Translations under genes and position numbers: made by a program
Shown here: positions 1 to 64,000 of the stretch, in pieces
Position numbering within the stretch: position 1 is the stretch's first letter
How the letters are laid out: the number at the start of each line of letters is the position of its first letter
The notes under the pieces: generated by a model
Database searches by the model: none
What the model was told of the DNA's origin: nothing
Seen by the model: only the letters and a program-made list of their open reading frames with translations
Source of the DNA: Caulobacter mirabilis
Lineage (GTDB): Bacteria > Pseudomonadota > Alphaproteobacteria > Caulobacterales > Caulobacteraceae
Direction of reading: 5' to 3'
Length of the DNA stretch: 64,000 bases
Assembly: GCF_002749615.1 (NCBI RefSeq)
Contig: NZ_CP024201.1
Span: forward strand, 3,224,001 to 3,288,000

Positions 1-354
1 CTGGCCCTGCCCCGCGTGAACGCTTCGCCGCTGAACGCGATGATCGCCCCCTTGCCCTACGGCGCCGACCCGGACGGCGGTCCCGGCGCGGTCTTGGTCA
101 TCCTGGTTGATCCCGACCGGCCGCATCGCGCGCCGATCGACTGGATCGCCAGGCGCTTCGGACTCGCTCCGGCGGAGGCGCGGCTCGCGGAGCTGCTGGT
201 CAACGGCGAGTCGCTTGCCGAGGCGGCGGCGGCGCTGGACATCAAGTTGAGCACCGCCCGCACGCGTCTGAAGGCCGTTCAGGCGAAGACGGAGTGCCAC
301 CGCCAGGCCGACCTGACCCGCCTGGCGATGTCCGCGCCGCCTCTGCGCGCCTGA
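1..354 (+). CDS. LuxR-type HTH regulator, C-terminal part
   Basis: The frame is open from the first base of the window, so the start lies upstream; the GTG at 16 need not be the true start. The last ~65 residues form a LuxR/GerE-like helix-turn-helix: a segment 'FGLAPAEARLAELLVNG', then a recognition region 'LDIKLSTARTRLKAVQAKT'. This layout is typical of DNA-binding C-termini in regulators that carry an N-terminal sensory (PAS-like) domain, which would be outside the window. A DNA-binding role is inferred from the family. The target genes cannot be seen. Confidence 0.7.
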   Translation: MALPRVNASPLNAMIAPLPYGADPDGGPGAVLVILVDPDRPHRAPIDWIARRFGLAPAEARLAELLVNGESLAEAAAALDIKLSTARTRLKAVQAKTECHRQADLTRLAMSAPPLRA

Positions 355-373
355 TCCGCCTGAGGCGCTGCGG

Positions 374-1054
374 TCAGGCGGCCGCCCCGGCCCGCTCCAC
401 GCGAGCCTGGACCCAGGCCGCAATGACCAGCCAGATCACGTGCGTCGCCATCATGTAGCGCCCCGCCCAACCGATCGGGACCTCAGGCCCCAATCGCCCG
501 CTGGCCGGCATGAAGGTCGCCATGACCACCACCACGGCGACGAAGCCGCTCACCGAGATCCCCGCGCCCAGCCACATGAGGCCGGCTTGGCGGCCCTGAA
601 CGCCCCCGGCGCGGGTCATGCTCCAGGCGGCGAAGAGGGCCGCGAGCGGCACGCCGTCGGCAAGCACCGCCCCGACGCCGTGCACCATCCCGGCGACGGT
701 CGTGGTCTGCGGCGTGGCCAGGACGCTGTCTCCGGGAAAGATCGCGGCCAGGGCGAAACCCAGGAAGCCGAGGACAAGGCCGATCCGGGCCACGACGCCC
801 TGCCACCCCTTCAAGGCGCGCCGCCAGGCGACGAACAAGGCGCCGCAGGCGGCGGCCAGCGCCAGAAAGGCGATGGTCATCACCGCGCCCTGTTCGCCGA
901 TCGCATGCTCGCTGATCGGCGTCCACGACGGGTCCAGCCCGGGGCGCAGGACGTGGGTCGCGGCGAAGGCCAGGACGAAGAGCGCGCTGAGCCCCAGGAC
1001 GGCCCGGGTCCAGCGGGAGGGCCTGGCCGCCGCAAGATCGGTCGACAGGCTCAT
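374..1054 (-). CDS. DUF998-like integral membrane protein
   Basis: 226 residues with about six hydrophobic helices, starting near 'AVLGLSALFVLAFAATHVL' and ending in a helix before a short basic tail. The size and the pattern, including 'DPSWTPISEHAIGEQG' after the first helix, resemble the DUF998 family of uncharacterised membrane proteins. The ATG at 1054 overlaps the stop of the upstream SRPBCC gene by one base, so the two are almost certainly translationally coupled. It is the last gene of an ArsR-SRPBCC-DUF998 operon. The function is unknown. Confidence 0.7.
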   Translation of the reverse strand: MSLSTDLAAARPSRWTRAVLGLSALFVLAFAATHVLRPGLDPSWTPISEHAIGEQGAVMTIAFLALAAACGALFVAWRRALKGWQGVVARIGLVLGFLGFALAAIFPGDSVLATPQTTTVAGMVHGVGAVLADGVPLAALFAAWSMTRAGGVQGRQAGLMWLGAGISVSGFVAVVVVMATFMPASGRLGPEVPIGWAGRYMMATHVIWLVIAAWVQARVERAGAAA

Positions 1055-1545
1055 CACACCGCGCCTCCGGCCGGCTGGGCCGTGTCGGCCAGAACCTCGT
1101 CCAGCCGCTCGTAGGTCTCGTTCATGCCGCCTTCCATGCCCGACTGGAGGTGGCCGTCGCGGTGCTCCTTGTTCTGGTAGACCATGCGCGACGTCAGGAC
1201 GGTGAGACCGTCGACCGCCTCGAAGTCCAGGGTGACGACGTAGTCGGTTCCAGGCATGGCTTCGAACAGTTCGGTCCGCGTGAGGCTGTGCGGCGCCCGG
1301 ATGTCCTTGAAGACCCCTGAGAAGGCGATCAGCTGCCCGTCCGGCGCGGCGAGCACCCAGCGCCAGGTTCCGCCGACCACGAGGTTGATCGTGCATTCCG
1401 TCATCCGCAGAGCCCGCAGCCCATACCAGCGCTTGACCAGCTCCGGCTTCGTCCAGGCCGCCCAGACGGCCTCGACCGGGGCGTCGAATGTCCGGCGGAT
1501 CCGGGTCTCGGTGTCGGACACCAGGGTCAGTTCGGCCTTCCGCAT
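1054..1545 (-). CDS. SRPBCC (AHSA1-like) domain protein
   Basis: 163 residues of the START/Bet v1-like AHSA1 family. It opens with 'TRIRRTFDAPVEAVWAAWT' and has 'VKRWYG' soon after, then central 'FSGVFKDI' and 'GGMNETYERLDEVL' at the C-terminus, all typical of this fold, which forms a hydrophobic ligand pocket. Members are very often encoded beside an ArsR repressor, as here: the ArsR stop and this ATG are one base apart. The ligand is unknown. Expression is probably set by the repressor and its tandem operator at 1888-1921. Confidence 0.85.
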   Translation of the reverse strand: MRKAELTLVSDTETRIRRTFDAPVEAVWAAWTKPELVKRWYGLRALRMTECTINLVVGGTWRWVLAAPDGQLIAFSGVFKDIRAPHSLTRTELFEAMPGTDYVVTLDFEAVDGLTVLTSRMVYQNKEHRDGHLQSGMEGGMNETYERLDEVLADTAQPAGGAV

Positions 1546-1546
1546 G

Positions 1547-1888
1547 TCAGTTCCCTTCCGCTTGAACAGAGATTTCGGCGAGGAGCGCGTCCAGGCGCTG
1601 GAAGGACTCCTCCCATTCGTCGATGTACCGGCGCGACCAGGCCTCGACCTGCTTCAACCCTTCCGGATTGAGGCGGCAGGGCCGTCGCTGCGCGTCCTTC
1701 CGCTGCAGGATCAGGCCGGCGTCGAGCAGGACCTTCACGTGCTTGGAAACATTCGGCAGCGTCATCTCCAGCGGCTCGGCCAGCTCGTTGACCGTCGCCT
1801 CCCCGCCCGCAAGCTGGGCCAGGATCGCGCGCCGCGTCGGATCGGCGAGCGCGCTGAAGATCGGTCCGATCGTGTCGCCGTCACCCAT
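1547..1888 (-). CDS. ArsR-family winged-helix repressor
   Basis: 113 residues. 'ALADPTRRAILAQLAGGEATVNELAEPL' followed by 'LPNVSKHVKVLLDAGLI' is the classical ArsR winged helix-turn-helix. The cysteine pairs that bind metal in ArsR/SmtB are absent; only one Cys (RRPCR) is present. It therefore belongs to the metal-independent subgroup that pairs with SRPBCC proteins. It is first in a three-gene operon. Two direct repeats overlap and precede the ATG at 1888, which suggests autorepression and a very short or absent leader. Confidence 0.87.
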   Translation of the reverse strand: MGDGDTIGPIFSALADPTRRAILAQLAGGEATVNELAEPLEMTLPNVSKHVKVLLDAGLILQRKDAQRRPCRLNPEGLKQVEAWSRRYIDEWEESFQRLDALLAEISVQAEGN

Positions 1889-1921
1889 AATGTCGCACTC
1901 AGTTAATGTCGCTATCAGTTA
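1888..1921 (-). promoter_or_regulatory. tandem direct-repeat operator upstream of arsR
   Basis: Read on the minus strand, TAACTGATAGCGACATTA (1921-1904) is followed, with two bases shared, by TAACTGAGTGCGACATTA (1905-1888). The two 18-base copies differ at two positions, and their period is 16 bases. The second copy runs into the ATG of the ArsR gene. Position and repetition suggest two repressor binding sites in tandem, covering the transcription start and the start codon. That this ArsR protein binds here is inference. Confidence 0.6.
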
Positions 1922-2058
1922 AATAAAGGATCGGCGAACGCCGTCAAGAGCCTCTTCACGCCGCCTCGGACGGCTGCGGGCCGTGGCCTGCGGCCTGGAC
2001 CGCGGCCGCGTCATCCGCGACAAACGGCGCCGAGGTCGGGCTGGCGTGGAGTAACTCT

Positions 2059-2778
2059 GTGTTTTCGAGACGGATCGACGACTATTGGACCGAACGTCTG
2101 GGTCCCACGCCGCCGGGCTTGTCCGTCGACAACCTCGCCGTCGCGATCAGGGATCATGTCGACGACGCCTTCCGGGTGATGATCCTCCTGCCTGCGACCG
2201 GGCCGGCGCGCGCGATCCTGACGCCCGAAGTCGCGGACCTGATCGGTCAGTCCGATTCCTGGACGCTCGCGGGATTTCAGGAAGCGCTGGTTCGAAACGG
2301 CGTGGTCCTCCATGGGGCCGACTACATCTTCTACGCTCCGGAAGAGGCCCTCGTGGAAATCGTCTCTACGCCCGCCCCGGCGTCGGTCCGGCGACTGACG
2401 GCGGACGATGCCGACCTCTTCGCGGTCTTTGAGGGGGCGGCTTCCGCGCGGGACCTGGAGGACGCATCCGTCGCCCTCGACGACTGGGCGGCGTTCGGCG
2501 CCTTCGAGAACGGGCGGCTGGCTGCGGTGGGCAGCCTGTATCCCTGGAGAGGCGGCGCGACGTTGGCCGACCTCGGCGTCCTGACCCTCCTGGCGGACCG
2601 GGGCAAGGGCCACGCCAGGGCGCTGGTTCACGCCATGGCGCGCCACGCCCTTGCTAGCGGCTTGTCGCCCCAGTACCGGTGCCAGCTCGACAATCAGGCG
2701 TCCGTGGCCCTGGCGGCCTCGGCTGGGTTCAGGCTCTACGGAAAGTGGACTGTTGAAGCGCCCGACGGGACGACGTGA
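2059..2778 (+). CDS. GNAT-family N-acetyltransferase
   Basis: 239 residues from a GTG start preceded by a purine-rich GGAGTAAC. The C-terminal half has the GNAT core: 'FGAFENGRLAAVGSLYPW' (beta hairpin), 'ADLGVLTLLADRGKGHARALVHAMARHAL' (acetyl-CoA loop, RGKGHA) and 'DNQASVALAASAGFRLYG' (the NxxSxxLxxxxGF signature). The N-terminal ~110 residues are probably a substrate domain and lack a motif I recognise. The substrate cannot be told from the sequence. It stands alone between the divergent ArsR operon and a secreted-protein gene. Confidence 0.82.
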   Translation: MFSRRIDDYWTERLGPTPPGLSVDNLAVAIRDHVDDAFRVMILLPATGPARAILTPEVADLIGQSDSWTLAGFQEALVRNGVVLHGADYIFYAPEEALVEIVSTPAPASVRRLTADDADLFAVFEGAASARDLEDASVALDDWAAFGAFENGRLAAVGSLYPWRGGATLADLGVLTLLADRGKGHARALVHAMARHALASGLSPQYRCQLDNQASVALAASAGFRLYGKWTVEAPDGTT

Positions 2779-2864
2779 GCCTTCCCCGAAACCTGTCAAA
2801 GCTTTCATTTGCCGCACCGAGGAGAAGCGGAGAACCTCGCGCGCCTTCTCAACGGAGCCTCCCG

Positions 2865-3251
2865 ATGTTTCGCCCTGCCGTCCTGCTCGCCGCCGCCTTG
2901 GCGCTGAGCCCCCTCGCCGCTGCGCCGGCCTTCGCCCAAACCCCGGCCGCCGCCGCGCCGACGACCGCGCAGGCCGAAGCCCTGCTGAAGAAGACCATCG
3001 CCGATATCCAGGCCGGCAAGCCCGACTACGCCAGCATGTCCGAGGGCCTGGTCACCGCGATGAAGGAGCAGGCCGGCGCGACCGAACAGCTCAAAGCGCT
3101 GGGCCCGGTGAAGACCCTGACCCGCGTCGGAACGGGCGAGAACCCCTGGACCTGGACCGTCGCCTTCGAGGCCGGCGTCTCCCTGAACTGGATCCTGGCC
3201 ATCGGTTCGGACGGCAAGATCGCCGGCCTGCAGGTCGTGCCGGCGACCTGA
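2865..3251 (+). CDS. small secreted protein
   Basis: 128 residues. I chose the ATG at 2865 because AACGGAG (2851-2857) sits at the right distance and the protein then begins with a clean signal peptide, 'MFRPAVLLAAALALSPL', cleaved near 'AFAQ'. The mature part is about 100 residues and contains 'LGPVKTLTRVG' and a final 'LNWILAIGSDGKIAGLQV'. This resembles the small periplasmic modules often appended to serine hydrolases (a DUF3887-like shape), but here it stands alone. The function is unknown and the family link is tentative. Confidence 0.65.
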   Translation: MFRPAVLLAAALALSPLAAAPAFAQTPAAAAPTTAQAEALLKKTIADIQAGKPDYASMSEGLVTAMKEQAGATEQLKALGPVKTLTRVGTGENPWTWTVAFEAGVSLNWILAIGSDGKIAGLQVVPAT

Positions 3252-3348
3252 CCGCAGGCCCGCGCGGGGATCGCGCCCAACGGTGCGATTCCCGCCGCAT
3301 CCCGTCGGCCGCCTTGCGGGCCTGCGGGCGACGCCCGATGTTGCGGGC

Positions 3349-4044
3349 ATGATGATCGGCATTCTCGAAACCGGCGGACCGCCGGACAGCCTGGCGGATC
3401 GCTACGAGGGCTACGGCGACATGATCGCCGCCCTGCTCGGCCCAGGCGCCCGACCCCGCGTCTACGACGTCAGGGCGGGAGACCTTCCCAGCGCCCCGGA
3501 CGCTTGCGCGGGCTGGGTGGTCACCGGCTCGGCCGCGGGGGTCTATGACGACGATCCCTGGATCCCGGCGCTGAAACGATTCCTGCAGGACACCTCTGGC
3601 GGCGCTCCGATCGTCGGCGTCTGCTTCGGCCACCAGATCATGGCCGAGGCCTTCGGCGGCCGGGTGGTCAAATCGCCCAAGGGCTGGGGCCTCGGTCTTC
3701 ACCAGTATGACATCGCCGCCGCCCAGCCCTGGATGGACGCCGCCACGCCGATCCGCCTGCCCGTTTCACACCAGGACCAGGTCGTGGAGATCGGCCTCGG
3801 CGCGGTGGTGGTCGGCGGCAACGCGTTCACCCCCTTCGGCGTCCTGGCCTATCCCGACCGCAACGCCGTCTCGATCCAGGCCCACCCCGAGTTCGCGCCC
3901 GATTACGCCCGCGCCCTGATCGAAAGCCGCCGCGGCTCCCGCATCGACGAAGCCTTCGCCGACGCCGCGATCGCCACGCTCGACCAGCCCAACGACAACG
4001 CCCGCGTGGGCGGCTGGCTGAAGCGTTTCCTCGCCATCTCCTGA
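3349..4044 (+). CDS. class I glutamine amidotransferase-like protein
   Basis: 231 residues from the first of two adjacent ATGs (3349, 3352). The nucleophile elbow 'GVCFGHQ' (Cys about residue 92) and the distal 'QAHPEF' give the Cys-His-Glu triad of class I glutaminase domains. No synthetase domain is attached, so it belongs to the stand-alone GMP-synthase-like group, whose members include gamma-glutamyl hydrolases and unknowns. It ends in a strong hairpin shared with the convergent autotransporter gene. The physiological substrate is not evident. Confidence 0.85.
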   Translation: MMIGILETGGPPDSLADRYEGYGDMIAALLGPGARPRVYDVRAGDLPSAPDACAGWVVTGSAAGVYDDDPWIPALKRFLQDTSGGAPIVGVCFGHQIMAEAFGGRVVKSPKGWGLGLHQYDIAAAQPWMDAATPIRLPVSHQDQVVEIGLGAVVVGGNAFTPFGVLAYPDRNAVSIQAHPEFAPDYARALIESRRGSRIDEAFADAAIATLDQPNDNARVGGWLKRFLAIS

Positions 4045-4065
4045 ATTCGCAATCCGGAACGCGGA

Positions 4066-4097
4066 AGGGCCGCCCGGGATCGCTCCCGGACGGCCCT
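4066..4097. terminator. bidirectional hairpin between convergent genes
   Basis: The arms AGGGCCGCCCGGGA (4066-4079) and TCCCGGACGGCCCT (4084-4097) pair at 13 of 14 positions around a TCGC loop. It lies between the stop of the amidotransferase and the stop of the convergent TIG autotransporter. No T-run follows on either strand, so it may be a weak or Rho-assisted terminator, or an mRNA 3'-end stabiliser. Confidence 0.6.
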
Positions 4098-4122
4098 CCG
4101 TCTGCTCTGGATTTGCGAGCGG

Positions 4123-7100
4123 CTAGAACTCGAAGGAGATCTGGCCGGTCAGCTCGCTGACGAAGTCGCGCCCGCTGGACAGGTTGCCCTGGTAGTCGAG
4201 GCTGAACTTCGAGCGGTTGCGCCGCAGCTCGCCGCCGATGCCGATGAGCCACTGATCGCGCTCGAACGGATCGGCGAGCACCGAGAAGAGCGGACCGCCC
4301 ACCCAGTCGTCGTACGACAGCTTGGCCAGTTCGGAGTCCTTCAGCTCGCGCTGGTACTCGACGCGGAACCGAGGGGTCAGCAGGCCGAGATCGGTCTTGA
4401 ACGTCCGCTCGCCGCGGGCGCCCAGGGCGATCTTCAGCGAGCTGAGGTCCTGGTCTTCGTAGCGCAGGTTGCCGGCGCCGGCGCCCCGCTCGACATAGGC
4501 GTCGAGCGTGCCGGTGATCGACGAAACCCGGGCGTAGGGCGAGATGAACAGGTCGCCGCGGCGGAAGTCCCAGCCCGCCGAGACGGACAGGATCAGCTGG
4601 TCGCCGCTGCGGCTGCCGACGGCGTAGACGTCGGTCGGCGTCAGGACCCCGGCCGACACCTTGCGGCGCGTGTCGAAGTCCAGTTTGCCGTAGCCGATCA
4701 TGCCGTCGATGAAGGCCCCGTCGACCGGCTGCAGGCTGGCGTACAGGACGCCGAAGTAGTTCGACGCCTCGACGCTCGAGCCCCTGGACCCGACATCGGC
4801 CGTGCTTTGGCCGAAGCCGCCGCCGACGCCGATCGCCAGACGTTCGCTCAGCCGCAGATCGGCGCCCAGGCTGAGCCCGCCGGTGGTGAAGTCGAACTTC
4901 GGTCCGCCGTTCTTGGCGTCGCGCCGCCCGAACTGGATCGAACCGCCGGTCCAGATCGAGACCTGGCCTTCGCCGGCCACGCCCGAACCGGACGCGCCGC
5001 CGCCGCCAGTTCCGCCGCCCGCCATCAGCCCGCGCGGATGCGCCAGGCCCTTGGTCGGATCGGCTGCGGCTATATCGGCCATCGCCTGCGGGCTGAAGTC
5101 GAAGCGGCGGTTCATGTCGATCTCGCGCTGCGTCCAGGGATCGACCAGCCCGCCGTCGGCGAAGCCGAAGCCGAGGGTGATCCCTTGCTGGAAGCGGCGC
5201 GATCCGCCCGAGTGGAGGCTCTCCATCCGGCGACCAAAGTTGCCGATCTGGGTTTCCGCCATCCGCAGCGCAGCGTCGGCCTGGGCCGTCACGATGCCGC
5301 GCACGTCGGGATCCTGGCTCGGGTCAGGGCGAGCCTCGACCTTGACCGTGACCACGCCCGGCGCGGAGACGCCGGAAGCGTTGCTCAGGGTGTAGATCAC
5401 CGTCGCCGAACCGGAGAAGGTCCCGCTGGACTTGAACGCCAGCGAGTAGCCGCGCGCGGCGGCCGTTCCGGTCTCGACGATCTTCGCCTCGCCCGCCCCG
5501 GCCGGCGTCACGCTGACGACGGCGGCGGCGGTGAAGGGCCCGCCGCGGGCGCCCGCGGTCAGGTCGACGACGACCTCCCGGCCCTGGATCGTCGACGCCT
5601 CGATGGGCGCGGCGAGCTGCGGCACGGCGGCCTTCAGCGACAGGGTGAAGGCCTGGGCGACCGAGAACGGCCCGGTCCCTGTCGAGGAGTCGGTGGCGGT
5701 GACCGTGAAGCCGAAGCTTCCGCCCACCGTCGGGACGCCCGAGAGCACCCCGGCCGGCGACAGGGTCAGCCCCGCCGGCAGGGCGCCGGTGGTGACCACG
5801 AACCGATAGGGCGCCGTTCCGCCCGACGCGGTCAGCGTCTGGCTGTAGGCGACCTTCTCCTCGCCGTTCGGCAGCGTCGTCTGGCCGAAGACCAGGGTCG
5901 GCGCCGGAATGGTCAGGGTCACCGTGGCGCCGGCCGCCGCTGCACGAGCCGTACGCGCCCTCGGGTTGTTGGCGATCGGGACCGCCACATAGTCGAAGCT
6001 GTCCTGGCCGAAGTAGCCCGGGGTCGGCGTGTAGGTCACCTTGAAGCCGTCGACGGTCAGGGTCCCGTGCGAGGGCTGGCGGGTGATCTGGATGCCCGAG
6101 GCGTACTGCACCGACGTGGACAGGTCGATCTCGGCCGAGCCGCCGCCGTTGGGCGTCGGCTTGATGTCGACGGTGACCTCCTTCGGCTCCGCCACCGGGG
6201 CCGGCGGAACGCCGACGGTGAACGAGTAGGAAGCCTGAGTCCACGCGCCGAGGCCGGTGCTGGCGTCGACGGCCTTGACGGTGAAGGAGAACGACCCAGA
6301 CGCCGTCGGGACGCCGGTGATGGCCCCATCAGGCGAGAGAGTCAGGCCCGTCGGCAGCGCGCCCGACATCACCGAGAAGGTGTAGGGAGCAGCCCCGCCC
6401 GTTACGGTCAGGACTCCGGCGTAGGGAACTGCCTGCCTCATCTCGTTCGGAAGGACCGGGATGATCCTAAGATCCGGCGCATTGACCCGCACCGAAACCG
6501 TGGCGACGTTCGAGAGCTTGCCGCCGCCGCTCGCCGTGTAGGTGAAGGTGTCGGCGCCCACGTAGCCCTTGGTCGGCGTATAGGTGATCACCATTCCGCT
6601 GACACTAGCCACGCCGTGCGCAGACTGGGTCACGATCTCGACCCCGGTCGGCGTCTGGCCGCTGACCGAGAAGGTCATGTCCATCGCCGTCGGTTGATCG
6701 TAGTCGGCCGTCTCCACACGATCTGCTGCGACCGGACGGATGCCCTCCACGACGCCTTCGTAGAGGCGCTGGATAGAAGCGGGACCAGTCCCTCCAGTCG
6801 AATCTGACGCCGTAACGGTGAAGCTGTAGGGGCCAAAGCTAGCAGGCGTGCCGGAGAGCACGCCCGTGCGGGCGTCCAGGCTCAGGCCGTCCGGCAGCGC
6901 TCCAGCCGTCACCGCGAAGCTGTAGGGCGCGACGCCTCCGGTGGCGATCAGGGTCTGACTATAGGCCACCCCTTGAACAACATCGGACAACGTCGCAAGA
7001 GCCAGGGCAAGCGTCGGCTTGGCGATCTCAAGGGTGTAGTCCTGCGTCGCCACACGCCCATAGTCGACGGTCGACTTCACAGTGAACGAGAAGACACCCG

Positions 7101-9642
7101 CTTCCTTTGGCGTGCCTTCGATACGGATCGGGGCGCCGTTGCCGTTTATCGACAGCCCGGCCGGAAGGACGCCGTTCAGGATCTGATTGGTCGACCCCAG
7201 CGGCGGCGAGAGCTTGATGTCCTGACGATAGGGACGTCCGGCGACGCCTGCCGCCACCGTTTTGGTCTCGATGGTGATCGGATCCAGGTAGTTGAACCAG
7301 AACTGCGACCGTCCGGACCCAGTGGGAGACTCGACCGTCAGGTATCGGAGCTTCGTGCCGTCATTCACCGTCCCAGCGGGCGCAACCGCGGTAATCTGAG
7401 TGTCGCTTAACACCGTGAATGAGGTCGCCGGCGTATCCCCGAACTTTACGCCAGTCGCACCGGTGAAGTTCGCGCCGGTAATGGTGATCTTCGCGCCGCC
7501 TTCCGGATAGCTGAACGCCGGGGTGAAGGAGGAAATCGCAGGCGGCTCGCCAAAGGCGAACCGCGTTCCGGCTCCCGGTGCGCTAGCCCCATTTGCGCTG
7601 ACGACCTTGACCTCCACGACGTCGCCCTGACGGCCCGGAGGGCTGTTGAGCAAAATCAAGGTATCGTGGACAGACCTGAACGGGACGCTCACATCGCCGA
7701 ACAGAACCTGCGTCACCGCGCTGAAGCCGAAGCCAGACAGGTTGACATAGGTGTCGCCGGCGACGGCACCTCGCGGCGGGCTCACATTGGTCAGCGTCGG
7801 CGCGCCGCCTTGGTAGGTGAAGGTTCCTATGGTGGGGCCGGTATAGCCGTTGGTGTTGACGTAGACGCTCACACTACCGTTGCTGCCCGGAGGCGAGACC
7901 GCCTCAAGCAGAGTTGGGCTCACATAGGTCACACTCGCGGCAGGCTTGTCGCCGAACGTAACAGTTGATTCCGGCAGGAAGTCCCTGCCGTTGATGCGAA
8001 CTGTCGTGCCGCCAGTCGCCGGCCCGCTGCCGGGGTTGACGGACTCGACAAGCGAACCGCCGACGTAGTTGAAGACGCTCGCCGAGCTGATCGCGCTCGT
8101 GCCCCCGGCGCTCGTGTCGTCGTGGGTGATGACGCGAACGTTGACGCGCCCCCGCCCGGCCGGCGAGACTGCCGTGATCCGGGTAGGGCTGACTACGACG
8201 ACGTTCGTCGCATAGGCCGTCAAATGGTCCGTGAAGGCGACTTTCGCGTTGCTGGAGAATCCCGTCCCATCGATCGTGATCGGGGTTCCGCCGGCGGCCG
8301 GCCCGGTCGCCGGAGAGATCGCCGTCACCGTGGGAACGCCGGCGTAGGTGAACCGAGAACCGGAGGTGATCGCGCTCTGGCCTGCACCGTTGGTGACCTG
8401 AACATCAACCGTCTCGCCCGTCACGCCGGCGGGAGCGGTGATGGTGAGGGAAGTCGCCGTCCGGGAAACGATCGCCGCATCCAGCGCGCCGAACCGCACG
8501 GCGGTCACGTCGGCAAGATAGGCGCCCGCGATCGTCACGCTCGCCCCAGAAAGCGCGACATGCGGCGAAACGGAGGTGACCACCGGGAGCCCGGGATAGG
8601 TGTAACGCGAACGGGCGTCGGGCGTGCTGGTCCCCATGATCGTCGTGATGACGACGTCCACGGACTGCCCAGGAACGCCGGCGGGAGGCGTCAGATAGAT
8701 GTTGTAGGCGTCGCTGACGCGAACGACCGCGGGCGCGCCGCCGAATGTCACACTCGTGGTGTCCGCGAGCGCGCTGCCGTTGATGCGCAACTCCGATCCG
8801 TTGGGTTGGATCGACGAGATCGTCGGAAGTCCCACGTAGGTGAAAGCCTTGCCGGCGCTGGATCCGCTCGGCGTGGTCACCACGACATCCACATCTCCGG
8901 CCGCTCCCGCCGGAGCGACCGCCGTGATCCGGCCGCCGCTATCGACGGTGAACGAGGTCGCAGGCACGCCACCGAACGTCACCGCCGTCGCGCCTGTGAA
9001 GGCCAAGCCATTGACCTGGACAGTGGTGCCGCCAAGGACGCTGCCCTTGGCTGGAGCCAGATTGTTGATGACCGGCCCGCCGTCATAGGTGAACAGCGAC
9101 GCCGCCGAGGTTGCGCTTACGCCACCGGGCCCCTGGACGGTCACGTGAACCTGACCGGAGCCGTTGGGAACACGAACGGTCAAGGCCCAGGGATAGGTGT
9201 TGCCGATCACCGCAGCCTGAACGCCGCCGAATTTGACGACCGGAGCGTTGCCGAAGTTGCCGCCCGAAATAGTCAGCACCGTTCCGGCAGGGCCGCTGCT
9301 CTGACTGAGGCCCGACACGACCGGTTTCGGCAGGTAGACGAAGGTCGCGGACCACGGGCTCGTGTTCTGGCCATGCGTGTTGCGCACGACGATATCGACA
9401 GTGCCCGTCCCGGAGGGCGAGGTGGCGGTGATCTGAGTGTCGCTCTCGACCGTGAAGCTGGCGGCCGGCTTAGCCCCGAACAGCACCCGGTTCACGCCAG
9501 TGAAGTTGCCGCCCGTGAGACGCACGACGGTGCCGCCTTCTTCCGGGCCGGAAGTGGGGCTTGCTGAACGGATGGCAGGCAGTTGCTCGTAGCTATACTT
9601 GCTGTTCGCGCTGGCCGCCGTGACACCGAGAGGCGTCGTCAC
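4123..9642 (-). CDS. giant IPT/TIG autotransporter, C-terminal frame
   Basis: 1,839 residues, frame-shifted from the N-terminal part at 9639-11015. It opens in mid-repeat ('TTPLGVTAASANSKYSY'), so its GTG is not a true start. Order: about nine IPT/TIG Ig-like repeats (residues ~20-800, each with a 'VxFG...FTV' beat); putative-Ig (He_PIG-like) repeats marked by 'GALPxGLxLxxxxGxLxGxP'; two cadherin-like units ('VTYTPTPGYFGQDSFDY'); and a linker. The last ~280 residues form an outer-membrane autotransporter beta-barrel ending in 'QISFEF', with the terminal Phe expected of a BAM substrate. It is probably a surface adhesin or passenger. Without the upstream signal peptide this frame could not be exported, so it is expressed only if the frames are joined. 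Confidence 0.85.
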   Translation of the reverse strand: MTTPLGVTAASANSKYSYEQLPAIRSASPTSGPEEGGTVVRLTGGNFTGVNRVLFGAKPAASFTVESDTQITATSPSGTGTVDIVVRNTHGQNTSPWSATFVYLPKPVVSGLSQSSGPAGTVLTISGGNFGNAPVVKFGGVQAAVIGNTYPWALTVRVPNGSGQVHVTVQGPGGVSATSAASLFTYDGGPVINNLAPAKGSVLGGTTVQVNGLAFTGATAVTFGGVPATSFTVDSGGRITAVAPAGAAGDVDVVVTTPSGSSAGKAFTYVGLPTISSIQPNGSELRINGSALADTTSVTFGGAPAVVRVSDAYNIYLTPPAGVPGQSVDVVITTIMGTSTPDARSRYTYPGLPVVTSVSPHVALSGASVTIAGAYLADVTAVRFGALDAAIVSRTATSLTITAPAGVTGETVDVQVTNGAGQSAITSGSRFTYAGVPTVTAISPATGPAAGGTPITIDGTGFSSNAKVAFTDHLTAYATNVVVVSPTRITAVSPAGRGRVNVRVITHDDTSAGGTSAISSASVFNYVGGSLVESVNPGSGPATGGTTVRINGRDFLPESTVTFGDKPAASVTYVSPTLLEAVSPPGSNGSVSVYVNTNGYTGPTIGTFTYQGGAPTLTNVSPPRGAVAGDTYVNLSGFGFSAVTQVLFGDVSVPFRSVHDTLILLNSPPGRQGDVVEVKVVSANGASAPGAGTRFAFGEPPAISSFTPAFSYPEGGAKITITGANFTGATGVKFGDTPATSFTVLSDTQITAVAPAGTVNDGTKLRYLTVESPTGSGRSQFWFNYLDPITIETKTVAAGVAGRPYRQDIKLSPPLGSTNQILNGVLPAGLSINGNGAPIRIEGTPKEAGVFSFTVKSTVDYGRVATQDYTLEIAKPTLALALATLSDVVQGVAYSQTLIATGGVAPYSFAVTAGALPDGLSLDARTGVLSGTPASFGPYSFTVTASDSTGGTGPASIQRLYEGVVEGIRPVAADRVETADYDQPTAMDMTFSVSGQTPTGVEIVTQSAHGVASVSGMVITYTPTKGYVGADTFTYTASGGGKLSNVATVSVRVNAPDLRIIPVLPNEMRQAVPYAGVLTVTGGAAPYTFSVMSGALPTGLTLSPDGAITGVPTASGSFSFTVKAVDASTGLGAWTQASYSFTVGVPPAPVAEPKEVTVDIKPTPNGGGSAEIDLSTSVQYASGIQITRQPSHGTLTVDGFKVTYTPTPGYFGQDSFDYVAVPIANNPRARTARAAAAGATVTLTIPAPTLVFGQTTLPNGEEKVAYSQTLTASGGTAPYRFVVTTGALPAGLTLSPAGVLSGVPTVGGSFGFTVTATDSSTGTGPFSVAQAFTLSLKAAVPQLAAPIEASTIQGREVVVDLTAGARGGPFTAAAVVSVTPAGAGEAKIVETGTAAARGYSLAFKSSGTFSGSATVIYTLSNASGVSAPGVVTVKVEARPDPSQDPDVRGIVTAQADAALRMAETQIGNFGRRMESLHSGGSRRFQQGITLGFGFADGGLVDPWTQREIDMNRRFDFSPQAMADIAAADPTKGLAHPRGLMAGGGTGGGGASGSGVAGEGQVSIWTGGSIQFGRRDAKNGGPKFDFTTGGLSLGADLRLSERLAIGVGGGFGQSTADVGSRGSSVEASNYFGVLYASLQPVDGAFIDGMIGYGKLDFDTRRKVSAGVLTPTDVYAVGSRSGDQLILSVSAGWDFRRGDLFISPYARVSSITGTLDAYVERGAGAGNLRYEDQDLSSLKIALGARGERTFKTDLGLLTPRFRVEYQRELKDSELAKLSYDDWVGGPLFSVLADPFERDQWLIGIGGELRRNRSKFSLDYQGNLSSGRDFVSELTGQISFEF

Positions 9643-11015
9643 GACGACGTCGACGACTCCGGTCCCCGGGGGGTCACAGCCAGGATCCGACTGCTGGACA
9701 CAACGACAAAGGTCGCACTGGCGGAACCGAACTGGACCGCAGTCGCGCCGCCAAGGTTGTAGCCGTAGATCTCAATCTCATCGCCGCCCGTGGATGGGCC
9801 GCGGCTCAGTCCCAGGCTGTTTACGCGAGGCTCGCTCACGTAGGTGAAGGCCGTCGCAGGCCCGGTCGCGCTAACACCGTGCGGCGTGGTGACGGTCACC
9901 TGCTGTTGGCCGACGCCGGGTGGCACTGCGGCGACGATGAAGTCTTCGCGATAGAAGATCGCGTTCGGCGATGCGACCTCGCCGAACTTGACGGTCAGCG
10001 GCTGAGCAAAACCGACGCCGTTGATCGTCAGCATGTTGCCGCCTTCAGGCGCGCTTTCGTTGAAGCCGATCGAACTGACGATAGGAGCGCCGAGAACGTA
10101 GAACGATGCCGCCGTGGCGGTCCCCATCGGGGTCGTCATCGCGACCGGGTGACTGCCGGAAACGAGACCGCCTGGGACTGTGACCTTCAGCTCCGTATCG
10201 CTCGTGACGCTGAAGCTGGCTGCCACACCGCCGATGGTGACGGACGTCATCCCGGTGAAGCCGACGCCGGTGTAGGTGATCTCAGACCCCGCGGGCCCAC
10301 GATAGATCGTGGCGGTGGTGACCTTGGCGGGCCCCGTCGCCCGATAGATCGTCCGAGCGGTCTCTCCACTTGCGCCGGTGACGATGATGTCGGCGCTCAC
10401 CCCCTGGGCCACCGGACGGGTCGTCAGCGTAATCTGGCCGTCGCTGTCGACGGTGAACGGCACGCCCCAGCCGGCGAAGCTGACGCCTCTCGCGCCCGTG
10501 AAGTTCTGTCCGGTCAGGACGACCTGACGCGTCTCAGAATGCAGGCCGTAGCCCGGGTTGACCGAGGTGATGACCGGCGCTGCGGCATAGGAAAACTTGC
10601 TGGCGGCGGTGACCGGGGTGGATCCATATGAGGTGGTCACTACAACGTCCACTGTCGTCCCAGCGACGCCCGGCGGCGTCCGAACCTCAATGAACGTTGG
10701 ATCTTCCCGCAACGTCATGACCTGCGTTCCGCCGAATCTTACGGTGATCCCGGGGCCGGGTATCGGACGAAGGTTGACGCCTGTAATGGTGACCGTCTCG
10801 CCACCAGCGACACGCCCCGCGGAAGGGCTCACGCTCGTTATTTCGGGCGCGCCCTGCCCATATTGAGCCCACGCCGGCGTCGGCGTCGCCCCCAGCGCGC
10901 CGACGAGCAGCGCCGCGCACCAGGCGAACGCCAGGCCGACCGCCTTCAAGGGAGAAATCCAAGCCGCGCGCGAACCCGCGCGCCGCGCGAAACCGCGCAA
11001 CGCCACCGAAACCAT
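9639..11015 (-). CDS. giant IPT/TIG autotransporter, N-terminal frame
   Basis: 458 residues from the ATG at 11015; a TTG six bases upstream is also possible. The N-terminus is a long basic-then-hydrophobic signal sequence, 'GLAFAWCAALLVGALGA', cleaved near 'AWAQ'. Such extended signals are common in large autotransporters. Five IPT/TIG repeats follow, each about 85 residues. The frame then breaks in the fifth repeat, giving an alien tail 'RGPESSTSS' and a stop. Adding one base at the homopolymer around 9664-9673 restores 'TPPGTGVVDVVVTTPLG' and joins this frame to the downstream 1,839-residue one, for about 2,297 residues in total. Confidence 0.82.
   Translation of the reverse strand: MVSVALRGFARRAGSRAAWISPLKAVGLAFAWCAALLVGALGATPTPAWAQYGQGAPEITSVSPSAGRVAGGETVTITGVNLRPIPGPGITVRFGGTQVMTLREDPTFIEVRTPPGVAGTTVDVVVTTSYGSTPVTAASKFSYAAAPVITSVNPGYGLHSETRQVVLTGQNFTGARGVSFAGWGVPFTVDSDGQITLTTRPVAQGVSADIIVTGASGETARTIYRATGPAKVTTATIYRGPAGSEITYTGVGFTGMTSVTIGGVAASFSVTSDTELKVTVPGGLVSGSHPVAMTTPMGTATAASFYVLGAPIVSSIGFNESAPEGGNMLTINGVGFAQPLTVKFGEVASPNAIFYREDFIVAAVPPGVGQQQVTVTTPHGVSATGPATAFTYVSEPRVNSLGLSRGPSTGGDEIEIYGYNLGGATAVQFGSASATFVVVSSSRILAVTPRGPESSTSS
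9664..9673. other. C4G6 homopolymer at the frameshift junction
   Basis: The plus strand reads CCCC then GGGGGG, so the coding strand has C6G4. One more base here makes the distance from the ATG at 11015 to the stop at 4123 a whole number of codons (6,894 bases) and restores the TIG repeat consensus. It could be a sequencing or assembly slip, a real loss-of-function mutation, or slipped-strand phase variation. Confidence 0.8.
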
Positions 11016-11044
11016 ACTCAACGCGGCAGGAGCCGCCCCCCTTC

Positions 11045-11065
11045 GGCGCCCAGAAAACGGGCGCC
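11045..11065 (-). other. stem-loop in the autotransporter leader
   Basis: GGCGCCC (11045-11051) and GGGCGCC (11059-11065) form a perfect seven-base-pair stem with a seven-base loop, 30-50 bases upstream of the autotransporter ATG. A G-rich stretch lies between the hairpin and the start codon. It may shape the mRNA leader. I see no riboswitch family in it. Confidence 0.3.
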
Positions 11066-11172
11066 TCGTACCGTGCCGCTAGCAAACCGGCCGCGACGCC
11101 TCAAGCTAACAATTCGTAAAAATGCAACCTCGGCGCTCTAACGTCCTGATTGCGTGTAACTTTCGCCTGTCG

Positions 11173-11904
11173 TTAGAAATCCAGGCGTTGGCCGCTGGGG
11201 CGTTCGAAGCGGGCGACGAGGTCATGGAGCTCGCCCGGGAACAGCAGGCGGACATAGGTCACCCCCTCGCGCCCCCGCCAGGTGCGACGCTCCAGCGACA
11301 GGCAGGCCCCAGCCTGGTGGATCCCGAGCAGCTTGGCCGTCGAGCGGGACACGTTGACGGCGCTGATCCGGTGCTCGGCCTCGGTCCAGGGGACGAAACC
11401 CAGCAGCCAGGTGCCCGGCGGGGTGATCGTGAAGTCCACCGCCTCGGCTTCCGGCGTGGCGGTCAGGCCGATCAGCCGCTCTTCCAGCGCGAACGGGCGG
11501 CCGGCGGCGCGATGCAGGCAGCGCAGGGCGACCACGCGGCCGGGCGTGGCCAGCTCCAACTCCTCGGCGTCCTTGCGCAGGGCCCTGCGCACGCGGCGCG
11601 ACAGCAGCTCGTAGCCGTAGACCTCGCCCCGGCCGATGATCTCGGCCTGGATGTCCGGCACGTCGAGCACGGCCGAGTGGATCCGCGGCCGGGAGACGAA
11701 CGACCCCGCCCGGCGCTTGCGCACGATCAGGCCGCTCTCGGCCAGCGGGGTCAGGGCCTTGTTCACCGTCATGCGCGAGCAGCCGTACTGGGCCATCAGC
11801 TCGTGCTCGAACGGGATGCGGTGGCCGGGCGGCCAGTCGCCCGACAGAATGCGCTCGGCGATGTCGGAGCGGATGCGTTTGTGCAGGGTTCCGCTCGTCG
11901 TCAT
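11173..11904 (-). CDS. GntR/HutC-family regulator with UTRA domain
   Basis: 243 residues. The N-terminal GntR winged helix 'RIRSDIAERILSGDWPPGHRIPFEHELMAQYGCSRMTVNKAL' (shown only as a guide to residues 9-50) leads into a UTRA ligand domain running to the C-terminus, where 'LERRTW' and 'TYVRLLFPG' are family hallmarks. It closely resembles HutC, the histidine-utilisation repressor that senses urocanate. No hut catabolic genes lie nearby: it is the last gene of a TonB receptor-PepSY-PepSY operon. A strong GGGGAGGGG ribosome site precedes the ATG. The ATGTATATACAT palindrome at 16285-16296 is the likely operator. The true ligand is uncertain. Confidence 0.85.
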   Translation of the reverse strand: MTTSGTLHKRIRSDIAERILSGDWPPGHRIPFEHELMAQYGCSRMTVNKALTPLAESGLIVRKRRAGSFVSRPRIHSAVLDVPDIQAEIIGRGEVYGYELLSRRVRRALRKDAEELELATPGRVVALRCLHRAAGRPFALEERLIGLTATPEAEAVDFTITPPGTWLLGFVPWTEAEHRISAVNVSRSTAKLLGIHQAGACLSLERRTWRGREGVTYVRLLFPGELHDLVARFERPSGQRLDF

Positions 11905-11918
11905 CCGCCCCTCCCCGA

Positions 11919-12653
11919 CTAACCCGCCCGCGACTTGCGAGCGTCACGCATCCGTTCGATCGGGTCCAGCACCCAGGACACGTCCGACCGCCGGAAGGCC
12001 CGGAACAGCAGGATCAGCCCGCTCAGCGCCAGCCAGGTCACCCCCGTCGCCACCGTGATGATCAGCGGGTGGTTGAAGTTGTCCCGATCGGTGTAGTCCA
12101 TGATGTGGATCATCCAGAAGATGTCCCACAGGCGCCAGGAGTCGTTGCGGCGGGCCTCCTCCTTGCCGGTCGTCGCCGAGACCATGACCGTGGTGTGCTC
12201 CCGGTCGTCGAACTCCACGCGCCAGACGGGCAGCGGCACGCGGCGGGTCTCGACGCTGGCCTCGGCCACCTTGCGCACCGAGACGATCCTGGCGTCGCCG
12301 CTGTAGGCCGCCGCGGCTAGAGCCGAGGCGCGGGCGGCGTCGATGATCACCGGCGCGCCGCTGACGGCGTCGATCAGCTTCGTGCCGGCCGGCGTGGCCG
12401 CCTCGTAGACGAAGCCCTCGCCGAGCGGGCGCAGCTTCAACCCCGTCACCGGCGCCCCGAAGGCGCGCTCGGCGGCGGCCAGCGGCAGAGCCTGCTCGGG
12501 GGCGACCATCACCGCCGGTTCGCGGATGGTGTGCTCGCTCTCGATCTTGCTGTGCGGGATCAGGGCCATCATCGCCCCGCTGATCGACCACAGCAGGAAC
12601 TGCAGGCCCAGGATCAGGCCGAACCATTTGTGCAGGGTGCGGATCAGGAACAT
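11919..12653 (-). CDS. PepSY-associated TM protein (second copy)
   Basis: 244 residues. The N-terminal helix 'LHKWFGLILGLQFLLWSISGAMMA' opens with the HKW motif common to PepSY_TM proteins. A periplasmic domain follows, with a PepSY-like 'PVWRVEFDD...TVMVSATTGKE'. The C-terminal part has 'WDIFWMIHIMDY' and a last helix before a basic tail. Relatives act beside TonB receptors, in some cases as inner-membrane ferric-siderophore reductases. The conserved His residues (HKW, IHIMDY) could hold haem or metal. Its ATG overlaps the stop of the first PepSY gene by one base. About 14 bases separate it from the GntR gene. Confidence 0.8.
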   Translation of the reverse strand: MFLIRTLHKWFGLILGLQFLLWSISGAMMALIPHSKIESEHTIREPAVMVAPEQALPLAAAERAFGAPVTGLKLRPLGEGFVYEAATPAGTKLIDAVSGAPVIIDAARASALAAAAYSGDARIVSVRKVAEASVETRRVPLPVWRVEFDDREHTTVMVSATTGKEEARRNDSWRLWDIFWMIHIMDYTDRDNFNHPLIITVATGVTWLALSGLILLFRAFRRSDVSWVLDPIERMRDARKSRAG

Positions 12654-13396
12654 CAGGCCGCTCCCCCGGCTTGCACGGGCTTGGCCTTGGCGGCCGCCTT
12701 GGCCTTGGGCCGCTTGCGCTTGCGGAAGCTGTAGAACAGCAGCCAGGCGCCGGTCAGCGAGCCCGCCACCGCCAGCCAGGTGAAGATCCGCAGGAGCAGG
12801 TTGTTCATGTCGGTCCGCTCCTTGTAGTCCATGATGTGGAACATCCAGACGAAGTCGAACCCACGCCACAGGTCATGCCGCTTGGCCACCAGCAGGCCGG
12901 TCTGGGGCGAAATGTAGAGCGTCGGCCGCCACATCCCCTCGAACTCGACGCGCCAGATCGGGACCGGACGGCCCTTGATCTCGCTCGGCGCCTCGTGGAG
13001 CAGGTCGATCGTCTTGACCGCGCCGTCGCCGGCGTAGTGCGCCTCCGCCCGGCTGCGGGCGGCGCTCTCGCCCAGGGGCGACAGCTGGGCGCCGGTGCGG
13101 GCGTCGAACAGGCTGCGCTCCATCGGCGTGTCGACGATGTAGACGGGCTGGCCGAGCTGGCGCTCGAGGCGCACGCCGGTGGTGGCGCCGGGAACCAGCG
13201 AGGTCGGCTCGACCAGGCCGGCCAGAGCGATCGGCTCCGCCTTGGCCGGCTTCACCAGATGGTCGCCGTGAATGATGTCGATGTGGATCGCCGTCATATA
13301 GAGACCGCTCAACGTCCAGAGCACCGCCTGAACGCCGATGATCAGCGAGAGCCATTTGTGGGTCTGCCGGGCCAGTGCCGGCAAGCGCAGGGCCAT
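12653..13396 (-). CDS. PepSY-associated TM protein (first copy)
   Basis: 247 residues. It has the same plan as the next gene: 'QTHKWLSLIIGVQAVLWTLSG' as the first helix, a periplasmic part with 'PIWRVEFEG' and 'TLYISPQTGLLVAKR', then 'FVWMFHIMDYKERTDMNN' and a final helix with a Lys/Ala-rich tail. The two proteins are clearly paralogues and probably form a heteromeric inner-membrane unit serving the TonB receptor encoded just upstream. I chose the ATG at 13396 because the longer frame upstream is only a shadow of the receptor gene. A stem-loop separates it from the receptor stop. Confidence 0.8.
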   Translation of the reverse strand: MALRLPALARQTHKWLSLIIGVQAVLWTLSGLYMTAIHIDIIHGDHLVKPAKAEPIALAGLVEPTSLVPGATTGVRLERQLGQPVYIVDTPMERSLFDARTGAQLSPLGESAARSRAEAHYAGDGAVKTIDLLHEAPSEIKGRPVPIWRVEFEGMWRPTLYISPQTGLLVAKRHDLWRGFDFVWMFHIMDYKERTDMNNLLLRIFTWLAVAGSLTGAWLLFYSFRKRKRPKAKAAAKAKPVQAGGAA

Positions 13397-13423
13397 TTGA
13401 GTCTCACCCGAAAAGGAAAGTCC

Positions 13424-13453
13424 GCCGGACGGGGCGAGGGATCCCCGCCCGGC
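13424..13453 (-). terminator. intercistronic stem-loop after the TonB receptor gene
   Basis: GCCGGACGGGG (13424-13434) pairs with CCCCGCCCGGC (13443-13453) at 10 of 11 positions around an eight-base loop, followed on the minus strand by a pyrimidine-rich stretch. It lies in the 71-base gap between the receptor stop and the first PepSY ATG. It could lower downstream expression or protect the receptor mRNA, giving far more receptor than inner-membrane partner. Confidence 0.5.
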
Positions 13454-13467
13454 GTATGGGCGAAGCC

Positions 13468-16182
13468 CTAGTTGAAGCGGTAGCTCAGACGCAGGTAGCC
13501 GCGGCGGCCGAGCAGGTCGTAGGTCATGGTGTCGGTGTTGCCGTCGGTCCAGCTCTTCACGAACGGCGCCTTCTCGTCGAACAGGTTGTCGACGCCGAAG
13601 GCGATGTCGGCGTTGTCCCCCAGACGATAGGCGAACTGGGCGTTGTGATAGAAGACGTTCGGCGCCTCGTAGCCGATCTCGCCGGGCTGGGCGTTGAAGT
13701 CCTGCGCCTCGCCGATCCACTGCACCGACCAGGTGGCCGTCCAGCGCTCGTCCTGCACCGAGAAGGCCGCGTTCGACCGCCAGTGCGGGTAGCCGCCCGT
13801 GCCGCCGCCAACGCGACCGTCGTAGCGGATCTCCTCGGCGCCGGGGAACGGGGTGACGACGTACTCACCCAGATAGGTGGTGTTCCAGTCCAGGGTGGCG
13901 CGGCGGCCCATCAGGTCGAAGCCGTAGCGCACGCCGATGTCGACGCCGCTCATCCGCTCCTCGCCGGTGTTCACCGGCTGCGAGGACAGGAAGTTCACCT
14001 CGCCGGTCAGCGTGCTGCGGGTGAAGCTGGACGGGGCGCAGAATGGGTGGGCCAGGTTCGGCGTCGCGTAACAGACCGCCAGCTTGGTCGAACCCGGGAT
14101 CGACCGAATGGCGTCGGTGATCTTGATGTCGAAGTAGTCGACGGTCACCGACAGGCCGCTCGCGAATTCGGGCTGCCAGACCAGACCCAGGGTGAAGGTC
14201 TCGGCCGACTCCGGCTTCAGGTTCTCGTTGCCGCCGACGGTCGTCAGGATGGTGGTGCCCAGCTGGACGAAATTGTTCGGCACGCCCGAGGCCTGGCAGT
14301 TCGCCTTCAGCACCGCATTGGTGCTGGTGGCGTAGCGGCTGCAGGGGTCGGTGGTCGTCAGGTTGCCCTCGGCCACGCCGCCGAACAGTTCCGGCACGCT
14401 CGGCACGCGGAAGCCGGTGCCGAAGGTGGCGCGGACGCGCAGGCTGTCGACGACGGTCCAGTTCAGACCCAGCTTGTAGGTGTCGTTGGCGCCGAACAGA
14501 TCGTAATCCGAGTAGCGGACGGCGGCGTCCAGTTCGAGGCGCTTGATCAGCGGCAGGTCGGCCAGCAGCGGCGCCGAGACTTCGACGTACACCTCCTTGG
14601 CGTTCATCTTGCCGGCGATCGGGTCCTGCTGGTTGGTGTTGGCCTCGCCGGTGACGATCAGGGCGTCCGGATCACGCCAGCCCCGCTCCTGCCGGACGTC
14701 GAACCCAGCCGCGACGCCCAGCGGGCCGGCCGGCAGGTCGAACAGCGTCCCGGCGATGCCGCCGGTGAAGCTGCGCTGCTCGTTGCCGCCGGCGTCGCGG
14801 GTGTCGACCAGGATGTAGTCGAGAACCTGCTTGGTCAGGTCGGCGCCGAGGTAATCGCCGCAGGGGATCAGCGCGCCCGGCGCGTTGCCGCACACCGAGG
14901 TGTTCAGGGTGTTGGCCACGCGGGTCAGGTTGGCGATGTTGGTGTTGCCGTCGATACCCGTGTTGCGACCCCAGTTGAGCGCCGCCTCCCAGCTCCAGTT
15001 GTCGCCGAACTCGCCCTTGGCTCCGGCCACGAAGCGATAGGTGTCGGTTTCCTGGAAGAAGTGGCGCGGCCCCGGCTCGGCGAGACGGCGCTGGACCAGG
15101 AAGAGGTCCTGCCCCGTCGGATTGGTCGGGTGTGAAGCCGCGATCGGAATGTTGCGCAGCGTGCCGGGCGTGGCCAGCTGGGCGCTCTCACGGTGCGTGA
15201 AGAAGGCTTCGGCGAACAGGTCGACGCTGTCGTTCAGCTTGTAGTTCGCGATCAGGGCGGTGCTGATCCGCTCGATCGGCGAGACGGCGTTCAGATAGGC
15301 GTTCGAGTTGAAGCCGTGCTTGGCGTTGTCGTAGGCCTCGATCGAGTTGCCGGGCGTCTGGTTGAAGTTGATGAAGCTGCCGGCCGGCAGGACCGTCCCG
15401 CCCGGCAGTGTGTAGGGCGCCGACAGGCGGGCCCGGCCGCCGGCGGTGGAGCCGCTGTAGGAGCAGCTCAGTTTGCCCGGCGTCAGCTCCGCCAGGCCGC
15501 AGGGCGCGCGGCTGGCCAGGTTCACCTCGTCGGTCTTCTGGTAGGTCAGCGCCGCGACGACGCTGCCGCGGTCGCCCTTCATGCCCCAGAGGACGTCGAG
15601 CGTGGATTCCGCGCCGTCGTTCTCGCCGGTGATCCCGTACTTGCCGGTGATCTTCAGGCCTTCGAACTCCTGCAGGGTGATGATGTTGACCACCCCGGCG
15701 ATGGCGTCGGCGCCGTAGATGGCCGAGGCGCCGTCCTTCAGCACCTCCATCCGGCCGATGATCGCCGAGGGGATCATGTTCAGGTCGGGCGCGCTGTTGG
15801 CGCCGGTGCCGCCGTTCACGACGCGGCGGCCGTTGAGCAGGGTCAGGGTGCGATTGATGCCCAGGCCGCGCAGGTTCACCTGCGCCGTGCCGTAGCCGTT
15901 GCCGGTCCAGTAGGCGTTGGTCTGGTTGCCGGCGGCCCCCGCGGAGGCCGGTAGGCGCTGCAGCAGGCTCTCGACGTTGCTGAGACCGGTGCGCGCGATC
16001 TGCTCCTCGGTCACCACCGTCGCGGGACCGACGCCGGTGATGTCCTGGCGCTTGATCCGGCTGCCGGTGACGACGACTTCCTCAACCTCGCTGGCCGCTT
16101 CCTGGGCCAAGGCCTGAGCCCCCATCATCGTCGCCGTCAGGACGGCGCCCACCAACAGCAGTCGCTTCGAGTTCCGGCGCAT
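13468..16182 (-). CDS. TonB-dependent outer-membrane receptor
   Basis: 904 residues. The signal peptide ends near 'AQALAQ' and a TonB-box-like 'EEVVVTG' follows at residues ~34-40. The plug domain contains 'LLQRLPAS', 'VNLRGLGINRTLTLLNGRRV' and 'MEVLKDGASAIYGADAIAGVVNI'. A 22-stranded barrel follows and ends in 'YLRLSYRFN'. It imports an unknown ligand using TonB energy. It is first in an operon with two PepSY proteins and a HutC-like regulator, which suggests a metal complex or small nitrogenous ligand. The start is supported by AGAAGGGGG just upstream. Residues ~700-760 carry a Cys pair ('CYATPNLAHPFC'). Confidence 0.93.
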   Translation of the reverse strand: MRRNSKRLLLVGAVLTATMMGAQALAQEAASEVEEVVVTGSRIKRQDITGVGPATVVTEEQIARTGLSNVESLLQRLPASAGAAGNQTNAYWTGNGYGTAQVNLRGLGINRTLTLLNGRRVVNGGTGANSAPDLNMIPSAIIGRMEVLKDGASAIYGADAIAGVVNIITLQEFEGLKITGKYGITGENDGAESTLDVLWGMKGDRGSVVAALTYQKTDEVNLASRAPCGLAELTPGKLSCSYSGSTAGGRARLSAPYTLPGGTVLPAGSFINFNQTPGNSIEAYDNAKHGFNSNAYLNAVSPIERISTALIANYKLNDSVDLFAEAFFTHRESAQLATPGTLRNIPIAASHPTNPTGQDLFLVQRRLAEPGPRHFFQETDTYRFVAGAKGEFGDNWSWEAALNWGRNTGIDGNTNIANLTRVANTLNTSVCGNAPGALIPCGDYLGADLTKQVLDYILVDTRDAGGNEQRSFTGGIAGTLFDLPAGPLGVAAGFDVRQERGWRDPDALIVTGEANTNQQDPIAGKMNAKEVYVEVSAPLLADLPLIKRLELDAAVRYSDYDLFGANDTYKLGLNWTVVDSLRVRATFGTGFRVPSVPELFGGVAEGNLTTTDPCSRYATSTNAVLKANCQASGVPNNFVQLGTTILTTVGGNENLKPESAETFTLGLVWQPEFASGLSVTVDYFDIKITDAIRSIPGSTKLAVCYATPNLAHPFCAPSSFTRSTLTGEVNFLSSQPVNTGEERMSGVDIGVRYGFDLMGRRATLDWNTTYLGEYVVTPFPGAEEIRYDGRVGGGTGGYPHWRSNAAFSVQDERWTATWSVQWIGEAQDFNAQPGEIGYEAPNVFYHNAQFAYRLGDNADIAFGVDNLFDEKAPFVKSWTDGNTDTMTYDLLGRRGYLRLSYRFN

Positions 16183-16781
16183 TGGCCACCCCCTTCTTGT
16201 TCAACCCCAAGCATCGGCCGACGCGAGCAGCAGCCGTGCTGATGGGCCGAACTGTCTTGTTTCAGGAAGGTCGCCCGTCAAGACATGTATATACATATCC
16301 AGCTGACCGCAGCGAAATAGGATTGCCGAAAATCTCCCCGCCCCCCCAAATTGGCCCACAAAAGCCATTCAAACTGGAGAACGCCTCCCATCGAACCGCC
16401 CGCCAGAGCACTATGACGGTTATTTTTGTCGTCGCCAAATTTCTCGATGAAAAGTGTGGAAAATTGGCAGCAAATGCGACAACTCGCCCCACGTTGAACA
16501 ATATGCATACAACGGTGTGGAATATTTGAAGCGCATCTATCGGCGAAACGCCGCCTCCAAATGCGCGCCAAGGGGTGCATTTGGCAACAAATATCAATTT
16601 GTGGTGGTGATTTTGATTTGAATACATAAATTCACCGCTCGAAGACTATCTTCGACCGGCGGTCATTTTCGTACAGGCATGGCGAACACGCGCCTGCGAA
16701 CGGCGCTCCGCGAGGACCCGCTCCCTATCGATACGCGCGGGCTGGACCGCTCCCTCATCCGGGCGCGGAATTTTCTGACGA
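16183..16781. other. AT-rich intergenic region upstream of the TonB receptor
   Basis: About 600 bases with no convincing gene. By hand count 16381-16680 is about 48% GC, well below the surrounding coding DNA. It contains the ATGTATATACAT palindrome at 16285-16296, a possible -35 TTGACG on the minus strand (16281-16276), and a short inverted repeat ACAAAT-ATCA-ATTTGT (16587-16602). Short open frames here have poor coding character. It most likely holds the receptor operon's promoter and possibly a small RNA that I cannot identify. Confidence 0.5.
16285..16296 (-). promoter_or_regulatory. candidate GntR/HutC-type operator
   Basis: ATGTATATACAT is a perfect 12-base palindrome. GntR/HutC-subfamily regulators recognise sites of the form GT-N-TA-N-AC, and the core TGTATATACA fits this exactly. 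It lies about 103 bases upstream of the TonB receptor ATG, next to a TTGACG sequence that could be the -35. The operon it would control encodes a HutC-like protein, so autoregulation is likely. Binding is inferred. Confidence 0.6.
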
Positions 16782-18290
16782 TCAGGCCCCGACCGGCTCC
16801 GAGCGCTTCATGACGACGGCTAGCGCCTCGGCCAGACCGGCCAGGCTGATCGGCTTGGGCAGCACCGCATCGATGCCGGCCGCCAGCATCACGGCCTCCT
16901 CTTCGGCGGAGGCCTCGGCGGTCACCGCCAGGATCGGCGTCTCCAGACCGGCGGCGCGGATGGCCACGGTCGCCTCGATGCCGTCCATGCGCGGCATTCG
17001 CAGGTCCATCAGGATCAGGTCGATGCCGCCGCGAAGCGCCGCGGCCACGGCGGCTTCGCCGTCCTCGACCATCTCGTGCTCCACGCCGAGATGATCGAGC
17101 AGCAGCGCCATGACCCGGCGATTGACCGGATGGTCCTCCGCCACCAGCACCCGGGCCCGCCCGACCTCGCCCGAACGTCGAGCCAGCGGGGCCGCCGCGA
17201 TCGTCGGCTCGGCTTCCGGCAGCTCGATGTCCACGACGATGCGGGCCCCTCCGCCGGGAGCCGAGACGGCGCGGATCGCGCCCCCCATGAGCCCGACCAG
17301 CTCGCGGCTGATCGCCAGACCCAGGCCGGGGCCGACGCGCGAGCTCCCGCCGGTCACGAACGGGTCGAACAGACGATCCTGCAACTCGGGATCGATGCCC
17401 GGCCCGGTGTCGCTGACCGACAGGCTCAGCAGGACTCGGCCGTCCCCGGCGGGCGTCGCCCGGGCCTCCAGCCCGACATGGCCGTCCGGCGTGAATCTGA
17501 TGGCGTTGTTCAGGAGGTTCGAAAGGACCTGCTTGATCCGCACCGGGTCGCCGACCAGCCGCTCCGGCGCGCCCTCGATACTGAAACGAAGATCCAGCCC
17601 CCTGGCGTAGGCGGCCAAGGTCCAGACCGACTCCAGCGACTCCAGGAGCTCACGTGGCGAGAAGGCCTTTCGCGACAGGCGCATGGCGCCGGTCTCGATC
17701 CGCGACAGGTCGATGATCTCGTTCAGCAGATCAAGCAGGTCGCGGCCCGATCGGCGCATGATCTCCACCAGCTCCAAGTCCGCCGACGGCAGCGGCCGAC
17801 CGGCAAGAATGTCGGCGACGGCGAAAATGCCGTTCATCGGCGTGCGGAGTTCATGGCTGACGGCGGCCAGGAAACGCGACCTGGCGCGATCGACGTCGCC
17901 GACGGCGCGATCCTCGGCCATGAGGAAGAAGCCGTCCTGCCGCCCGCCCCCGCCATACCTCGGCATCAGTGCGAAGCTGACGCCTCGGCCATCGTCGGTG
18001 TGGGCGTCGAGCGACACCGGATCCCCCGCGAGCGCTCGCGCCACCCCCGTCCGCATCGCTGAACGAAGCGGCTCGAACGGGAAATACTGATCCAGCGTCC
18101 GCTGGGCCGGAAACACGTCGCGCACCTGCCGGCCGAGCAGGTCGACGGCGACCTGCGAGGTCACCCGCAGCCGGCCGTCGACCGTCGCCACCAACCGGCG
18201 CAGCCCTCTCAACGTCGCCGGATCAACGCCGCGCAGCGGGCCGCCGCTCCAGCCGTCGGATAAAGACCCAACCTGTCTGGAGACCCGCAT
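16782..18290 (-). CDS. hybrid histidine kinase with receiver domain
   Basis: 502 residues from the ATG at 18290, preceded by GAGGACAG; a GTG ten codons upstream is possible. An N-terminal PAS-like region without membrane segments is followed by a HisKA box, 'AAVSHELRTPMNG' (His about 146), then 'NLLNNAIRFTPDG' (N box), 'DTGPGID' (G1), 'LFDPFV' (F) and 'GPGLGLAI' (G2). A C-terminal receiver starts at 'RVLVAEDHPVNRR', with phospho-acceptor Asp about 429 in 'LILMDLRMPRMDG' and Lys in 'LPKPI'. It is cytoplasmic, so the signal is probably internal. A NarL-type response regulator is encoded divergently across an AT-rich gap and is the likely partner. Confidence 0.9.
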   Translation of the reverse strand: MRVSRQVGSLSDGWSGGPLRGVDPATLRGLRRLVATVDGRLRVTSQVAVDLLGRQVRDVFPAQRTLDQYFPFEPLRSAMRTGVARALAGDPVSLDAHTDDGRGVSFALMPRYGGGGRQDGFFLMAEDRAVGDVDRARSRFLAAVSHELRTPMNGIFAVADILAGRPLPSADLELVEIMRRSGRDLLDLLNEIIDLSRIETGAMRLSRKAFSPRELLESLESVWTLAAYARGLDLRFSIEGAPERLVGDPVRIKQVLSNLLNNAIRFTPDGHVGLEARATPAGDGRVLLSLSVSDTGPGIDPELQDRLFDPFVTGGSSRVGPGLGLAISRELVGLMGGAIRAVSAPGGGARIVVDIELPEAEPTIAAAPLARRSGEVGRARVLVAEDHPVNRRVMALLLDHLGVEHEMVEDGEAAVAAALRGGIDLILMDLRMPRMDGIEATVAIRAAGLETPILAVTAEASAEEEAVMLAAGIDAVLPKPISLAGLAEALAVVMKRSEPVGA

Positions 18291-18639
18291 GCCAACTGTC
18301 CTCGCCCACGACGCGACCACACCCCGACGAGCAAAGGGTCAGAGCACTCCACCCCGAGTCGTCGGAAGTAATGAGGTATTCATCATATATTCTCTGTAAA
18401 CCTAGAACCGAAAATTTGCTTACTTTGATATATGGCTTTCTAGATAACACCGTGATATCTCGCTCAACGAGCGGACGAGTTTTCACTATACTAATGATAT
18501 GCACGGATTATATCATACTATCTGGGGTATATCCTTCGATCTATTGAACCTCGCCCGTGAAGCGAAAAGCCCCCATCCGACCGTGGGGGCCGCTCCGCGC
18601 GCCGCCCCCTGGACCCCGACCGTCGGCGATCTCCACTAG
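18291..18639. promoter_or_regulatory. AT-rich divergent promoter region
   Basis: This gap of about 350 bases separates the divergent kinase and response-regulator genes. By hand count 18361-18540 is about 37% GC, the lowest stretch in the window. It carries several TATA-like segments and a small CGCTC-AAC-GAGCG dyad near 18461. No coding frame is convincing. It probably holds both promoters. The composition could reflect acquired DNA or a binding zone for nucleoid proteins. Confidence 0.5.
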
Positions 18640-19254
18640 ATGGATGTCCTCATCATCGATGATCAGCCGGTCTTCCGGGAAACCCTCGCTGAGCTGATCG
18701 GCAAGCGGTTCGCCGGCGCCCACGTTCGCCTGGCCAAGGACCTGGAGAGCGGACTGTCGATGCTGGCGCAGCGACGGTCGGACCTGGTCGTCGCCGACCT
18801 CTCCTCGCCGGGCCTGCAAACCGATTCCGGCCTCAGGCTGTTGATCGAACGCGCCGACGGCCGCCCCGTTCTGGCTTTGGACGGCCGTCGTCACGGTCAC
18901 AATCTGGAGCGGTCTCGCCGGGTCGGCGCCCGCGGCTATCTGACCAAGACCTCGACTCGAGCGCTGATGGACGCCGCCATCGCCCTGGTCGCGGCCGGCG
19001 GCGTCTATCATCCCGTCGACGGCGACGGCGAAGCGGACCACGACGGCGGCCGAGCCAAGGCCCTGTCGCCTCGCCAGCTGCAGGTGCTGCGCGGCCTGAC
19101 CCAGGGCAAGTCCAACCGCGAGATCGCCGTCGACCTGGGCATCGCCGAGGCCACGGTGAAGTTGCATGTGCACGCCATCCTCAACGCCACCGGCGCCCGC
19201 AATCGCACCGAGGCCGCCCTGCTCGGCCGGGACGCGCACGTCGTCCAGGACTGA
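18640..19254 (+). CDS. NarL/LuxR-type response regulator
   Basis: 204 residues. The receiver domain has the acidic pair 'IIDD' (7-8), phospho-acceptor Asp53 in 'VVADLSSPG' and Lys103 in 'YLTKTS'. The usual Thr/Ser at the end of strand 4 is replaced ('VLALDG'), which may alter phospho-switching. The C-terminus is a GerE/LuxR helix-turn-helix, 'LSPRQLQVLRGLTQGKSNREIA...ATVKLHVHAIL' (about 137-195). It is divergent from the hybrid kinase gene and probably its output. I cannot name the target genes. No ribosome site is strong at this ATG. Confidence 0.9.
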   Translation: MDVLIIDDQPVFRETLAELIGKRFAGAHVRLAKDLESGLSMLAQRRSDLVVADLSSPGLQTDSGLRLLIERADGRPVLALDGRRHGHNLERSRRVGARGYLTKTSTRALMDAAIALVAAGGVYHPVDGDGEADHDGGRAKALSPRQLQVLRGLTQGKSNREIAVDLGIAEATVKLHVHAILNATGARNRTEAALLGRDAHVVQD

Positions 19255-19573
19255 TCGCGCCCCAGGATCACGCCCGCCAAGTCGCCGCGTGTTGACACAC
19301 CGGGCCGGCGAGCGTACCCGGGAAGCCTCTCTGGTCCGCACCGGACCCGCCTCCGCGAGCTTGAGACCCGTGACCACGATCTCCTGCAAACTGCTTCGGA
19401 CCCCGCCGTCCGCCGCCCCGCGCGGCGTTCGCGCCGTCCGTGCTCGCGAGGTCAAAGTCGTCTAGGCGTCCATCCGCGCCAGGCCCTAACCGCCCTCCCG
19501 AGCCGCCGCTCCGGAGGGTTTTTTATTGCCGCCGGACGCCGCGACCTCGGGTTCAAACACGAAAGTCCGGTCG
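19255..19573. other. intergenic region between response regulator and MATE gene
   Basis: About 320 bases without a convincing gene. It contains a TTGACA (19292-19297) without a clear -10, and ends in an intrinsic terminator (19493-19524). A spurious frame on the minus strand shows no protein family. The MATE promoter must lie in the ~50 bases after the terminator or upstream of it. Confidence 0.5.
19493..19524 (+). terminator. intrinsic terminator upstream of the MATE gene
   Basis: CCCTCCCGAGC (19493-19503) pairs with GCTCCGGAGGG (19508-19518) at 10 of 11 positions around a CGCC loop, followed by six T residues (19519-19524). This is the only textbook Rho-independent terminator I see in the window. 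It would end transcription from the response-regulator direction just before the MATE gene. Confidence 0.8.
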
Positions 19574-20992
19574 ATGATCGACGAACTGAACAGAACCGAC
19601 ACGGCGGCCCCGCCCGCCCAAGCCGGCGCCCGCCGCGACCGCTTCGTCGCCGAAGCCAAGGACCTGCTGGTCCTGGCCGGCCCACTGGTGTTCACCCAGC
19701 TCGCCCAGATGGCCATCCTGGCCACGGACGTCGTCCTGCTCGGCCGCCTGTCCACCCAGGCCTTGGCCGCCGCGGCGATCGGCAACACCGTCTACTACTT
19801 CTGCTGGCTGATCGGCAGCGGCCCGGCCTCGGCGGTCTCGCCGCTGGTCGCGCAACTGATCGGCGCCCGGCCAAAGGCCCGCGCCGGCGTCCGCCGCATC
19901 GTCCGCATGGGGCTGTGGGGGGCGATCCTGCTCAGCCTGCCGCTGGTCCCGATCCTGCTCTCGAGCCACTGGATCCTCGCCCATCTCGGCCAGGATCCGG
20001 AGCTCGCGCGCGGCGCCGGCCTGTTCACAGCCATGCTCTGCGTCGGCCTGCCCTTCTCGTTCGGCTTCCAGGTGCTGCGGAACTTCGCCACGGCGCTGGG
20101 CAAGCCGAACGCGGCCCTGTGGGTGATGCTGTCGTCGATCCTGTTCAACGGCCTGGTCGCCTGGACCTTGATCTTCGGGCACTTCGGCCTGCCGAAGCTG
20201 GGCCTGGTCGGGGCCGGCATGGCCACTTCGATGTCGGCGATCTGGGCCTTCGTGCTGATGCTGATTGTGGTCCGGGCGACGCCGACGCTGCGGCGCTACC
20301 GCGTGCTGCGGCGGTTCGGCCGGCCGATCTGGCGCACCCTGCGCGAGATCCTGACGCTGGGCATGCCGATCGGCGTGACCATGCTGTTCGAGGCGATGCT
20401 GTTCAACGCCATGACCCTGGTGGTCGGGACCTTCGGCAGCACGCCGCTGGCCGCGCACCAGGTGGCGCTGAACTTCGCGTCGGTGACCTTCATGATCCCG
20501 ATGGGCGTGGCCATGGCCGCGACCGTCCGCGTCGGCCGCTTCGCCGGGGCGGGGGACCGCGAGGGCGCTCGCCGCGCGGGGTTCGTGGCCATGATCGTCG
20601 GCGCCGGCCTGATCAGCCTGTTCGGCGTGCTGATGTTCTTTCAGGGCGACTGGATCGCCGGCCTCTATATCGCCGGCCGCGAGCCCGACGACCTGAAGGT
20701 CATCGCCCTGGCGGCGCTGTTCCTCAAGGTCGCGGCCGCCTTCCAGCTGGTCGACGCCCTGCAGGTCGTCGGCGCCCAGTCGCTGCGCGGCCTGAAGGAC
20801 GCCCGCACGCCGATGATCCTGGCCGGCGTCAGCTACTGGCTGTTCGGCGCCCCGATGTGCGTCTTCCTCGGCGTCTACCTGGGCATGCAGGGCCTGGGGG
20901 TGTGGATCGGCCTGGCCTTCGGGCTGGCGGTGGCGGCCGTGGCCATGTGCCTGCGCTTCCACCTGCTGACGCGGACGAAGCTGCCGCTGTGA
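19574..20992 (+). CDS. MATE-family multidrug efflux transporter
   Basis: 472 residues with about twelve membrane helices in two similar halves. The first helix region 'AGPLVFTQLAQMAILATDVVLLGRLSTQALAAAAIGNTVY' (family landmark, residues ~37-76) and 'FGSTPLAAHQVALNF' in the second half are MATE hallmarks of the NorM type, which export cationic drugs using Na+ or H+. The ATG at 19574 is preferred over an upstream TTG that lies against the terminator. It converges with the flagellar-cluster gene, with stops only three bases apart. Confidence 0.92.
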   Translation: MIDELNRTDTAAPPAQAGARRDRFVAEAKDLLVLAGPLVFTQLAQMAILATDVVLLGRLSTQALAAAAIGNTVYYFCWLIGSGPASAVSPLVAQLIGARPKARAGVRRIVRMGLWGAILLSLPLVPILLSSHWILAHLGQDPELARGAGLFTAMLCVGLPFSFGFQVLRNFATALGKPNAALWVMLSSILFNGLVAWTLIFGHFGLPKLGLVGAGMATSMSAIWAFVLMLIVVRATPTLRRYRVLRRFGRPIWRTLREILTLGMPIGVTMLFEAMLFNAMTLVVGTFGSTPLAAHQVALNFASVTFMIPMGVAMAATVRVGRFAGAGDREGARRAGFVAMIVGAGLISLFGVLMFFQGDWIAGLYIAGREPDDLKVIALAALFLKVAAAFQLVDALQVVGAQSLRGLKDARTPMILAGVSYWLFGAPMCVFLGVYLGMQGLGVWIGLAFGLAVAAVAMCLRFHLLTRTKLPL

Positions 20993-20995
20993 AGC

Positions 20996-23932
20996 CTAGC
21001 CCTTGGCGGCCGTCGATGCGCTCGCGTCGGCGGCCTTCACGGGACTCGGCCCAACCGGCGCGGGCTTGTCGCGGAACCGCTGCTTCATCTTGGCGACCCA
21101 GCCGGCGAAGCCTTCGTTGTCGGCCACCGTCCGGCTGAAGTCGTTGGCCGTCAGCTGGCCGCCGTCCGAGGCCGCGAAGGCGACCCGCAGGGCGTCCGGA
21201 TTGCGCGCCTGATCGACATAGCCGCCGTAGCGCTGGCGCAGCCGGCCCAGCGCCGCATCGTCGCCCGCCAGGCTGTAGGCCACGCCCGCGCGCAGCAGCT
21301 TGGACTCCTCGTCCGGCCGCAGCGGCAGCGGGGACTTCCAGCGCTCGCCCATGCTGGTCTCGAACAGCGCGCCGGCCTGACCCCAGTTCTTGGACTTCCA
21401 GGCGATCTCGGCGCGGATGTCGCGGGCTTCCGGCGACTTGTCGCTCTCGATGATCTCCTGGGCGGCGTCCAGGCGGCCCAGCTGCATCAACGCCCGGGCG
21501 GTGATCACCCGACGCTCGATGTTGAGGGCGTTGGGCAGCACGGTGGTGCGGCTGTTGTTGATCGCCTGCAGCGCCGCCTCGGGCTTGCGGTTCATCAGCT
21601 GGATCAGCGCCAGGTCGGTGGCCACCTGGGCCTTGGGCACGCCGTCCAGGCGGTTGTCGACTTGGTACTGCAGCAGATCCGCCGCCTGACCCAGCAGGTC
21701 GACGTCGACCAGCCGCCGCACCAGCCGCCGGACCATCAGGTCGCCGTCGGCGCCGACCGGGGTCAGTTCCTTGAAGTCGTAGAACAGGGCCAGCGCCTGG
21801 ATCGGCTCCAGCCCATCGGCCATCCCGTCGAGGAACAGCGCCCGGAAGGCGGTCGCCAGGTCGTCCTGCAGCTGAACCGCCTGCGGCAGGTCCGGCAACC
21901 TTGTGCCGGCCGAGCGCAGCGCCTCGAGCGCCTCGCGATACCGCCCCTGCCCCAGGTACAGCTGCCCCAGCGCGCGGATGGTCTCCAGCTCGGTGGCGCC
22001 GCCCCGCCAGCGGTAGCGCAGGCCGTCGAAGGTCTCCGCCGCCTTCACCGGCGTGATCTTGCCCATCTGCAGCTCGAGCTGGGTGGCGTGCAGCAACGCC
22101 GGGGCGGCCAGCTGGTCCAGCGGGGCCTGGGCGATGGCCTTGTAGACGGCCAGTGCGCCGGTCTTCTTGCCCTGGGCCTCGAACATCCGCGCCTGAACCA
22201 GCCGGACGGCCAGCTGTTCGGCGTTGGGGATGGCCTTGTCCGACAGGGCCTCGGTGATCCGGCTCTGAGCGCCGTCGACGTCGCCCAGCGCCAGGGCGGC
22301 CTCGGCGTCGGCGCGCAGGAAGCGGGCCCGCCAGACGGCCGGGAACTGGTCCATGGCGATGGCGCCCTGGGCGAACTTGGCGCGGGCGTCGGCCCACTGC
22401 CCGGCCCGGGCGGCGATGTAGCCGCGCCACACTGCGCTCGACGGATCGTCGTTGAGGATCGGGATGGCGAAGTCGGTCTCCGCCTCCTTGTCCCGGCCGG
22501 CCATGGCGCGGGCGACGCCGCGCAGGCCGCGGAACTCCGGCGTGCCGGCGATGGTCTGGTTCTGGCGCGCCGCGGCGTTCAGCACGCCGATGGCCTCGTA
22601 GCTCAGCTCCGAGCCGACCAGGAACCGCGCCAGGGCCATGCGGGCCTCGACCGGCGCGTCGCGCCCCTGCCCGGCTTCCTGGGCGGCGGCGTCGGTCAGG
22701 GCGCCGTAGCGGTCCATGAAGCCGCCGGGGCCGACCTTGCCCCAGGTCTCATCGACCAGGGCGGGCATGCCGGCGGCCTTTGGGGCGCCGTCGCCCTCGG
22801 CGGTCTCGACCGGCATGGCGCCGGCCGCGGCGGGTGACAGGGCCAGGCCCGCGGGGCGGCCGATGCGGACCAGATCGCCCTCGGTGATCACCCCCAAGTC
22901 GGTGGCGTAGGGCTCGATGGCCAGGCCGTGGGCCGTGGCCAGCAGGGCCATCTCGACATAGTCCCGGCGGCTGGTCAGGCCCTTGCCGGGCGCCAGGGCG
23001 GTGACGACGGCGATGCGGTCGCCGACGGCCGGATCGTTGATCCAGACCGGGGCCGAAGCGCCGGGCAGCACAGCGGTCAGGGCGGCGCGGGCGGACTCGC
23101 CGTCGCGGTCGACCTTCACCCGTCCCGTCTCGGCGCGCGGGCCGGCGCCGAGCGCCACCGTCCAGCTGCCGCCTTCGCCGGAGACCGAGATCGGCATGGT
23201 CCGCGGCGCGACCAGACGGACAGCCGTGTAGTCTCGCCCCTTCACGGCCTGGACGCGGCTGAACTGGGACAGGCCGCGCGGCGCCTTGGAGACGTCGAGG
23301 GGCGCCGGGGCGTCGAAGACGATCCAGACGGCCTCGCCGCGCCGGAATACGGCCGCGCCGACCGGATTGGCCCAGTCGAAGCGCAGGCGGGCCTGAGACC
23401 CGGCGATATCGGTCGCCATCCGCACCACGCCGCCAGCGGGGATCGGGTTCGGACGGGGACCGCGCGGCGTCGTGTCGGCCGCAGCGGCGGCAGGCGCGGC
23501 CTCGGCCGTCTGCGTCGCCGGCGCGGCGGGCGTCTCGGCCTTGGCGAACAGGTTGACGAAAATGGCCCCGTCGGCGGCCCCGACCTTGGCGTCGGCGTCG
23601 TCGGCCAGCAGCAGATCGATTTCCAGCGCCCCGCCGACGTGACGCGCCTCCGCCCCCTTCAGCCATTTCGGCGGCAGGATGCGCAGGGTCGACAGGTCCG
23701 GCTTGGCGTCGCGGCTGAAGCGCAGCGTCAAGGTCTGGCCGTTGCGGCGCTGACTGACGCGGGCCCCGCCGGCCCAGCGGAACTCGATGCGGGTGAAGTC
23801 CTTGGCCTGGGCCGAGCGCACTTCCAGGCGCGCCGGCGCGGCGAAGGCAGGTCCGGCCACGCCCGCTGGAACGGCGACCGAAACGATACAGGCCGCCGCG
23901 ACGCCCGATCTCAGAAGGGCGCGGAGCGACAC
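20996..23932 (-). CDS. large secreted helical-repeat protein of the flagellar operon
   Basis: 978 residues from a GTG one base after the motE-like stop. A signal peptide ends near 'GPAFAA'. A beta-rich N-terminal domain follows (~residues 35-290), with paired segments such as 'FTRIEFRWAGGARVSQRRNGQTL' and 'LRFDWANPVGAAVFRRGEAVW', resembling AMIN-like modules. The rest (~390-950) is alpha-helical TPR-like repeats rich in Ala and Leu ('AEAALALGDVDGAQSRITEAL'). No membrane anchor appears after the signal. Its place at the end of the fliL-fliM-motE operon suggests a periplasmic scaffold or assembly factor for the motor. It has no name that I can support. Confidence 0.75.
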   Translation of the reverse strand: MSLRALLRSGVAAACIVSVAVPAGVAGPAFAAPARLEVRSAQAKDFTRIEFRWAGGARVSQRRNGQTLTLRFSRDAKPDLSTLRILPPKWLKGAEARHVGGALEIDLLLADDADAKVGAADGAIFVNLFAKAETPAAPATQTAEAAPAAAAADTTPRGPRPNPIPAGGVVRMATDIAGSQARLRFDWANPVGAAVFRRGEAVWIVFDAPAPLDVSKAPRGLSQFSRVQAVKGRDYTAVRLVAPRTMPISVSGEGGSWTVALGAGPRAETGRVKVDRDGESARAALTAVLPGASAPVWINDPAVGDRIAVVTALAPGKGLTSRRDYVEMALLATAHGLAIEPYATDLGVITEGDLVRIGRPAGLALSPAAAGAMPVETAEGDGAPKAAGMPALVDETWGKVGPGGFMDRYGALTDAAAQEAGQGRDAPVEARMALARFLVGSELSYEAIGVLNAAARQNQTIAGTPEFRGLRGVARAMAGRDKEAETDFAIPILNDDPSSAVWRGYIAARAGQWADARAKFAQGAIAMDQFPAVWRARFLRADAEAALALGDVDGAQSRITEALSDKAIPNAEQLAVRLVQARMFEAQGKKTGALAVYKAIAQAPLDQLAAPALLHATQLELQMGKITPVKAAETFDGLRYRWRGGATELETIRALGQLYLGQGRYREALEALRSAGTRLPDLPQAVQLQDDLATAFRALFLDGMADGLEPIQALALFYDFKELTPVGADGDLMVRRLVRRLVDVDLLGQAADLLQYQVDNRLDGVPKAQVATDLALIQLMNRKPEAALQAINNSRTTVLPNALNIERRVITARALMQLGRLDAAQEIIESDKSPEARDIRAEIAWKSKNWGQAGALFETSMGERWKSPLPLRPDEESKLLRAGVAYSLAGDDAALGRLRQRYGGYVDQARNPDALRVAFAASDGGQLTANDFSRTVADNEGFAGWVAKMKQRFRDKPAPVGPSPVKAADASASTAAKG

Positions 23933-23933
23933 C

Positions 23934-24761
23934 CTAGCCGGCCTTGGCCGCCGGGGCAGTCGCGGCCGGCGGAGCCGCCGTGGGCTTGGCCGGAGCCGGC
24001 GTGCGCGCGGCCTGGGCCTGCGGCTTGGCGGCGGTCGGCGCGGCGGCGGTCGCGGTTCCGGCCGGGTCGGCCACGGCGGCGCGCGCGTCGGTCAGGGCCG
24101 CATTGGCGGCGAAGCGCTTGGCGAGGTTCTCGGTCAGCTTCTTGGCCTCGGCCGGCGGCATCTGGGCCAGGATTCCGGCCAGGGTCCGCTCCTTCATCTT
24201 GGCCGCGATCGGCAGGCGGACCGAGTCCTCGAGCAGGGTGAAGCGGGCGGCGGCGTCCTTGGCCTTCATCGCCGAGAACACCGTGACCAGGCGGTTCATC
24301 TCCGCCTCGGACTTCTGGTCGGCCTGGCCGAGCAGGCCCTCGATGTCGCCCTTCAGGCCGGTCAGAGCCTTCACCCGGGCGTCCAGCTTGGCCTCGGCGG
24401 CGGCCAGCAGCTGCAGCTGCAGGTCGATGTCCTGCTCGCGCGCGTCCAGCTCGCCACGGCGCACGCCCAGGCTCTGCAGCATGCGCAGTTCGGCAGGCGA
24501 CAGGTTGGCCTGTTTTGCCAGCTCGGCGGCGGTCGGGGCGCAGACGGCCGCCGGCTTGGCCGCGCCCGGCGCGGCGGCGTCGGCCGCCTTGTCGGCCTCG
24601 GCGGGCTTGTCGTCCTTCTTGCCGCCGGCCAGGTCCTCGGCGAAGGCGCGGGCCCCGCTGAACAGCTCGGGCATGGACTTGGCGCCGGCCATGGCGTTGA
24701 CGGCCAGCACGCCGACCACGGCCACGCCGGCCAGGGGCAGGATGCGGGGCAGATTCTTCAT
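23934..24761 (-). CDS. motE: MotE-like periplasmic flagellar protein
   Basis: 275 residues: a short cytoplasmic start, one hydrophobic helix ('ILPLAGVAVVGVLAVNAMAG'), a Lys/Ala-rich linker, a coiled coil ('ELDAREQDIDLQLQLLAAAEAKLDARVKAL', residues ~105-135), an MgtE_N-like helical part with 'KAKDAAARF' and 'LAGILAQMPPAEAKKLTENL', and a Pro/Ala-rich tail. MotE proteins in alphaproteobacteria act as periplasmic chaperones or guides for the flagellar motor. The start overlaps the DUF6468-like gene by four bases (ATGA). Placement between fliM and the helical-repeat protein supports the call. Confidence 0.78.
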   Translation of the reverse strand: MKNLPRILPLAGVAVVGVLAVNAMAGAKSMPELFSGARAFAEDLAGGKKDDKPAEADKAADAAAPGAAKPAAVCAPTAAELAKQANLSPAELRMLQSLGVRRGELDAREQDIDLQLQLLAAAEAKLDARVKALTGLKGDIEGLLGQADQKSEAEMNRLVTVFSAMKAKDAAARFTLLEDSVRLPIAAKMKERTLAGILAQMPPAEAKKLTENLAKRFAANAALTDARAAVADPAGTATAAAPTAAKPQAQAARTPAPAKPTAAPPAATAPAAKAG

Positions 24762-25222
24762 CGCCGGGCTCCGGTCGCGGTGCGGAACGGATTGCCGTCC
24801 GCATCGGGTTCGAACAGGTCGTCGTCCACCCGGGCGCGCGAACGCGGGGTGGTCACAGGATCTCTTCGCACGAAAGCGTCAACGGGACGTTCCCGAAGGG
24901 CCATCGGCGGCGGCGGGGCGGCGCGACGCTCGGGCATCGCCGCCCCCTGGGTCGCGGCGGCTTCCAGCTGGTCGGCCAGGGCCTTGGCGGACTCGATCCG
25001 GGCCGCCAGGGTGTCGGACGCCTCGTCGGTGAAGGCGCGCAGGTCGGCCAGCCCCTGCTCGGCGCGGGCGGCGGCGGCGTCCAGGTCGGCGACGGCCTTG
25101 GCGAACCCCTCCTGGCTGTCCTTCAGCGCCTTGAGCTTGCGCTCCAGACGCCAGCCGAAGGCCAGCGCCGCCAGCAGCAGCGCGACGAGCACCACGTTCA
25201 GGATCGCCACGGCGGCGCTCAT
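24758..25222 (-). CDS. DUF6468-like membrane-anchored coiled-coil protein
   Basis: 154 residues. An N-terminal membrane helix, 'VAILNVVLVALLLAALAFGW', leads into a predicted coiled coil rich in Ala, Leu, Glu and Lys (~30-95) and a disordered Pro/Arg tail. Small proteins of this design sit directly after fliM in many alphaproteobacteria (DUF6468). ATGA overlaps at both ends couple it to fliM and to motE. It probably supports motor assembly or anchoring; the precise role is unknown. Confidence 0.7.
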   Translation of the reverse strand: MSAAVAILNVVLVALLLAALAFGWRLERKLKALKDSQEGFAKAVADLDAAAARAEQGLADLRAFTDEASDTLAARIESAKALADQLEAAATQGAAMPERRAAPPPPMALRERPVDAFVRRDPVTTPRSRARVDDDLFEPDADGNPFRTATGARR

Positions 25223-26316
25223 GTGAGCCTCTTCTGCACGGCCTGTTTCGCGGCCGGCGAAAGCGGCGCTTCACAGCGCACAGCGATATGATGATTCCGA
25301 CGCCCCATGCGCCCGCGCGTGAGCGGGATCGGGCCGGCGCGCAGCTCCACCAGGCTCTCCGGCGTGGCGTTGAGCATGATGGTGTCGCCGACCTTCAGGT
25401 TCAGCACCTTGGAGAGGCCCACCTGCTGCTCGTCGAGCACGGCCCGGACCTCGGTCTGGGTGGTCCACAGCTCGGTCGCCAGGTGGCCTTCCCAGATGTT
25501 GTCGCGGCCGAACTTCTCGCCCATGAACTGCTGCAGCAGCATCTTCCGGATCGGCTCGAGCGTGGCGTAGGGCAGCAGCAGCTCGATGCGGCCGCCACGG
25601 TCTTCCATGTCGATGCGCAGCTTCACCAGGATCGCCGCATTGGCGGGACGGGCGATGGCGGCGAAGCGCGGGTTGGTCTCCAGACGGTCCAGGGTGAAGC
25701 TGACCGGGGTCAGAGGCTCGAAGGCCGCCTTCGCGTCGGCCAGCACCACCTCGACCATCCGCTGCACCAGCACCCGCTCGATGGTGGTGTAGGGCCGACC
25801 TTCGATGCGCATGGCCGCCGTGCCGCGACGACCGCCCAGCAGCACGTCCACGATCGAATAGATCAGGTTGGAGTCGACCGTCAGCAGGCCGTAGTTGTCC
25901 AGCTCCTCGGCCCGGAACACCGACAGGATCGCCGGCAGCGGGATCGAGTTCAGATAGTCGCCGAAACGGATCGAAGAGATATTGTCGAGACTGACCTCGA
26001 CGTTGTCGCTGGTGAAGTTCCGCAGCGAGGTCGTCATCAGCCGGACCAGCCGGTCGAAGACGATCTCGAGCATCGGCAGACGCTCGTACGACACCAGCGC
26101 CGAGTTGATGATCGCCCGGATGCCGGTCCGCTCGGAACCGTCGTCGTCGTTGAGATCAAAGCCCAGCAGGCTATCGATCTCGTCCTGGTTCAGGATGCGC
26201 TCGGACCCGACCAGCCCGCCGTCGGCGCCGGGCTCGCTCCAGTCGGCGTTGGCCAGGGGATCGTCACCCCCCTGATTCCAGGCCGCGCCTTGCTGCTGTT
26301 CGGTCTCGTCTGCCAT
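25219..26316 (-). CDS. fliM: flagellar motor switch protein FliM
   Basis: 365 residues. A ~40-residue acidic N-terminal extension precedes the CheY-binding motif 'LNQDEIDSLLG' (about 42-52), which in enterobacteria lies at the very start. The middle domain has the CheC-like fold, with 'TSLRNFTSDNVEVSLD' and 'GGRRGTAAMRIEGRPYTTIE'. The C-terminal SpoA/FliN-like domain includes 'LKVGDTIMLNATPESLVELRAG'. It forms part of the C-ring and, with CheY-P, controls motor rotation. It follows fliL by 26 bases in one operon. Confidence 0.96.
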   Translation of the reverse strand: MADETEQQQGAAWNQGGDDPLANADWSEPGADGGLVGSERILNQDEIDSLLGFDLNDDDGSERTGIRAIINSALVSYERLPMLEIVFDRLVRLMTTSLRNFTSDNVEVSLDNISSIRFGDYLNSIPLPAILSVFRAEELDNYGLLTVDSNLIYSIVDVLLGGRRGTAAMRIEGRPYTTIERVLVQRMVEVVLADAKAAFEPLTPVSFTLDRLETNPRFAAIARPANAAILVKLRIDMEDRGGRIELLLPYATLEPIRKMLLQQFMGEKFGRDNIWEGHLATELWTTQTEVRAVLDEQQVGLSKVLNLKVGDTIMLNATPESLVELRAGPIPLTRGRMGRRNHHIAVRCEAPLSPAAKQAVQKRLT

Positions 26317-26342
26317 GCGTTACGCGCCAACCGGGCCAAGGC

Positions 26343-26933
26343 CTAGTTGATCAGCATCTCCTCGATCAGGACCTTGTTCACCTTGGTCGGGGCGATCACC
26401 AGGTTGACCCGACGCAGGATCTCCATGCGCAGCTGGTAGCTGCCCTGGCTGCCGGTCAGGTCTTCGGGACGCAGTTCGCGAAGGAAGGTCTGGAACATGT
26501 CCTGCAACCTGGGCAGGTTCGGGTCGAGCACCTCGACCGCGCTCTCGTCCGCCAGTTCCAGGGTCAGCTTCAGCTTCAGGAAGGTCGGCCGCCCGTCGGC
26601 GGTCTGCATGTTCACCACGATGTCCGGCAGGGTGTAGAAGATCACGCCGTCCGGGCCTTCCTTGACCACGGCCGCGCCGGCCTCGGGCTTGCCGCCCTTC
26701 TCCTCCTTCTTCTTTTCCTTCTTTTTCTCGGGTTTCTTGTGCTCGCCGGCCGCCTCGGGCTTTGGCTTGAACAGGAAGAAGGCGCCGGCCCCGCCGCCGC
26801 CCAGCACCAGAACCGCCGCCACGCCCGCGATGATCAGCAGCTTGAGCGGCGGCTTTTTCTTGCCGCCGCCCTCCTCGCCTTCGCCCTCGACCGCGTCGTC
26901 GGGCTCGGCTTCCTTGACCTTGTCGTTGGCCAC
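26343..26933 (-). CDS. fliL: flagellar basal-body protein FliL
   Basis: 196 residues: an acidic cytoplasmic start, one membrane helix (about 31-55, 'LLIIAGVAAVLVLGGGG'), a Lys/Glu-rich linker ('KKPEKKKEKKKEEKGG'), then a periplasmic FliL domain with 'YTLPDIVVNMQTADGRPTFLKLKLTLEL' as landmark (~95-123). FliL forms rings around the stator and tunes its activity. It heads the fliL-fliM-DUF6468-motE operon. CtrA-like half-sites lie 48-75 bases upstream, as expected of an early (class II) Caulobacter flagellar operon. Confidence 0.93.
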   Translation of the reverse strand: MANDKVKEAEPDDAVEGEGEEGGGKKKPPLKLLIIAGVAAVLVLGGGGAGAFFLFKPKPEAAGEHKKPEKKKEKKKEEKGGKPEAGAAVVKEGPDGVIFYTLPDIVVNMQTADGRPTFLKLKLTLELADESAVEVLDPNLPRLQDMFQTFLRELRPEDLTGSQGSYQLRMEILRRVNLVIAPTKVNKVLIEEMLIN

Positions 26934-26980
26934 GCGCGCGGCTCCCCAGAATCCTTGCCTCCCCTCAATGGTGTAGGTTG

Positions 26981-27009
26981 GTTAAGGATCGGTTCCGAAC
27001 ATGGTTAAC
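26981..27009 (-). promoter_or_regulatory. CtrA-like half-sites upstream of fliL
   Basis: Read on the minus strand, TTAACCAT (27008-27001) and TTAACC (26985-26980) lie upstream of the fliL ATG at 26933. TTAACCAT matches the known CtrA half-site. The spacing between the two copies is not the canonical TTAA-N7-TTAA, so they are better read as two separate half-sites. CtrA control of fliL is known in Caulobacter crescentus; here it is inferred. Confidence 0.5.
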
Positions 27010-27079
27010 AGGCCGATGCGCGGCGAGTTTTGCCCACCCCTCCCGGCGCTCTCGCCGAACGCCCGGCAAGAACCGCCCC

Positions 27080-27094
27080 TTAACGCCGATTAAC
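27080..27094. promoter_or_regulatory. candidate CtrA box (TTAA-N6-TTAAC)
   Basis: TTAACGCCGATTAAC has two TTAA elements separated by six bases, one short of the CtrA consensus TTAA-N7-TTAAC. It lies midway between the divergent fliL and flgF genes, so it could act on either. The short spacing makes it a weak candidate. Confidence 0.35.
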
Positions 27095-27129
27095 CTTCTT
27101 CATCACTGATTTATCAGGACTTTTAGACC

Positions 27130-27145
27130 TGGCCCGGGCCTTGCA
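27130..27145 (+). promoter_or_regulatory. sigma-54 promoter for flgF operon
   Basis: TGGCCCGGGCCTTGCA matches the sigma-54 consensus: GG at 27131-27132 and GC at 27143-27144 are exactly ten bases apart, flanked by TGGC and TTGC. Transcription would start near 27156, about 40 bases before the flgF ATG. Sigma-54 dependence of later flagellar operons (with the activator FlbD) is established in Caulobacter. An ftr-like CCCGGCAAGAACCG at 27062-27075 may be the activator site, but this is tentative. Confidence 0.75.
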
Positions 27146-27194
27146 TTAACCACGCCGAACGCAATCGGCGTCGGCTTGCAGCAGGGAGACCGCC

Positions 27195-27929
27195 ATGGAC
27201 AACACGATGTACGTCGCCCTGTCGCGCCAGATGACCCTGCGCCGCGAACTCGACATCGTCGCCAACAACATCGCGAACGCCAACACCAACGGCTTCAAGA
27301 TGGAAAGCGCCATGGTCCGGACCGACGCGTCGGACAAGGCCAAGATGGTCGACGGCCCCAAGAGCCTGAAGTTCGTGATCGACGACGGCGTGCTGCGCGA
27401 CTTCGGCCAGGGCGTGATCTCGCAGACCGGCGGGGCCTTCGACCTGGCCATCGACGGCCAGGGCTATTTCCAGGTCCGCACCGCCGCCGGCGATCGCTAC
27501 ACCCGCGACGGCCGCTTCACCCTGTCGCCGGACGGCCGGCTGACCACCCAAAAGGGCGACCCGGTCCTCGGCGAGGGCGCCGAGATCATCATCAATCCCG
27601 AGGACGGGCCGGTCACCATCGCCCAGGACGGGACCTTGAGCCAGAAGGGCCAGCGCATCGGCAAGATCGACGTCATGACGTTCGACGATCTGGCCGGCCT
27701 GTCCAAGGAGGGCAGCAACCTCCTGCGCAACACCTCCAACGTTCCGCCGCAGGTCAGCACCGTCTCGCGCATCAAGCAGGGCATGCTGGAAGGCAGCAAC
27801 GTCGACTCGATCACGCAGGTCACCCGCCTGATCGAGATCAGCCGGGCCTACGAGAGCATGGCCCGCACCATCGAAGGATCATCCGAACTGTCCCGCCGCT
27901 CGGTCGAGCGGCTGGGTCGGGTCGCTTAG
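27195..27929 (+). CDS. flgF: flagellar basal-body rod protein FlgF
   Basis: 244 residues. The N-terminal rod signature 'LDIVANNIANANTNGFK' and the C-terminal heptad 'VDSITQVTRLIEISRAYESMARTIEGSSELS' (landmark only) are those of axial rod proteins. Central 'FDLAIDGQGYFQVRT' and 'YTRDGRFTLSPDGRL' are shared by FlgF and FlgG; the shorter, more divergent form is FlgF. It builds the proximal rod in the periplasm. GGGAGACC precedes the ATG. It is first in the flgF-flgG-flgA-flgH operon behind the sigma-54 promoter. Confidence 0.95.
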   Translation: MDNTMYVALSRQMTLRRELDIVANNIANANTNGFKMESAMVRTDASDKAKMVDGPKSLKFVIDDGVLRDFGQGVISQTGGAFDLAIDGQGYFQVRTAAGDRYTRDGRFTLSPDGRLTTQKGDPVLGEGAEIIINPEDGPVTIAQDGTLSQKGQRIGKIDVMTFDDLAGLSKEGSNLLRNTSNVPPQVSTVSRIKQGMLEGSNVDSITQVTRLIEISRAYESMARTIEGSSELSRRSVERLGRVA

Positions 27930-27942
27930 GGAGTAGCCTCAG

Positions 27943-28731
27943 ATGCAGGCTCTGCGCACCGCCGCCACGGGCATGTCCGCCCAGCAGATGAACGTCGAGG
28001 TCATCTCGAACAACATCGCCAACATGAACACCATCGGCTTCAAGCGTCAGCGAGCCGAGTTTCAGGATCTGCTCTACCAGAGCATCGAGCGGGCCGGCGC
28101 GCAGTCTTCGGACCAGGGCACCATCGTCCCCACCGGCGTCCAGGTCGGCGGCGGCGTGAAGACCGGCAGCGTCTACCGCATCACCCAGCAGGGCTCCCTG
28201 ATCAACACCGGCAACACCTTCGACCTGGCCATCGAGGGTCGCGGCTACTTCCAGATCCTGCTGCCGACCGGCGAGACCGCCTACACTCGCGCCGGCAACC
28301 TGTCGCGCAACCAGGAAGGCCAGCTGGTCACCGACGACGGCTATCTGCTGCAGCCGCCGATCACCATCCCGACCGACGCCACCGACGTGGCCATTTCCAA
28401 GACCGGCATCGTCCAGGCGCTGCGCGACGGCGTCGCCGAGCCCGAGGTCGTCGGTCAGATCGAACTGGCCGCCTTCCTTAACGAGTCCGGCCTGGAAGCC
28501 CAGGGCGACAACCTGTTCCTGGAGAGCGCCGCCTCGGGCCCGCCGCAGATCAGCACCCCGATGCTGAACGGCCTGGGCAAGATGCTGCAGGGCTACACCG
28601 AATCCTCGAACGTGGACGCGGTGAGCGAAGTGACCGCCCTGATCGTCGCCCAGCGCGCCTACGAGATGAACTCCAAGGTCATCACCGCCGCGGACGAGAT
28701 GCTCCAGGCGGCCAATGCGGTGAAGTCATAA
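27943..28731 (+). CDS. flgG: flagellar distal rod protein FlgG
   Basis: 262 residues, the expected length for FlgG. 'MQALRTAATGMSAQQ' and 'ISNNIANMNTIGFKRQRAEFQDLLYQ' (cut between the two motifs) are FlgG hallmarks. 'FDLAIEGRGYFQI' and the C-terminal 'SNVDAVSEVTALIVAQRAYEMN' complete the rod fold. It forms the distal rod that crosses the peptidoglycan and passes through the P and L rings. It begins 13 bases after flgF and its stop abuts the flgA ATG. Confidence 0.97.
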   Translation: MQALRTAATGMSAQQMNVEVISNNIANMNTIGFKRQRAEFQDLLYQSIERAGAQSSDQGTIVPTGVQVGGGVKTGSVYRITQQGSLINTGNTFDLAIEGRGYFQILLPTGETAYTRAGNLSRNQEGQLVTDDGYLLQPPITIPTDATDVAISKTGIVQALRDGVAEPEVVGQIELAAFLNESGLEAQGDNLFLESAASGPPQISTPMLNGLGKMLQGYTESSNVDAVSEVTALIVAQRAYEMNSKVITAADEMLQAANAVKS

Positions 28732-28732
28732 G

Positions 28733-29497
28733 ATGCGCCGGCTCGCCCTGATCCCGGCCGCCTGCGCGATCCTGGCCGCTTCGCCCGCCCTGGCCGGGCC
28801 GGTCAGCCTGTGGCCCGAGGTGTCCGACAGCGACGGCCGCGTCACCCTGGGCGACATCTTCGAAGGCGCCGGCGCGGCGTCGGATATCCTGGTCGCCAAC
28901 CGCACCGGCCCGACCGTGGTCCTGGACGCCCTGGCCGTGCAGCAGCTGGCGCGCCGCTCGGGCCTGGACTGGGACAACAGCCAGGGCATCCGCCGGATCA
29001 TCGTCCGCGCCGGCGCCGGCCCCGCGCCCGTGTCGACGACCGCCGACCGCGCCGGCGCGGCGTCGGCCGCGCGCGGCAATGTCGAGATCCTCACCTGGGC
29101 CCGCAACCTGAACCCCGGCGAAGTCATCCAGCCGCAGGACCTGGTCTGGGGCAAGGCCGTCGGCGCGGCGGGCGACGCCCCGCGCGACCCCGACGCCGTC
29201 ATCGGCATGAGCGTCCGCCGCCCTCTGCGCGAGGGCGCGCCGGTCTCGATGCGCGACATCGCCGCCCAGCAGGCCGTCAAGCGCGGCGAGTTGGTCAACG
29301 TCACCTGGTCTGACGGCTCCATCACCTTGACCCTGCAGGGCAAGGCCGTGACCGACGCCGCCGTCGGCCAGACCTTCTCCGTCCAGAACCTGGCCTCGAA
29401 GAAGATCGTCGAGGCCGTCGCCGTCTCGCCGGGCCAGGCCGTCACCGGCCCCGAGGCCCAGCGGCTGAAAGCCGCCGCCCTGTACGCCGCCCGTTAG
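28733..29497 (+). CDS. flgA: flagellar P-ring chaperone FlgA
   Basis: 254 residues. A signal peptide ('LALIPAACAILAASPALAG') is followed by an N-terminal region and a C-terminal SAF domain: 'VEILTWARNLNPGEVIQPQDLVW', 'GMSVRRPLREGAPVSMRDI' and 'GKAVTDAAVGQTFSVQNLASKK' are typical FlgA segments. FlgA is a periplasmic chaperone for P-ring (FlgI) assembly. The ATG starts one base after the flgG stop, so translation is coupled. No flgI follows immediately; flgH does. Confidence 0.93.
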   Translation: MRRLALIPAACAILAASPALAGPVSLWPEVSDSDGRVTLGDIFEGAGAASDILVANRTGPTVVLDALAVQQLARRSGLDWDNSQGIRRIIVRAGAGPAPVSTTADRAGAASAARGNVEILTWARNLNPGEVIQPQDLVWGKAVGAAGDAPRDPDAVIGMSVRRPLREGAPVSMRDIAAQQAVKRGELVNVTWSDGSITLTLQGKAVTDAAVGQTFSVQNLASKKIVEAVAVSPGQAVTGPEAQRLKAAALYAAR

Positions 29498-29514
29498 TTC
29501 CAGAGGATCCGCCC

Positions 29515-30243
29515 ATGCGCCTCCCCCTGATCGCCGCCCTCGCCTTCGTCCCGCTCGCCGCCTGCTCGACCGTCGCCGAGACGGTGCGCGGCCCGAACCT
29601 GTCGCCGGTCGGCTACCCGTCCGCCCTCACCCCGAACGACCAGAACTTCGCCTCGGTCCGCGAGCCGCAGCCCCAGGCCGCCAGCGCCAACTCGCTGTGG
29701 CGGGTCGGAGCCCGCACCTTCTTCGGCGACCAGCGCGCCGCCCGGGTCGGCGACATCCTGACGGTGCAGATCGACATCGACGACTCCGCCCGCACCCAGA
29801 ACAGCACCGCCACCTCGCGGGCGGCCAACTCCAAGATGGGCGTGCCGCACTTCTTCGGCCTGGAAAGCTCGCTCGGGAAAATTCTGCCGGGCGGGTTCGA
29901 TCCCTCGGCGATGGTCGAGACCGGCTCCAACAGCACCAAGGCGGGCTCGGGCTCGATCAGCCGTTCGGAGAAGATCAGCCTGACCGTCGCGGCCGTGGTC
30001 ACCGGCGTCATGCCCAACGGCAACATGGTCATCCAGGGCACCCAGGAGGTGCTCACCAACGGCGAGCTGCGCCGCCTGACCGTGTCGGGCCTGGTGCGGC
30101 CGGAGGACATCTCCGCCGCCAACACCATCAAGCACACCCAGATCGCCGAGGCCCGCATCGCCTACGGCGGCCGCGGCGACATCAGCCGCGCCCAGAAGAC
30201 CCCGGTCGGCCAGGGCCTGGTGGAGACGTTCACGCCCTTCTGA
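29515..30243 (+). CDS. flgH: flagellar L-ring lipoprotein FlgH
   Basis: 242 residues. The lipobox 'LAACS' gives an N-terminal lipid-modified Cys (about residue 19). 'SLWRVGARTFFGDQRAARVGDILTV' (N-terminal third), 'NGNMVIQGTQEVLTNGELR' and 'VSGLVRPEDISAANTIKHTQIAEARIAYGGRG' (landmarks only) are FlgH signatures. It forms the outer-membrane L ring. It follows flgA by 17 bases with AGAGGATCC as ribosome site and is the last recognised gene of the operon. Confidence 0.96.
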   Translation: MRLPLIAALAFVPLAACSTVAETVRGPNLSPVGYPSALTPNDQNFASVREPQPQAASANSLWRVGARTFFGDQRAARVGDILTVQIDIDDSARTQNSTATSRAANSKMGVPHFFGLESSLGKILPGGFDPSAMVETGSNSTKAGSGSISRSEKISLTVAAVVTGVMPNGNMVIQGTQEVLTNGELRRLTVSGLVRPEDISAANTIKHTQIAEARIAYGGRGDISRAQKTPVGQGLVETFTPF

Positions 30244-30328
30244 CGCCGTTGTTAACCAACGGTTCCCAGAATGTTCTGAACCTTAACAAGACATGGCGCG
30301 TTGGTCCTGCTGAAGGGAACCACACGCC

Positions 30329-30805
30329 ATGTCTCGTACGCTTGCCATCCTCGCCGCGCTGGCCGGCCTGTCGCTGGGCGGCTGCATGCACCAGACCGAC
30401 GTCGCCGGCCTGGGCTGGACCTATCAGGACGACACCGGCGAAGGCCCCAAGCTGGCCTATGGCGCGCCGCAGTCCGACAACATCGTGATGATGATGACCT
30501 GCCAGCCGGGCGGCCGGACGGTGAACCTGTCGCTCCTTGGCGGCTCGCCTCATGAGCGGCTGACCCTGGCCTCGAACGGCAGCCGCCAGGCCTTCCCGGC
30601 CACGGCCAGCGACCATCCGGGCGACGGCTTCATGGTCGAGGCGGACGCGCCGCTGGCCGCGGGGCCGCTCGCTCAGTTCGAACAGACCGGCCGCCTCACG
30701 CTGATCAGCCGCGGCCGCAGTGCGCCGCTCGACGCCGCCCCGGCCGAACGGGCGCAGGTCGAGCGCTTCTTCGAAGCCTGCCGGGCCGAAAGCGCGGTCG
30801 CCTAG
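30329..30805 (+). CDS. small putative lipoprotein
   Basis: 158 residues. The lipobox 'LGGC' places a lipidated Cys at about residue 19. The mature part contains '[19 protein letters not shown]' and ends in a helix '[12 protein letters not shown]'. I do not recognise a named family. It follows flgH by 85 bases, and a TTAACC element (30252-30257) in the gap could be a CtrA half-site, so it may be a separate cell-cycle-linked unit rather than a flagellar gene. Its stop TAG shares the bases CTAG with the stop of the convergent dxs. Confidence 0.7.
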
Positions 30806-32721
30806 GCCCGCCGGCCCGCTCCGGCGGCGCCGATGTTGTCCATGCCCAGGGCCGACAGGGCGCCGGCGACGATGCCGTCGGCGTCGAGGCCCGCCTGGGC
30901 GTACATGATGTCCGGCTTGTCCTGGTCCTGGAAGACGTCGGGCAGCACCAGGGTGCGCACCTTCAGGCCGCGGTCCAGCGCACCGTGGGCGGCCAGCTCC
31001 TGCAGCACGAAGGCGCCGAAGCCGCCCATGGCGCCCTCTTCGACCGTGATCAGCGCCTCATGTTCGCGGGCCAGGCGCAGGATCAGGTCGACATCGAGCG
31101 GCTTGGCGAAGCGGGCGTCGGCGACGGTCGCCGAGAAGCCGCGCGCGGCCAGCAGGTCGGCGGCCTTCAGGCTCTCGCCCAGGCGGGTGCCGAACGACAG
31201 GATGGCGACGCTGGTCCCCTCGCGGACGATGCGGCCCTTGCCGATCTCCAGCGGATCGATGCTGGCCGGGAACTCCAGGCCCAGGCCTTCGCCGCGCGGA
31301 TAGCGGAAGGCGCTCGGGCGGTCGTCGATCTGGGCGGCGGTGGCGACCATGCGGGCCAGCTCGACCTCGTCGGCGGCGGCCATCAGCACCATGCCGGGCA
31401 GCGCCCCCATGAAGCCGACGTCGAAGCTGCCGGCGTGCGTCGGGCCGTCGGCGCCGACCAGACCGGCGCGGTCCATCGGGAAGCGCACCGGCAGGCGCTG
31501 GATGGCCACGTCGTGGACGACCTGGTCGTAGCCGCGCTGCAGGAAGGTCGAATAGATGGTGCAGAACGGCTTCATGCCGTCGGCGGCCAGGCCGGCGGCG
31601 AAGGTCACCGCATGCTGCTCGGCGATACCCACGTCGAACATCCGGTCCGGGAAGGCCTTCTCGAAGATGTCCAGACCGGTGCCCGAAGGCATGGCGGCGG
31701 TGATGGCGACGATGCGGTCGTCCTTCTCGGCCTCCTTCACCAGCTGCTGGGCGAAGACCTTGGTGTACTGGGGCGGGCCGCCGGCGGACTTGGCCTGCTC
31801 GCCGGTGACGACGTTGAACTTGACCACGCCGTGGTACTTGTCGGCGGCGTTCTCGGCCGGGGCGTAGCCCTTGCCCTTCTGGGTCACGACATGGAGCAGG
31901 ACCGGCCGGTCGATCTCCTTGGCGTTCTTCAGCAGCGGCACCAGGGCGCCCAGGTCATGACCGTCGACCGGCCCGACGTACTGGAAGCCCAGCTCCTCGA
32001 AGAAGGTCCCGCCGGTGACCATGCCGCGGGTGTATTCCTCGGCCTTGCGGGCGGCTTCCTGCAGCGGGCGCGGCAGGGCGTGGGCGACCTTCTTGCCGAG
32101 GTTGCGCAGCGACTGGTAGCCGCCGCCCGAGACCACCCGGGCCAGATAGGCGCTCATCCCGCCCACCGGCGGGGCGATCGACATGTCGTTGTCGTTCAGG
32201 ATGACCAGCAGCTGTTTGGTCGTGTCGGCGGCGTTGTTCATGGCCTCATAGGCCATGCCGGCGCTCATCGAGCCGTCGCCGATCACGGCGATGACCTTGT
32301 TGTTCTCGCCCTTGGCGTCGCGGGCGGCGCAGAAACCGAGCGCGGCCGAGATCGAGGTGGCGGCGTGGGCCGCGCCGAACGGATCGTACTCGCTCTCCGC
32401 CCGCTTGGTGAAGCCCGACAGGCCGTTGCCCTGGCGCAGGGTTTTCATCCGGTCGCGGCGACCGGTCAGGATCTTGTGCGGATAGGCCTGGTGGCCGACG
32501 TCCCAGATCAGGATGTCCTTGGGCGTCTCGAAGACATGGTGCAGGGCCACCGTGAGCTCGACGACGCCCAGGCCCGCGCCGAGGTGACCGCCGGTGACGG
32601 AAACCGCATCGATCGTCTCGGCCCTTACCTCTTCGGCCAGCTGCTTCAGCTCGGGGATCGAGAGGTCACGCGTGTCGGCGGGCGACGAAACTTTGTCGAG
32701 CAGCGGCGTAGGGGTGGGCAT
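30802..32721 (-). CDS. dxs: 1-deoxy-D-xylulose-5-phosphate synthase
   Basis: 639 residues, the normal length. '[19 protein letters not shown]' near residue 75, the thiamine-diphosphate motif '[17 protein letters not shown]' (~150) and '[13 protein letters not shown]' in the second half are DXS signatures. It condenses pyruvate and glyceraldehyde-3-phosphate into DXP, the first step of the MEP isoprenoid pathway. It lies 42 bases after ispA in the xseB-csaA-ispA-dxs operon, so the first MEP enzyme and the prenyl chain-extending enzyme are made together. Confidence 0.97.
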
Positions 32722-32763
32722 GAATATTCCGTGGAAACCGAATTCAGGGTGACAACAGCGCGG

Positions 32764-33645
32764 TTACGAGCGCCGGTCCAGTACGAAATCGACAGAGGCG
32801 CGCAAGGTTTCGGCGCGCTTTCCGAACAGATCCAGGTGAGATCGCGTCTGTTCGGCCAGGTGGGCGACCCGTTCCCGCGCCGCATCGACGCCCAGCAGGG
32901 TCACGTAGTTGGTCTTTCCCTTGACCGCGTCCTTGCCGCCGGCGGCCTTGCCGAGCGCGGTCGGATCCCCGTCGACGTCGAGCAGATCGTCCACGATCTG
33001 ATAGGCTAGGCCGAGGTCCTGGGCGAAGGCCATCAGGGCCGAGCGCTCGGAGTCCTGGGCGTGGGCCATGGCCAGCGGAATCTCAAAGGCGTAGGCGATC
33101 AGCGCCCCGGTCTTCAGCCGCTGCATCCGGGCCACCGCGCCGAGGTCGTCGCGCACGCCCAACAGGTCGATCATCTGGCCGCCGGCCATGCCCTGGGCGC
33201 CGGAGGCGACGGCCAGCTTGCGGATCAGCTCGACCCGGATCCCGGCGTCGGGATGGGTGTCGGGATGGGCCATGATCTCGAAGGCCGCCGTCTGCAGCGC
33301 GTCGCCGACCAGGATGGCCGTGGCCTCGTCGTACTGGCGATGCACCGTGGGCCGGCCGCGACGCATGTCGTCGTCGTCCATCGCCGGCAGATCGTCATGA
33401 ACCAGGCTGTAGGCGTGGATGCATTCCAGCGCGCAGGCAGCGCGGAGCACCGGCCGCTCCTCGATGTCGAACATCCGACCGGTCTCGAGCGCGAAGAAGG
33501 GCCGCAGCCGTTTGCCGGGCCCCAGCGCGGCATAGCGCATGGCTTCGGTCAGCCGCTGCTCGGGTCCTTCGCCGCGCGGCAGCAGTTCGTCCAGCGCCAC
33601 GGTGACGATGTCGGCCGCTTCGGCGATCTGACTGGCGAGACTCAT
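32764..33645 (-). CDS. ispA: farnesyl/geranyl diphosphate synthase (polyprenyl synthase)
   Basis: 293 residues from the ATG at 33645. The first aspartate-rich motif '[10 protein letters not shown]' and the second 'DDLLDVDGD' bind Mg-diphosphate; 'GPGKRLRP' and 'KTNY' are also conserved. The length and the residues just before the first motif ('[10 protein letters not shown]') suit a farnesyl diphosphate synthase. It elongates dimethylallyl diphosphate with isopentenyl diphosphate. Its ATG overlaps the csaA-like stop by one base. Confidence 0.93.
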
Positions 33646-33998
33646 CAGAACAGCTTTCCCCCGTTGGGGACGTCGCGATCGACCCCGACCAGAACCACCC
33701 CGCCGTCCGCGTCCGGAAAGCCCAGGCACAGGACCTCGGACATGATCGGCCCGATCTGGCGCGGCGGGAAATTGACCACGGCGGCGACCTTGCGGCCGTG
33801 GAGTTCGTCCAGCGTGTAGTGTTTGGTGATCTGGGCCGAGGACTTCCTGACCCCGATCTCCGGACCGAAATCGACGGTCAGCTTATAGGCCGGCTTGCGC
33901 GCCTCCGGGAACGGCTCGGCCTTCAGGACCGTGCCGACCCGGATGTCGACGCGCTCGAAATCGTCGAACGTGATCTGTGGATGGGCGGCTTGGCTCAC
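33645..33998 (-). CDS. csaA: CsaA-like tRNA-binding domain protein
   Basis: 117 residues from a GTG at 33998 that overlaps the xseB stop (GTGA). The whole protein is one EMAP/tRNA-binding OB fold: '[23 protein letters not shown]' opens it, '[14 protein letters not shown]' is the central strand and '[21 protein letters not shown]' the typical end. CsaA proteins are small dimers with export-chaperone-like activity in Bacillus and also bind RNA. Its insertion between xseB and ispA is less usual. Confidence 0.88.
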
Positions 33999-34252
33999 GA
34001 GAAGTCGGCCGGCTCCGCGCCGACGGCCGCTCCCTGACTCAGCACCACCTTCTCCACCCGCAGGCGCGCCTGCTCCAGCCGCGCTTCGCAGTGCGCCTTC
34101 AGCGCCGCGCCGCGCTCGTAGATGGAGATCGACTCCTCCAGCGGCGCCGAACCGGATTCCAGCCGCTGGACGATCTTCTCCAGCTCCGCGAGGGCTTCCT
34201 CGAAGCTCATGGCGGCGATGGCCGGATCGATGGCGGCGGGAGCGTCGGTCAT
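33995..34252 (-). CDS. xseB: exodeoxyribonuclease VII small subunit
   Basis: 85 residues. 'MSFEEALAELEKIVQRLESGSAPLEESISIYERG' is the XseB core (landmark for residues 15-48) and forms the helical hairpin that binds the catalytic XseA subunit. Exonuclease VII degrades single-stranded DNA in repair. I chose the ATG at 34252, which gives the usual length. xseB upstream of ispA and dxs is a common bacterial arrangement, and the three genes after it are translationally coupled or closely spaced. Confidence 0.93.
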   Translation of the reverse strand: MTDAPAAIDPAIAAMSFEEALAELEKIVQRLESGSAPLEESISIYERGAALKAHCEARLEQARLRVEKVVLSQGAAVGAEPADFS

Positions 34253-34327
34253 TTCGGGTTCCAGGAAAGCGGCCCACACCCTAGTCATCGGGCCTGCGCG
34301 GAGCAATCGGCGGATTCTGTTCTCTGG

Positions 34328-34948
34328 TTAAGGGCGTTCGAAACGCCGCAGCCGCCAGTACCTGAAGCCCTGGTCCTCGGTGCATCGCCAGCCCTGGCGC
34401 TTCAGGGCCTCGCCGACCATGCCGTTGAAAAAGCCGTGGGCCACGACCAGCACATCCTGGCCGTCGCGCGACATCTCGATCAGCAGGGCGGCGGCCTGGG
34501 CGGCGCGCTGCTCGGCCTGGGCCCGGGTCTCCTGCCCCTCGTGATGGTCGAAGAACCACCACCAGCACCGGGCGATAAAGCCCCAGAGCTTGGGCGAGAG
34601 CTTCACCCAGGCCGGCCAGTGCGGCGGCGGCAGCGGCGCCTCGACGAACAGCGGGTCGCGGGCAAAATCCCGGCCCGCGCAGGCGGCAGCGGCCGTTTCC
34701 ATCGACCGCGGGCGGATCGAGGCGATCACCGCGCCGGACCTGCGGGCGGCGTCCTGCAGGCAGGCCGGCGCGGTCTGGCCCGCGCGCAGCCCGCGGGTCT
34801 CATAGCGTCCCCACCACAGCCGGTACTCGTCGGCCGACAGGCGCACCTTGCGGGAGATGTCCGGCTCGCCATGGCGGGCGAGGACGACCGCCCCGGGACG
34901 AGCCGCGTCGGCTTCGACGAAGACAGTGTCGGCGATTACGTCGACCAT
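34328..34948 (-). CDS. histidine phosphatase superfamily protein
   Basis: 206 residues. 'VVLARHGEPD' near residue 25 is the RHG catalytic motif with the phospho-accepting His. 'SIRPRSMETAAA' carries a conserved Arg, and 'VVAHGFFNGMVG' provides the distal His. A Trp-rich middle ('RCWWWFFDHHEG') is unusual. The family includes phosphoglycerate mutases and diverse phosphatases; the substrate is not evident. The long upstream extension of this frame is a shadow of the deacylase gene. Confidence 0.85.
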   Translation of the reverse strand: MVDVIADTVFVEADAARPGAVVLARHGEPDISRKVRLSADEYRLWWGRYETRGLRAGQTAPACLQDAARRSGAVIASIRPRSMETAAAACAGRDFARDPLFVEAPLPPPHWPAWVKLSPKLWGFIARCWWWFFDHHEGQETRAQAEQRAAQAAALLIEMSRDGQDVLVVAHGFFNGMVGEALKRQGWRCTEDQGFRYWRLRRFERP

Positions 34949-35000
34949 GACCTTCCGGGCTTCGCGCCGGGTCCGAACGCTCGAACCTGCCCTCCCCCCG

Positions 35001-35921
35001 TCAATCCTCCAGCAGCGCCTGCACATGCGCCAGGGCCGAACGCCCCAGCGCCTCCAAGTCGTACCCACCCTCGAGGGAGGACACAACCCGGCCTCGCGCA
35101 CGCGTGTTCGCGACGGAAACGATGGCCCGCGTCGCCCAGGCGAAGTCCTCGGCCTCCAGCGACTGGCTGGCCAGGGGATCGCGGGCGTGGGCGTCGAATC
35201 CGGCGGACACGATGATCAGGTCGGGCGCGAAGGCGTCGACGCGATCCATGAGGCCGTCAAACACCCGCCGCCACTTCTCGCGCGGCGAATTGGGCCCGAT
35301 CACCCCGTTGGCGATGTTGCCGACGCCGGTCTCGGACGGATCGCCGGTGCCGGGATAGAGCGGTCGCTGATGGATCGAGGCCAGAAACAGGGTCGGGTCG
35401 TTCTCGAACGCCGCCTGGGTGCCGTTGCCGTGGTGGACGTCGAAGTCGACCACCGCCACTCGGGCCAGCCCGGCCGCCTGGGCCGCCCGCGCGGCCACCG
35501 CGACGTTGCCGAACATGCAGAAGCCCATGGCGACCTCCGGTTCGGCGTGATGGCCCGGCGGCCGTACGGCGCAGAAGGCGCGATCGCTCCGCCCCGCCGA
35601 GACGTCGCGCACGGCCTGGACGGTCGCCCCGGCCGCGCGCAGCGCCGCCTGCAGGCTGCCCGGCCCCACGACTGTGTCGGGATCGAGCTTCGACACCCCC
35701 GCCGCCCGCCCGACGTCGTAGACCCGCTGCAGGTAGGTCTCGGGATGCACCCGCAGCAGATCGCCGTGCTCGACCAACGGCGCCTCGCGCAGCTCCAGAT
35801 CGAGGCCAGCCGCGTCGTTCAGCGCGTCCATGACCGCGCCCAGCCGCTCGGGCCGCTCCGGATGCGAAGCGCCCGGGCGGTGGTCGAACATGGCCGGATG
35901 GGTGTAGAGGCCGAGGGTCAT
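35001..35921 (-). CDS. histone-deacetylase-family deacylase
   Basis: 306 residues. 'RPPGHHAEPEVAMGFCMFGN' (His-His proton relay), 'VVDFDVHHGNGTQ' (zinc ligands Asp and His), 'SAGFDAHARDPL' (third zinc ligand) and 'SLEGGYD' are diagnostic of class II HDAC-like enzymes, which in bacteria include acetoin-utilisation proteins and polyamine deacetylases. It removes acyl groups from an unknown amide. It is divergent from an acetyltransferase gene, with only 27 bases between the two starts. Confidence 0.92.
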   Translation of the reverse strand: MTLGLYTHPAMFDHRPGASHPERPERLGAVMDALNDAAGLDLELREAPLVEHGDLLRVHPETYLQRVYDVGRAAGVSKLDPDTVVGPGSLQAALRAAGATVQAVRDVSAGRSDRAFCAVRPPGHHAEPEVAMGFCMFGNVAVAARAAQAAGLARVAVVDFDVHHGNGTQAAFENDPTLFLASIHQRPLYPGTGDPSETGVGNIANGVIGPNSPREKWRRVFDGLMDRVDAFAPDLIIVSAGFDAHARDPLASQSLEAEDFAWATRAIVSVANTRARGRVVSSLEGGYDLEALGRSALAHVQALLED

Positions 35922-35948
35922 CTTCCGATCCTATCGCGTAACGACACT

Positions 35949-36461
35949 ATGCCTCCCACCATCCGCCGCGCCACCCTCGACGACGCCGACGCTCTGAGCC
36001 GCATCGGGGCGGAGACCTTCACCGAGACTTTCGGGCACATGTATCCGCCTCAGGATCTGGCGGCGTTCCTGCCGGAAGCCTACGGCCCGGAGCGAACCCG
36101 TCGCGACCTGGCCGACCCAGCCAAGGCGTCCTGGCTGGTCGAGGCGGACGGCGTCGTGGTCGGCTACGCCACCGCCGGGCCGTGCGACCTGCCCCACGCC
36201 GAGGTGACTTCGGCCTGCGGCGAGCTGAAGCGGCTCTATGTCCTGAAGGCCCATCAGGGCGGCGGGACAGGATCGCGTCTGCTGGCCGAGACCCTCGGCT
36301 GGCTGGAGAAGGATGGTCCCCGCCCGCTCTGGATCGGCGTCTGGTCCGAGAACTACGGCGCCCAGCGGCTGTACGGCCGGATGGGGTTCGAGAAGGTCGG
36401 CGAGTACGACTTCGTCGTCGGCGAGACCCGCGACCACGAGTTCATCCTGCGACGCAGGTGA
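35949..36461 (+). CDS. GNAT-family N-acetyltransferase
   Basis: 170 residues. 'IRRATLDDADALSRIGAETF' opens the fold, 'ELKRLYVLKAHQGGGTGSRLL' carries the acetyl-CoA loop (HQGGGTG) and 'WSENYGAQRLYGRMGFEKVGEYDF' the C-terminal signature. The layout resembles PaiA/spermidine-acetyltransferase-like and RimI-like enzymes. It is divergent from a deacylase gene with a very short shared promoter. The substrate is unknown; opposite activity on the same small molecule or protein is inference. Confidence 0.87.
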   Translation: MPPTIRRATLDDADALSRIGAETFTETFGHMYPPQDLAAFLPEAYGPERTRRDLADPAKASWLVEADGVVVGYATAGPCDLPHAEVTSACGELKRLYVLKAHQGGGTGSRLLAETLGWLEKDGPRPLWIGVWSENYGAQRLYGRMGFEKVGEYDFVVGETRDHEFILRRR

Positions 36462-36520
36462 GGCTGGACCGGGCCACGCCTTTGGGTTGATCCTCCCGGT
36501 CTGATCCTAGGGGGGACACC

Positions 36521-37228
36521 ATGAAGCGTTTCATCGTACGGGCGGCGGCGACCGCCGCCGTCCTGCTGGCGCCGCTGACCGCGACCGCACAGGGCGAGCG
36601 GCCGCCCGAGGCCATCGCGGCCTCCAAGGCCGCCGGCGACAAGCTCCTGACCGACGCCGACGCCGCCGACCTGTTCACCAACGAAACCGACAACGCCGCC
36701 TCGATCACCCTGCGTCATACCGCCAGCGGCATGCGCTGCCTGTTCGAGACCGCGCGGAGAGCCGACAATCAGGTCATCCTGATCACTCAGATTCTGCCGC
36801 GCGGCGAGGATGTCGCCTGCCAGACCCCCGCCGGCCGGGCGAGCGTCACCTTCTACGCCACCCGCGCGCCGGGCGTGACGCCCGACATGGCGCTCGACAG
36901 CGCCGCTGGGGCGATCAAGATGAATTGGCGCGGGGCCAAGCCCTGGAAGCCGAGCGGCAGGAGCCAGGACCTGCTCTCCAAGTCCGAGAAGGCCATGGCG
37001 ATGCAGAAGCTGACTCGCACGGCCTGGTTCAGGATCAACGAGGACGGAGGAGCCTACGTCACCCGGGTGTCGGTCGGCGAGGTCGACGGCTGGGTGATCA
37101 AGATGCGCGCCACCGCCCCGGCGATGGACGCGCCGATCGTCGAGATGCTCTTCGACCTGTTCTGGCTGGGCGCCTACGCCAGCGCCTACGATACCAAGAA
37201 CCCGGACGCCTGGCCGGCGCCGAAATGA
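36521..37228 (+). CDS. secreted protein of unknown function
   Basis: 235 residues with a signal peptide, 'FIVRAAATAAVLLAPLTA', cleaved near 'ATAQ'. The mature protein contains a Cys pair ('GMRCLFE', 'EDVACQTP') that could form a disulfide, and a hydrophobic end 'MLFDLFWLGAYASAY'. I do not recognise a family. AGGGGGGAC gives a strong ribosome site. It is followed by a perfect 12-base-pair hairpin (37233-37260). Confidence 0.7.
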   Translation: MKRFIVRAAATAAVLLAPLTATAQGERPPEAIAASKAAGDKLLTDADAADLFTNETDNAASITLRHTASGMRCLFETARRADNQVILITQILPRGEDVACQTPAGRASVTFYATRAPGVTPDMALDSAAGAIKMNWRGAKPWKPSGRSQDLLSKSEKAMAMQKLTRTAWFRINEDGGAYVTRVSVGEVDGWVIKMRATAPAMDAPIVEMLFDLFWLGAYASAYDTKNPDAWPAPK

Positions 37229-37232
37229 CGAA

Positions 37233-37260
37233 ACGCCCGGCGGAGCGATCCGCCGGGCGT
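37233..37260. terminator. perfect hairpin after the secreted-protein gene
   Basis: ACGCCCGGCGGA (37233-37244) and TCCGCCGGGCGT (37249-37260) form a perfect 12-base-pair stem with a GCGA tetraloop, five bases after the stop. No T-run follows, so it is more likely an mRNA-stabilising or Rho-assisted element than a classic terminator. Confidence 0.6.
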
Positions 37261-37388
37261 CGCGCATCCAACCCCGGCCGCCCTTCACGCTGCGGCGGCG
37301 GTTTCCTGGGGTGAACCCTAGCTAAGGCTGGACAGCCGGGCCCGCCGCCCCCATCCTTCGTCAAACAGCTGTTCGACCGAGACCGACC

Positions 37389-38570
37389 ATGTTCATGCGC
37401 TTCTTCACCGAGCTCCGCGAGGCCAAGGTGCCCGTGACGCTGAAGGAGTACCTCATGCTGATGGAGGCGCTCGACGAGGGCGTCATCGACCAGTCGGTGG
37501 AGGACTTCTACTTCCTGTCGCGTTCGGCCCTGGTGAAGGACGAGAAGAACCTCGACAAGTTCGACCGCGTGTTCGGCCATGTCTTCAAGGGTCTGGAGAG
37601 CCTGGGCGAGGACGTCACCGCCGAGATCCCGGCCGAGTGGCTCAAGGCGCTGACCGAGAAGTTCCTGACCGAGGAAGAGAAGAAGGCGATCGAGGCCATG
37701 GGCGGCTTCGAGGAGCTGATGAAGACGCTGCAGGAGCGTCTGGCCGAGCAGAAGAAGCGCCACGAGGGCGGCAACAAGATGATCGGCACCGGCGGCACCA
37801 GCCCGTTCGGCGCCAACGGCTACAATCCCGAAGGCGTGCGCATCGGCCAGGACAAGGGTCGCCACGGCCGGGCCGTGAAGGTCTGGGACAAGCGCGAGTA
37901 CAAGAACCTCGACGACAGCGTCGAACTGGGCACGCGCAACATCAAGATCGCCCTGCGCCGCCTGCGCAAGTTCGCCCGCGAAGGCTCGCCGGACGAGCTG
38001 GACCTCGACGGCACGATCAAGAACACCTCGCGCAAGGGCTATCTCGACATCACCATGCGCCCCGAGCGCCGGAACAAGATCAAGGTCCTGATCTTCTTCG
38101 ACATCGGCGGCTCGATGGACAGCCATATCAAGCTCTGCGAGGAGCTGTTCAGCGCGGCGCGGACCGAGTTCAAGAACCTCGAGTTCTATTACTTCCACAA
38201 CTGCCTCTACGAGAGCGTGTGGAAGGACAACAAGCGCCGTCACACCGAAAAGCTGAACACCTGGGACGTGCTCCACAAGTTCCCGAGCGACTACAAGGTC
38301 ATCTTCGTGGGCGACGCGACCATGAGCCCCTACGAGATCACCTATCCCGGCGGCTCGGTCGAGCACTGGAACGAGGAGCCGGGCGCGATCTGGATGGACC
38401 GCGTCTCGCAGATCTACCCGAGCATGATCTGGCTGAACCCGACCGCCGAGCGCCACTGGGACTACACCCAGTCGATCCAGGTCATGAAGCAGATCATGGG
38501 CGATCGGATGTACCCGCTGACCCTCGAAGGCCTGGACAAGGCCATGCGGGAGCTGGTCCGTGGCCACTGA
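37389..38570 (+). CDS. CoxE-like VWA-domain protein
   Basis: 393 residues. A helical N-terminal part ('FFTELREAKVPVTLKEYLMLMEAL') is followed by a von Willebrand A domain with the MIDAS-like 'IFFDIGGSMDSHI' (DxGxS rather than DxSxS), 'YYFHNCLYESVW' and 'GDATMSPYEI'. The family is annotated VWA/CoxE-like and normally works with a MoxR-type AAA+ ATPase as a chaperone for metal-cofactor insertion or complex assembly. No MoxR gene lies beside it here. It overlaps the next (methyltransferase) gene by 11 bases. Confidence 0.88.
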   Translation: MFMRFFTELREAKVPVTLKEYLMLMEALDEGVIDQSVEDFYFLSRSALVKDEKNLDKFDRVFGHVFKGLESLGEDVTAEIPAEWLKALTEKFLTEEEKKAIEAMGGFEELMKTLQERLAEQKKRHEGGNKMIGTGGTSPFGANGYNPEGVRIGQDKGRHGRAVKVWDKREYKNLDDSVELGTRNIKIALRRLRKFAREGSPDELDLDGTIKNTSRKGYLDITMRPERRNKIKVLIFFDIGGSMDSHIKLCEELFSAARTEFKNLEFYYFHNCLYESVWKDNKRRHTEKLNTWDVLHKFPSDYKVIFVGDATMSPYEITYPGGSVEHWNEEPGAIWMDRVSQIYPSMIWLNPTAERHWDYTQSIQVMKQIMGDRMYPLTLEGLDKAMRELVRGH

Positions 38571-39402
38571 CACGGCGGCCAACGCCGCCCAGGTCGAGTA
38601 CTGGAACGCCCAGGCCGGCCAGACCTGGGCCGCGTTTCAGGACAAGCTCGACCGCCAGCTCGAGCCGCTGGGCGAGCTGGCCATGGACGCCCTGGCGCCC
38701 CAGCCCGGAGACCGGGTGATCGACATCGGCTGCGGCAGCGGCCAGACCACCCTGGCCCTGGCCCAGCGCGTCGGCGACGGCGGCCGGGTCGAGGGCGTCG
38801 ACATCTCCGTCCCGATGCTCGAGATCGCCCGCCGCCGGGCGGAGCTGCATTCCAACATCGCCTTCCTGGAAGCCGACGCCCAGACGCACGCCTTCCCGCC
38901 TCATGGGGCGGACAAGGTGTTCTCGCGCTTCGGAGTGATGTTCTTCGCCGACCCGACGGCGGCCTTCACCAACATCCACAAGGCCCTGCGCCCAGGCGGG
39001 CGGCTGGCGTTCGTCTGCTGGCGACCGCTCAAGTTCAACGACTGGATGACCCTGCCGCTGCAGACGGCGGTCGCCCATGTCCCGCCCCCGCCCCCGCCGA
39101 CCGACCCGTTCGCGCCCGGTCCCTTCGCCTTCAGCGATCCCGACCGCGTGCGCGGCATTCTGGGCGACGCCGGCTTCAAGGGGGTCGAGATCAAGCCGCA
39201 CGACACGATGATCGGCGGCAACCCTCTGGAAGAGTCGGTCGAACTGGCCCTTCGGGTCGGTCCGCTCGGCGCCCTGCTGCGCGAGAATCCCGACCAGCGG
39301 GACAAGGTCGTCGACGCCGTCCGCGACCTGCTCGCCAAACATGTCGGCTCCGACGGGGTGCGCATGCCCGGCGCGGTCTGGATCGTCACCGCCCACGCCT
39401 AG
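38560..39402 (+). CDS. class I SAM-dependent methyltransferase
   Basis: 280 residues from a GTG inside the end of the VWA gene. 'VEYWNAQAGQTWAAFQDKLD' opens it. 'VIDIGCGSGQTTLALA' is the S-adenosylmethionine-binding motif I, 'VEGVDIS' motif II, and 'ALRPGGRLAFVCWRP' the post-motif. The acceptor is unknown. A run of six prolines (near 39078-39095, 'HVPPPPPPTD') would stall ribosomes without EF-P. The 11-base overlap with the VWA gene indicates co-translation. Confidence 0.9.
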   Translation: MATDTAANAAQVEYWNAQAGQTWAAFQDKLDRQLEPLGELAMDALAPQPGDRVIDIGCGSGQTTLALAQRVGDGGRVEGVDISVPMLEIARRRAELHSNIAFLEADAQTHAFPPHGADKVFSRFGVMFFADPTAAFTNIHKALRPGGRLAFVCWRPLKFNDWMTLPLQTAVAHVPPPPPPTDPFAPGPFAFSDPDRVRGILGDAGFKGVEIKPHDTMIGGNPLEESVELALRVGPLGALLRENPDQRDKVVDAVRDLLAKHVGSDGVRMPGAVWIVTAHA

Positions 39403-39414
39403 GAAGGCCCCGAC

Positions 39415-40698
39415 ATGAGCCGCAAGCCGAACATCATCGTCATCCTGGCGGACGATCTCGGTTACGGCGACCTGGGCTGCGACGGCGGGACCATCATCCG
39501 GACGCCCCACCTCGACCGGATGGCGGCCGAGGGGACCCGCTTCAGCGACTTCTACGCCTCGGCCAACCTCTGCACGCCCTCCCGCGCGGGCCTGCTGACC
39601 GGCCGCTACGCCGTGCGCATGAACCTGGCGCACGAGGTGATCCAGTCGCCCGAGAGCCGCGGCCTGCCGACGACCGAATGGACGATCCCCAAGGCGCTCA
39701 AGCCGGCCGGCTACGCCACCGCCCTGATCGGCAAATGGCATCTGGGCCACAAGGGCGAGTACTGGCCGCCAACCCAGCACGGCTTCGACGTCTTCAAGGG
39801 CCTGCCCTACAGCCATGACATGCAGCCGTTGGCCTACTACGAGAAGGAGGGCGACGCGCCGCTGACCGAAGGCCCGGTCGACTTCCCCAAGCTGACCGAG
39901 GCCTTCTTCCGCGAGACGGCGGCCTTCGCCGAAGCCAACCAGGACCGGCCGTTCTTCGTCCTGCTGGCCCTGACCGCGCCGCACGTGCCGCTGGTGCGCA
40001 ACGACGACGCGGCCTGGGATTCGCCGGCCGGAGCCTACGGCGACGTGGTCGAGGAGATCGACCGCAACGTCGGCCGCCTGCTCGATCGGCTGAAGGCCCT
40101 GGGCCTGGACGAGGACACGCTGGTGATCTTCACTTCGGACAATGGCCCCTGGTTCGAGGGCTCCTCCGGCCTGTTCCGCGACCGCAAGGGCCAGTCCGGC
40201 TTCGACGGCGGCTATCGCGTGCCTTTCATCGTGCGCCAGCCCGGCGCCGTACCGGCCGGCGTGACCACCGACGCGATCGCCAGCAACCTCGACCTGCTGC
40301 CCACCCTGGCCAGGCTGGCCGGCGGAATCCTGGCCGACGGCACCGAACTGGACGGCGCGGACATCAGCGAAACCCTGCTCCGCGGCGCGCCCTCGCCGCA
40401 CGCGCAGATTCTGCTGTTCGACAACACCAAGGTGGCGGCGATCCGCACGCAGGACTGGAAGTTCGTCACCCGGGTCCACACCCGCGCCTGGCATGTGAAC
40501 CTGGGCCGCTTCAACTATCCGCTGCTGTTCGACGTGAAGCGGGACCCGGGCGAGAACTACAGCGTCGCCTCGCTGCACCCCGAGGTCGTCGCCGAGCTGA
40601 AGGTCCGGCATAAGGCCGCGCGCGAGAAATACGAACCGATGGTCGACCTGTTCCCGCCCTGGGAGCGGCCCGCGATCGCCGACTGGCATCCTGACTAA
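39415..40698 (+). CDS. arylsulfatase-type sulfatase
   Basis: 427 residues. The active-site signature 'CTPSRAGLLTGRY' (Cys about residue 53, to be converted to formylglycine) and N-terminal metal ligands 'LADDLG' (13-14) are diagnostic of type I sulfatases; 'GKWHLG' and 'FTSDNGP' are further family motifs. It hydrolyses sulfate esters. There is no signal peptide, which is less usual because many sulfatases are periplasmic. No sulfatase-maturing enzyme gene is in the window. A TetR-type regulator follows. Confidence 0.93.
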   Translation: MSRKPNIIVILADDLGYGDLGCDGGTIIRTPHLDRMAAEGTRFSDFYASANLCTPSRAGLLTGRYAVRMNLAHEVIQSPESRGLPTTEWTIPKALKPAGYATALIGKWHLGHKGEYWPPTQHGFDVFKGLPYSHDMQPLAYYEKEGDAPLTEGPVDFPKLTEAFFRETAAFAEANQDRPFFVLLALTAPHVPLVRNDDAAWDSPAGAYGDVVEEIDRNVGRLLDRLKALGLDEDTLVIFTSDNGPWFEGSSGLFRDRKGQSGFDGGYRVPFIVRQPGAVPAGVTTDAIASNLDLLPTLARLAGGILADGTELDGADISETLLRGAPSPHAQILLFDNTKVAAIRTQDWKFVTRVHTRAWHVNLGRFNYPLLFDVKRDPGENYSVASLHPEVVAELKVRHKAAREKYEPMVDLFPPWERPAIADWHPD

Positions 40699-40791
40699 TC
40701 AAGGATCACCAATCAAACAGGCGTTTATTGACGCTTGCGTAAAGAACGAACGCCCGTAAAGCTCCCCGTACGGAACGGGAAGGGCCGCATC

Positions 40792-41457
40792 TTGAGTATC
40801 AACGACGATCCCGGCGTCGAGTCGCAGAACTCCGAGGCCGAGGCCGCCACCAAGCAGCTGGTGTTCAACGCCGCCGAGCGGCTGTTCGCGCTGCACGGCT
40901 TCCAGAACGTTTCGGTGCGCGACATCACCGCCGAAGCCGGCGTCAACCTGGCCAGCGTGAACTACCACTTCGGGTCTAAGGACGCGCTGCTGTTCGAGAT
41001 CTTCCGCCGCCGCACGACCGAGTTGAACCGCGAGCGGGCGAAGATGCTGCACGAGGCCAACGACCGGAACGGCGGCAAGCCGCCTGTGCGCGAGATCCTG
41101 GCCGCTCTGTTCACCCCGCCCCTGCGCTGGCTGAACCCCGAGAACGACCGCCGGATTTCGCTCCAGTTCCTGATCCGGGCGCGCAGCGAAGGCACGGCCG
41201 AGATCCGCGACGTCCTGGCCACGGATGTCTCGCACCTGAAGCGCTTCGCCGACGCCCTGATCGCCTCTCGGCCGGACCTGGCGCCGGAGGAAGTCTACTG
41301 GCGGCTGCACTTCGTGCTCGGGATGATCCACCAGAACCGCTTCATGGAACTGGACCGGCTGCACGTCCTGTCGGACGGCCTGACCCGCGAGGGCGATGTC
41401 GACGCCCTGCTCCGCCGGATGATCACCTTCGCCGCGGGCGGGTTCGAGGCCGCCTAG
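40792..41457 (+). CDS. TetR-family transcriptional regulator
   Basis: 221 residues from a TTG at 40792 preceded by GGGAAGGG at good spacing; an upstream TTG at 40735 is possible. 'AAERLFALHGFQNVSVRDITAEAGVNLASVNYHFGSKDALLFEIF' is the TetR helix-turn-helix (landmark, residues ~25-70). The C-terminal domain ('FTPPLRWLNPENDRR', 'FVLGMIHQNRFMEL') resembles regulators with a TetR_C_7/CerR-like ligand part. It may control the sulfatase gene 93 bases upstream or itself. Confidence 0.87.
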   Translation: MSINDDPGVESQNSEAEAATKQLVFNAAERLFALHGFQNVSVRDITAEAGVNLASVNYHFGSKDALLFEIFRRRTTELNRERAKMLHEANDRNGGKPPVREILAALFTPPLRWLNPENDRRISLQFLIRARSEGTAEIRDVLATDVSHLKRFADALIASRPDLAPEEVYWRLHFVLGMIHQNRFMELDRLHVLSDGLTREGDVDALLRRMITFAAGGFEAA

Positions 41458-41544
41458 CGCCCGAGGTTACGCGGAGTTCACGGGACAGCCCGCCCCCGCC
41501 TCGCGAGAGTGGCGGCGAGGGACGTTCCGGGGATTCATTCCGCA

Positions 41545-42603
41545 ATGCACAGACGTGACGTCCTGACGGCGGGCGCCGCCATTTGGCTGGGCGCGAGCGC
41601 CGCCTACGCCAAACCTGACTTGACCAAGGCCGGGCCGATCATCGACGCCTGGGTCACTGAAAACGCCTTCAACGGCGTGGTGGTGCTTGGCCGTCGCGGC
41701 CGGCCGACCTGGAGCCGGGCCTGGGGGTTCGCCGACGTCGAGGCCAGGACGCCGATGACGGTCGAGACCCGGTTCGGCATCGCCTCGATCTCGAAATGGC
41801 TGACCGCGATCACCGTCCTGCGCCTCATCGAACAGGGCAGGCTGACGCTCGACGACCCGATCACCAAGCATCTGAAGGACTTCCGCGCGGACACCGGCGC
41901 CAAGGTGAAGCTGCGCAACCTGCTGGCCAACAACAGCGGCATACCGAACGGCTTCACCCCGGCCCTGAAGGCCGGACAGGTCGATCTCAAATCGTCCGCC
42001 GCCGAAGCCGCCAGGTTCTGGGGCGCCGGCGACCTGACCTTCGAGCCCGGCGCCGGCTTCGACTACCATCTGGTCAACTGGATCATCGTTCAGGCGATCG
42101 TCGAGGCGGCCGCCGACCGACCGTTCCCGGAGGTGGTGAAGACCCTGACGCTCGACCCGCTGGGCCTGAAGGACACCAGCCCGGAGCCGGCCCCAGCGGC
42201 AGTCAGCTACGCCAAGATCGACCCGCCGACCCGGAAACCGGACGAGGTGCGGACGCTGCTGACCCTGGCCTCCGGCGGCTACTACAGCACCGCCGCCGAC
42301 CTGATGACGGCGAGCGCCAAGGTGTTCGACGGCGGTTTCCTGAAGCCTGCCAGCCGCAAGGCCCTGACCACGATCGAGGCCCCGCAGTCGGACTACGCGC
42401 TGGGCGGCCGGGTCGCGCAGGCGGATATCGGCGGCGTGAAGCACGCCGTAGCCTGGGAGACCGGCCGCACGATCGGCTACCGGTCGCACCTCGGCTATCG
42501 GCTCGACACCGGCGCGACGGTGGTGATCCTGAACAACAGCGACCTGCCCCAGCCGACCTTGAGCAAGCTGGTCTACGCCCTGCTGGGCGCCGAGGCGGTC
42601 TAG
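41545..42603 (+). CDS. beta-lactamase-family serine hydrolase
   Basis: 352 residues. The start 'MHRRDVLTAGAAIWLGASAA' looks like a twin-arginine (Tat) signal peptide. The SxxK motif 'SISK' (about 81-84) provides the nucleophile and general base, and 'DYHLVNW' sits where the second catalytic motif (YxN) is found. The family (class C beta-lactamase-like) includes D-aminopeptidases, esterases and carboxypeptidases. Resistance to beta-lactams should not be assumed. It is probably periplasmic and stands alone. Confidence 0.85.
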   Translation: MHRRDVLTAGAAIWLGASAAYAKPDLTKAGPIIDAWVTENAFNGVVVLGRRGRPTWSRAWGFADVEARTPMTVETRFGIASISKWLTAITVLRLIEQGRLTLDDPITKHLKDFRADTGAKVKLRNLLANNSGIPNGFTPALKAGQVDLKSSAAEAARFWGAGDLTFEPGAGFDYHLVNWIIVQAIVEAAADRPFPEVVKTLTLDPLGLKDTSPEPAPAAVSYAKIDPPTRKPDEVRTLLTLASGGYYSTAADLMTASAKVFDGGFLKPASRKALTTIEAPQSDYALGGRVAQADIGGVKHAVAWETGRTIGYRSHLGYRLDTGATVVILNNSDLPQPTLSKLVYALLGAEAV

Positions 42604-42613
42604 CCGGCCAATA

Positions 42614-42853
42614 CTAGCCGGCCAGAACCTCGGGTCGGCCGTAGGCCGGGTGCAGGATGCGCCCGGCCAGCGCGCCGTCCTTCAGAAAGATCCGCACTTC
42701 GGCGTTCGCGCCCTTCTCGGCCCAGCGGCCGGCGAGCGAACGCGCGGCCGCTTCGGCGCGACCACCGCGCTCGAAGGTCAGATCGTTCTCAAGGACGTCG
42801 GAAGAAACCGCCCAGCCGTCACCGGTGGGCGCAACAGAGATCAAGAGAGCCAT
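42614..42853 (-). CDS. small hypothetical protein, DUF2188-like layout
   Basis: 79 residues with an ACGGAG ribosome site before the ATG at 42853. The layout of a 'DGWAV' strand, an Ala-rich helix ('AEAAARSLAGRWAEKGANAEV') and a final strand 'IFLKDGALAGRIL' resembles DUF2188 proteins, but the match is loose. It converges with the serine hydrolase, with ten bases between the stops. The function is unknown. Confidence 0.55.
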   Translation of the reverse strand: MALLISVAPTGDGWAVSSDVLENDLTFERGGRAEAAARSLAGRWAEKGANAEVRIFLKDGALAGRILHPAYGRPEVLAG

Positions 42854-43160
42854 GAATGGGCTCCGTCATTAAGCGTTAGAAAAACTGCACCTGGAAAGGC
42901 GCAGCGAGCAGATCGGTCCGGATGACTTCCGCCGGGCCGTGGCGCGAAGTCAGGCCGGTTTTCGGCCTACGAGATGACATCGGCGCATTGGGAATGCTCG
43001 CGACACTATTGCTGGTGACCATCAGATAGGATTGGGACTCGCACTTCGCCACCCAGAACTCCTGAAAACGTTCTCAGTTTCTTGCGACGTGCGCGAACGG
43101 CGTTCGCTCCTATCTAATCAGCAACCGAAACTGGTGCAGTCAGCCCACAGGATCTCCCCC
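42854..43160. other. intergenic region upstream of the first GST
   Basis: 307 bases between divergent genes. It contains a small hairpin, AGGCCG-GTTTT-CGGCCT (42952-42968), and an imperfect dyad GAAAACGTTCTC near 43066. The stretch just before the GST start is less GC-rich than its neighbours. No gene is convincing here. It should contain the promoters of both flanking genes. Confidence 0.45.
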
Positions 43161-43853
43161 ATGACCTCGACCACGCCCAAGCTCACCCTGATCAGCTTCC
43201 CGCTCTGCCCCTATGTCCAGCGGGCGATCATCGCCCTGGAGGAGAAGGGCGCTCCGTTCGACGTGGTCTACATCGACCTCGCCAACAAGCCGGACTGGTT
43301 CCTGAAGCTGTCGCCGCTGGGCAAGGTGCCGGTGCTGAAGGTCGAGCGCGAAGGCCAGGAACCGGCCGTCGTCTTCGAGAGCTCGGTGATCGTCGAATAT
43401 CTCGAGGAGACCGCCCCGGGCGCCAAGCTCCACCCGGCCGACCCGCTGGAGCGCGCCCAGCATCGGGCCTGGATGGAGTACGCCTCGGCGACCCTGGCCG
43501 ACCTGTACCGTCTGAACACCGCCGTCGACGCCGCCGACCTGCCCCAGGCCCGCGAGGCGGCGATCGCCAAGCTGCGCCGCCTGGAGGACGTCCTTGCGCC
43601 GGAAGGCCCCTACTTCGCCGGCGCGGCCTTCTCCTATGTCGACGCCGCCTTCGCCCCGGCCTTCCGCCAGATCGGCGTCGTCGACACGGTCGCCGAGACC
43701 CATCTGCTCGACGGCCTGCCCCGCGTGTCGGCCTGGGCCAAGGCCCTGGCCGAGCGCCCGAGCGTCAAGGCCGCCGTGCCGACGGACTATCCCGAGCGCT
43801 ACCTGGCCTGGCTGCGCGACAAGGACGCGGCCGTGCTGAAGCTGGCGGCCTAG
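43161..43853 (+). CDS. glutathione S-transferase family protein
   Basis: 230 residues from the ATG at 43161. The thioredoxin-like N-terminal domain begins 'LTLISFPLCPYVQRAIIALEEKG'; the CPYVQR motif with Cys about 16 is typical of Omega/Lambda-like GSTs, which use Cys for thiol transfer rather than Tyr or Ser. 'GKVPVLKVE' and 'FESSVIVEYLEET' complete the glutathione site. The C-terminal helical domain follows. It may act as a glutathione-dependent reductase. It stands alone. Confidence 0.9.
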   Translation: MTSTTPKLTLISFPLCPYVQRAIIALEEKGAPFDVVYIDLANKPDWFLKLSPLGKVPVLKVEREGQEPAVVFESSVIVEYLEETAPGAKLHPADPLERAQHRAWMEYASATLADLYRLNTAVDAADLPQAREAAIAKLRRLEDVLAPEGPYFAGAAFSYVDAAFAPAFRQIGVVDTVAETHLLDGLPRVSAWAKALAERPSVKAAVPTDYPERYLAWLRDKDAAVLKLAA

Positions 43854-43861
43854 GGAAAGGG

Positions 43862-43887
43862 GAAGCGCGGCCTAGCCGCCGCGCTTC
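43862..43887. terminator. hairpin at convergent gene ends
   Basis: GAAGCGCGGC (43862-43871) and GCCGCGCTTC (43878-43887) form a perfect ten-base-pair stem around CTAGCC. It lies across the stop of the acyl-CoA dehydrogenase gene and just after the GST stop, so it can serve both transcripts. No strong T-run is present. Confidence 0.55.
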
Positions 43888-45020
43888 ATCGTCTCGCGAG
43901 CGATGATCAGCTGCTGCACCTGGCTGGTGCCCTCGTAGATGCGGAAGATGCGGACGTCGCGGTACAGGCGCTCGACGCCATAGTCGGCGACATAGCCGGC
44001 GCCGCCGAAGATCTGCACGGCCTTGTCCGCGACCCGACCGACCATTTCCGAGGCGAAGTACTTGGCCGCCGCGGCCTCCAGCACGATGTTCTCGCCGCGG
44101 TCGCGCTTGCGGGCGCCTTCCAGCACCAGGGCGCGGGCGGCCATGGCCTCGGTCTTCATGTCGGCCAGCATGCCCTGGATCAGCTGGAACTGCGCCAGCG
44201 CCTGGCCGAACTGCTTGCGCTCGCCGGCGTAGGCCACGCAGTCGGCGATCAATCGCTCGGCCACGCCCACGCACAGGGCGGCGATATGCAGCCGGCCCTT
44301 GTCGAGCACCTGCATGGCGACCTTGAAGCCCTCGCCCTCGCCGCCCAGGCGGTTCTCGACCGGCACCCGGACATTGTCGAAGGTGATGTCGTGGATCTGG
44401 GCGCCCTGCTGGCCCATCTTCTTCTCAGGCTTGCCGACGGTGATCCCCGGCAGGTCGCTGGGCACGAGGAAGGCCGAGACGCCGCCGCCGCCCTTCACGT
44501 CGGGATTGGTGCGGGCCATCACCGTGAACAGCCCCGCCTTGCCGGCGTTGGTGATGAAGCGCTTGGAGCCGTTCAGGACATAGGCGTCGCCGTCCAGCGT
44601 CGCGCGGGTTTGCACCGCGCCGCTGTCGGAACCGGCCTCGGGCTCGGTCAGGGCGAAGCTGGTCACGATCTCGCCCGAGGCGATGCCCGGCAACCACTTG
44701 GCCTTCTGTTCGTCGGCGCCGAACATCACCAGCCCCTGGCTGCCGATGCCGACGTTGGTGCCGAACTCCGAGCGGAAGGCCGGGCTGGTGCGGCCCATCT
44801 CGAAGATCACCAGCGCCTCGTCCTCCATGGACAGGTTCAGGCCGCCGTATTCCTCGGGGATGGTCAGGCCGAACAGGCCCAGGTCGCGCATCTCGCCGAT
44901 GACCGCGTCGGGCACCTTGTCGTCGGCGGAGACCTGGGCCTCCAGCGGCCGCAACCGCTCGGCCACGAACCGTTGCAGGGTCTCGATGAACTGTTCCCGA
45001 ACCTCGGCGTCCAGCGCCAT
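43872..45020 (-). CDS. acyl-CoA dehydrogenase
   Basis: 382 residues, normal for the family. 'ALTEPEAGSDSGAVQTRA' (FAD/substrate loop), 'GSKRFITNAG' and 'FTVMARTNP' in the beta domain, and 'RIYEGTSQVQQLIIARE' near the C-terminus, which holds the catalytic Glu (about 363), are classical signatures. It oxidises acyl-CoA to enoyl-CoA and passes electrons to ETF. The acyl-chain preference cannot be judged. It is divergent from a MarR-GST operon and is probably transcribed alone. Confidence 0.95.
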   Translation of the reverse strand: MALDAEVREQFIETLQRFVAERLRPLEAQVSADDKVPDAVIGEMRDLGLFGLTIPEEYGGLNLSMEDEALVIFEMGRTSPAFRSEFGTNVGIGSQGLVMFGADEQKAKWLPGIASGEIVTSFALTEPEAGSDSGAVQTRATLDGDAYVLNGSKRFITNAGKAGLFTVMARTNPDVKGGGGVSAFLVPSDLPGITVGKPEKKMGQQGAQIHDITFDNVRVPVENRLGGEGEGFKVAMQVLDKGRLHIAALCVGVAERLIADCVAYAGERKQFGQALAQFQLIQGMLADMKTEAMAARALVLEGARKRDRGENIVLEAAAAKYFASEMVGRVADKAVQIFGGAGYVADYGVERLYRDVRIFRIYEGTSQVQQLIIARETMKRGG

Positions 45021-45104
45021 GACGCAGCTCCCTCAAACATTTGTTTTGCAATGCAGTAAGGGAGGCGGTGGCGAAGGGGAAGCCCTGCTCGCGTCGGTCG
45101 AGGC

Positions 45105-45141
45105 TTGACTCAATAAGTTGATATCAACTTATATAGCGATA
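45105..45141 (+). promoter_or_regulatory. leaderless marR promoter with 20-bp palindromic operator
   Basis: A -35-like TTGACT (45105-45110) is followed, after 18 bases, by TTATAT (45129-45134). Transcription would begin at or next to the marR ATG at 45141. The spacer and -10 are covered by a perfect 20-base palindrome, ATAAGTTGATATCAACTTAT (45113-45132), the typical kind of MarR dimer site. Repression by blocking RNA polymerase is the natural reading; binding is inferred. Confidence 0.75.
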
Positions 45142-45635
45142 TGTCTGCCCCCTCGCTTCCAGTGTCGTTCGAAACCACCGCCCATGTGCGCGACCATTGC
45201 CTGTGCCTGCACACCCAGCGGGCGGCGCGGGTCGTGGCCCGGCGGTTCGACGAGGCGCTGCGGCCGCACGGCCTGACCAACGGCCAGTTCTCGCTGCTGA
45301 TGTCTCTCAACCGGCCGGAGCCGCCGACCATCGCCCAGGTGGCCTCGCTTCTGGGGGCCGACCGCACCACCCTGACGGCGGCGCTGAAGCCGCTGGTGAA
45401 GAGCGGCCTGGCCGCCATCGCGACCGACGCCGAAGACCGGCGCGCTCGCCGCGTTTCGCTCACGCCCGACGGGAACGCCCGCCTCGCCCAGGCGCTGGAT
45501 GCCTGGACGACCACGCACGCCGCCGTCGAGGCAGAGCTCGCCGATGTCAATCCCGACCGGCTGCGCGCGGGGCTCGACCAACTCTCCGGGCACGCGCCCG
45601 GTCCCGATCAGAACCAAAAGGAGAGACGCCCATGA
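45141..45635 (+). CDS. MarR-family regulator
   Basis: 164 residues. The winged helix 'PTIAQVASLLGADRTTLTAALKPLVKSGLAAIATDAEDRRARRVSLT' (landmark, residues ~62-108) with the 'DRRARRVSLTPDG' wing is MarR-type. A Cys pair near the N-terminus ('DHCLCLHTQRAARV') could sense thiol-reactive compounds. This fits the coupled downstream glutathione transferase, whose ATG overlaps the stop (ATGA). The start is set by an overlapping palindrome and promoter; the mRNA is probably leaderless. Electrophile sensing is inference. Confidence 0.9.
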   Translation: MSAPSLPVSFETTAHVRDHCLCLHTQRAARVVARRFDEALRPHGLTNGQFSLLMSLNRPEPPTIAQVASLLGADRTTLTAALKPLVKSGLAAIATDAEDRRARRVSLTPDGNARLAQALDAWTTTHAAVEAELADVNPDRLRAGLDQLSGHAPGPDQNQKERRP

Positions 45636-46288
45636 CCATCCAGGTTTCCGCCTTCCGCTGGGTTCCGGAGTTCGCCCAGGGCTTCGTCCGCGACCTGCGC
45701 GTCCGCTGGGCGCTGGAAGAGGCCGGCATCCCCTACGAGGCCGCCCTGATCGGCCTCGACGACCGCGCCTCCGCCGACTACCGCGGCTGGCAGCCGTTCG
45801 GCCAGGTCCCGGCCTACAAGGACGGCGCCGTGGAGATGTTCGAGTCCGGCGCCATCGTGCTGCATCTCGCCGGCAAGTCCGACGCCTTGTCGCCGCAGGA
45901 CGAGGCGGGGCTGGCCCGCACCACGACCTGGGTGCTGGCGGCCCTCAACTCCGTCGAGCCGACCATCGCCCAACTGCCCGAGATCGACCTCTTCCACGCC
46001 GGCGAGGCCTGGACCACGGAGCGTCGCCCCCAGGTGGTCGCGGCGATCCGCGAGCGGCTGACCGCCCTGGCGGCCTGGCTGGGGGACAAGCCCTATCTCG
46101 AAGGCGAACGTTTCACCGCCGGCGACCTGATGATGGCCACCGTCCTGCGTGACGTAGTCGAGAGCGGACTGCTCGCGGAGTTTCCCAGCCTGGACGCCTA
46201 TGTCGCCCGATGCATAGCGCGCCCGGCCTTCCAACGCGCCATGGACGCCCAGCTCAAGCCGTTCCGGGAGTTCGCGCCGGCGGCGTAG
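45632..46288 (+). CDS. glutathione S-transferase family protein
   Basis: 218 residues. The N-terminal thioredoxin-like domain has 'LRVRWALEEAGIPYEAALIGLD' and 'PFGQVPAYKDGAVEMFESGAIVLHLA', the usual glutathione-site segments. The C-terminal helical domain has 'GDKPYLEGERFTAGDLMMATVL', with the conserved N-capping Asp motif. It lacks the Cys of the other GST in this window. AAAGGAGAG supports the start, and ATGA overlap couples it to marR. It probably conjugates or detoxifies the compound that the MarR protein senses. Confidence 0.9.
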   Translation: MTIQVSAFRWVPEFAQGFVRDLRVRWALEEAGIPYEAALIGLDDRASADYRGWQPFGQVPAYKDGAVEMFESGAIVLHLAGKSDALSPQDEAGLARTTTWVLAALNSVEPTIAQLPEIDLFHAGEAWTTERRPQVVAAIRERLTALAAWLGDKPYLEGERFTAGDLMMATVLRDVVESGLLAEFPSLDAYVARCIARPAFQRAMDAQLKPFREFAPAA

Positions 46289-46343
46289 TCCCGGAGAGTT
46301 GGAGCGGGCCGACATCTACGCCGGATACGCCCTATCACCGTAT

Positions 46344-46363
46344 GTCCTCGCGAAAGCGGGGAC
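46344..46363. repeat. small GNRA-type hairpin, possible interspersed repeat
   Basis: GTCCTCGC-GAAA-GCGGGGAC forms an eight-pair stem (one T-G pair) with a GAAA loop, in the gap after the GST stop. The text around it resembles the 'gcgaaagcgggga' units that recur between genes in many alphaproteobacteria. Only one copy is seen here, so repeat status is inferred. Confidence 0.4.
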
Positions 46364-46407
46364 CTTCGGATGAAAACGGGTACGCTCGGGCGGAGCGCCG
46401 ATTGCCG

Positions 46408-46770
46408 CTAGGCCTCGGTCGGCGACGGCGCATCCACGACGCGGTAGCCCGGATGGCTGTCGAACCACGAGACGAAGGCCTCGAAGTCCAGGTCGGACTT
46501 TCGGAGCTTCGTGAGGTGCTTCAACGCGCCGTGGATGCAGGTGGAGACATAGTGCTCCACCGACCCGATGATCGCGTCGAGCTCCGGCGGGAAATCCGTC
46601 CCCAGCACCCAGTCCTCGATCGGCTCACGCACCTCGTTCAGCGTCCGCATGTTGCAGCCGCCGCCGATGTGGAAGGTCTTGTCGCCGGGGACGATGATTT
46701 CCGGCCACTGGGCGAGGACGAGGTCGTAGGCGCGCCGCAGGAGATCGCGGTCGACCTGATGAACGGGCAT
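46408..46770 (-). CDS. hypothetical protein downstream of ppc
   Basis: 120 residues, starting four bases after the ppc stop, so very likely co-transcribed. The sequence is soluble and mixed alpha/beta, with 'IGGGCNMRTLNEVREPIEDW' in the middle and 'FVSWFDSHPGYRVVDA' near the end. I do not recognise a family. A link to PEP carboxylase is suggested only by position. Confidence 0.65.
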   Translation of the reverse strand: MPVHQVDRDLLRRAYDLVLAQWPEIIVPGDKTFHIGGGCNMRTLNEVREPIEDWVLGTDFPPELDAIIGSVEHYVSTCIHGALKHLTKLRKSDLDFEAFVSWFDSHPGYRVVDAPSPTEA

Positions 46771-46774
46771 CGGC

Positions 46775-49477
46775 CTAGCCCGTGTTCCGCAGCCCCGCCG
46801 CCACGCCGGCGACGGTCAGCTGGATGGCCAGGCGCAGCTCTTCGTCTTCGTCGCCGCGGCGACGGCGGCTGAGCAGTTCGAGCTGCAGGTGGTTGAGCGG
46901 GTCCACGGCCTTGGCCGCCAGCTCGACCGACTCCTGCAGGTCCGGACGATCGTCCAGCAAGCGGGTCCCGCCCCGGATGGCCAGGGCCAGCTCGACGGCG
47001 CGATCGTGCTCGGCGCGGATGGCGTCCATGATCGCCTGCCCGCCCTCGACGTCCGCCGCCAGCTTCGCATAGCGCGCGGCGATGCCCATGTCGCTCTGGG
47101 CCAGGGCCAGCTCCATGTTCGACAGCAGGGCGGCGAAGAAGTCGTAGGCAACGCTGAGATCCGACAGCTGCTGCACCGACAGCCCGGCCCGCTCGACGCC
47201 GCCGGCGAAGCCGAACCAGCCCGGCAGCATGAACCGCGCCTGCGACCAGCTGAACACCCAGGGAATGGCGCGCAGGTCCTCGATCCGGCGGCTGGCCGTG
47301 CGCGAGGCCGGGCGGCTGCCGATGTTGAGCTGGACGATCTCAGAGATGGGCGTGGCCGCCCAGAAGAAGTCGGTGAAGCCCGGCGTCTCGTAGACCAGCT
47401 TGCGATAGGCGCCGAACGAGCCGGCGGCCAGGGCGTCCATCGCCGCCTTCGAAGCATCCGAGGGCTCGGGATCCGGCTCCTGGCGGGTCGAGGTCAGGAC
47501 GGCCGCGACCAGGCTCTCCAGGTTGCGGCGGGCGGTCGGCTGGTCGCCGTAGCGGCGGGCGATCATCTCGCCCTGCTCGGTCATCCGCAGACGGCCTTGA
47601 ACGGTATGCGGCGGCTGCGCCAGCACGGCCTCCGCCGCAGGCCCCCCGCCCCGGCCGACGGAGCCGCCGCGGCCGTGGAAGATCTGCAGCCCGACGCCGC
47701 GCGCATCGCAGGTCCGGGCCAGGGCCGTGGCCGCCCGGGCGACGCCGCGGCGGGAGGCCACGTAGCCGCCGTCCTTGTTGGAGTCGGAGTAGCCGACCAT
47801 GACCTCCTGGATCGGCTTTTCGCCCAGGATGGCCTTGGCCAGCGGCAGATCCAGCCATTGGCCCAGGATGTCCGGCCCGTGCTCCAGATCCTCGATCGTC
47901 TCCAGGAGCGGCGACACGCGCACCGTGGCGGTCGGCTCGGCGCCGCCGCGCATCAGCCCGACCTGCGCCAGCAGCACGAGCGGCTCCAGCATGTCGGACA
48001 GGGTCGCCGTCTTGGACACGACATAGGCGCCGAACACCTTCGGCCCATACAGCTTCACCGCCTCGGCGGCGGCCTCCAGCGTGTCGAGCTCGCGGGTGGT
48101 CTCCTCGCTGTACTGGGCGAAGGGCGAGCGCAGCGGGCGCTGGTGCGCCATCTCGCCCAGCAGCAGCGCGACCTTCTCGTCTTCCGACAGGCTCAGGTAG
48201 TCGACCTCCTGGCCCGACTGCTGGATCAACTCGGCGACCAGCCGCTCGTGGACGTCGGCGTTCTGGCGCATGTCCAGCGCCAGCATGTGGAAGCCGCAGG
48301 CGCGGGCGACCTGCAGCAGGGTGTTCAGCCGTGCTCCGATCAGGCGGGCGCCGCCGTGCTGGATCAGCGAGTTCCGAACGGTCTCCAGATCGGCGACAAA
48401 GGCGTCAGGCGCGTCGTAGGGCGGCTCGCCCGACGGGCCGAGGGCGTAGCTGACCGGCTGGCCCGCAAGCCGCTGCGCCGTCGCCGACAGCCGATCGAAG
48501 ACGTATTCCAGCGCCAGGCGGTAGGGCTCGTCGAAACGGTGCGGCGACGGATCGTGGGCGGCGGTGGCCAGCGCCTTCAGAGCGTCGGTCGCGCCCTCGT
48601 AGGCGTCCGAAATCGCCAGGTCGCTCCACAGCTTGCGGACTTCGCCGGCGTAGAAGTCCAGGATCACCCGCGACTGCGACTTCAGCGCCAGCCGCATGGT
48701 CTCGCCGGTCACGCCCGGATGGCCGTCCCGATCGCCGCCCAGCCAGCTGCCCAGCCGTAGCATCGAGGGCACGTCGCCGCCGTCGGTGATCCGCTCGCTC
48801 CAGGTCTCGTACAGCTCGACCAGGGCCGGCAGCATCGAGGTGCGCACGATCGACAGCGCGTTGCGGATCTCGTCCGCGACGGTGATCTTCTCGGGCCGAT
48901 GAAGGCGGGTGCGCCACAGCAGCGCCACCTCGCGGAACAGGCTCTCGCGGATGCGGGCGTCCAGATCGGGCGGCAGGCTGTGCCGACGCAGGGCCATCAG
49001 GCGCGAGATCTCGGCCTCGCGGTCGACCAGCGCCCGCCGACGAACCTCGGTCGGATGCGCGGTCAGCACCGGCACGACATTCAGCGCGTCCAGCGCGTCC
49101 GCCTTGAGGTCCAACGCCTCCAGCGCGCCGGCGACCGTGCGGGCGGCGCCCTGCAGCCCCTCGGACTCGGCCTCGCGGCGACGGCCGGCGACGTCCTCGC
49201 CGATGTTGGCCAGCATGGAATGGCAGGCGAAAGCCCGGGCCAGCAGCATGGCCTCGTCCGGCTTCACCGCGCTGAACAGGAAGTCCAGATGGGGGGCGTC
49301 GCCGCCTTCAGAAGCCGCCTTCCGGGCGCCCTCGACCAGGGTGGCGGCGTCCTCGCCGTCGAGATAGCGGATCGCCTCCGACAGGACGTCGTCGAGCAGA
49401 CGAACATTCGTTCGGACGTGACGGCTGGTCTGGCCGGGGCCGGACCGGGGAACGCGCAGGGTCAGCGGAGAAGCCAT
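46775..49477 (-). CDS. ppc: phosphoenolpyruvate carboxylase
   Basis: 900 residues. 'VLTAHPTEVRRRALVDR' carries the catalytic His near residue 140, 'LGSWLGGDRDGHPGVTG' the GGDRDG bicarbonate/PEP loop, 'VMVGYSDSNKDGGYVASR' a second catalytic motif and 'IFHGRGGSVGRGGGP' the Gly/Arg loop. The C-terminus 'RNTG' is the conserved allosteric end. It converts PEP and bicarbonate to oxaloacetate to refill the TCA cycle. A small unknown gene follows four bases after the stop. Confidence 0.97.
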   Translation of the reverse strand: MASPLTLRVPRSGPGQTSRHVRTNVRLLDDVLSEAIRYLDGEDAATLVEGARKAASEGGDAPHLDFLFSAVKPDEAMLLARAFACHSMLANIGEDVAGRRREAESEGLQGAARTVAGALEALDLKADALDALNVVPVLTAHPTEVRRRALVDREAEISRLMALRRHSLPPDLDARIRESLFREVALLWRTRLHRPEKITVADEIRNALSIVRTSMLPALVELYETWSERITDGGDVPSMLRLGSWLGGDRDGHPGVTGETMRLALKSQSRVILDFYAGEVRKLWSDLAISDAYEGATDALKALATAAHDPSPHRFDEPYRLALEYVFDRLSATAQRLAGQPVSYALGPSGEPPYDAPDAFVADLETVRNSLIQHGGARLIGARLNTLLQVARACGFHMLALDMRQNADVHERLVAELIQQSGQEVDYLSLSEDEKVALLLGEMAHQRPLRSPFAQYSEETTRELDTLEAAAEAVKLYGPKVFGAYVVSKTATLSDMLEPLVLLAQVGLMRGGAEPTATVRVSPLLETIEDLEHGPDILGQWLDLPLAKAILGEKPIQEVMVGYSDSNKDGGYVASRRGVARAATALARTCDARGVGLQIFHGRGGSVGRGGGPAAEAVLAQPPHTVQGRLRMTEQGEMIARRYGDQPTARRNLESLVAAVLTSTRQEPDPEPSDASKAAMDALAAGSFGAYRKLVYETPGFTDFFWAATPISEIVQLNIGSRPASRTASRRIEDLRAIPWVFSWSQARFMLPGWFGFAGGVERAGLSVQQLSDLSVAYDFFAALLSNMELALAQSDMGIAARYAKLAADVEGGQAIMDAIRAEHDRAVELALAIRGGTRLLDDRPDLQESVELAAKAVDPLNHLQLELLSRRRRGDEDEELRLAIQLTVAGVAAGLRNTG

Positions 49478-49547
49478 GGCGACGGTCTAGGCCAAGCGCG
49501 CCCCGTGCCGCAAGGGAATGACTCCGCCGTTCTGCGACTTTCTGGCG

Positions 49548-52007
49548 TCAGCCCAGTTCGCCGGCCGCCGCATCGAGCAGCAGCCACGCCCGGCCGCCGT
49601 CCGAGGCCAGCAGCGCCGAGACCAGGACCCCACCCCGATCGCGCTCCGCCGCCTCTTCCAGCATGCCGCCGAAGCGTTCGATGAAACGGTCGGTCTGGCC
49701 GCGCATGGCCGCATCGGAAAACAGGCGTCTCACCAGCCGGCGGATGGCGGCCGGCGCCAGGCGACGGACCACTTCGCGCCCGCTCTGCCGGTCGTTGCGC
49801 TGGATGGCGGCGGCGACCTCCTCGATGCGGCTCTTGGGCAGCAGCGCCGAAGGGTCGATGCCCATGGCCGCGATCTCGGCCGCCATGCGCTCGGCCAGGC
49901 TCTCGGAGTCGCTTTCGTCGCCGTCGATCGAGGTCAGCAGGTCGCGCCAACTCCAACCGCCTTCGCCCTCAGCCGCAGGCGCAGCCGGCGCCGCGGCGCG
50001 GCCGCCGGCGCTCTCGAACACCGCCCGGAACTCTTCGTCCGTGGCCGTCGGGGTCAGCTTCAGCCGCGGCCGCATCGCCGGGTCGTCCGGCAGGGTGTCG
50101 ACAACGATCGGCTTGGGAGGCTCGGGCGTGCGGATCGGGCCACGCAGCTTCGGCTCGAAGGCCGGGGCCGCGGCGCTGGCCGAGCCCGAGACCACGCCCA
50201 TCACCTTCACGGCCTCGCTGAGCATGTCGTAGTTGCGGCGCACGCGCTCCTGGAAGGCGGCGTCGATGGTCTGGGCCTCGTCGGCGGCGCGGCGGGCGGC
50301 CGACAGCAGGTCGTCCATGCTCTGCTCGACCGAGGCGCGGACCTCCTCGACCCGCCCCTTGGCCGCCTCAGGCAGATCCTCGGCGCGGGCGGCGACGTCG
50401 TCGATCAGCCGCTCCAGCTCGGCCAGCACGGCGCGCGCCTGGACGGTGCCCTGCTCCAGCTTCTGGACCGTGGCGGCGCCGGCCTGCTCGACGAGCTGCG
50501 CCGACTGCTCGATCAGGTCGCGAGCGTCGCGCAGCCGCGCCTCGAAGATGGCGTCGGCCTTCTGGTGAGCGGTGAAGGCGGCTTCGCTGAGCTCGTCGAC
50601 CCGGGCGCGGGCCGCGTCGTGGTGACCTTCCGCGGCGACCCGGGCCTCCTGGGCCGCGCTGGTCAGGCGGCCGATGGCCGACTGCAGGTCCGACTCCAGG
50701 ATGGCCCGCTCGCGCGCGGCCGCCTCGCCGACCTTGGCCAGGGCCTCTGAGCTCTCGTCGTTGAGCGCGTCGCGTTCCAGCCGCGCCTGCTGAGTGAGGC
50801 CGCCGAACCGTTCGGACGCCTCGGTGATCAGCTGGCTCAGCGTCTCGGCCCCGCGCGCGGCCTGCTCGCCGATGTTGGTCGCCGACTCGGTCGCCTGGAC
50901 CATGAACTCCGACAGCTGGGCGCTCTTCGTCTCGGCCTGGGCCGCGAAGTCCTCCTGATCGGCGCGCAGGGCGTGGGCGACCGTGACCAGGGCGGCGCGC
51001 TGGTGGGTCAGCCCTTCCTCGACGAGGCGCATCTGGTCGCCGACGCCGACGCCGGCGGTCTCCAGCCGGGCGACCTGGCGGGCCAGGTCCTCGCCGGCCA
51101 CGCGGGCGGCGTCGCTGGCCTCGCCGGCGGCGGCGGCCAGGTCGGCGGCGCGGGCGGCCAGGGCGGCCTCGGCTTCGCGCAGCTGGGTCTCGGCCAGATC
51201 GGACGCCTCGGCGACCATCCGGGCCTGCTGAGTGATGGCGTCGGACACGGCGACCGACCGGGCGTCGAGCTGACCGCTCAGCTCGCCGAGCTGACTGCGT
51301 TCCTGACCCAGGCTGACGGCCAGCTCCGACGCGGTGCGCGCCGAGGTCGCAGCCGCTTCGGCCAGACGCTCGGTCTCCTCGGCCAGAGCCTGACGCAGGG
51401 CGAGCATGGTCTCGCGCGCCTCATGCGCGGCGGCGGTGGCGCTGTCGATCTGCAGGCGGACGGACTCGACCGCGCCGCCGGTCTCCGCCGCGGCCTGGGC
51501 GGCCGGGGCCAGCATGCGGCCGGCGAGATCGCGCGCGTAGCGAACCTCCTGCGACAGCTCCTGCCCCTTGCGGACCAGGTAGGCCGCCACGAACACCAGG
51601 GCCGTCGGCGCGATGAACAGCACCGCGAACAGCGCCATGGCGAACGGGTCGTCGTTCAGCGGCACGATGTTGGCCCGCCAGCCCAGGGCGAAGGCGACGG
51701 TGCAGCCGGCCCAGAGCACGGCCGCCACGGCGGCGGCCAACCAGACCGGCCAGGCGGGAGTCGGCTTCAGCTTCGCCGGTTGGCCCCGCAGGGCCGGGGG
51801 CAGCGGCGGCTCGGCCGCGGGACGAGTCAGGGCGGCCGGCGGCGGCGCTTCCGGCTCGGCCATCTCCACGGCGGGGGCCGCCTGAATCTCCAGATCGGGC
51901 TCGACGGCCGGCGCTTCCGGCGCGGCCTCGGCGGGCTGCGCCTCCGCGGACAGCCCGGAGTCCATGCGGGAAAAGTCGAGCGGAGCGCGGGTCTTCCTGG
52001 CCTTCAT
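49548..52007 (-). CDS. tipN: TipN-like polar localisation protein
   Basis: 819 residues. A disordered Pro/Ala/Glu-rich N-terminus is followed by two membrane helices (~84-110 'VWLAAAVAAVLWAGCTVAFAL' region and ~123-147 'LFAVLFIAPTALVFVAAYLV'), then a very long coiled coil (~150-610, rich in Ala, Glu, Arg), a Pro-rich linker and a conserved C-terminal part ('GGWSWRDLLTSIDGDESDSES', 'VVRRLAPAAIRRLVRRLF'). This plan matches Caulobacter TipN, which marks the new pole and positions the flagellum and division plane. The call rests on architecture and genus-level context. The gene begins alone upstream of ppc on the same strand. Confidence 0.78.
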   Translation of the reverse strand: MKARKTRAPLDFSRMDSGLSAEAQPAEAAPEAPAVEPDLEIQAAPAVEMAEPEAPPPAALTRPAAEPPLPPALRGQPAKLKPTPAWPVWLAAAVAAVLWAGCTVAFALGWRANIVPLNDDPFAMALFAVLFIAPTALVFVAAYLVRKGQELSQEVRYARDLAGRMLAPAAQAAAETGGAVESVRLQIDSATAAAHEARETMLALRQALAEETERLAEAAATSARTASELAVSLGQERSQLGELSGQLDARSVAVSDAITQQARMVAEASDLAETQLREAEAALAARAADLAAAAGEASDAARVAGEDLARQVARLETAGVGVGDQMRLVEEGLTHQRAALVTVAHALRADQEDFAAQAETKSAQLSEFMVQATESATNIGEQAARGAETLSQLITEASERFGGLTQQARLERDALNDESSEALAKVGEAAARERAILESDLQSAIGRLTSAAQEARVAAEGHHDAARARVDELSEAAFTAHQKADAIFEARLRDARDLIEQSAQLVEQAGAATVQKLEQGTVQARAVLAELERLIDDVAARAEDLPEAAKGRVEEVRASVEQSMDDLLSAARRAADEAQTIDAAFQERVRRNYDMLSEAVKVMGVVSGSASAAAPAFEPKLRGPIRTPEPPKPIVVDTLPDDPAMRPRLKLTPTATDEEFRAVFESAGGRAAAPAAPAAEGEGGWSWRDLLTSIDGDESDSESLAERMAAEIAAMGIDPSALLPKSRIEEVAAAIQRNDRQSGREVVRRLAPAAIRRLVRRLFSDAAMRGQTDRFIERFGGMLEEAAERDRGGVLVSALLASDGGRAWLLLDAAAGELG

Positions 52008-52167
52008 ACGCGGCGATCATCCTGCCGGGGCCGTAGCGGGTCGAACCCGCGCGGGCGCCAGCCCCATAGCCTCGCGCGTAAAGGGAAACCTAGCCGCTAA
52101 AGCGTCGTCCGCATAGGGACTTGAGGGGAGACCTGAAGTCGCGGCCGCATCTTGTCCCGGCCTCAAA

Positions 52168-52416
52168 TCAGGCCGGACGGACGACCTTCACCGGCGCGGC
52201 GGCGGGACGACGCGGCAACTCCATCGCCTTCGGGGCAGGAACCTCGTCGGCCATCTTGGTCTGTTGCTCGGCGGCGGCTTCCGGCCGGGTGCGCTCGATG
52301 ACCCGTTCGCGCTCCGCCTCGGGACGCTTCAGATCGACCTCGATGCCCAGATGAGCGAACGCGACGCTCGCGGCCCAGACGACCAAAGCGGTGAGAAGTT
52401 CGAATACGACTTGCAT
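52168..52416 (-). CDS. small membrane-anchored hypothetical protein
   Basis: 82 residues from the ATG at 52416, chosen for its strong GGGGGAGGTCC ribosome site. One N-terminal hydrophobic helix ('VVFELLTALVVWAASVAFAH') is followed by a charged, Pro/Ala-rich tail ending 'PAAAPVKVVRPA'. It could be an uncleaved inner-membrane peptide. No family is recognised. Confidence 0.6.
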   Translation of the reverse strand: MQVVFELLTALVVWAASVAFAHLGIEVDLKRPEAERERVIERTRPEAAAEQQTKMADEVPAPKAMELPRRPAAAPVKVVRPA

Positions 52417-52512
52417 CGGACCTCCCCCGACGGCTTGCCCTATCCTCATATTGTTCAGCCGAACGATGTTCGCAATGCGGCGAACACGAGGATTCGGAGA
52501 TATTTGGCCCGG

Positions 52513-53532
52513 CTAGCGCGTCAGGTCCACGACAATCTTGCCGAAGTGTTCGCCGGCCTGCATCGCCTCGAACGCCCTGACGGCTTCGGCCATCGGGAAG
52601 ACCTTGTCCACGACCGGTTCTATGCGGTGCAGGTCGATGGCCCGGCACATGTCCTCGAACATCTCGCGGCTGCCGACCGATACGCCCTGAAGGCGGGCGC
52701 TGGTGGCGATCAGCCAGCCGAACTGCAGCGGCTCCGCCGGTCCGGACAGCACGCCGATGATCGAGACGTGGCCGCCGATACGGACAGACTTGAGGCTCTC
52801 CTGCAGCGTCTTGGCGCCGCCCACCTCCATGACGAAGTCCGCGCCTCGGCCGTCGGTGGCGGCGCGGACCGTCTTCGACCAGTCCGGATCGGTCCGGTAG
52901 TTGTGCGTATGGTGCGCGCCCAGCGCCCTCGCCCGCTCCAGCTTCTCGTCCGAGGAGGAGGTGATGACGGTGCGCAGGCCCGCCGCCCGGGCGAACTGCA
53001 GGCCGAAGATCGACACGCCGCCGGTGCCCTGCAGGACCACCGTGTCGCCCGCCTGGACCTGTCCGTCGCGGAACAGCGCCCGCCAGGCCGTCAGCGCCGC
53101 GCACGGCAGGGTCGCGACCTGGTGGTCGGTGAGGAAGTCCGGGACCTTCGACACGCCTTCCTGGCTGAACACGGCCAGCTCGCGGCCGGCGCCGGGAATG
53201 GGCTGGCCCAGCGACGACATCTGCGACTGCAGGGTCGGCCGGCCGCCGATCCAGTTCTGGAAGAACAGGGTCGAGACCCGGTCGCCGACCTTCACCCGGG
53301 TGACGCCCGGCCCCACGGCCTCGACCACGCCGCAGCCGTCGGAGAAGGGCGTGATCGGCAGCGCCGCGGCGGCGCGGCTGTAGGCCCCCTGAACCATCAG
53401 CAGGTCACGGAAATTCAGCGACACCGCCCTCATCCGCACCAGCACCTCGCCGTGGCCCGGCGTCGGATCGGGCCGCTCCACGACCTTCAGATGCTCGAGA
53501 CCGAACCCGTCGGTCAGTTCCAGCGCGCGCAT
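52513..53532 (-). CDS. zinc-independent MDR-family alcohol dehydrogenase / quinone oxidoreductase
   Basis: 339 residues. The GroES-like N-terminal domain ('GEVLVRMRAVSLNFRDLLM') lacks the Cys and His ligands of zinc dehydrogenases. 'VVLQGTGGVSIFGLQFARAAG' is the Rossmann dinucleotide-binding motif (GxGGVS). 'FSDGCGVVEAVGPGVTRVKVGDRV' is typical of the medium-chain family. It probably uses NADPH on quinones or enones. It stands alone on the minus strand. Confidence 0.9.
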   Translation of the reverse strand: MRALELTDGFGLEHLKVVERPDPTPGHGEVLVRMRAVSLNFRDLLMVQGAYSRAAAALPITPFSDGCGVVEAVGPGVTRVKVGDRVSTLFFQNWIGGRPTLQSQMSSLGQPIPGAGRELAVFSQEGVSKVPDFLTDHQVATLPCAALTAWRALFRDGQVQAGDTVVLQGTGGVSIFGLQFARAAGLRTVITSSSDEKLERARALGAHHTHNYRTDPDWSKTVRAATDGRGADFVMEVGGAKTLQESLKSVRIGGHVSIIGVLSGPAEPLQFGWLIATSARLQGVSVGSREMFEDMCRAIDLHRIEPVVDKVFPMAEAVRAFEAMQAGEHFGKIVVDLTR

Positions 53533-53563
53533 GGACCGTCTCCCTCTTCTGGCGGAGGGAAGC

Positions 53564-54748
53564 TCAGGGCTGCGACGTGACGGAAGGCAAGCCGCTTCTA
53601 CGGCGTTCGACGATCATGCGCCAGGCGCAGACCAGGCCCAGGGCGGCCAGCAGGCTCATACCCAGGTAGCCATGGGCCCCGAAGGCGTCGAACAGCCGGC
53701 CGCTGGCGATGGTGACCAGGCCGATGAACAGCCCGCCGGAGCAGGCCGAGCTGATCGTCTGGGCGGCCGAGAGGCTGCGGGCCGGCGCGTTGCGCTCGAT
53801 CATCTGCAGCGAGGCCATGAACACGGCGGCGAAGCTGAGCGCATGCAGGAGCTGCAGCGGAAACAGCAGCCAGAGCGGCGGCGAAAAGGCCAGGGCCGTC
53901 CAACGGATCACCGCCGCGACTCCGCCGATGACGACCAGGACTTCAGGCCCCAGCCGCCGGCGCAGGGGCTCCAGGAACCACATGAACAGCACCTCGGCCG
54001 CCACGCCGGTCGCCCACAGCAGGCCGACGGTGGCGTCGGCGATCCCCTGACTTCGCCAGAGCAGGGCCGAGAAGCCGTAGTAGAAGCCGTGGGTCGACTG
54101 GATCAGGGCGGTGGTGACGACCGCCAGCATGAAGGGTCGGTTGCGGAACAGCTCGCCGATGCCGCGCCAGCGATCGCCCCGCCCCGGCCGCTCGCCGCCC
54201 TCGTGCACCGGATCGGGCGGCAGCAGCAGGCGCGCGGCCACGGCCGACAGCAGCGCCGCGCCGGCCGTCCAGACGATGATCAGGTCCGGGTCGGCCCAGG
54301 TCAGCAGCGCGCCCATGCCGACGTTGGCGGCGATGAAGGCGATCGAGCCCAACCCGCGCGAGCGGCCGTAGTTGAAGCCATCGATCCGCGCCCGCCGCAT
54401 GCTGAGCACATCGGCCAGGGGGATCACCGTCGCCAGGAAGGCCGAGGCGACCAGCCAGCAGGCCAGCCAGGCCGGAAAGCCCTTCGCCAGGCCGAGCAGG
54501 CCGTAGAAGACCGCCGCTCCCAGCGCGAACAGCATGATCGGCGTGCGGCGCAGGGCGAAGCCGTCGGCCCAGACGGCCATCATCGGCGAGATCGCCAGAC
54601 GCGCCAGCATCGGCGCCGACAGGATCACGCCGATCTCCGCCCCGCTCAGCCCCTGGGCGCGGAACCACACCGGGATGTAGGGCAGGCTGACCCCGGTCCC
54701 GATGAAGATGGTGCAGTAGAACAGTCCGAGCTGGAGGGAACGGGGCAT
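53564..54748 (-). CDS. MFS transporter (MFS_1-like / HcaT-type)
   Basis: 394 residues with about twelve membrane helices. 'LQLGLFYCTIFIGTGVSLPYIPVWFRAQGLSGAEIGVILS' at the N-terminus and 'WADGFALRRTPIML' between helices 2 and 3 resemble the MFS_1_like branch (3-phenylpropionate/HcaT-like transporters). 'DGFNYGRSRGLGSIAFI' at helix 5 is also typical. The substrate is unknown. It lies 31 bases after the oxidoreductase gene in map order but upstream of it on the same strand, so the two may share a transcript. Confidence 0.85.
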   Translation of the reverse strand: MPRSLQLGLFYCTIFIGTGVSLPYIPVWFRAQGLSGAEIGVILSAPMLARLAISPMMAVWADGFALRRTPIMLFALGAAVFYGLLGLAKGFPAWLACWLVASAFLATVIPLADVLSMRRARIDGFNYGRSRGLGSIAFIAANVGMGALLTWADPDLIIVWTAGAALLSAVAARLLLPPDPVHEGGERPGRGDRWRGIGELFRNRPFMLAVVTTALIQSTHGFYYGFSALLWRSQGIADATVGLLWATGVAAEVLFMWFLEPLRRRLGPEVLVVIGGVAAVIRWTALAFSPPLWLLFPLQLLHALSFAAVFMASLQMIERNAPARSLSAAQTISSACSGGLFIGLVTIASGRLFDAFGAHGYLGMSLLAALGLVCAWRMIVERRRSGLPSVTSQP

Positions 54749-54808
54749 GATCAGGGTGCGCTACCAGACTCTGCCGGTCGCCGTCTCGGTCCATGAACCT
54801 CCTGGTTC

Positions 54809-54917
54809 CTCCCCTCTGGGGGAGGTGGCTCGCCGCAGGCGAGACGGAGGGGGTCTTCCGAACGCCCCATAACCCCCTCAGTCGTCGCTGCGCGCCGACA
54901 GCTCCCCCAGAGGGGAG
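54809..54917. repeat. intergenic inverted repeat (109 bp)
   Basis: CTCCCCTCTGGGGGAG (54809-54824) and its exact complement CTCCCCCAGAGGGGAG (54902-54917) flank an inner part that is itself partly self-complementary (GGAGGGGGT against ACCCCCTC, and a GGCTCGCCGCAGGC / GCGCGCC arm). Elements that begin 'CTCTGGGGGAGGTGGCTCG' and end 'GCTCCCCCAGAGGGGAG' are widespread between genes in alphaproteobacteria. The transcript would form one long hairpin, here between the phosphotransferase operon end and the MFS gene start. Confidence 0.8.
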
Positions 54918-54930
54918 CATCCCGGCCGCG

Positions 54931-55362
54931 TCAGCTCGCCGGCATTGGCGGCAGGTCGAGCCGCCGGGCGTCGGCCATCTTCACATAGAGGGCGCGAATC
55001 TCGTCGTCCAAGGCCGCGTCCCGCGCCGCCTCGACGGCGACATGCAGCTCGATCAGCGCCCGGCGCAGGCCGGCGTTGGCACGGTCCATGGCGGCCAGCG
55101 ACAGGTCCCTGTCCTCGCCTTCCGCAGCCTGGGCGAAGGCCTGGCCGTAGCGGTCGGCGTTGGCCTGCAGCAGCTCGCGGATCGCCCGGTTCTCCCAGGC
55201 GCGGGCCTCGACGCCACGCTCGGCCTCCTGGGCGCAAAGCATCGAGATCATGCCGGTGACGCCGATCTTGGCCTGCAGATAGTCGCCGACGGACTCGTTC
55301 GGCGGCGGATCGATCAGGCACAGGAAGTTGCCTAGCAGCAGTTCCGGAACGGTCGGGGTCAT
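54931..55362 (-). CDS. DUF6285-like protein of the phosphotransferase operon
   Basis: 143 residues, mostly helical ('RAIRELLQANADRYGQAFAQAAEGEDRDL' region). Small proteins of this size and charge pattern follow ACAD11-like phosphotransferase genes and are known as DUF6285; the assignment rests mainly on context. The ATG overlaps the phosphotransferase stop (ATGA), so the two are translated together. It may be a partner or regulatory subunit of that enzyme. Confidence 0.65.
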   Translation of the reverse strand: MTPTVPELLLGNFLCLIDPPPNESVGDYLQAKIGVTGMISMLCAQEAERGVEARAWENRAIRELLQANADRYGQAFAQAAEGEDRDLSLAAMDRANAGLRRALIELHVAVEAARDAALDDEIRALYVKMADARRLDLPPMPAS

Positions 55363-56372
55363 GCGAGCGGCTCCAAGGCGGCGAGGCGATCGGCCAGGAT
55401 CACGTCCTGGCGGCGGGCGGTGTACCAGCCGGACAGGCCGAGCACGGGGTCCTTGAGGCCGCCGGCGCGGTACTCCTTGGCCGAAGATATCCAGATGGCG
55501 GCCCCTTTCACCGAGGCGAACAGCTCCCACCAGGCGAAGGCCTTGGGATCGACCTTCAGGCCGCTGGCCTGCTCCCAGATCGCGATGGCCTGGTCCCTGG
55601 GGATCATGCCCGACACGCGATGGGTCTCGCCGTAGCACCACAGCGGCTCCATGGCCCAGCCGAGGTCCTCCAGCGGGTCGCCGACGTGAGCCATCTCCCA
55701 GTCGAGCAGGGCGATGACCTTGCCGGCCCCGTCGTGCAGGAAGTTGCCGGTCCGGTAGTCGCCATGGACCACCGACAGCTTCTGGGCCGGCGGCGGCGGG
55801 TTGGCGCGCAGACGGCGGATGCAGGCGCGGACGATCGGCTGCGGATGCTCCTCGTCGGCATCGATCACGCCTTCCCAGTAGTCCAGTTCCTTCTTCCAGC
55901 AGGCGTCCGGCGTCGGGATCTGGCTGACCTTGGCGATCGGCAGACCGGCCGGGTCCGCCGCGGCGATGGATCCCAGGTGCCGGTAGAACTGCTCGCCGAT
56001 GGCCTCGGCGTGTTCGCCGTAGGGGGCCATCGTGAAGGGACTGGCCGCCTTGCCGCCGTCGATGCGGCCCATGATGAAGAACGGCCGCTCCAGCTCGGCC
56101 CCCTCCTCCTCCAGCGCCACCGCCTCCGGCGCCGGCAGGCCGGTTCCGTGGAACGAGCGGATGGCCTCGAACTCGATCCGGCGCTCGGTGTCGATCAGGC
56201 TGCCGACCGGGTCTCGCCGCAGGATCAGCCGCTTGGTCTCGCCGTCGGCGTGGGCGTCGAAGCGATAGGTCTCGCGGCTGGCCCCGCCCGGGATGCGGGA
56301 CAGATCGCTGACGGTCGCGGGCTTGCCCCAGATGCGGGTGAGATAGGCCTCGATCTGCGCCTGCAGGGTCAT
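55359..56372 (-). CDS. phosphotransferase family protein (APH/ACAD11-N-like)
   Basis: 337 residues. 'VVHGDYRTGNFLHD' is the catalytic HGDxxxxN loop and 'VIALLDWEMAHVGDPLEDLGW' the metal-binding DWE segment of aminoglycoside/choline-kinase-like enzymes. 'LSRIPGGASRETYRFD' at the N-terminus is typical of the ACAD11-N branch, which phosphorylates hydroxyacyl-CoA-type substrates rather than antibiotics. Four-base overlaps couple it to the genes on both sides. Antibiotic resistance is not supported. Confidence 0.87.
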   Translation of the reverse strand: MTLQAQIEAYLTRIWGKPATVSDLSRIPGGASRETYRFDAHADGETKRLILRRDPVGSLIDTERRIEFEAIRSFHGTGLPAPEAVALEEEGAELERPFFIMGRIDGGKAASPFTMAPYGEHAEAIGEQFYRHLGSIAAADPAGLPIAKVSQIPTPDACWKKELDYWEGVIDADEEHPQPIVRACIRRLRANPPPPAQKLSVVHGDYRTGNFLHDGAGKVIALLDWEMAHVGDPLEDLGWAMEPLWCYGETHRVSGMIPRDQAIAIWEQASGLKVDPKAFAWWELFASVKGAAIWISSAKEYRAGGLKDPVLGLSGWYTARRQDVILADRLAALEPLA

Positions 56373-57478
56373 TTGGCGAAGTCCAGCATCGACTCGAACC
56401 CGGACGGCGCATGCGGTCCGATCACCAGCTGCTCCAGCACCCCCCGGCCCTTGCGCACCCTGCCCGCGGCGTCGGTGTAGGTCACCTCCGACAGCGCCTG
56501 GACGTGCAGATTGAACGGCTGCTGCGGATTGGCCTCGCTGAGCTTGACGTCCTCGCGCTCGACGGCCAGTTCGCCGTGGAGGTGGCCGTGACCCCATTTC
56601 GGATGGGTGTAGCCCAAGCCCATCATCTGGAAGTTATAGAGCGGGCTGAACTCGACCGTACCCGCCGGCTTGCCGAAGTCGTCGGTCAGAAGGACCACCG
56701 CCGACTGGGCGTGGCGCGTGCCCTGTTTCCAGTGAATCTCGTCCTCGCCGTTGAGGTGGTGGAAGTCGGCCTCCCCGTCGCCGTCCTGGCACCAGACCGC
56801 CCGGGTGTTCCAGGCGCGGCCGACGGCGTCCTCGTTGGTGTGGAAGAAGAAGCTGCCGTCCTCGAAACTGGTCGGCGACCACAGCCAGTAGAACTGCGGC
56901 GGGGTCGGGGGGACGGTCTGCTGGCTGTCCTGCGCGCCGACGGGGCGCACGCCCCAGCTGCGGTCGCGGGTCCCGACGAAGCCGTCGATCGATTTGCGGA
57001 CGCCGTCCAGCTCGATCCAGCCCGTGTAGCGGCCGTTCTGGGTCAGTCGCGTGTAGTCCATGAAGGTCCGCGTCCCGTTGCGCCGAACGAAGCGCGGCTC
57101 CTCGATCGGGAAGGCGCGACCGTCGAACACAACCTCGGCCCTGAGGCGCTGCTCCGGCGCGTCGACCGTGACCTTGAGTTTCTGCAGCGGCTCCAGGATC
57201 TCGATCCTCACCGGCCCCGCCGTCAGGTCCATCCGGTCGCCCAGCCAGCGGCTGGCGTGCAGCGCGGTCTCGACTCCGTCCCGCACCACCACGAACGAGG
57301 CGTCGGCCACGTTGAGGTGCGGATAGACCCCGAAGGCCGCGGCGAAGAAGTCCTCGCCCTCGCTCGGATGGTAGCCGTTGAAGAAGTACCGGTCGTAGAA
57401 ATTCCGGTCCGTCCCCGAATAGGCGATCGGCTCGGCGGTCTGGTGAATGGGGTAGTCGTCGCCCTTGGTGAGCGCCAT
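56369..57478 (-). CDS. CrtC/DUF7064-like protein
   Basis: 369 residues without a signal peptide. 'FYDRYFFNGYHPSEGEDFFAAAFGVYP' at the start and 'GRYTGWIELDGVRKSIDGFVGTRDRSWGVRP' in the centre (landmarks) resemble the two lipocalin-like halves of CrtC (carotenoid hydratase)-like proteins and the DUF7064 group. It heads a coupled operon with a phosphotransferase and a DUF6285-like gene. A hydration step feeding the kinase is a reasonable inference. No carotenoid genes are nearby. Confidence 0.75.
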   Translation of the reverse strand: MALTKGDDYPIHQTAEPIAYSGTDRNFYDRYFFNGYHPSEGEDFFAAAFGVYPHLNVADASFVVVRDGVETALHASRWLGDRMDLTAGPVRIEILEPLQKLKVTVDAPEQRLRAEVVFDGRAFPIEEPRFVRRNGTRTFMDYTRLTQNGRYTGWIELDGVRKSIDGFVGTRDRSWGVRPVGAQDSQQTVPPTPPQFYWLWSPTSFEDGSFFFHTNEDAVGRAWNTRAVWCQDGDGEADFHHLNGEDEIHWKQGTRHAQSAVVLLTDDFGKPAGTVEFSPLYNFQMMGLGYTHPKWGHGHLHGELAVEREDVKLSEANPQQPFNLHVQALSEVTYTDAAGRVRKGRGVLEQLVIGPHAPSGFESMLDFAK

Positions 57479-57525
57479 AAGCCTTCCTCCCGGAACCGGA
57501 TCGCCTCATGAAGCGGGCGCTTCTC

Positions 57526-57542
57526 GGTTACTGGCGATAACC
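57526..57542. promoter_or_regulatory. small dyad in a divergent promoter
   Basis: GGTTA (57526-57530) and TAACC (57538-57542) form a short inverted repeat with a seven-base spacer, between the divergent CrtC-like and DUF423 genes. The form suits a regulator site, but arms of five bases can occur by chance. Confidence 0.3.
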
Positions 57543-57587
57543 TAGGGGCCGAAGAACGGCGAAGGCAACGGTGACGGAGGGGAAGGC

Positions 57588-57965
57588 GTGGGCTGGAACA
57601 AGCGGACCTGGATGATGCTGGCGGCGGTGAGCGGCCTGCTGTCGGTGGCGTTCGGCGCCTTCGGGGCCCATGGCGTCTCCGATCCCAAGGCGCAGGAGTG
57701 GCTGAAGACCGGCGCCGGCTATCAGGCGATCCATGCCCTGGCGACGCTCGCCTGCGCCCTGTTCATCGCGCAGGGCGCGCGCGGCGCCCGGTTCGCGCCG
57801 GCGCTGTTCCTGGGCGGAACGGTGCTGTTCTCGGGCTCGCTATACCTGATGGCCCTGGGCGCGCCGCGCTGGCTGGGCGCGGTCACGCCGCTCGGCGGGC
57901 TGGGCTTCATGGCCGGCTGGCTGGTCCTGGCCTGGTCGGCCCGGACGCTTCGTCAGGACGACTGA
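57588..57965 (+). CDS. DUF423 family small membrane protein
   Basis: 125 residues from a GTG preceded by GGAGGGGAAGG. Four membrane helices, with 'LSVAFGAFGAHGV' and 'WLKTGAGYQAIHALATL' as the DUF423 (YgdD-like) signature and 'GGTVLFSGSLYLMAL' in the third helix. The function of the family is unknown. Its 3' end overlaps the convergent Bcr/CflA transporter gene by 13 bases. Confidence 0.9.
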   Translation: MGWNKRTWMMLAAVSGLLSVAFGAFGAHGVSDPKAQEWLKTGAGYQAIHALATLACALFIAQGARGARFAPALFLGGTVLFSGSLYLMALGAPRWLGAVTPLGGLGFMAGWLVLAWSARTLRQDD

Positions 57966-59185
57966 GCGGCGGCCTTCTTCGGCAAGGCCAGCAGGTAGAG
58001 GGCTGCTGTCGAGCCCAGCAGGCAGACCAGCATCACCGCCGCCATCGGCAAGGCGCTGACCCCGTCGTGCAGCAGGCCGCCGATCCAGGACGCCAGGGCG
58101 CCCGCCCCGAAGGACAGGCCGCCCATCAAGGCCGAGATCGAGCCGGCGCGGCGCGGGTCCACGCTGAGCGCGCCGGCCATGGTGTTGCCGGCCATCAGGC
58201 CGTAGCTGGCCAGGCAGGCGAACAGCATCGGCAACACCGTCCAGAAGCCGCCCAACCGGGTCGCGGCGGCGGCCAGAAGCAGGACGCCGAAGCCCACCGC
58301 GAACAGGCTGGCGCGCGCCAGGACCTGATCCGGGTTCATCCGCCGCAGCAGCATGCGGTTGACCTGGCTGGCCCCGATGACGCCCACGGCGTTGAGGCCG
58401 AACAACCAGCCGAACGCCTGCGGTGAGAAGCCGTAGATGTTGATGACGAGGTCGGACGAGCTGGAGATGTAGGTGAACAGCACCGCCCCGTTCAGCGCTC
58501 CCGCCAGGGCGTAGCCGACCAGCCGCTTCTCACGCAGCAGAATGGCGAAGGCTTTCAGCGGGTTCTCCGCCCGCGCCTGGGCGGCGGTCTCCTCCGAACG
58601 GCTTTCACGAAGGCGCAGGAGCACGGCCAGGCCGCAGCAGAGGCCAAAGAACGCCAGGACCCAGAAGATCGCCCGCCAGCCCGCGAAGGCCAGCACCCAA
58701 CTGCCCAGCAGCGGCGCCACGATCGGCGCCACGCCCATGACCAGGGTCAGCAGCGACAGCACCCGGGCGGTCTCGGTGTGGTCGAACTGATCGCGCACCA
58801 CCGCCCGCGCCACGACGGCGCCGGCGCAGCCGCCCAGGGCCTGGATGAAGCGGGCGACCTGCAGCCCCTCGATCGAGGTCGCCGAGGCGCACCAGATCGA
58901 GGCGGCGACATAGACCACGATCCCGACCAGGATCGGCAGACGGCGTCCGAACCGGTCCGACGCCGGGCCGTACAGCAGTTGGCCGATGGCCATGCCGAAC
59001 AGGAAGGCCGAGACCGTCTGCTGGGTCTGCTCGGAGCTGGCGTGAAGCGATTGTCCGATCGCCGGCAGCGCCGACAGGTACATGTCGATCGACATCGGCG
59101 CGAACGCCGTCAGCGATCCGAGCAACAGGACGAGCCCCCACGGGGTGGCGGGCGGCTTGGCGGCGGTGTGGGGAGTCTGGCTCAA
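57953..59185 (-). CDS. Bcr/CflA family MFS drug-resistance transporter
   Basis: 410 residues with twelve membrane helices. 'FAPMSIDMYLSALPAIGQSL' near residue 28, 'QLLYGPASDRFGRRLPILVG' (motif A) and 'FIQALGGCAGAVVARAVVRDQF' are the Bcr/CflA hallmarks. These proton antiporters export bicyclomycin, sulfonamides or related compounds, and also some amino acids; the substrate here is not known. It shares 13 bases with the convergent DUF423 gene. Confidence 0.92.
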   Translation of the reverse strand: MSQTPHTAAKPPATPWGLVLLLGSLTAFAPMSIDMYLSALPAIGQSLHASSEQTQQTVSAFLFGMAIGQLLYGPASDRFGRRLPILVGIVVYVAASIWCASATSIEGLQVARFIQALGGCAGAVVARAVVRDQFDHTETARVLSLLTLVMGVAPIVAPLLGSWVLAFAGWRAIFWVLAFFGLCCGLAVLLRLRESRSEETAAQARAENPLKAFAILLREKRLVGYALAGALNGAVLFTYISSSSDLVINIYGFSPQAFGWLFGLNAVGVIGASQVNRMLLRRMNPDQVLARASLFAVGFGVLLLAAAATRLGGFWTVLPMLFACLASYGLMAGNTMAGALSVDPRRAGSISALMGGLSFGAGALASWIGGLLHDGVSALPMAAVMLVCLLGSTAALYLLALPKKAAAQSS

Positions 59186-59227
59186 GATGGGACGTGTTTA
59201 AGCGGCCAAACGCGCCGTGGGAAGGCC

Positions 59228-59345
59228 GTGCGTCCTTCGAGACGCTCGCTTGAAGCTCGCTCCTCGGGATGACGGACTCAGAAGCGCTGCTGAATGCGTC
59301 ATGGTGAGGAGCGATCCCTCGGGATCGCGTCTCGAACCACGCATC
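59228..59345. repeat. nested inverted repeat in the intergenic region
   Basis: The outer arms 59230-59245 (GCGTCCTTCGAGACGC) and 59327-59342 (GCGTCTCGAACCACGC) pair at 14 of 16 positions. The inner arms 59257-59274 (TCGCTCCTCGGGATGACG) and 59297-59314 (CGTCATGGTGAGGAGCGA) pair at 15 of 18. The motif 'cgtccttcgagacgc...ctcctcgggatgacg' is a common interspersed element in Caulobacter- and Sphingomonas-type genomes. It lies about 70 bases before the epoxide hydrolase start. Confidence 0.8.
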
Positions 59346-59416
59346 CCCCAACAGCCCCCTTGCCTTCCCCGGCGACCGTCGTTCTACGGTTCCTCAAACA
59401 GAACCGGGGAAACGCC

Positions 59417-60424
59417 ATGTCCGCCATCCAGTCGATGATGCCGCCCGTGCGCTATGCCGACGTCAACGGCATCCGCATGGCCTACTACGAAGCCGGCCCC
59501 GAGGGCGAAGGGGTCCCGCTGGTGTTCTGCCATGGCTTCCCGGAACTGGCCTTCTCCTGGCGGCACCAGGTCAAGGCGATGTCCGACGCCGGCCGCTGGG
59601 TGATCGCGCCGGACCAGCGCGGCTACGGCCTGACCGACCGCCCCGACGACGTCGAGAGCTACGCCCTGGAGAACCTCTGCGCCGACCTGATCGCGCTGCT
59701 CGACCACAAGGGGATCGAGAAGGCGATCTTCGTCGGCCATGACTGGGGCGGTTTCGTCGTCTGGTACATGGGCATCCGCCACCCAAACCGCGTCGCCGGC
59801 GTCATCGGCCTGAACACGCCCTTCCACGAGCGCGCGCCCGCCGATCCGATCGAGATCATGCGCAAGCGCCTGGGCGAGCGGATGTACATCGTCCACTTCC
59901 AGGTCCCCGGCGAGGCCGACGCCGTGCTCAACGGCGATGCCCGCAAGGCCATGGAGTTCTTCATGAAGCGCCCGCTGGATGCGGTCGGGGCGGACGTCGG
60001 CGCCGGCTTCGCCACCGAGCGCAAGGAGGGCGACCCCAGCGCCTTCGCCCTGGTCGACTTCCTGCAGGCCTACGATCCCGCCTTCGATCCCCGGCCCCGT
60101 TTTCTCACCGAGGAAGAGATGGAAGCCTTCGTCCAGACCTACGAGCGGACCGGCTTCACCGGCGGCATCAACTGGTATCGGAACTTCACGAAGAACTGGA
60201 AGGCCTCGGAAGGCCTGGAGCACCTCGTCCGCGCGCCCAGCCTGATGATCATGGCCGAGAAGGACGCCGTCCTGCCGCCCTCCTCCGCCGACGGCATGGA
60301 GCGGCTGATCCCGGACCTGGAGAAGACGCTGGTCACCGGCTCCGGCCACTGGACCCAGCAGGAGGAGCCCGAGCAGGTCAACCGGATCATGCTGGAGTGG
60401 CTGGAGCGGCGCTTCCCGCTCTAG
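59417..60424 (+). CDS. alpha/beta hydrolase, epoxide-hydrolase-like
   Basis: 335 residues. The oxyanion-hole motif 'CHGFPELAFSWRHQ' and the nucleophile elbow 'VGHDWGGFVVWY' (Asp nucleophile, as in epoxide hydrolases and haloalkane dehalogenases) are clear. 'GHWTQQEEPEQVN' carries the catalytic His. The cap-domain 'RNFTKNW' and the Asp nucleophile favour an epoxide hydrolase. There is no signal peptide. The substrate is unknown. Confidence 0.9.
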   Translation: MSAIQSMMPPVRYADVNGIRMAYYEAGPEGEGVPLVFCHGFPELAFSWRHQVKAMSDAGRWVIAPDQRGYGLTDRPDDVESYALENLCADLIALLDHKGIEKAIFVGHDWGGFVVWYMGIRHPNRVAGVIGLNTPFHERAPADPIEIMRKRLGERMYIVHFQVPGEADAVLNGDARKAMEFFMKRPLDAVGADVGAGFATERKEGDPSAFALVDFLQAYDPAFDPRPRFLTEEEMEAFVQTYERTGFTGGINWYRNFTKNWKASEGLEHLVRAPSLMIMAEKDAVLPPSSADGMERLIPDLEKTLVTGSGHWTQQEEPEQVNRIMLEWLERRFPL

Positions 60425-60445
60425 GGGATAGGTTCGGTTGACGCT

Positions 60446-61438
60446 CTAGGGCCGCGCCGCCGCGTCGGTCGCCCGGATCAGACCGTCGATGATCCCCGGT
60501 TCGGTGCTGGCGTGGCCGGCGTCCCAGACGATGTCGAACTTCGCCTCGGGCCAGGCCTTGTGCAGGGCCCAGGCGCTTTCCAGCGGGGTCACCACGTCGA
60601 AACGACCCTGGACGATCCAGCCGGGGATGTCGCGGATCCTGTCCACGTTCTTCAGCAGCCAGCCGTCCTCCTCGAGGAAGCCGCGGTTGGCGAAGAAGTG
60701 GCATTCGATGCGGGCGAAGGCGATCGCGAAATCGACCTCGTTGAACTTCGGCGGCCGGGCCTCGGGGCCGCGGATCGAGATGGTGTCGCCTTCCCACTGG
60801 CTCCAGGCGGCCGCCGCCTCGGCCTGGACCCGGCGATCGGTATGAGTCAGCCGCCGATGATAGGCGCTGATCATGTCGCCGCGCTCGGCCTCGGGGATCG
60901 GCGCCTTGAACCGCTCCCAGGCGTCCGGGAACAGATGGCTGGCGCCGTCCTGGTAGAACCACTTCAGCTCGCGCTGCGTCAGCAGGAAGATGCCGCGCAG
61001 CACCAGGCCCTCGACCCGATCCGGGTGGGTGATGGCGTAGGCGAGCGCCAGGGTGGAGCCCCAGCTGCCGCCGAACACGGTCCATTTCTCGACGCCCAGA
61101 TGTTCGCGCAGCCGCTCGATGTCCTGGATCAGCGACCAGGTGGTGTTGTCTTCCAGGCTGGCGTTGGGCCGGCTGCGGCCGCAGCCGCGCTGGTCGAACA
61201 GCGCCACCCGCCATTTGTCGGGGTTGAAGAACCGCCGCATGGTCGGATTGATCGCGCCGCCGGGCCCGCCGTGCAGCACCACCGCGGCCTTACCCTTGGG
61301 ATTGCCGCAGGTCTCCCAGTAGATCTCGTGCGGACCGCCGACGGCCAGCCAGCCGAAGTCGTTCGGCTCGATCTCGGGATACAGGCCTCGGCGGCTGTTG
61401 GGCTGACCGACGGCGGGCGACTGGGCTGAGCGATCCAT
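60446..61438 (-). CDS. pip: prolyl aminopeptidase
   Basis: 330 residues from the ATG at 61438; a TTG two codons upstream is possible. 'VVLHGGPGGAINPTMRRFF' (oxyanion HGGPG), 'FDQRGCGRS', 'VFGGSWGSTLALAYA' (Ser nucleophile in GGSWGS), 'QGRFDVVTPL' (Asp) and 'AGHAS' (His) are the S33 peptidase set. It removes N-terminal proline from peptides in the cytoplasm. It converges with the epoxide hydrolase gene. Confidence 0.94.
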   Translation of the reverse strand: MDRSAQSPAVGQPNSRRGLYPEIEPNDFGWLAVGGPHEIYWETCGNPKGKAAVVLHGGPGGAINPTMRRFFNPDKWRVALFDQRGCGRSRPNASLEDNTTWSLIQDIERLREHLGVEKWTVFGGSWGSTLALAYAITHPDRVEGLVLRGIFLLTQRELKWFYQDGASHLFPDAWERFKAPIPEAERGDMISAYHRRLTHTDRRVQAEAAAAWSQWEGDTISIRGPEARPPKFNEVDFAIAFARIECHFFANRGFLEEDGWLLKNVDRIRDIPGWIVQGRFDVVTPLESAWALHKAWPEAKFDIVWDAGHASTEPGIIDGLIRATDAAARP

Positions 61439-61519
61439 TCGCAAGTTCTAACGCCGCTCGGGAAGTCCGGCCAACTGCAAAACCTTGCGAGACGGCGCCG
61501 CGGGAGGAATGACCCTGCC

Positions 61520-62674
61520 CTAGAGCAGCGCGCCGCGCCCGCTGGTCACTTCCGAATAGCGGTGAACGCGCACGGACTGGACCAGGCCGAAGCCGATCAT
61601 CACCGTCAGCATGACGGTGCCGCCGTAGCTGAGCAGTGGCATCGGCACGCCCACGACCGGCGCCAGCCCCATGACCATCGCCCCGTTGATCAGGACGTAG
61701 AGGGCGAAGGTGGCGGTCACGCCCGCCGCGGCCAGGCGGCCGAAGTGGCTGTGGCTGATGACGGCGATGCGCAGCGCCATGAAGATCACCGCTCCATACA
61801 GGAACAGGATCGAGAAACAGCCCAGGAAGCCGAACTCCTCGGCCAGGGCCGCGAAGATGAAGTCGGTATGCTTCTCCGGGAGGAAGTTCAACTGACTCTG
61901 GCTGCCCAGGCCGAAGCCCTTGCCGAGCAGGCCGCCGGCGCCGAGCGCGATCTTCGACTGCAGGATGTGGTAGCCCGAGCCCGACGGGTCGGCCTCGGGG
62001 TTGAACAGCACGTCCACCCGTTTCCGCTGATAGTCGTGCAGCACGAAGAAATACATCGTCGGCGCGATCACCGCGACGGCGGCGACGCCGGCGGCGATGA
62101 ACTGCCAGGCCAGGCCCGCGAGCATCATGATCGCCACGCCGGTGAACAGGATCAGCAGCGATGTGCCGAGGTCGGGCTGGTGGGCGACCAGGAGCGTCGG
62201 GAAGGCGATCAGCGCGGCCGGGACCAGCAGCCACCAGCTCATCCTCGCGCTGTCGGCGGACATGCCGTGATAGAAGCGGGCCAGGGCCAGCACGACCCCG
62301 ACCTTCATGATCTCGGAGGGCTGGAACCGGAGCGGGCCGATCTCCAACCATCGCTGCGCGCCCTTGGAGACGTCGCCGGCCACCTCGACCCCTATGAGCA
62401 GCACCAGGGCCACGACATAGACGGGATAGGCGGCATGGAACCACCACTGCGGCGGGCACATGGCCAGCACGATCATCATCACGAAGAAGATGGCGAACCG
62501 GATCAGGTGCGGCGCCGCCCAGGGCGTCCAGCTGAGCTCCGCGGCCGAGAACATGATCAGAGCCCCGGCGCCGGCGATGGCGCACAGCGCCAGGCAGAAG
62601 GTCCAGTCGATCTCGGTGAACTTGACGATCAGCCGGTCGCGTTCGCCGGGACGGGTCAGGGCGCTGGCGGTCAT
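61520..62674 (-). CDS. rodA: rod-shape SEDS peptidoglycan polymerase RodA
   Basis: 384 residues with about ten membrane helices. 'GAQRWLEIGPLRFQPSEIMKVGVVLALARF' is the SEDS signature with the PSE motif, 'AHQPDLGTSLLILFTG' carries the catalytic-loop Asp region and 'VGVPMPLLSYGGT' lies near the end. RodA polymerises glycan strands for cell elongation together with PBP2. Its ATG overlaps the mrdA stop by four bases (ATGA), so the two partners are made at a fixed ratio. Confidence 0.97.
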   Translation of the reverse strand: MTASALTRPGERDRLIVKFTEIDWTFCLALCAIAGAGALIMFSAAELSWTPWAAPHLIRFAIFFVMMIVLAMCPPQWWFHAAYPVYVVALVLLIGVEVAGDVSKGAQRWLEIGPLRFQPSEIMKVGVVLALARFYHGMSADSARMSWWLLVPAALIAFPTLLVAHQPDLGTSLLILFTGVAIMMLAGLAWQFIAAGVAAVAVIAPTMYFFVLHDYQRKRVDVLFNPEADPSGSGYHILQSKIALGAGGLLGKGFGLGSQSQLNFLPEKHTDFIFAALAEEFGFLGCFSILFLYGAVIFMALRIAVISHSHFGRLAAAGVTATFALYVLINGAMVMGLAPVVGVPMPLLSYGGTVMLTVMIGFGLVQSVRVHRYSEVTSGRGALL

Positions 62675-64000
62675 TGCGGGCCTCCGGTCGGGCTCGGGGG
62701 CGGGGGCGGCGTTTCGGTCGGCAGTTCGGGGGCGACGCCCGCCTCGACGGCCTCGTGTTCGACCTCCGGCAGCGGCAGCGGCTTCTCCACGCGCGCGCGG
62801 ATCTCGGGATCCTTGAGCAGCGCCATGCGCATCACCTCGCGCGCGCGCGGAGCGGCGGCGGTGGCCCCGCCCTGCCCGCCGTGCTCGATCAGCACCGCCA
62901 CCGCATAGCGGGGGGCGTCGATCGGCGCGAAGGCGATGTACCAGTTGTGGTCGCGCAGCTTCCAGGCGAAGCCGGCGCCCTTGCGCGACTCCCCGGCGCG
63001 GAACACCCGCACCTGGGCGGTGCCGGTCTTGCCGGCCATGCGGATGTCGCCCAGGCCAAGCTGGCTCTGGCGGAAAGCGGTGCCGCCCGCCTCGTTGGCC
63101 ACGGCGATCATGCCGCCGCGGACGTAGTTCATCGTCTCCGGCGGATACGGCAGATTCGGCACGTCGTCGCCGTGCGGTTGGTCGACCCCGCCGATGGACT
63201 TGATCAGGCGCGGGTTCAACGCCTTCTGGCCGTTGGCCAGCCGCGCGGTCATCACCGCCAGCTGGAGCGGGTTGACGGTGATGTAGCCCTGGCCGATGCC
63301 GTAGTTGACGCTGTCGCCGGGCTGCCAGACCGGCTCCCGCTTCATCGCCTTCTTCTTCCACTCCCGCGAGCCCACGACGCCCTTCTTCTGGCCGGGGATG
63401 CCGAGGTCGAAGAGCTGGCCCAGGCCGAAGGCGTGCGCCGCGGCGGCGATCGGATCGGGTCCGATCTTCAACGCCGTCTGGTAGAAGTAGATGTCGCACG
63501 AGTTCTTGATGGCGTCGTGCATGTTCTGGGAGCCGTGCCGTCCCCAGCACCGCCAGGTGCGGCCGCCGAAGTACCAGCTGCCGCCGCAGGACACCCGGGC
63601 GTTGGGATCGATGCCGGCGTTCAGGGCGGCCAGGGCCACCATCGGCTTGAAGGTCGAGCCCGGCGGATAGGTGCCGCTCATCACCTTGTCGAGCAGCGGC
63701 TTGCGCTCGTACTCGCTCAGGGCCTTGTACTCCGGCCCCGACAGCCCCTTCACGAAGCGGTTGGCGTCGAAGCTCGGCGCCGAGGCCATGCACAGCAGGT
63801 CGCCCGAACGGCAGTCCATCAACACGATGGCGCCGCTCTCCTCGCCCATAACCTCCAGCGCGCGTTGCTGGATGTCGGCGTCGAGGGTGAGCTTGATCTC
63901 CTTGCCGGGCTGAGCCGGGATGTCGCCTTCGGGGTCGTCGCGGACGACGCGGCCGCGGGCGTCGACCTCCTGCTTGCGGGCGCCCGACTTGCCGCGCAGC
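62671..64000 (-). CDS. mrdA: penicillin-binding protein 2 (partial)
   Basis: The 3' part, at least 442 codons; the 5' end is beyond the window. Within view are 'LTLDADIQQRALEVMGEESGA' at the domain start (landmark), the active-site 'PPGSTFKPMVAL' (STFK, Ser nucleophile), 'KNSCDIYFY' (SxD/N) and 'AGKTGTAQ' (KTG). The C-terminus is Pro-rich ('TETPPPPPSP'). It is the transpeptidase partner of RodA in lateral wall synthesis and the target of mecillinam-type drugs. Confidence 0.96.
   Translation of the reverse strand, partial: LRGKSGARKQEVDARGRVVRDDPEGDIPAQPGKEIKLTLDADIQQRALEVMGEESGAIVLMDCRSGDLLCMASAPSFDANRFVKGLSGPEYKALSEYERKPLLDKVMSGTYPPGSTFKPMVALAALNAGIDPNARVSCGGSWYFGGRTWRCWGRHGSQNMHDAIKNSCDIYFYQTALKIGPDPIAAAAHAFGLGQLFDLGIPGQKKGVVGSREWKKKAMKREPVWQPGDSVNYGIGQGYITVNPLQLAVMTARLANGQKALNPRLIKSIGGVDQPHGDDVPNLPYPPETMNYVRGGMIAVANEAGGTAFRQSQLGLGDIRMAGKTGTAQVRVFRAGESRKGAGFAWKLRDHNWYIAFAPIDAPRYAVAVLIEHGGQGGATAAAPRAREVMRMALLKDPEIRARVEKPLPLPEVEHEAVEAGVAPELPTETPPPPPSPTGGPQ

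Follow-up and report, generated by a model that had tools for sequence, protein, structure and literature searches.

A giant TIG-repeat autotransporter gene of Caulobacter mirabilis divided between two reading frames at a C6G4 run, tentatively ascribed to a run-length miscall

Why a large surface adhesin should be deposited in two reading frames is the question raised by a locus of Caulobacter mirabilis. In the window, by which we mean the whole stretch of 64,000 nucleotides analyzed here, the list of open reading frames and their translation reveal a single giant TIG-repeat autotransporter gene on the minus strand that is read in two frames (Table 1). The first-pass annotation offered two explanations, a slip in the assembly or an on/off contingency switch. 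The former is still likely and the latter is without positive evidence, and the pair was incomplete: a third possibility of roughly the same likelihood as the assembly slip, a simple null mutation of recent date, had been left out.

Table 1. Features of the adhesin locus, of two other genes broken at runs and of two adhesin paralogs. Positions are those of the window unless a contig (C1) is given.
Feature	Position	Strand	Length	Basis or remark
Window	3224001-3288000			Contig positions; part of the single-contig Caulobacter mirabilis genome of 4,577,265 bases
N-terminal frame, putative leader and TIG repeats 1-5, the fifth truncated	9639..11015	-		ORF list, Pfam, translation
Putative Sec signal peptide, residues 1-50, ending in AWA	10866..11015	-		Translation, by eye
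Four intact TIG repeats, N-terminal frame	9840..10847	-		PF01833 matches
TIG repeat divided over both frames	9594..9830	-		PF01833; two pieces match 1-57 and 55-83 of the TIG profile
C6G4 run (C4G6 on the plus strand), site of the frame change	9664..9673	-		Sequence, TIG profile, frame screen
GTGA, first downstream in-frame GTG overlapping the upstream stop	9639..9642	-		ORF list, sequence
C-terminal frame, nine TIG, He_PIG, Big_9 and barrel	4123..9642	-		ORF list, Pfam
Nine TIG repeats, C-terminal frame	7342..9579	-		PF01833 matches
Top-scoring He_PIG Ig-like domain in the stalk	6775..6993	-		Pfam
Autotransporter outer-membrane barrel PF03797	4192..4956	-		Pfam; C-terminal residue of the protein is F
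Split TonB-dependent receptor	C1:3016784-3018912 (L089 3784-5912)	-		Plug in one half, barrel end in the other
G7 run breaking the TonB receptor	C1:3017337-3017343			
Split M28-type (PSMA-like) peptidase at a G7 run	C1:2816227-2818624 (L145 215-2612)	-		Shift sign opposite to that of the adhesin
G7 run breaking the M28-type peptidase	C1:2817513-2817519			
Own-genome paralog	C1:3421959-3429395		2478 aa	Barrel region 43% identical; He_PIG, Big_9, 5 TIG
Own-genome paralog	C1:3770384-3779197		2937 aa	Barrel region 41% identical; He_PIG, Big_9 repeats

Taken as a whole, this is a single giant type Va autotransporter gene of ordinary make-up, with a putative leader, 14 TIG repeats, further Ig-like domains and a barrel. 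The coordinates, the frames and the run were as first annotated, and Pfam confirmed the five TIG stretches reported for the N-terminal frame, the fifth being the split one, as well as the nine TIG repeats and the barrel of the C-terminal frame (PF03797, E 1.8e-48), which also contains four He_PIG and two Big_9 domains. The N-terminal frame extends from an ATG at 11015 to a TGA at 9639-9641 (458 residues), and the C-terminal frame is open from 9771, with its first GTG at 9642 and its stop at 4123 (1839 residues). The C-terminal barrel of type Va autotransporters is present, and the leader and barrel that should share one open frame lie in two in the deposited gene.

The reading frame changes once, at the run, and the remainder of the gene is open. 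A TIG profile was built from 18 other repeats, 13 from the adhesin gene and 5 from a paralog, and the two junction pieces were searched with it separately. The upstream piece matched model positions 1-57 (49 bits) and the downstream piece positions 55-83 (25 bits), so that a single domain spans the run, its remainder being read in the other frame, as the first-pass annotation had proposed from the TIG consensus. The frame change sits at a proline-glycine turn encoded by the run itself. The coding-frame model used here assigned the C frame up to 9675, noncoding sequence at 9676-9753 and then the N frame to 10619, and is insensitive at this junction, where one side scores as noncoding. Both frames are open simultaneously for 132 bases only, and the own genome has 69 C/G runs of at least six bases in 455 kb (63 of exactly six), so that about 0.02 such runs would be expected in the overlap by chance. 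The C6 stretch is the sole run of at least six bases within the adhesin gene, and double C/G runs that, like the one at the junction, reach at least ten bases number only 3 in 455 kb; where nine proline-glycine rows were matched in the C frame, their longest C/G run has 2-5 bases. No convincing ribosome-binding site was seen by eye before the downstream GTG at 9642.

Our first choice, which we hold tentatively, is that a miscall in the assembly accounts for the break: the deposited run length would be a residual homopolymer error, and the gene in the cell is probably whole. A study of Mycobacterium smegmatis traced 28 of 73 resequenced interrupted genes to sequencing errors (PMC1852416), and errors in long reads are described as predominantly homopolymer indels (PMC12007338). 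The frame break is also not special to the adhesin, as at least two unrelated genes in this genome are broken at C/G runs of at least seven bases, a TonB-dependent receptor and an M28-type peptidase with its PA domain in one half and its M28 and TFR dimerization domains in the other. The shifts in these two genes have opposite signs, and breakage of unrelated genes at runs, with shifts of both signs, fits run-length miscalls. Since the break is not adhesin specific, an ordinary run-length slip, that is, a miscall or a recent null mutation taken jointly, very probably explains it.

The adhesin was the given case and not a survey result, and the survey of TonB receptors was made without regard to runs. 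The 92 receptor rows in the own genome reduced to 84 genes after 8 second stretches had been joined by hand, and 83 of these lie in frames of at least 643 residues, with the single exception broken at its G7 run. Across the whole genome, the 94 matches to seven consecutive G or C bases represent 83 distinct C/G runs of at least seven bases. By the coding-frame model, 37 of these are flanked by the same frame, 34 have a noncoding side, 3 lie between opposite strands and 9 coincide with a frame change on one strand; on visual inspection, these nine comprise seven ordinary gene junctions plus the broken receptor and peptidase. More broken genes may be hidden among the 34 runs beside noncoding sequence. 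A frame-change screen of 455 kb of the own genome flagged 5 places. Apart from the adhesin, these resemble ordinary junctions on visual inspection, with some doubt about one of the four (L066). In the same sample, a single frame surrounds 32 of the 75 runs of at least six bases, A/T included, and noncoding sequence adjoins 34, the adhesin junction among them; 2 fall between strands, 1 falls at an edge, and the remaining 6 show frame changes judged by eye to be ordinary junctions.

Two further runs were noted. At ten bases, the C/G run at C1:596469-596478 (L104 1501-1510) exceeds all others found in the genome; it lies seven bases before a minus-strand ATG, over the likely ribosome-binding site, and is more promising as a length-variable tract than the adhesin run. 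A G8 run at C1:3438694-3438701 (L154 1501-1508) is in frame, with one frame held over the whole 3-kb stretch according to the coding model, and its surroundings resemble a large repetitive surface protein by eye.

Against a miscall stands the good appearance of the assembly, in which those 37 of 83 runs of at least seven bases are unbroken and only 2 were recognized in broken genes; true mutations favor runs too. All 56 MFS transporter rows are in frames of at least 397 residues, 3 of them with internal stops, and poor quality is not visible. Runs of six occur 13.8 times per 100 kb in the own genome versus 32, 17, 14 and 15 times in four relatives, a frequency that resembles three of the relatives and is lower than in the fourth, and runs of at least seven are scarce in all five samples. 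Matches to seven G/C in a row number 94 in 4.58 Mb here versus 146 in 4.66 Mb, 158 in 5.66 Mb and 128 in 5.69 Mb in relatives, the own genome having the fewest per megabase of the four counted. This is weakly compatible with slight under-calling, and a systematic loss of long runs is not clear.

Nor was an excess of run breaks in the own genome demonstrated over three control relatives (G003, G010 and G011), another point against a miscall. The control runs cover part of the matches in these genomes (158, 146 and 128 in all). In G003, 30 runs included 10 within the same frame and 2 frame changes, both ordinary by eye; in G010, 30 runs included 10 within the same frame and 4 frame changes, one of them a broken MFS gene by eye (L221); and in G011, the 6 runs from 10 loci all adjoin noncoding sequence and so are uninformative. 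A frame-change screen of 400 kb of relatives flagged 14 places, five of which, all within 100 kb of G010 (L079-L083), are clearly broken genes by eye. The G010 assembly thus seems rich in errors or pseudogenes and is a poor standard. The run test on the same relatives gave 8 frame changes (5, 1, 0 and 2), of which one resembles an insertion-sequence transposase and the others ordinary junctions. The transposase-like gene (L071, about position 6909, in G048; by eye) switches frame at an A5G6 run, a change that we take to be possibly programmed. In a draft relative, a G20 run and a C11 run close to the end of a contig (L012 32-51 and 78-88, G002:C31) are probably an assembly edge artifact.

If the preferred miscall is correct, an adhesin of 2.3 kilocodons, and perhaps at least two other genes, have been wrongly split and would be annotated as pseudogenes.

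The age of the lesion bears on all readings. The first-pass annotation had argued from the intactness of both halves against old decay, and translation found no further stop across 2,297 codons. In this gene 457 single substitutions could create a stop, and the probability of seeing none falls from 0.048 at 2% neutral divergence to 0.010 at 3%. The lesion is therefore young or is absent from the cell altogether, and the otherwise open sequence of both halves supports the view that the break is not old decay.

A close second, and a possibility to be taken seriously, is that a real one-base slip in the run recently inactivated the adhesin gene in this strain, with no dedicated switch involved. 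The N-terminal product would then be exported without an anchor, the C-terminal part would lack a leader and no adhesin would be displayed. The openness of both halves fits such a recent event, as does the small number of run-associated breaks in an otherwise clean genome. The third-position G+C of the two adhesin frames is 0.79 and 0.85 versus 0.94 and 0.93 in the two large paralogs, and the initial 400 bases of the gene score as noncoding in the coding-frame model; the gene may have been acquired or be under less constraint. Precedents include Brucella, for which inactivated adhesin autotransporters are reported (PMC8111173), and Campylobacter, where capC is described as lost independently of its G-tract (PMC7168839). 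Within the present family, an autotransporter of a relative (L029 1083-1424, in G012) has two frame changes about 340 bases apart that are not at long runs. The break lies, however, exactly where assemblies fail too.

It is unlikely, in our view, that the gene is a phase-variable contingency locus in which slipped-strand mispairing at the C6G4 run toggles the adhesin on and off. In favor of it, the run lies within the gene and shifts the frame when it gains or loses bases, the product is a surface protein, and C/G double runs as long as the one at the junction are rare in this genome, as noted above. In a study of Bordetella pertussis, the C6 tract of bvgS is named as phase variable, which shows that a short tract can act as a switch, and among the tracts assayed variation was greatest in two autotransporter genes, tcfA and bapC (PMC1891110). 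Yet in the same report C/G tracts are over-represented only when longer than 8 bases (PMC1891110), and six C is no longer than expected, as 455 kb of the own genome contain 63 C/G runs of exactly that length. The tract is not common to the nine C-frame proline-glycine rows, and unrelated genes, the TonB receptor and the peptidase, are broken likewise. Of 26 other C/G runs of at least six bases in frames of family loci, a set biased to intact genes because the loci were found by one-frame similarity, 25 are in frame, including a G7 and a C8, and 1 is at a gene end. A broader version, in which Caulobacter as a free-living alphaproteobacterium uses short C/G runs as contingency switches and the TIG adhesin and the TonB receptor were caught in their "off" phases, we regard as rather improbable. 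A true switch would mean that a free-living bacterium places surface adhesion under contingency control, a subject absent from the titles of the 9 papers listed in a literature search on Caulobacter.

We consider a deliberate production of both products, by programmed ribosomal frameshifting or by a GTGA-coupled gene pair, highly improbable. A proline tRNA could slip by one base in the right direction on the run, and the first downstream start overlaps the upstream stop. However, inspection found no tandem slippery heptamer, the downstream RNA does not fold better than shuffled sequences (z -0.96, equalled by 34 of 200 shuffles), so that neither hallmark of programmed -1 frameshifting was seen, and the split falls inside a TIG domain and leaves the downstream part without a leader. 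An old, decaying pseudogene is the least probable of all, since the 2,297 codons are free of further stops, even though no full-length ortholog was found in the 74 other genomes of the genus among the best 6 candidates per genome.

Among 75 Caulobacter genomes including that of the adhesin, 22 had matches at E 1e-20; the best in other genomes cover about 490 residues of the barrel end at 43-45% identity, and shorter stretches of repeats reach up to 55% (best 6 candidates per genome throughout). The DNA of the junction region has matches in 34 of the 75 genomes at E 0.001, which elsewhere are short pieces only, the best being 145 bases at 72% (best 4 candidates per genome). The comparison with related strains proposed in the first-pass annotation yielded no second strain in a protein scan and in exact-flank scans of genome contigs and viral contigs, from which near relatives were possibly left out. 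A gene that resembles a two-partner-secretion transporter by eye adjoins the TIG paralog divergently (L049 10685-12403). Of the 9 autotransporter barrel rows listed for the own genome, 4 are weak, one of these with an internal TAA.

Among known systems, the interrupted genes of Mycobacterium smegmatis are similar in being frame breaks in a deposited genome, some of which the report on them ascribes to sequencing errors, with the difference that they were resequenced (PMC1852416). Bordetella pertussis bvgS, with its C6 tract, tcfA and bapC share with the adhesin a C/G run within a coding frame, and the latter two are also autotransporter genes; length variation is reported for those tracts (PMC1891110), while a single sequence represents the one studied here. 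The only solved barrel among the listed relatives is that of EstA (3kvn, E 8.5e-9), and the adhesin differs from it in having a passenger of TIG and He_PIG repeats and not an enzyme. With type Va PF03797 autotransporters in general, the adhesin shares a plausible leader (by eye), an Ig-like passenger and a C-terminal barrel, and it departs from them in being deposited in two frames. Both large paralogs of the same genome, unlike the deposited adhesin, lie in one open frame and have a higher third-position G+C.
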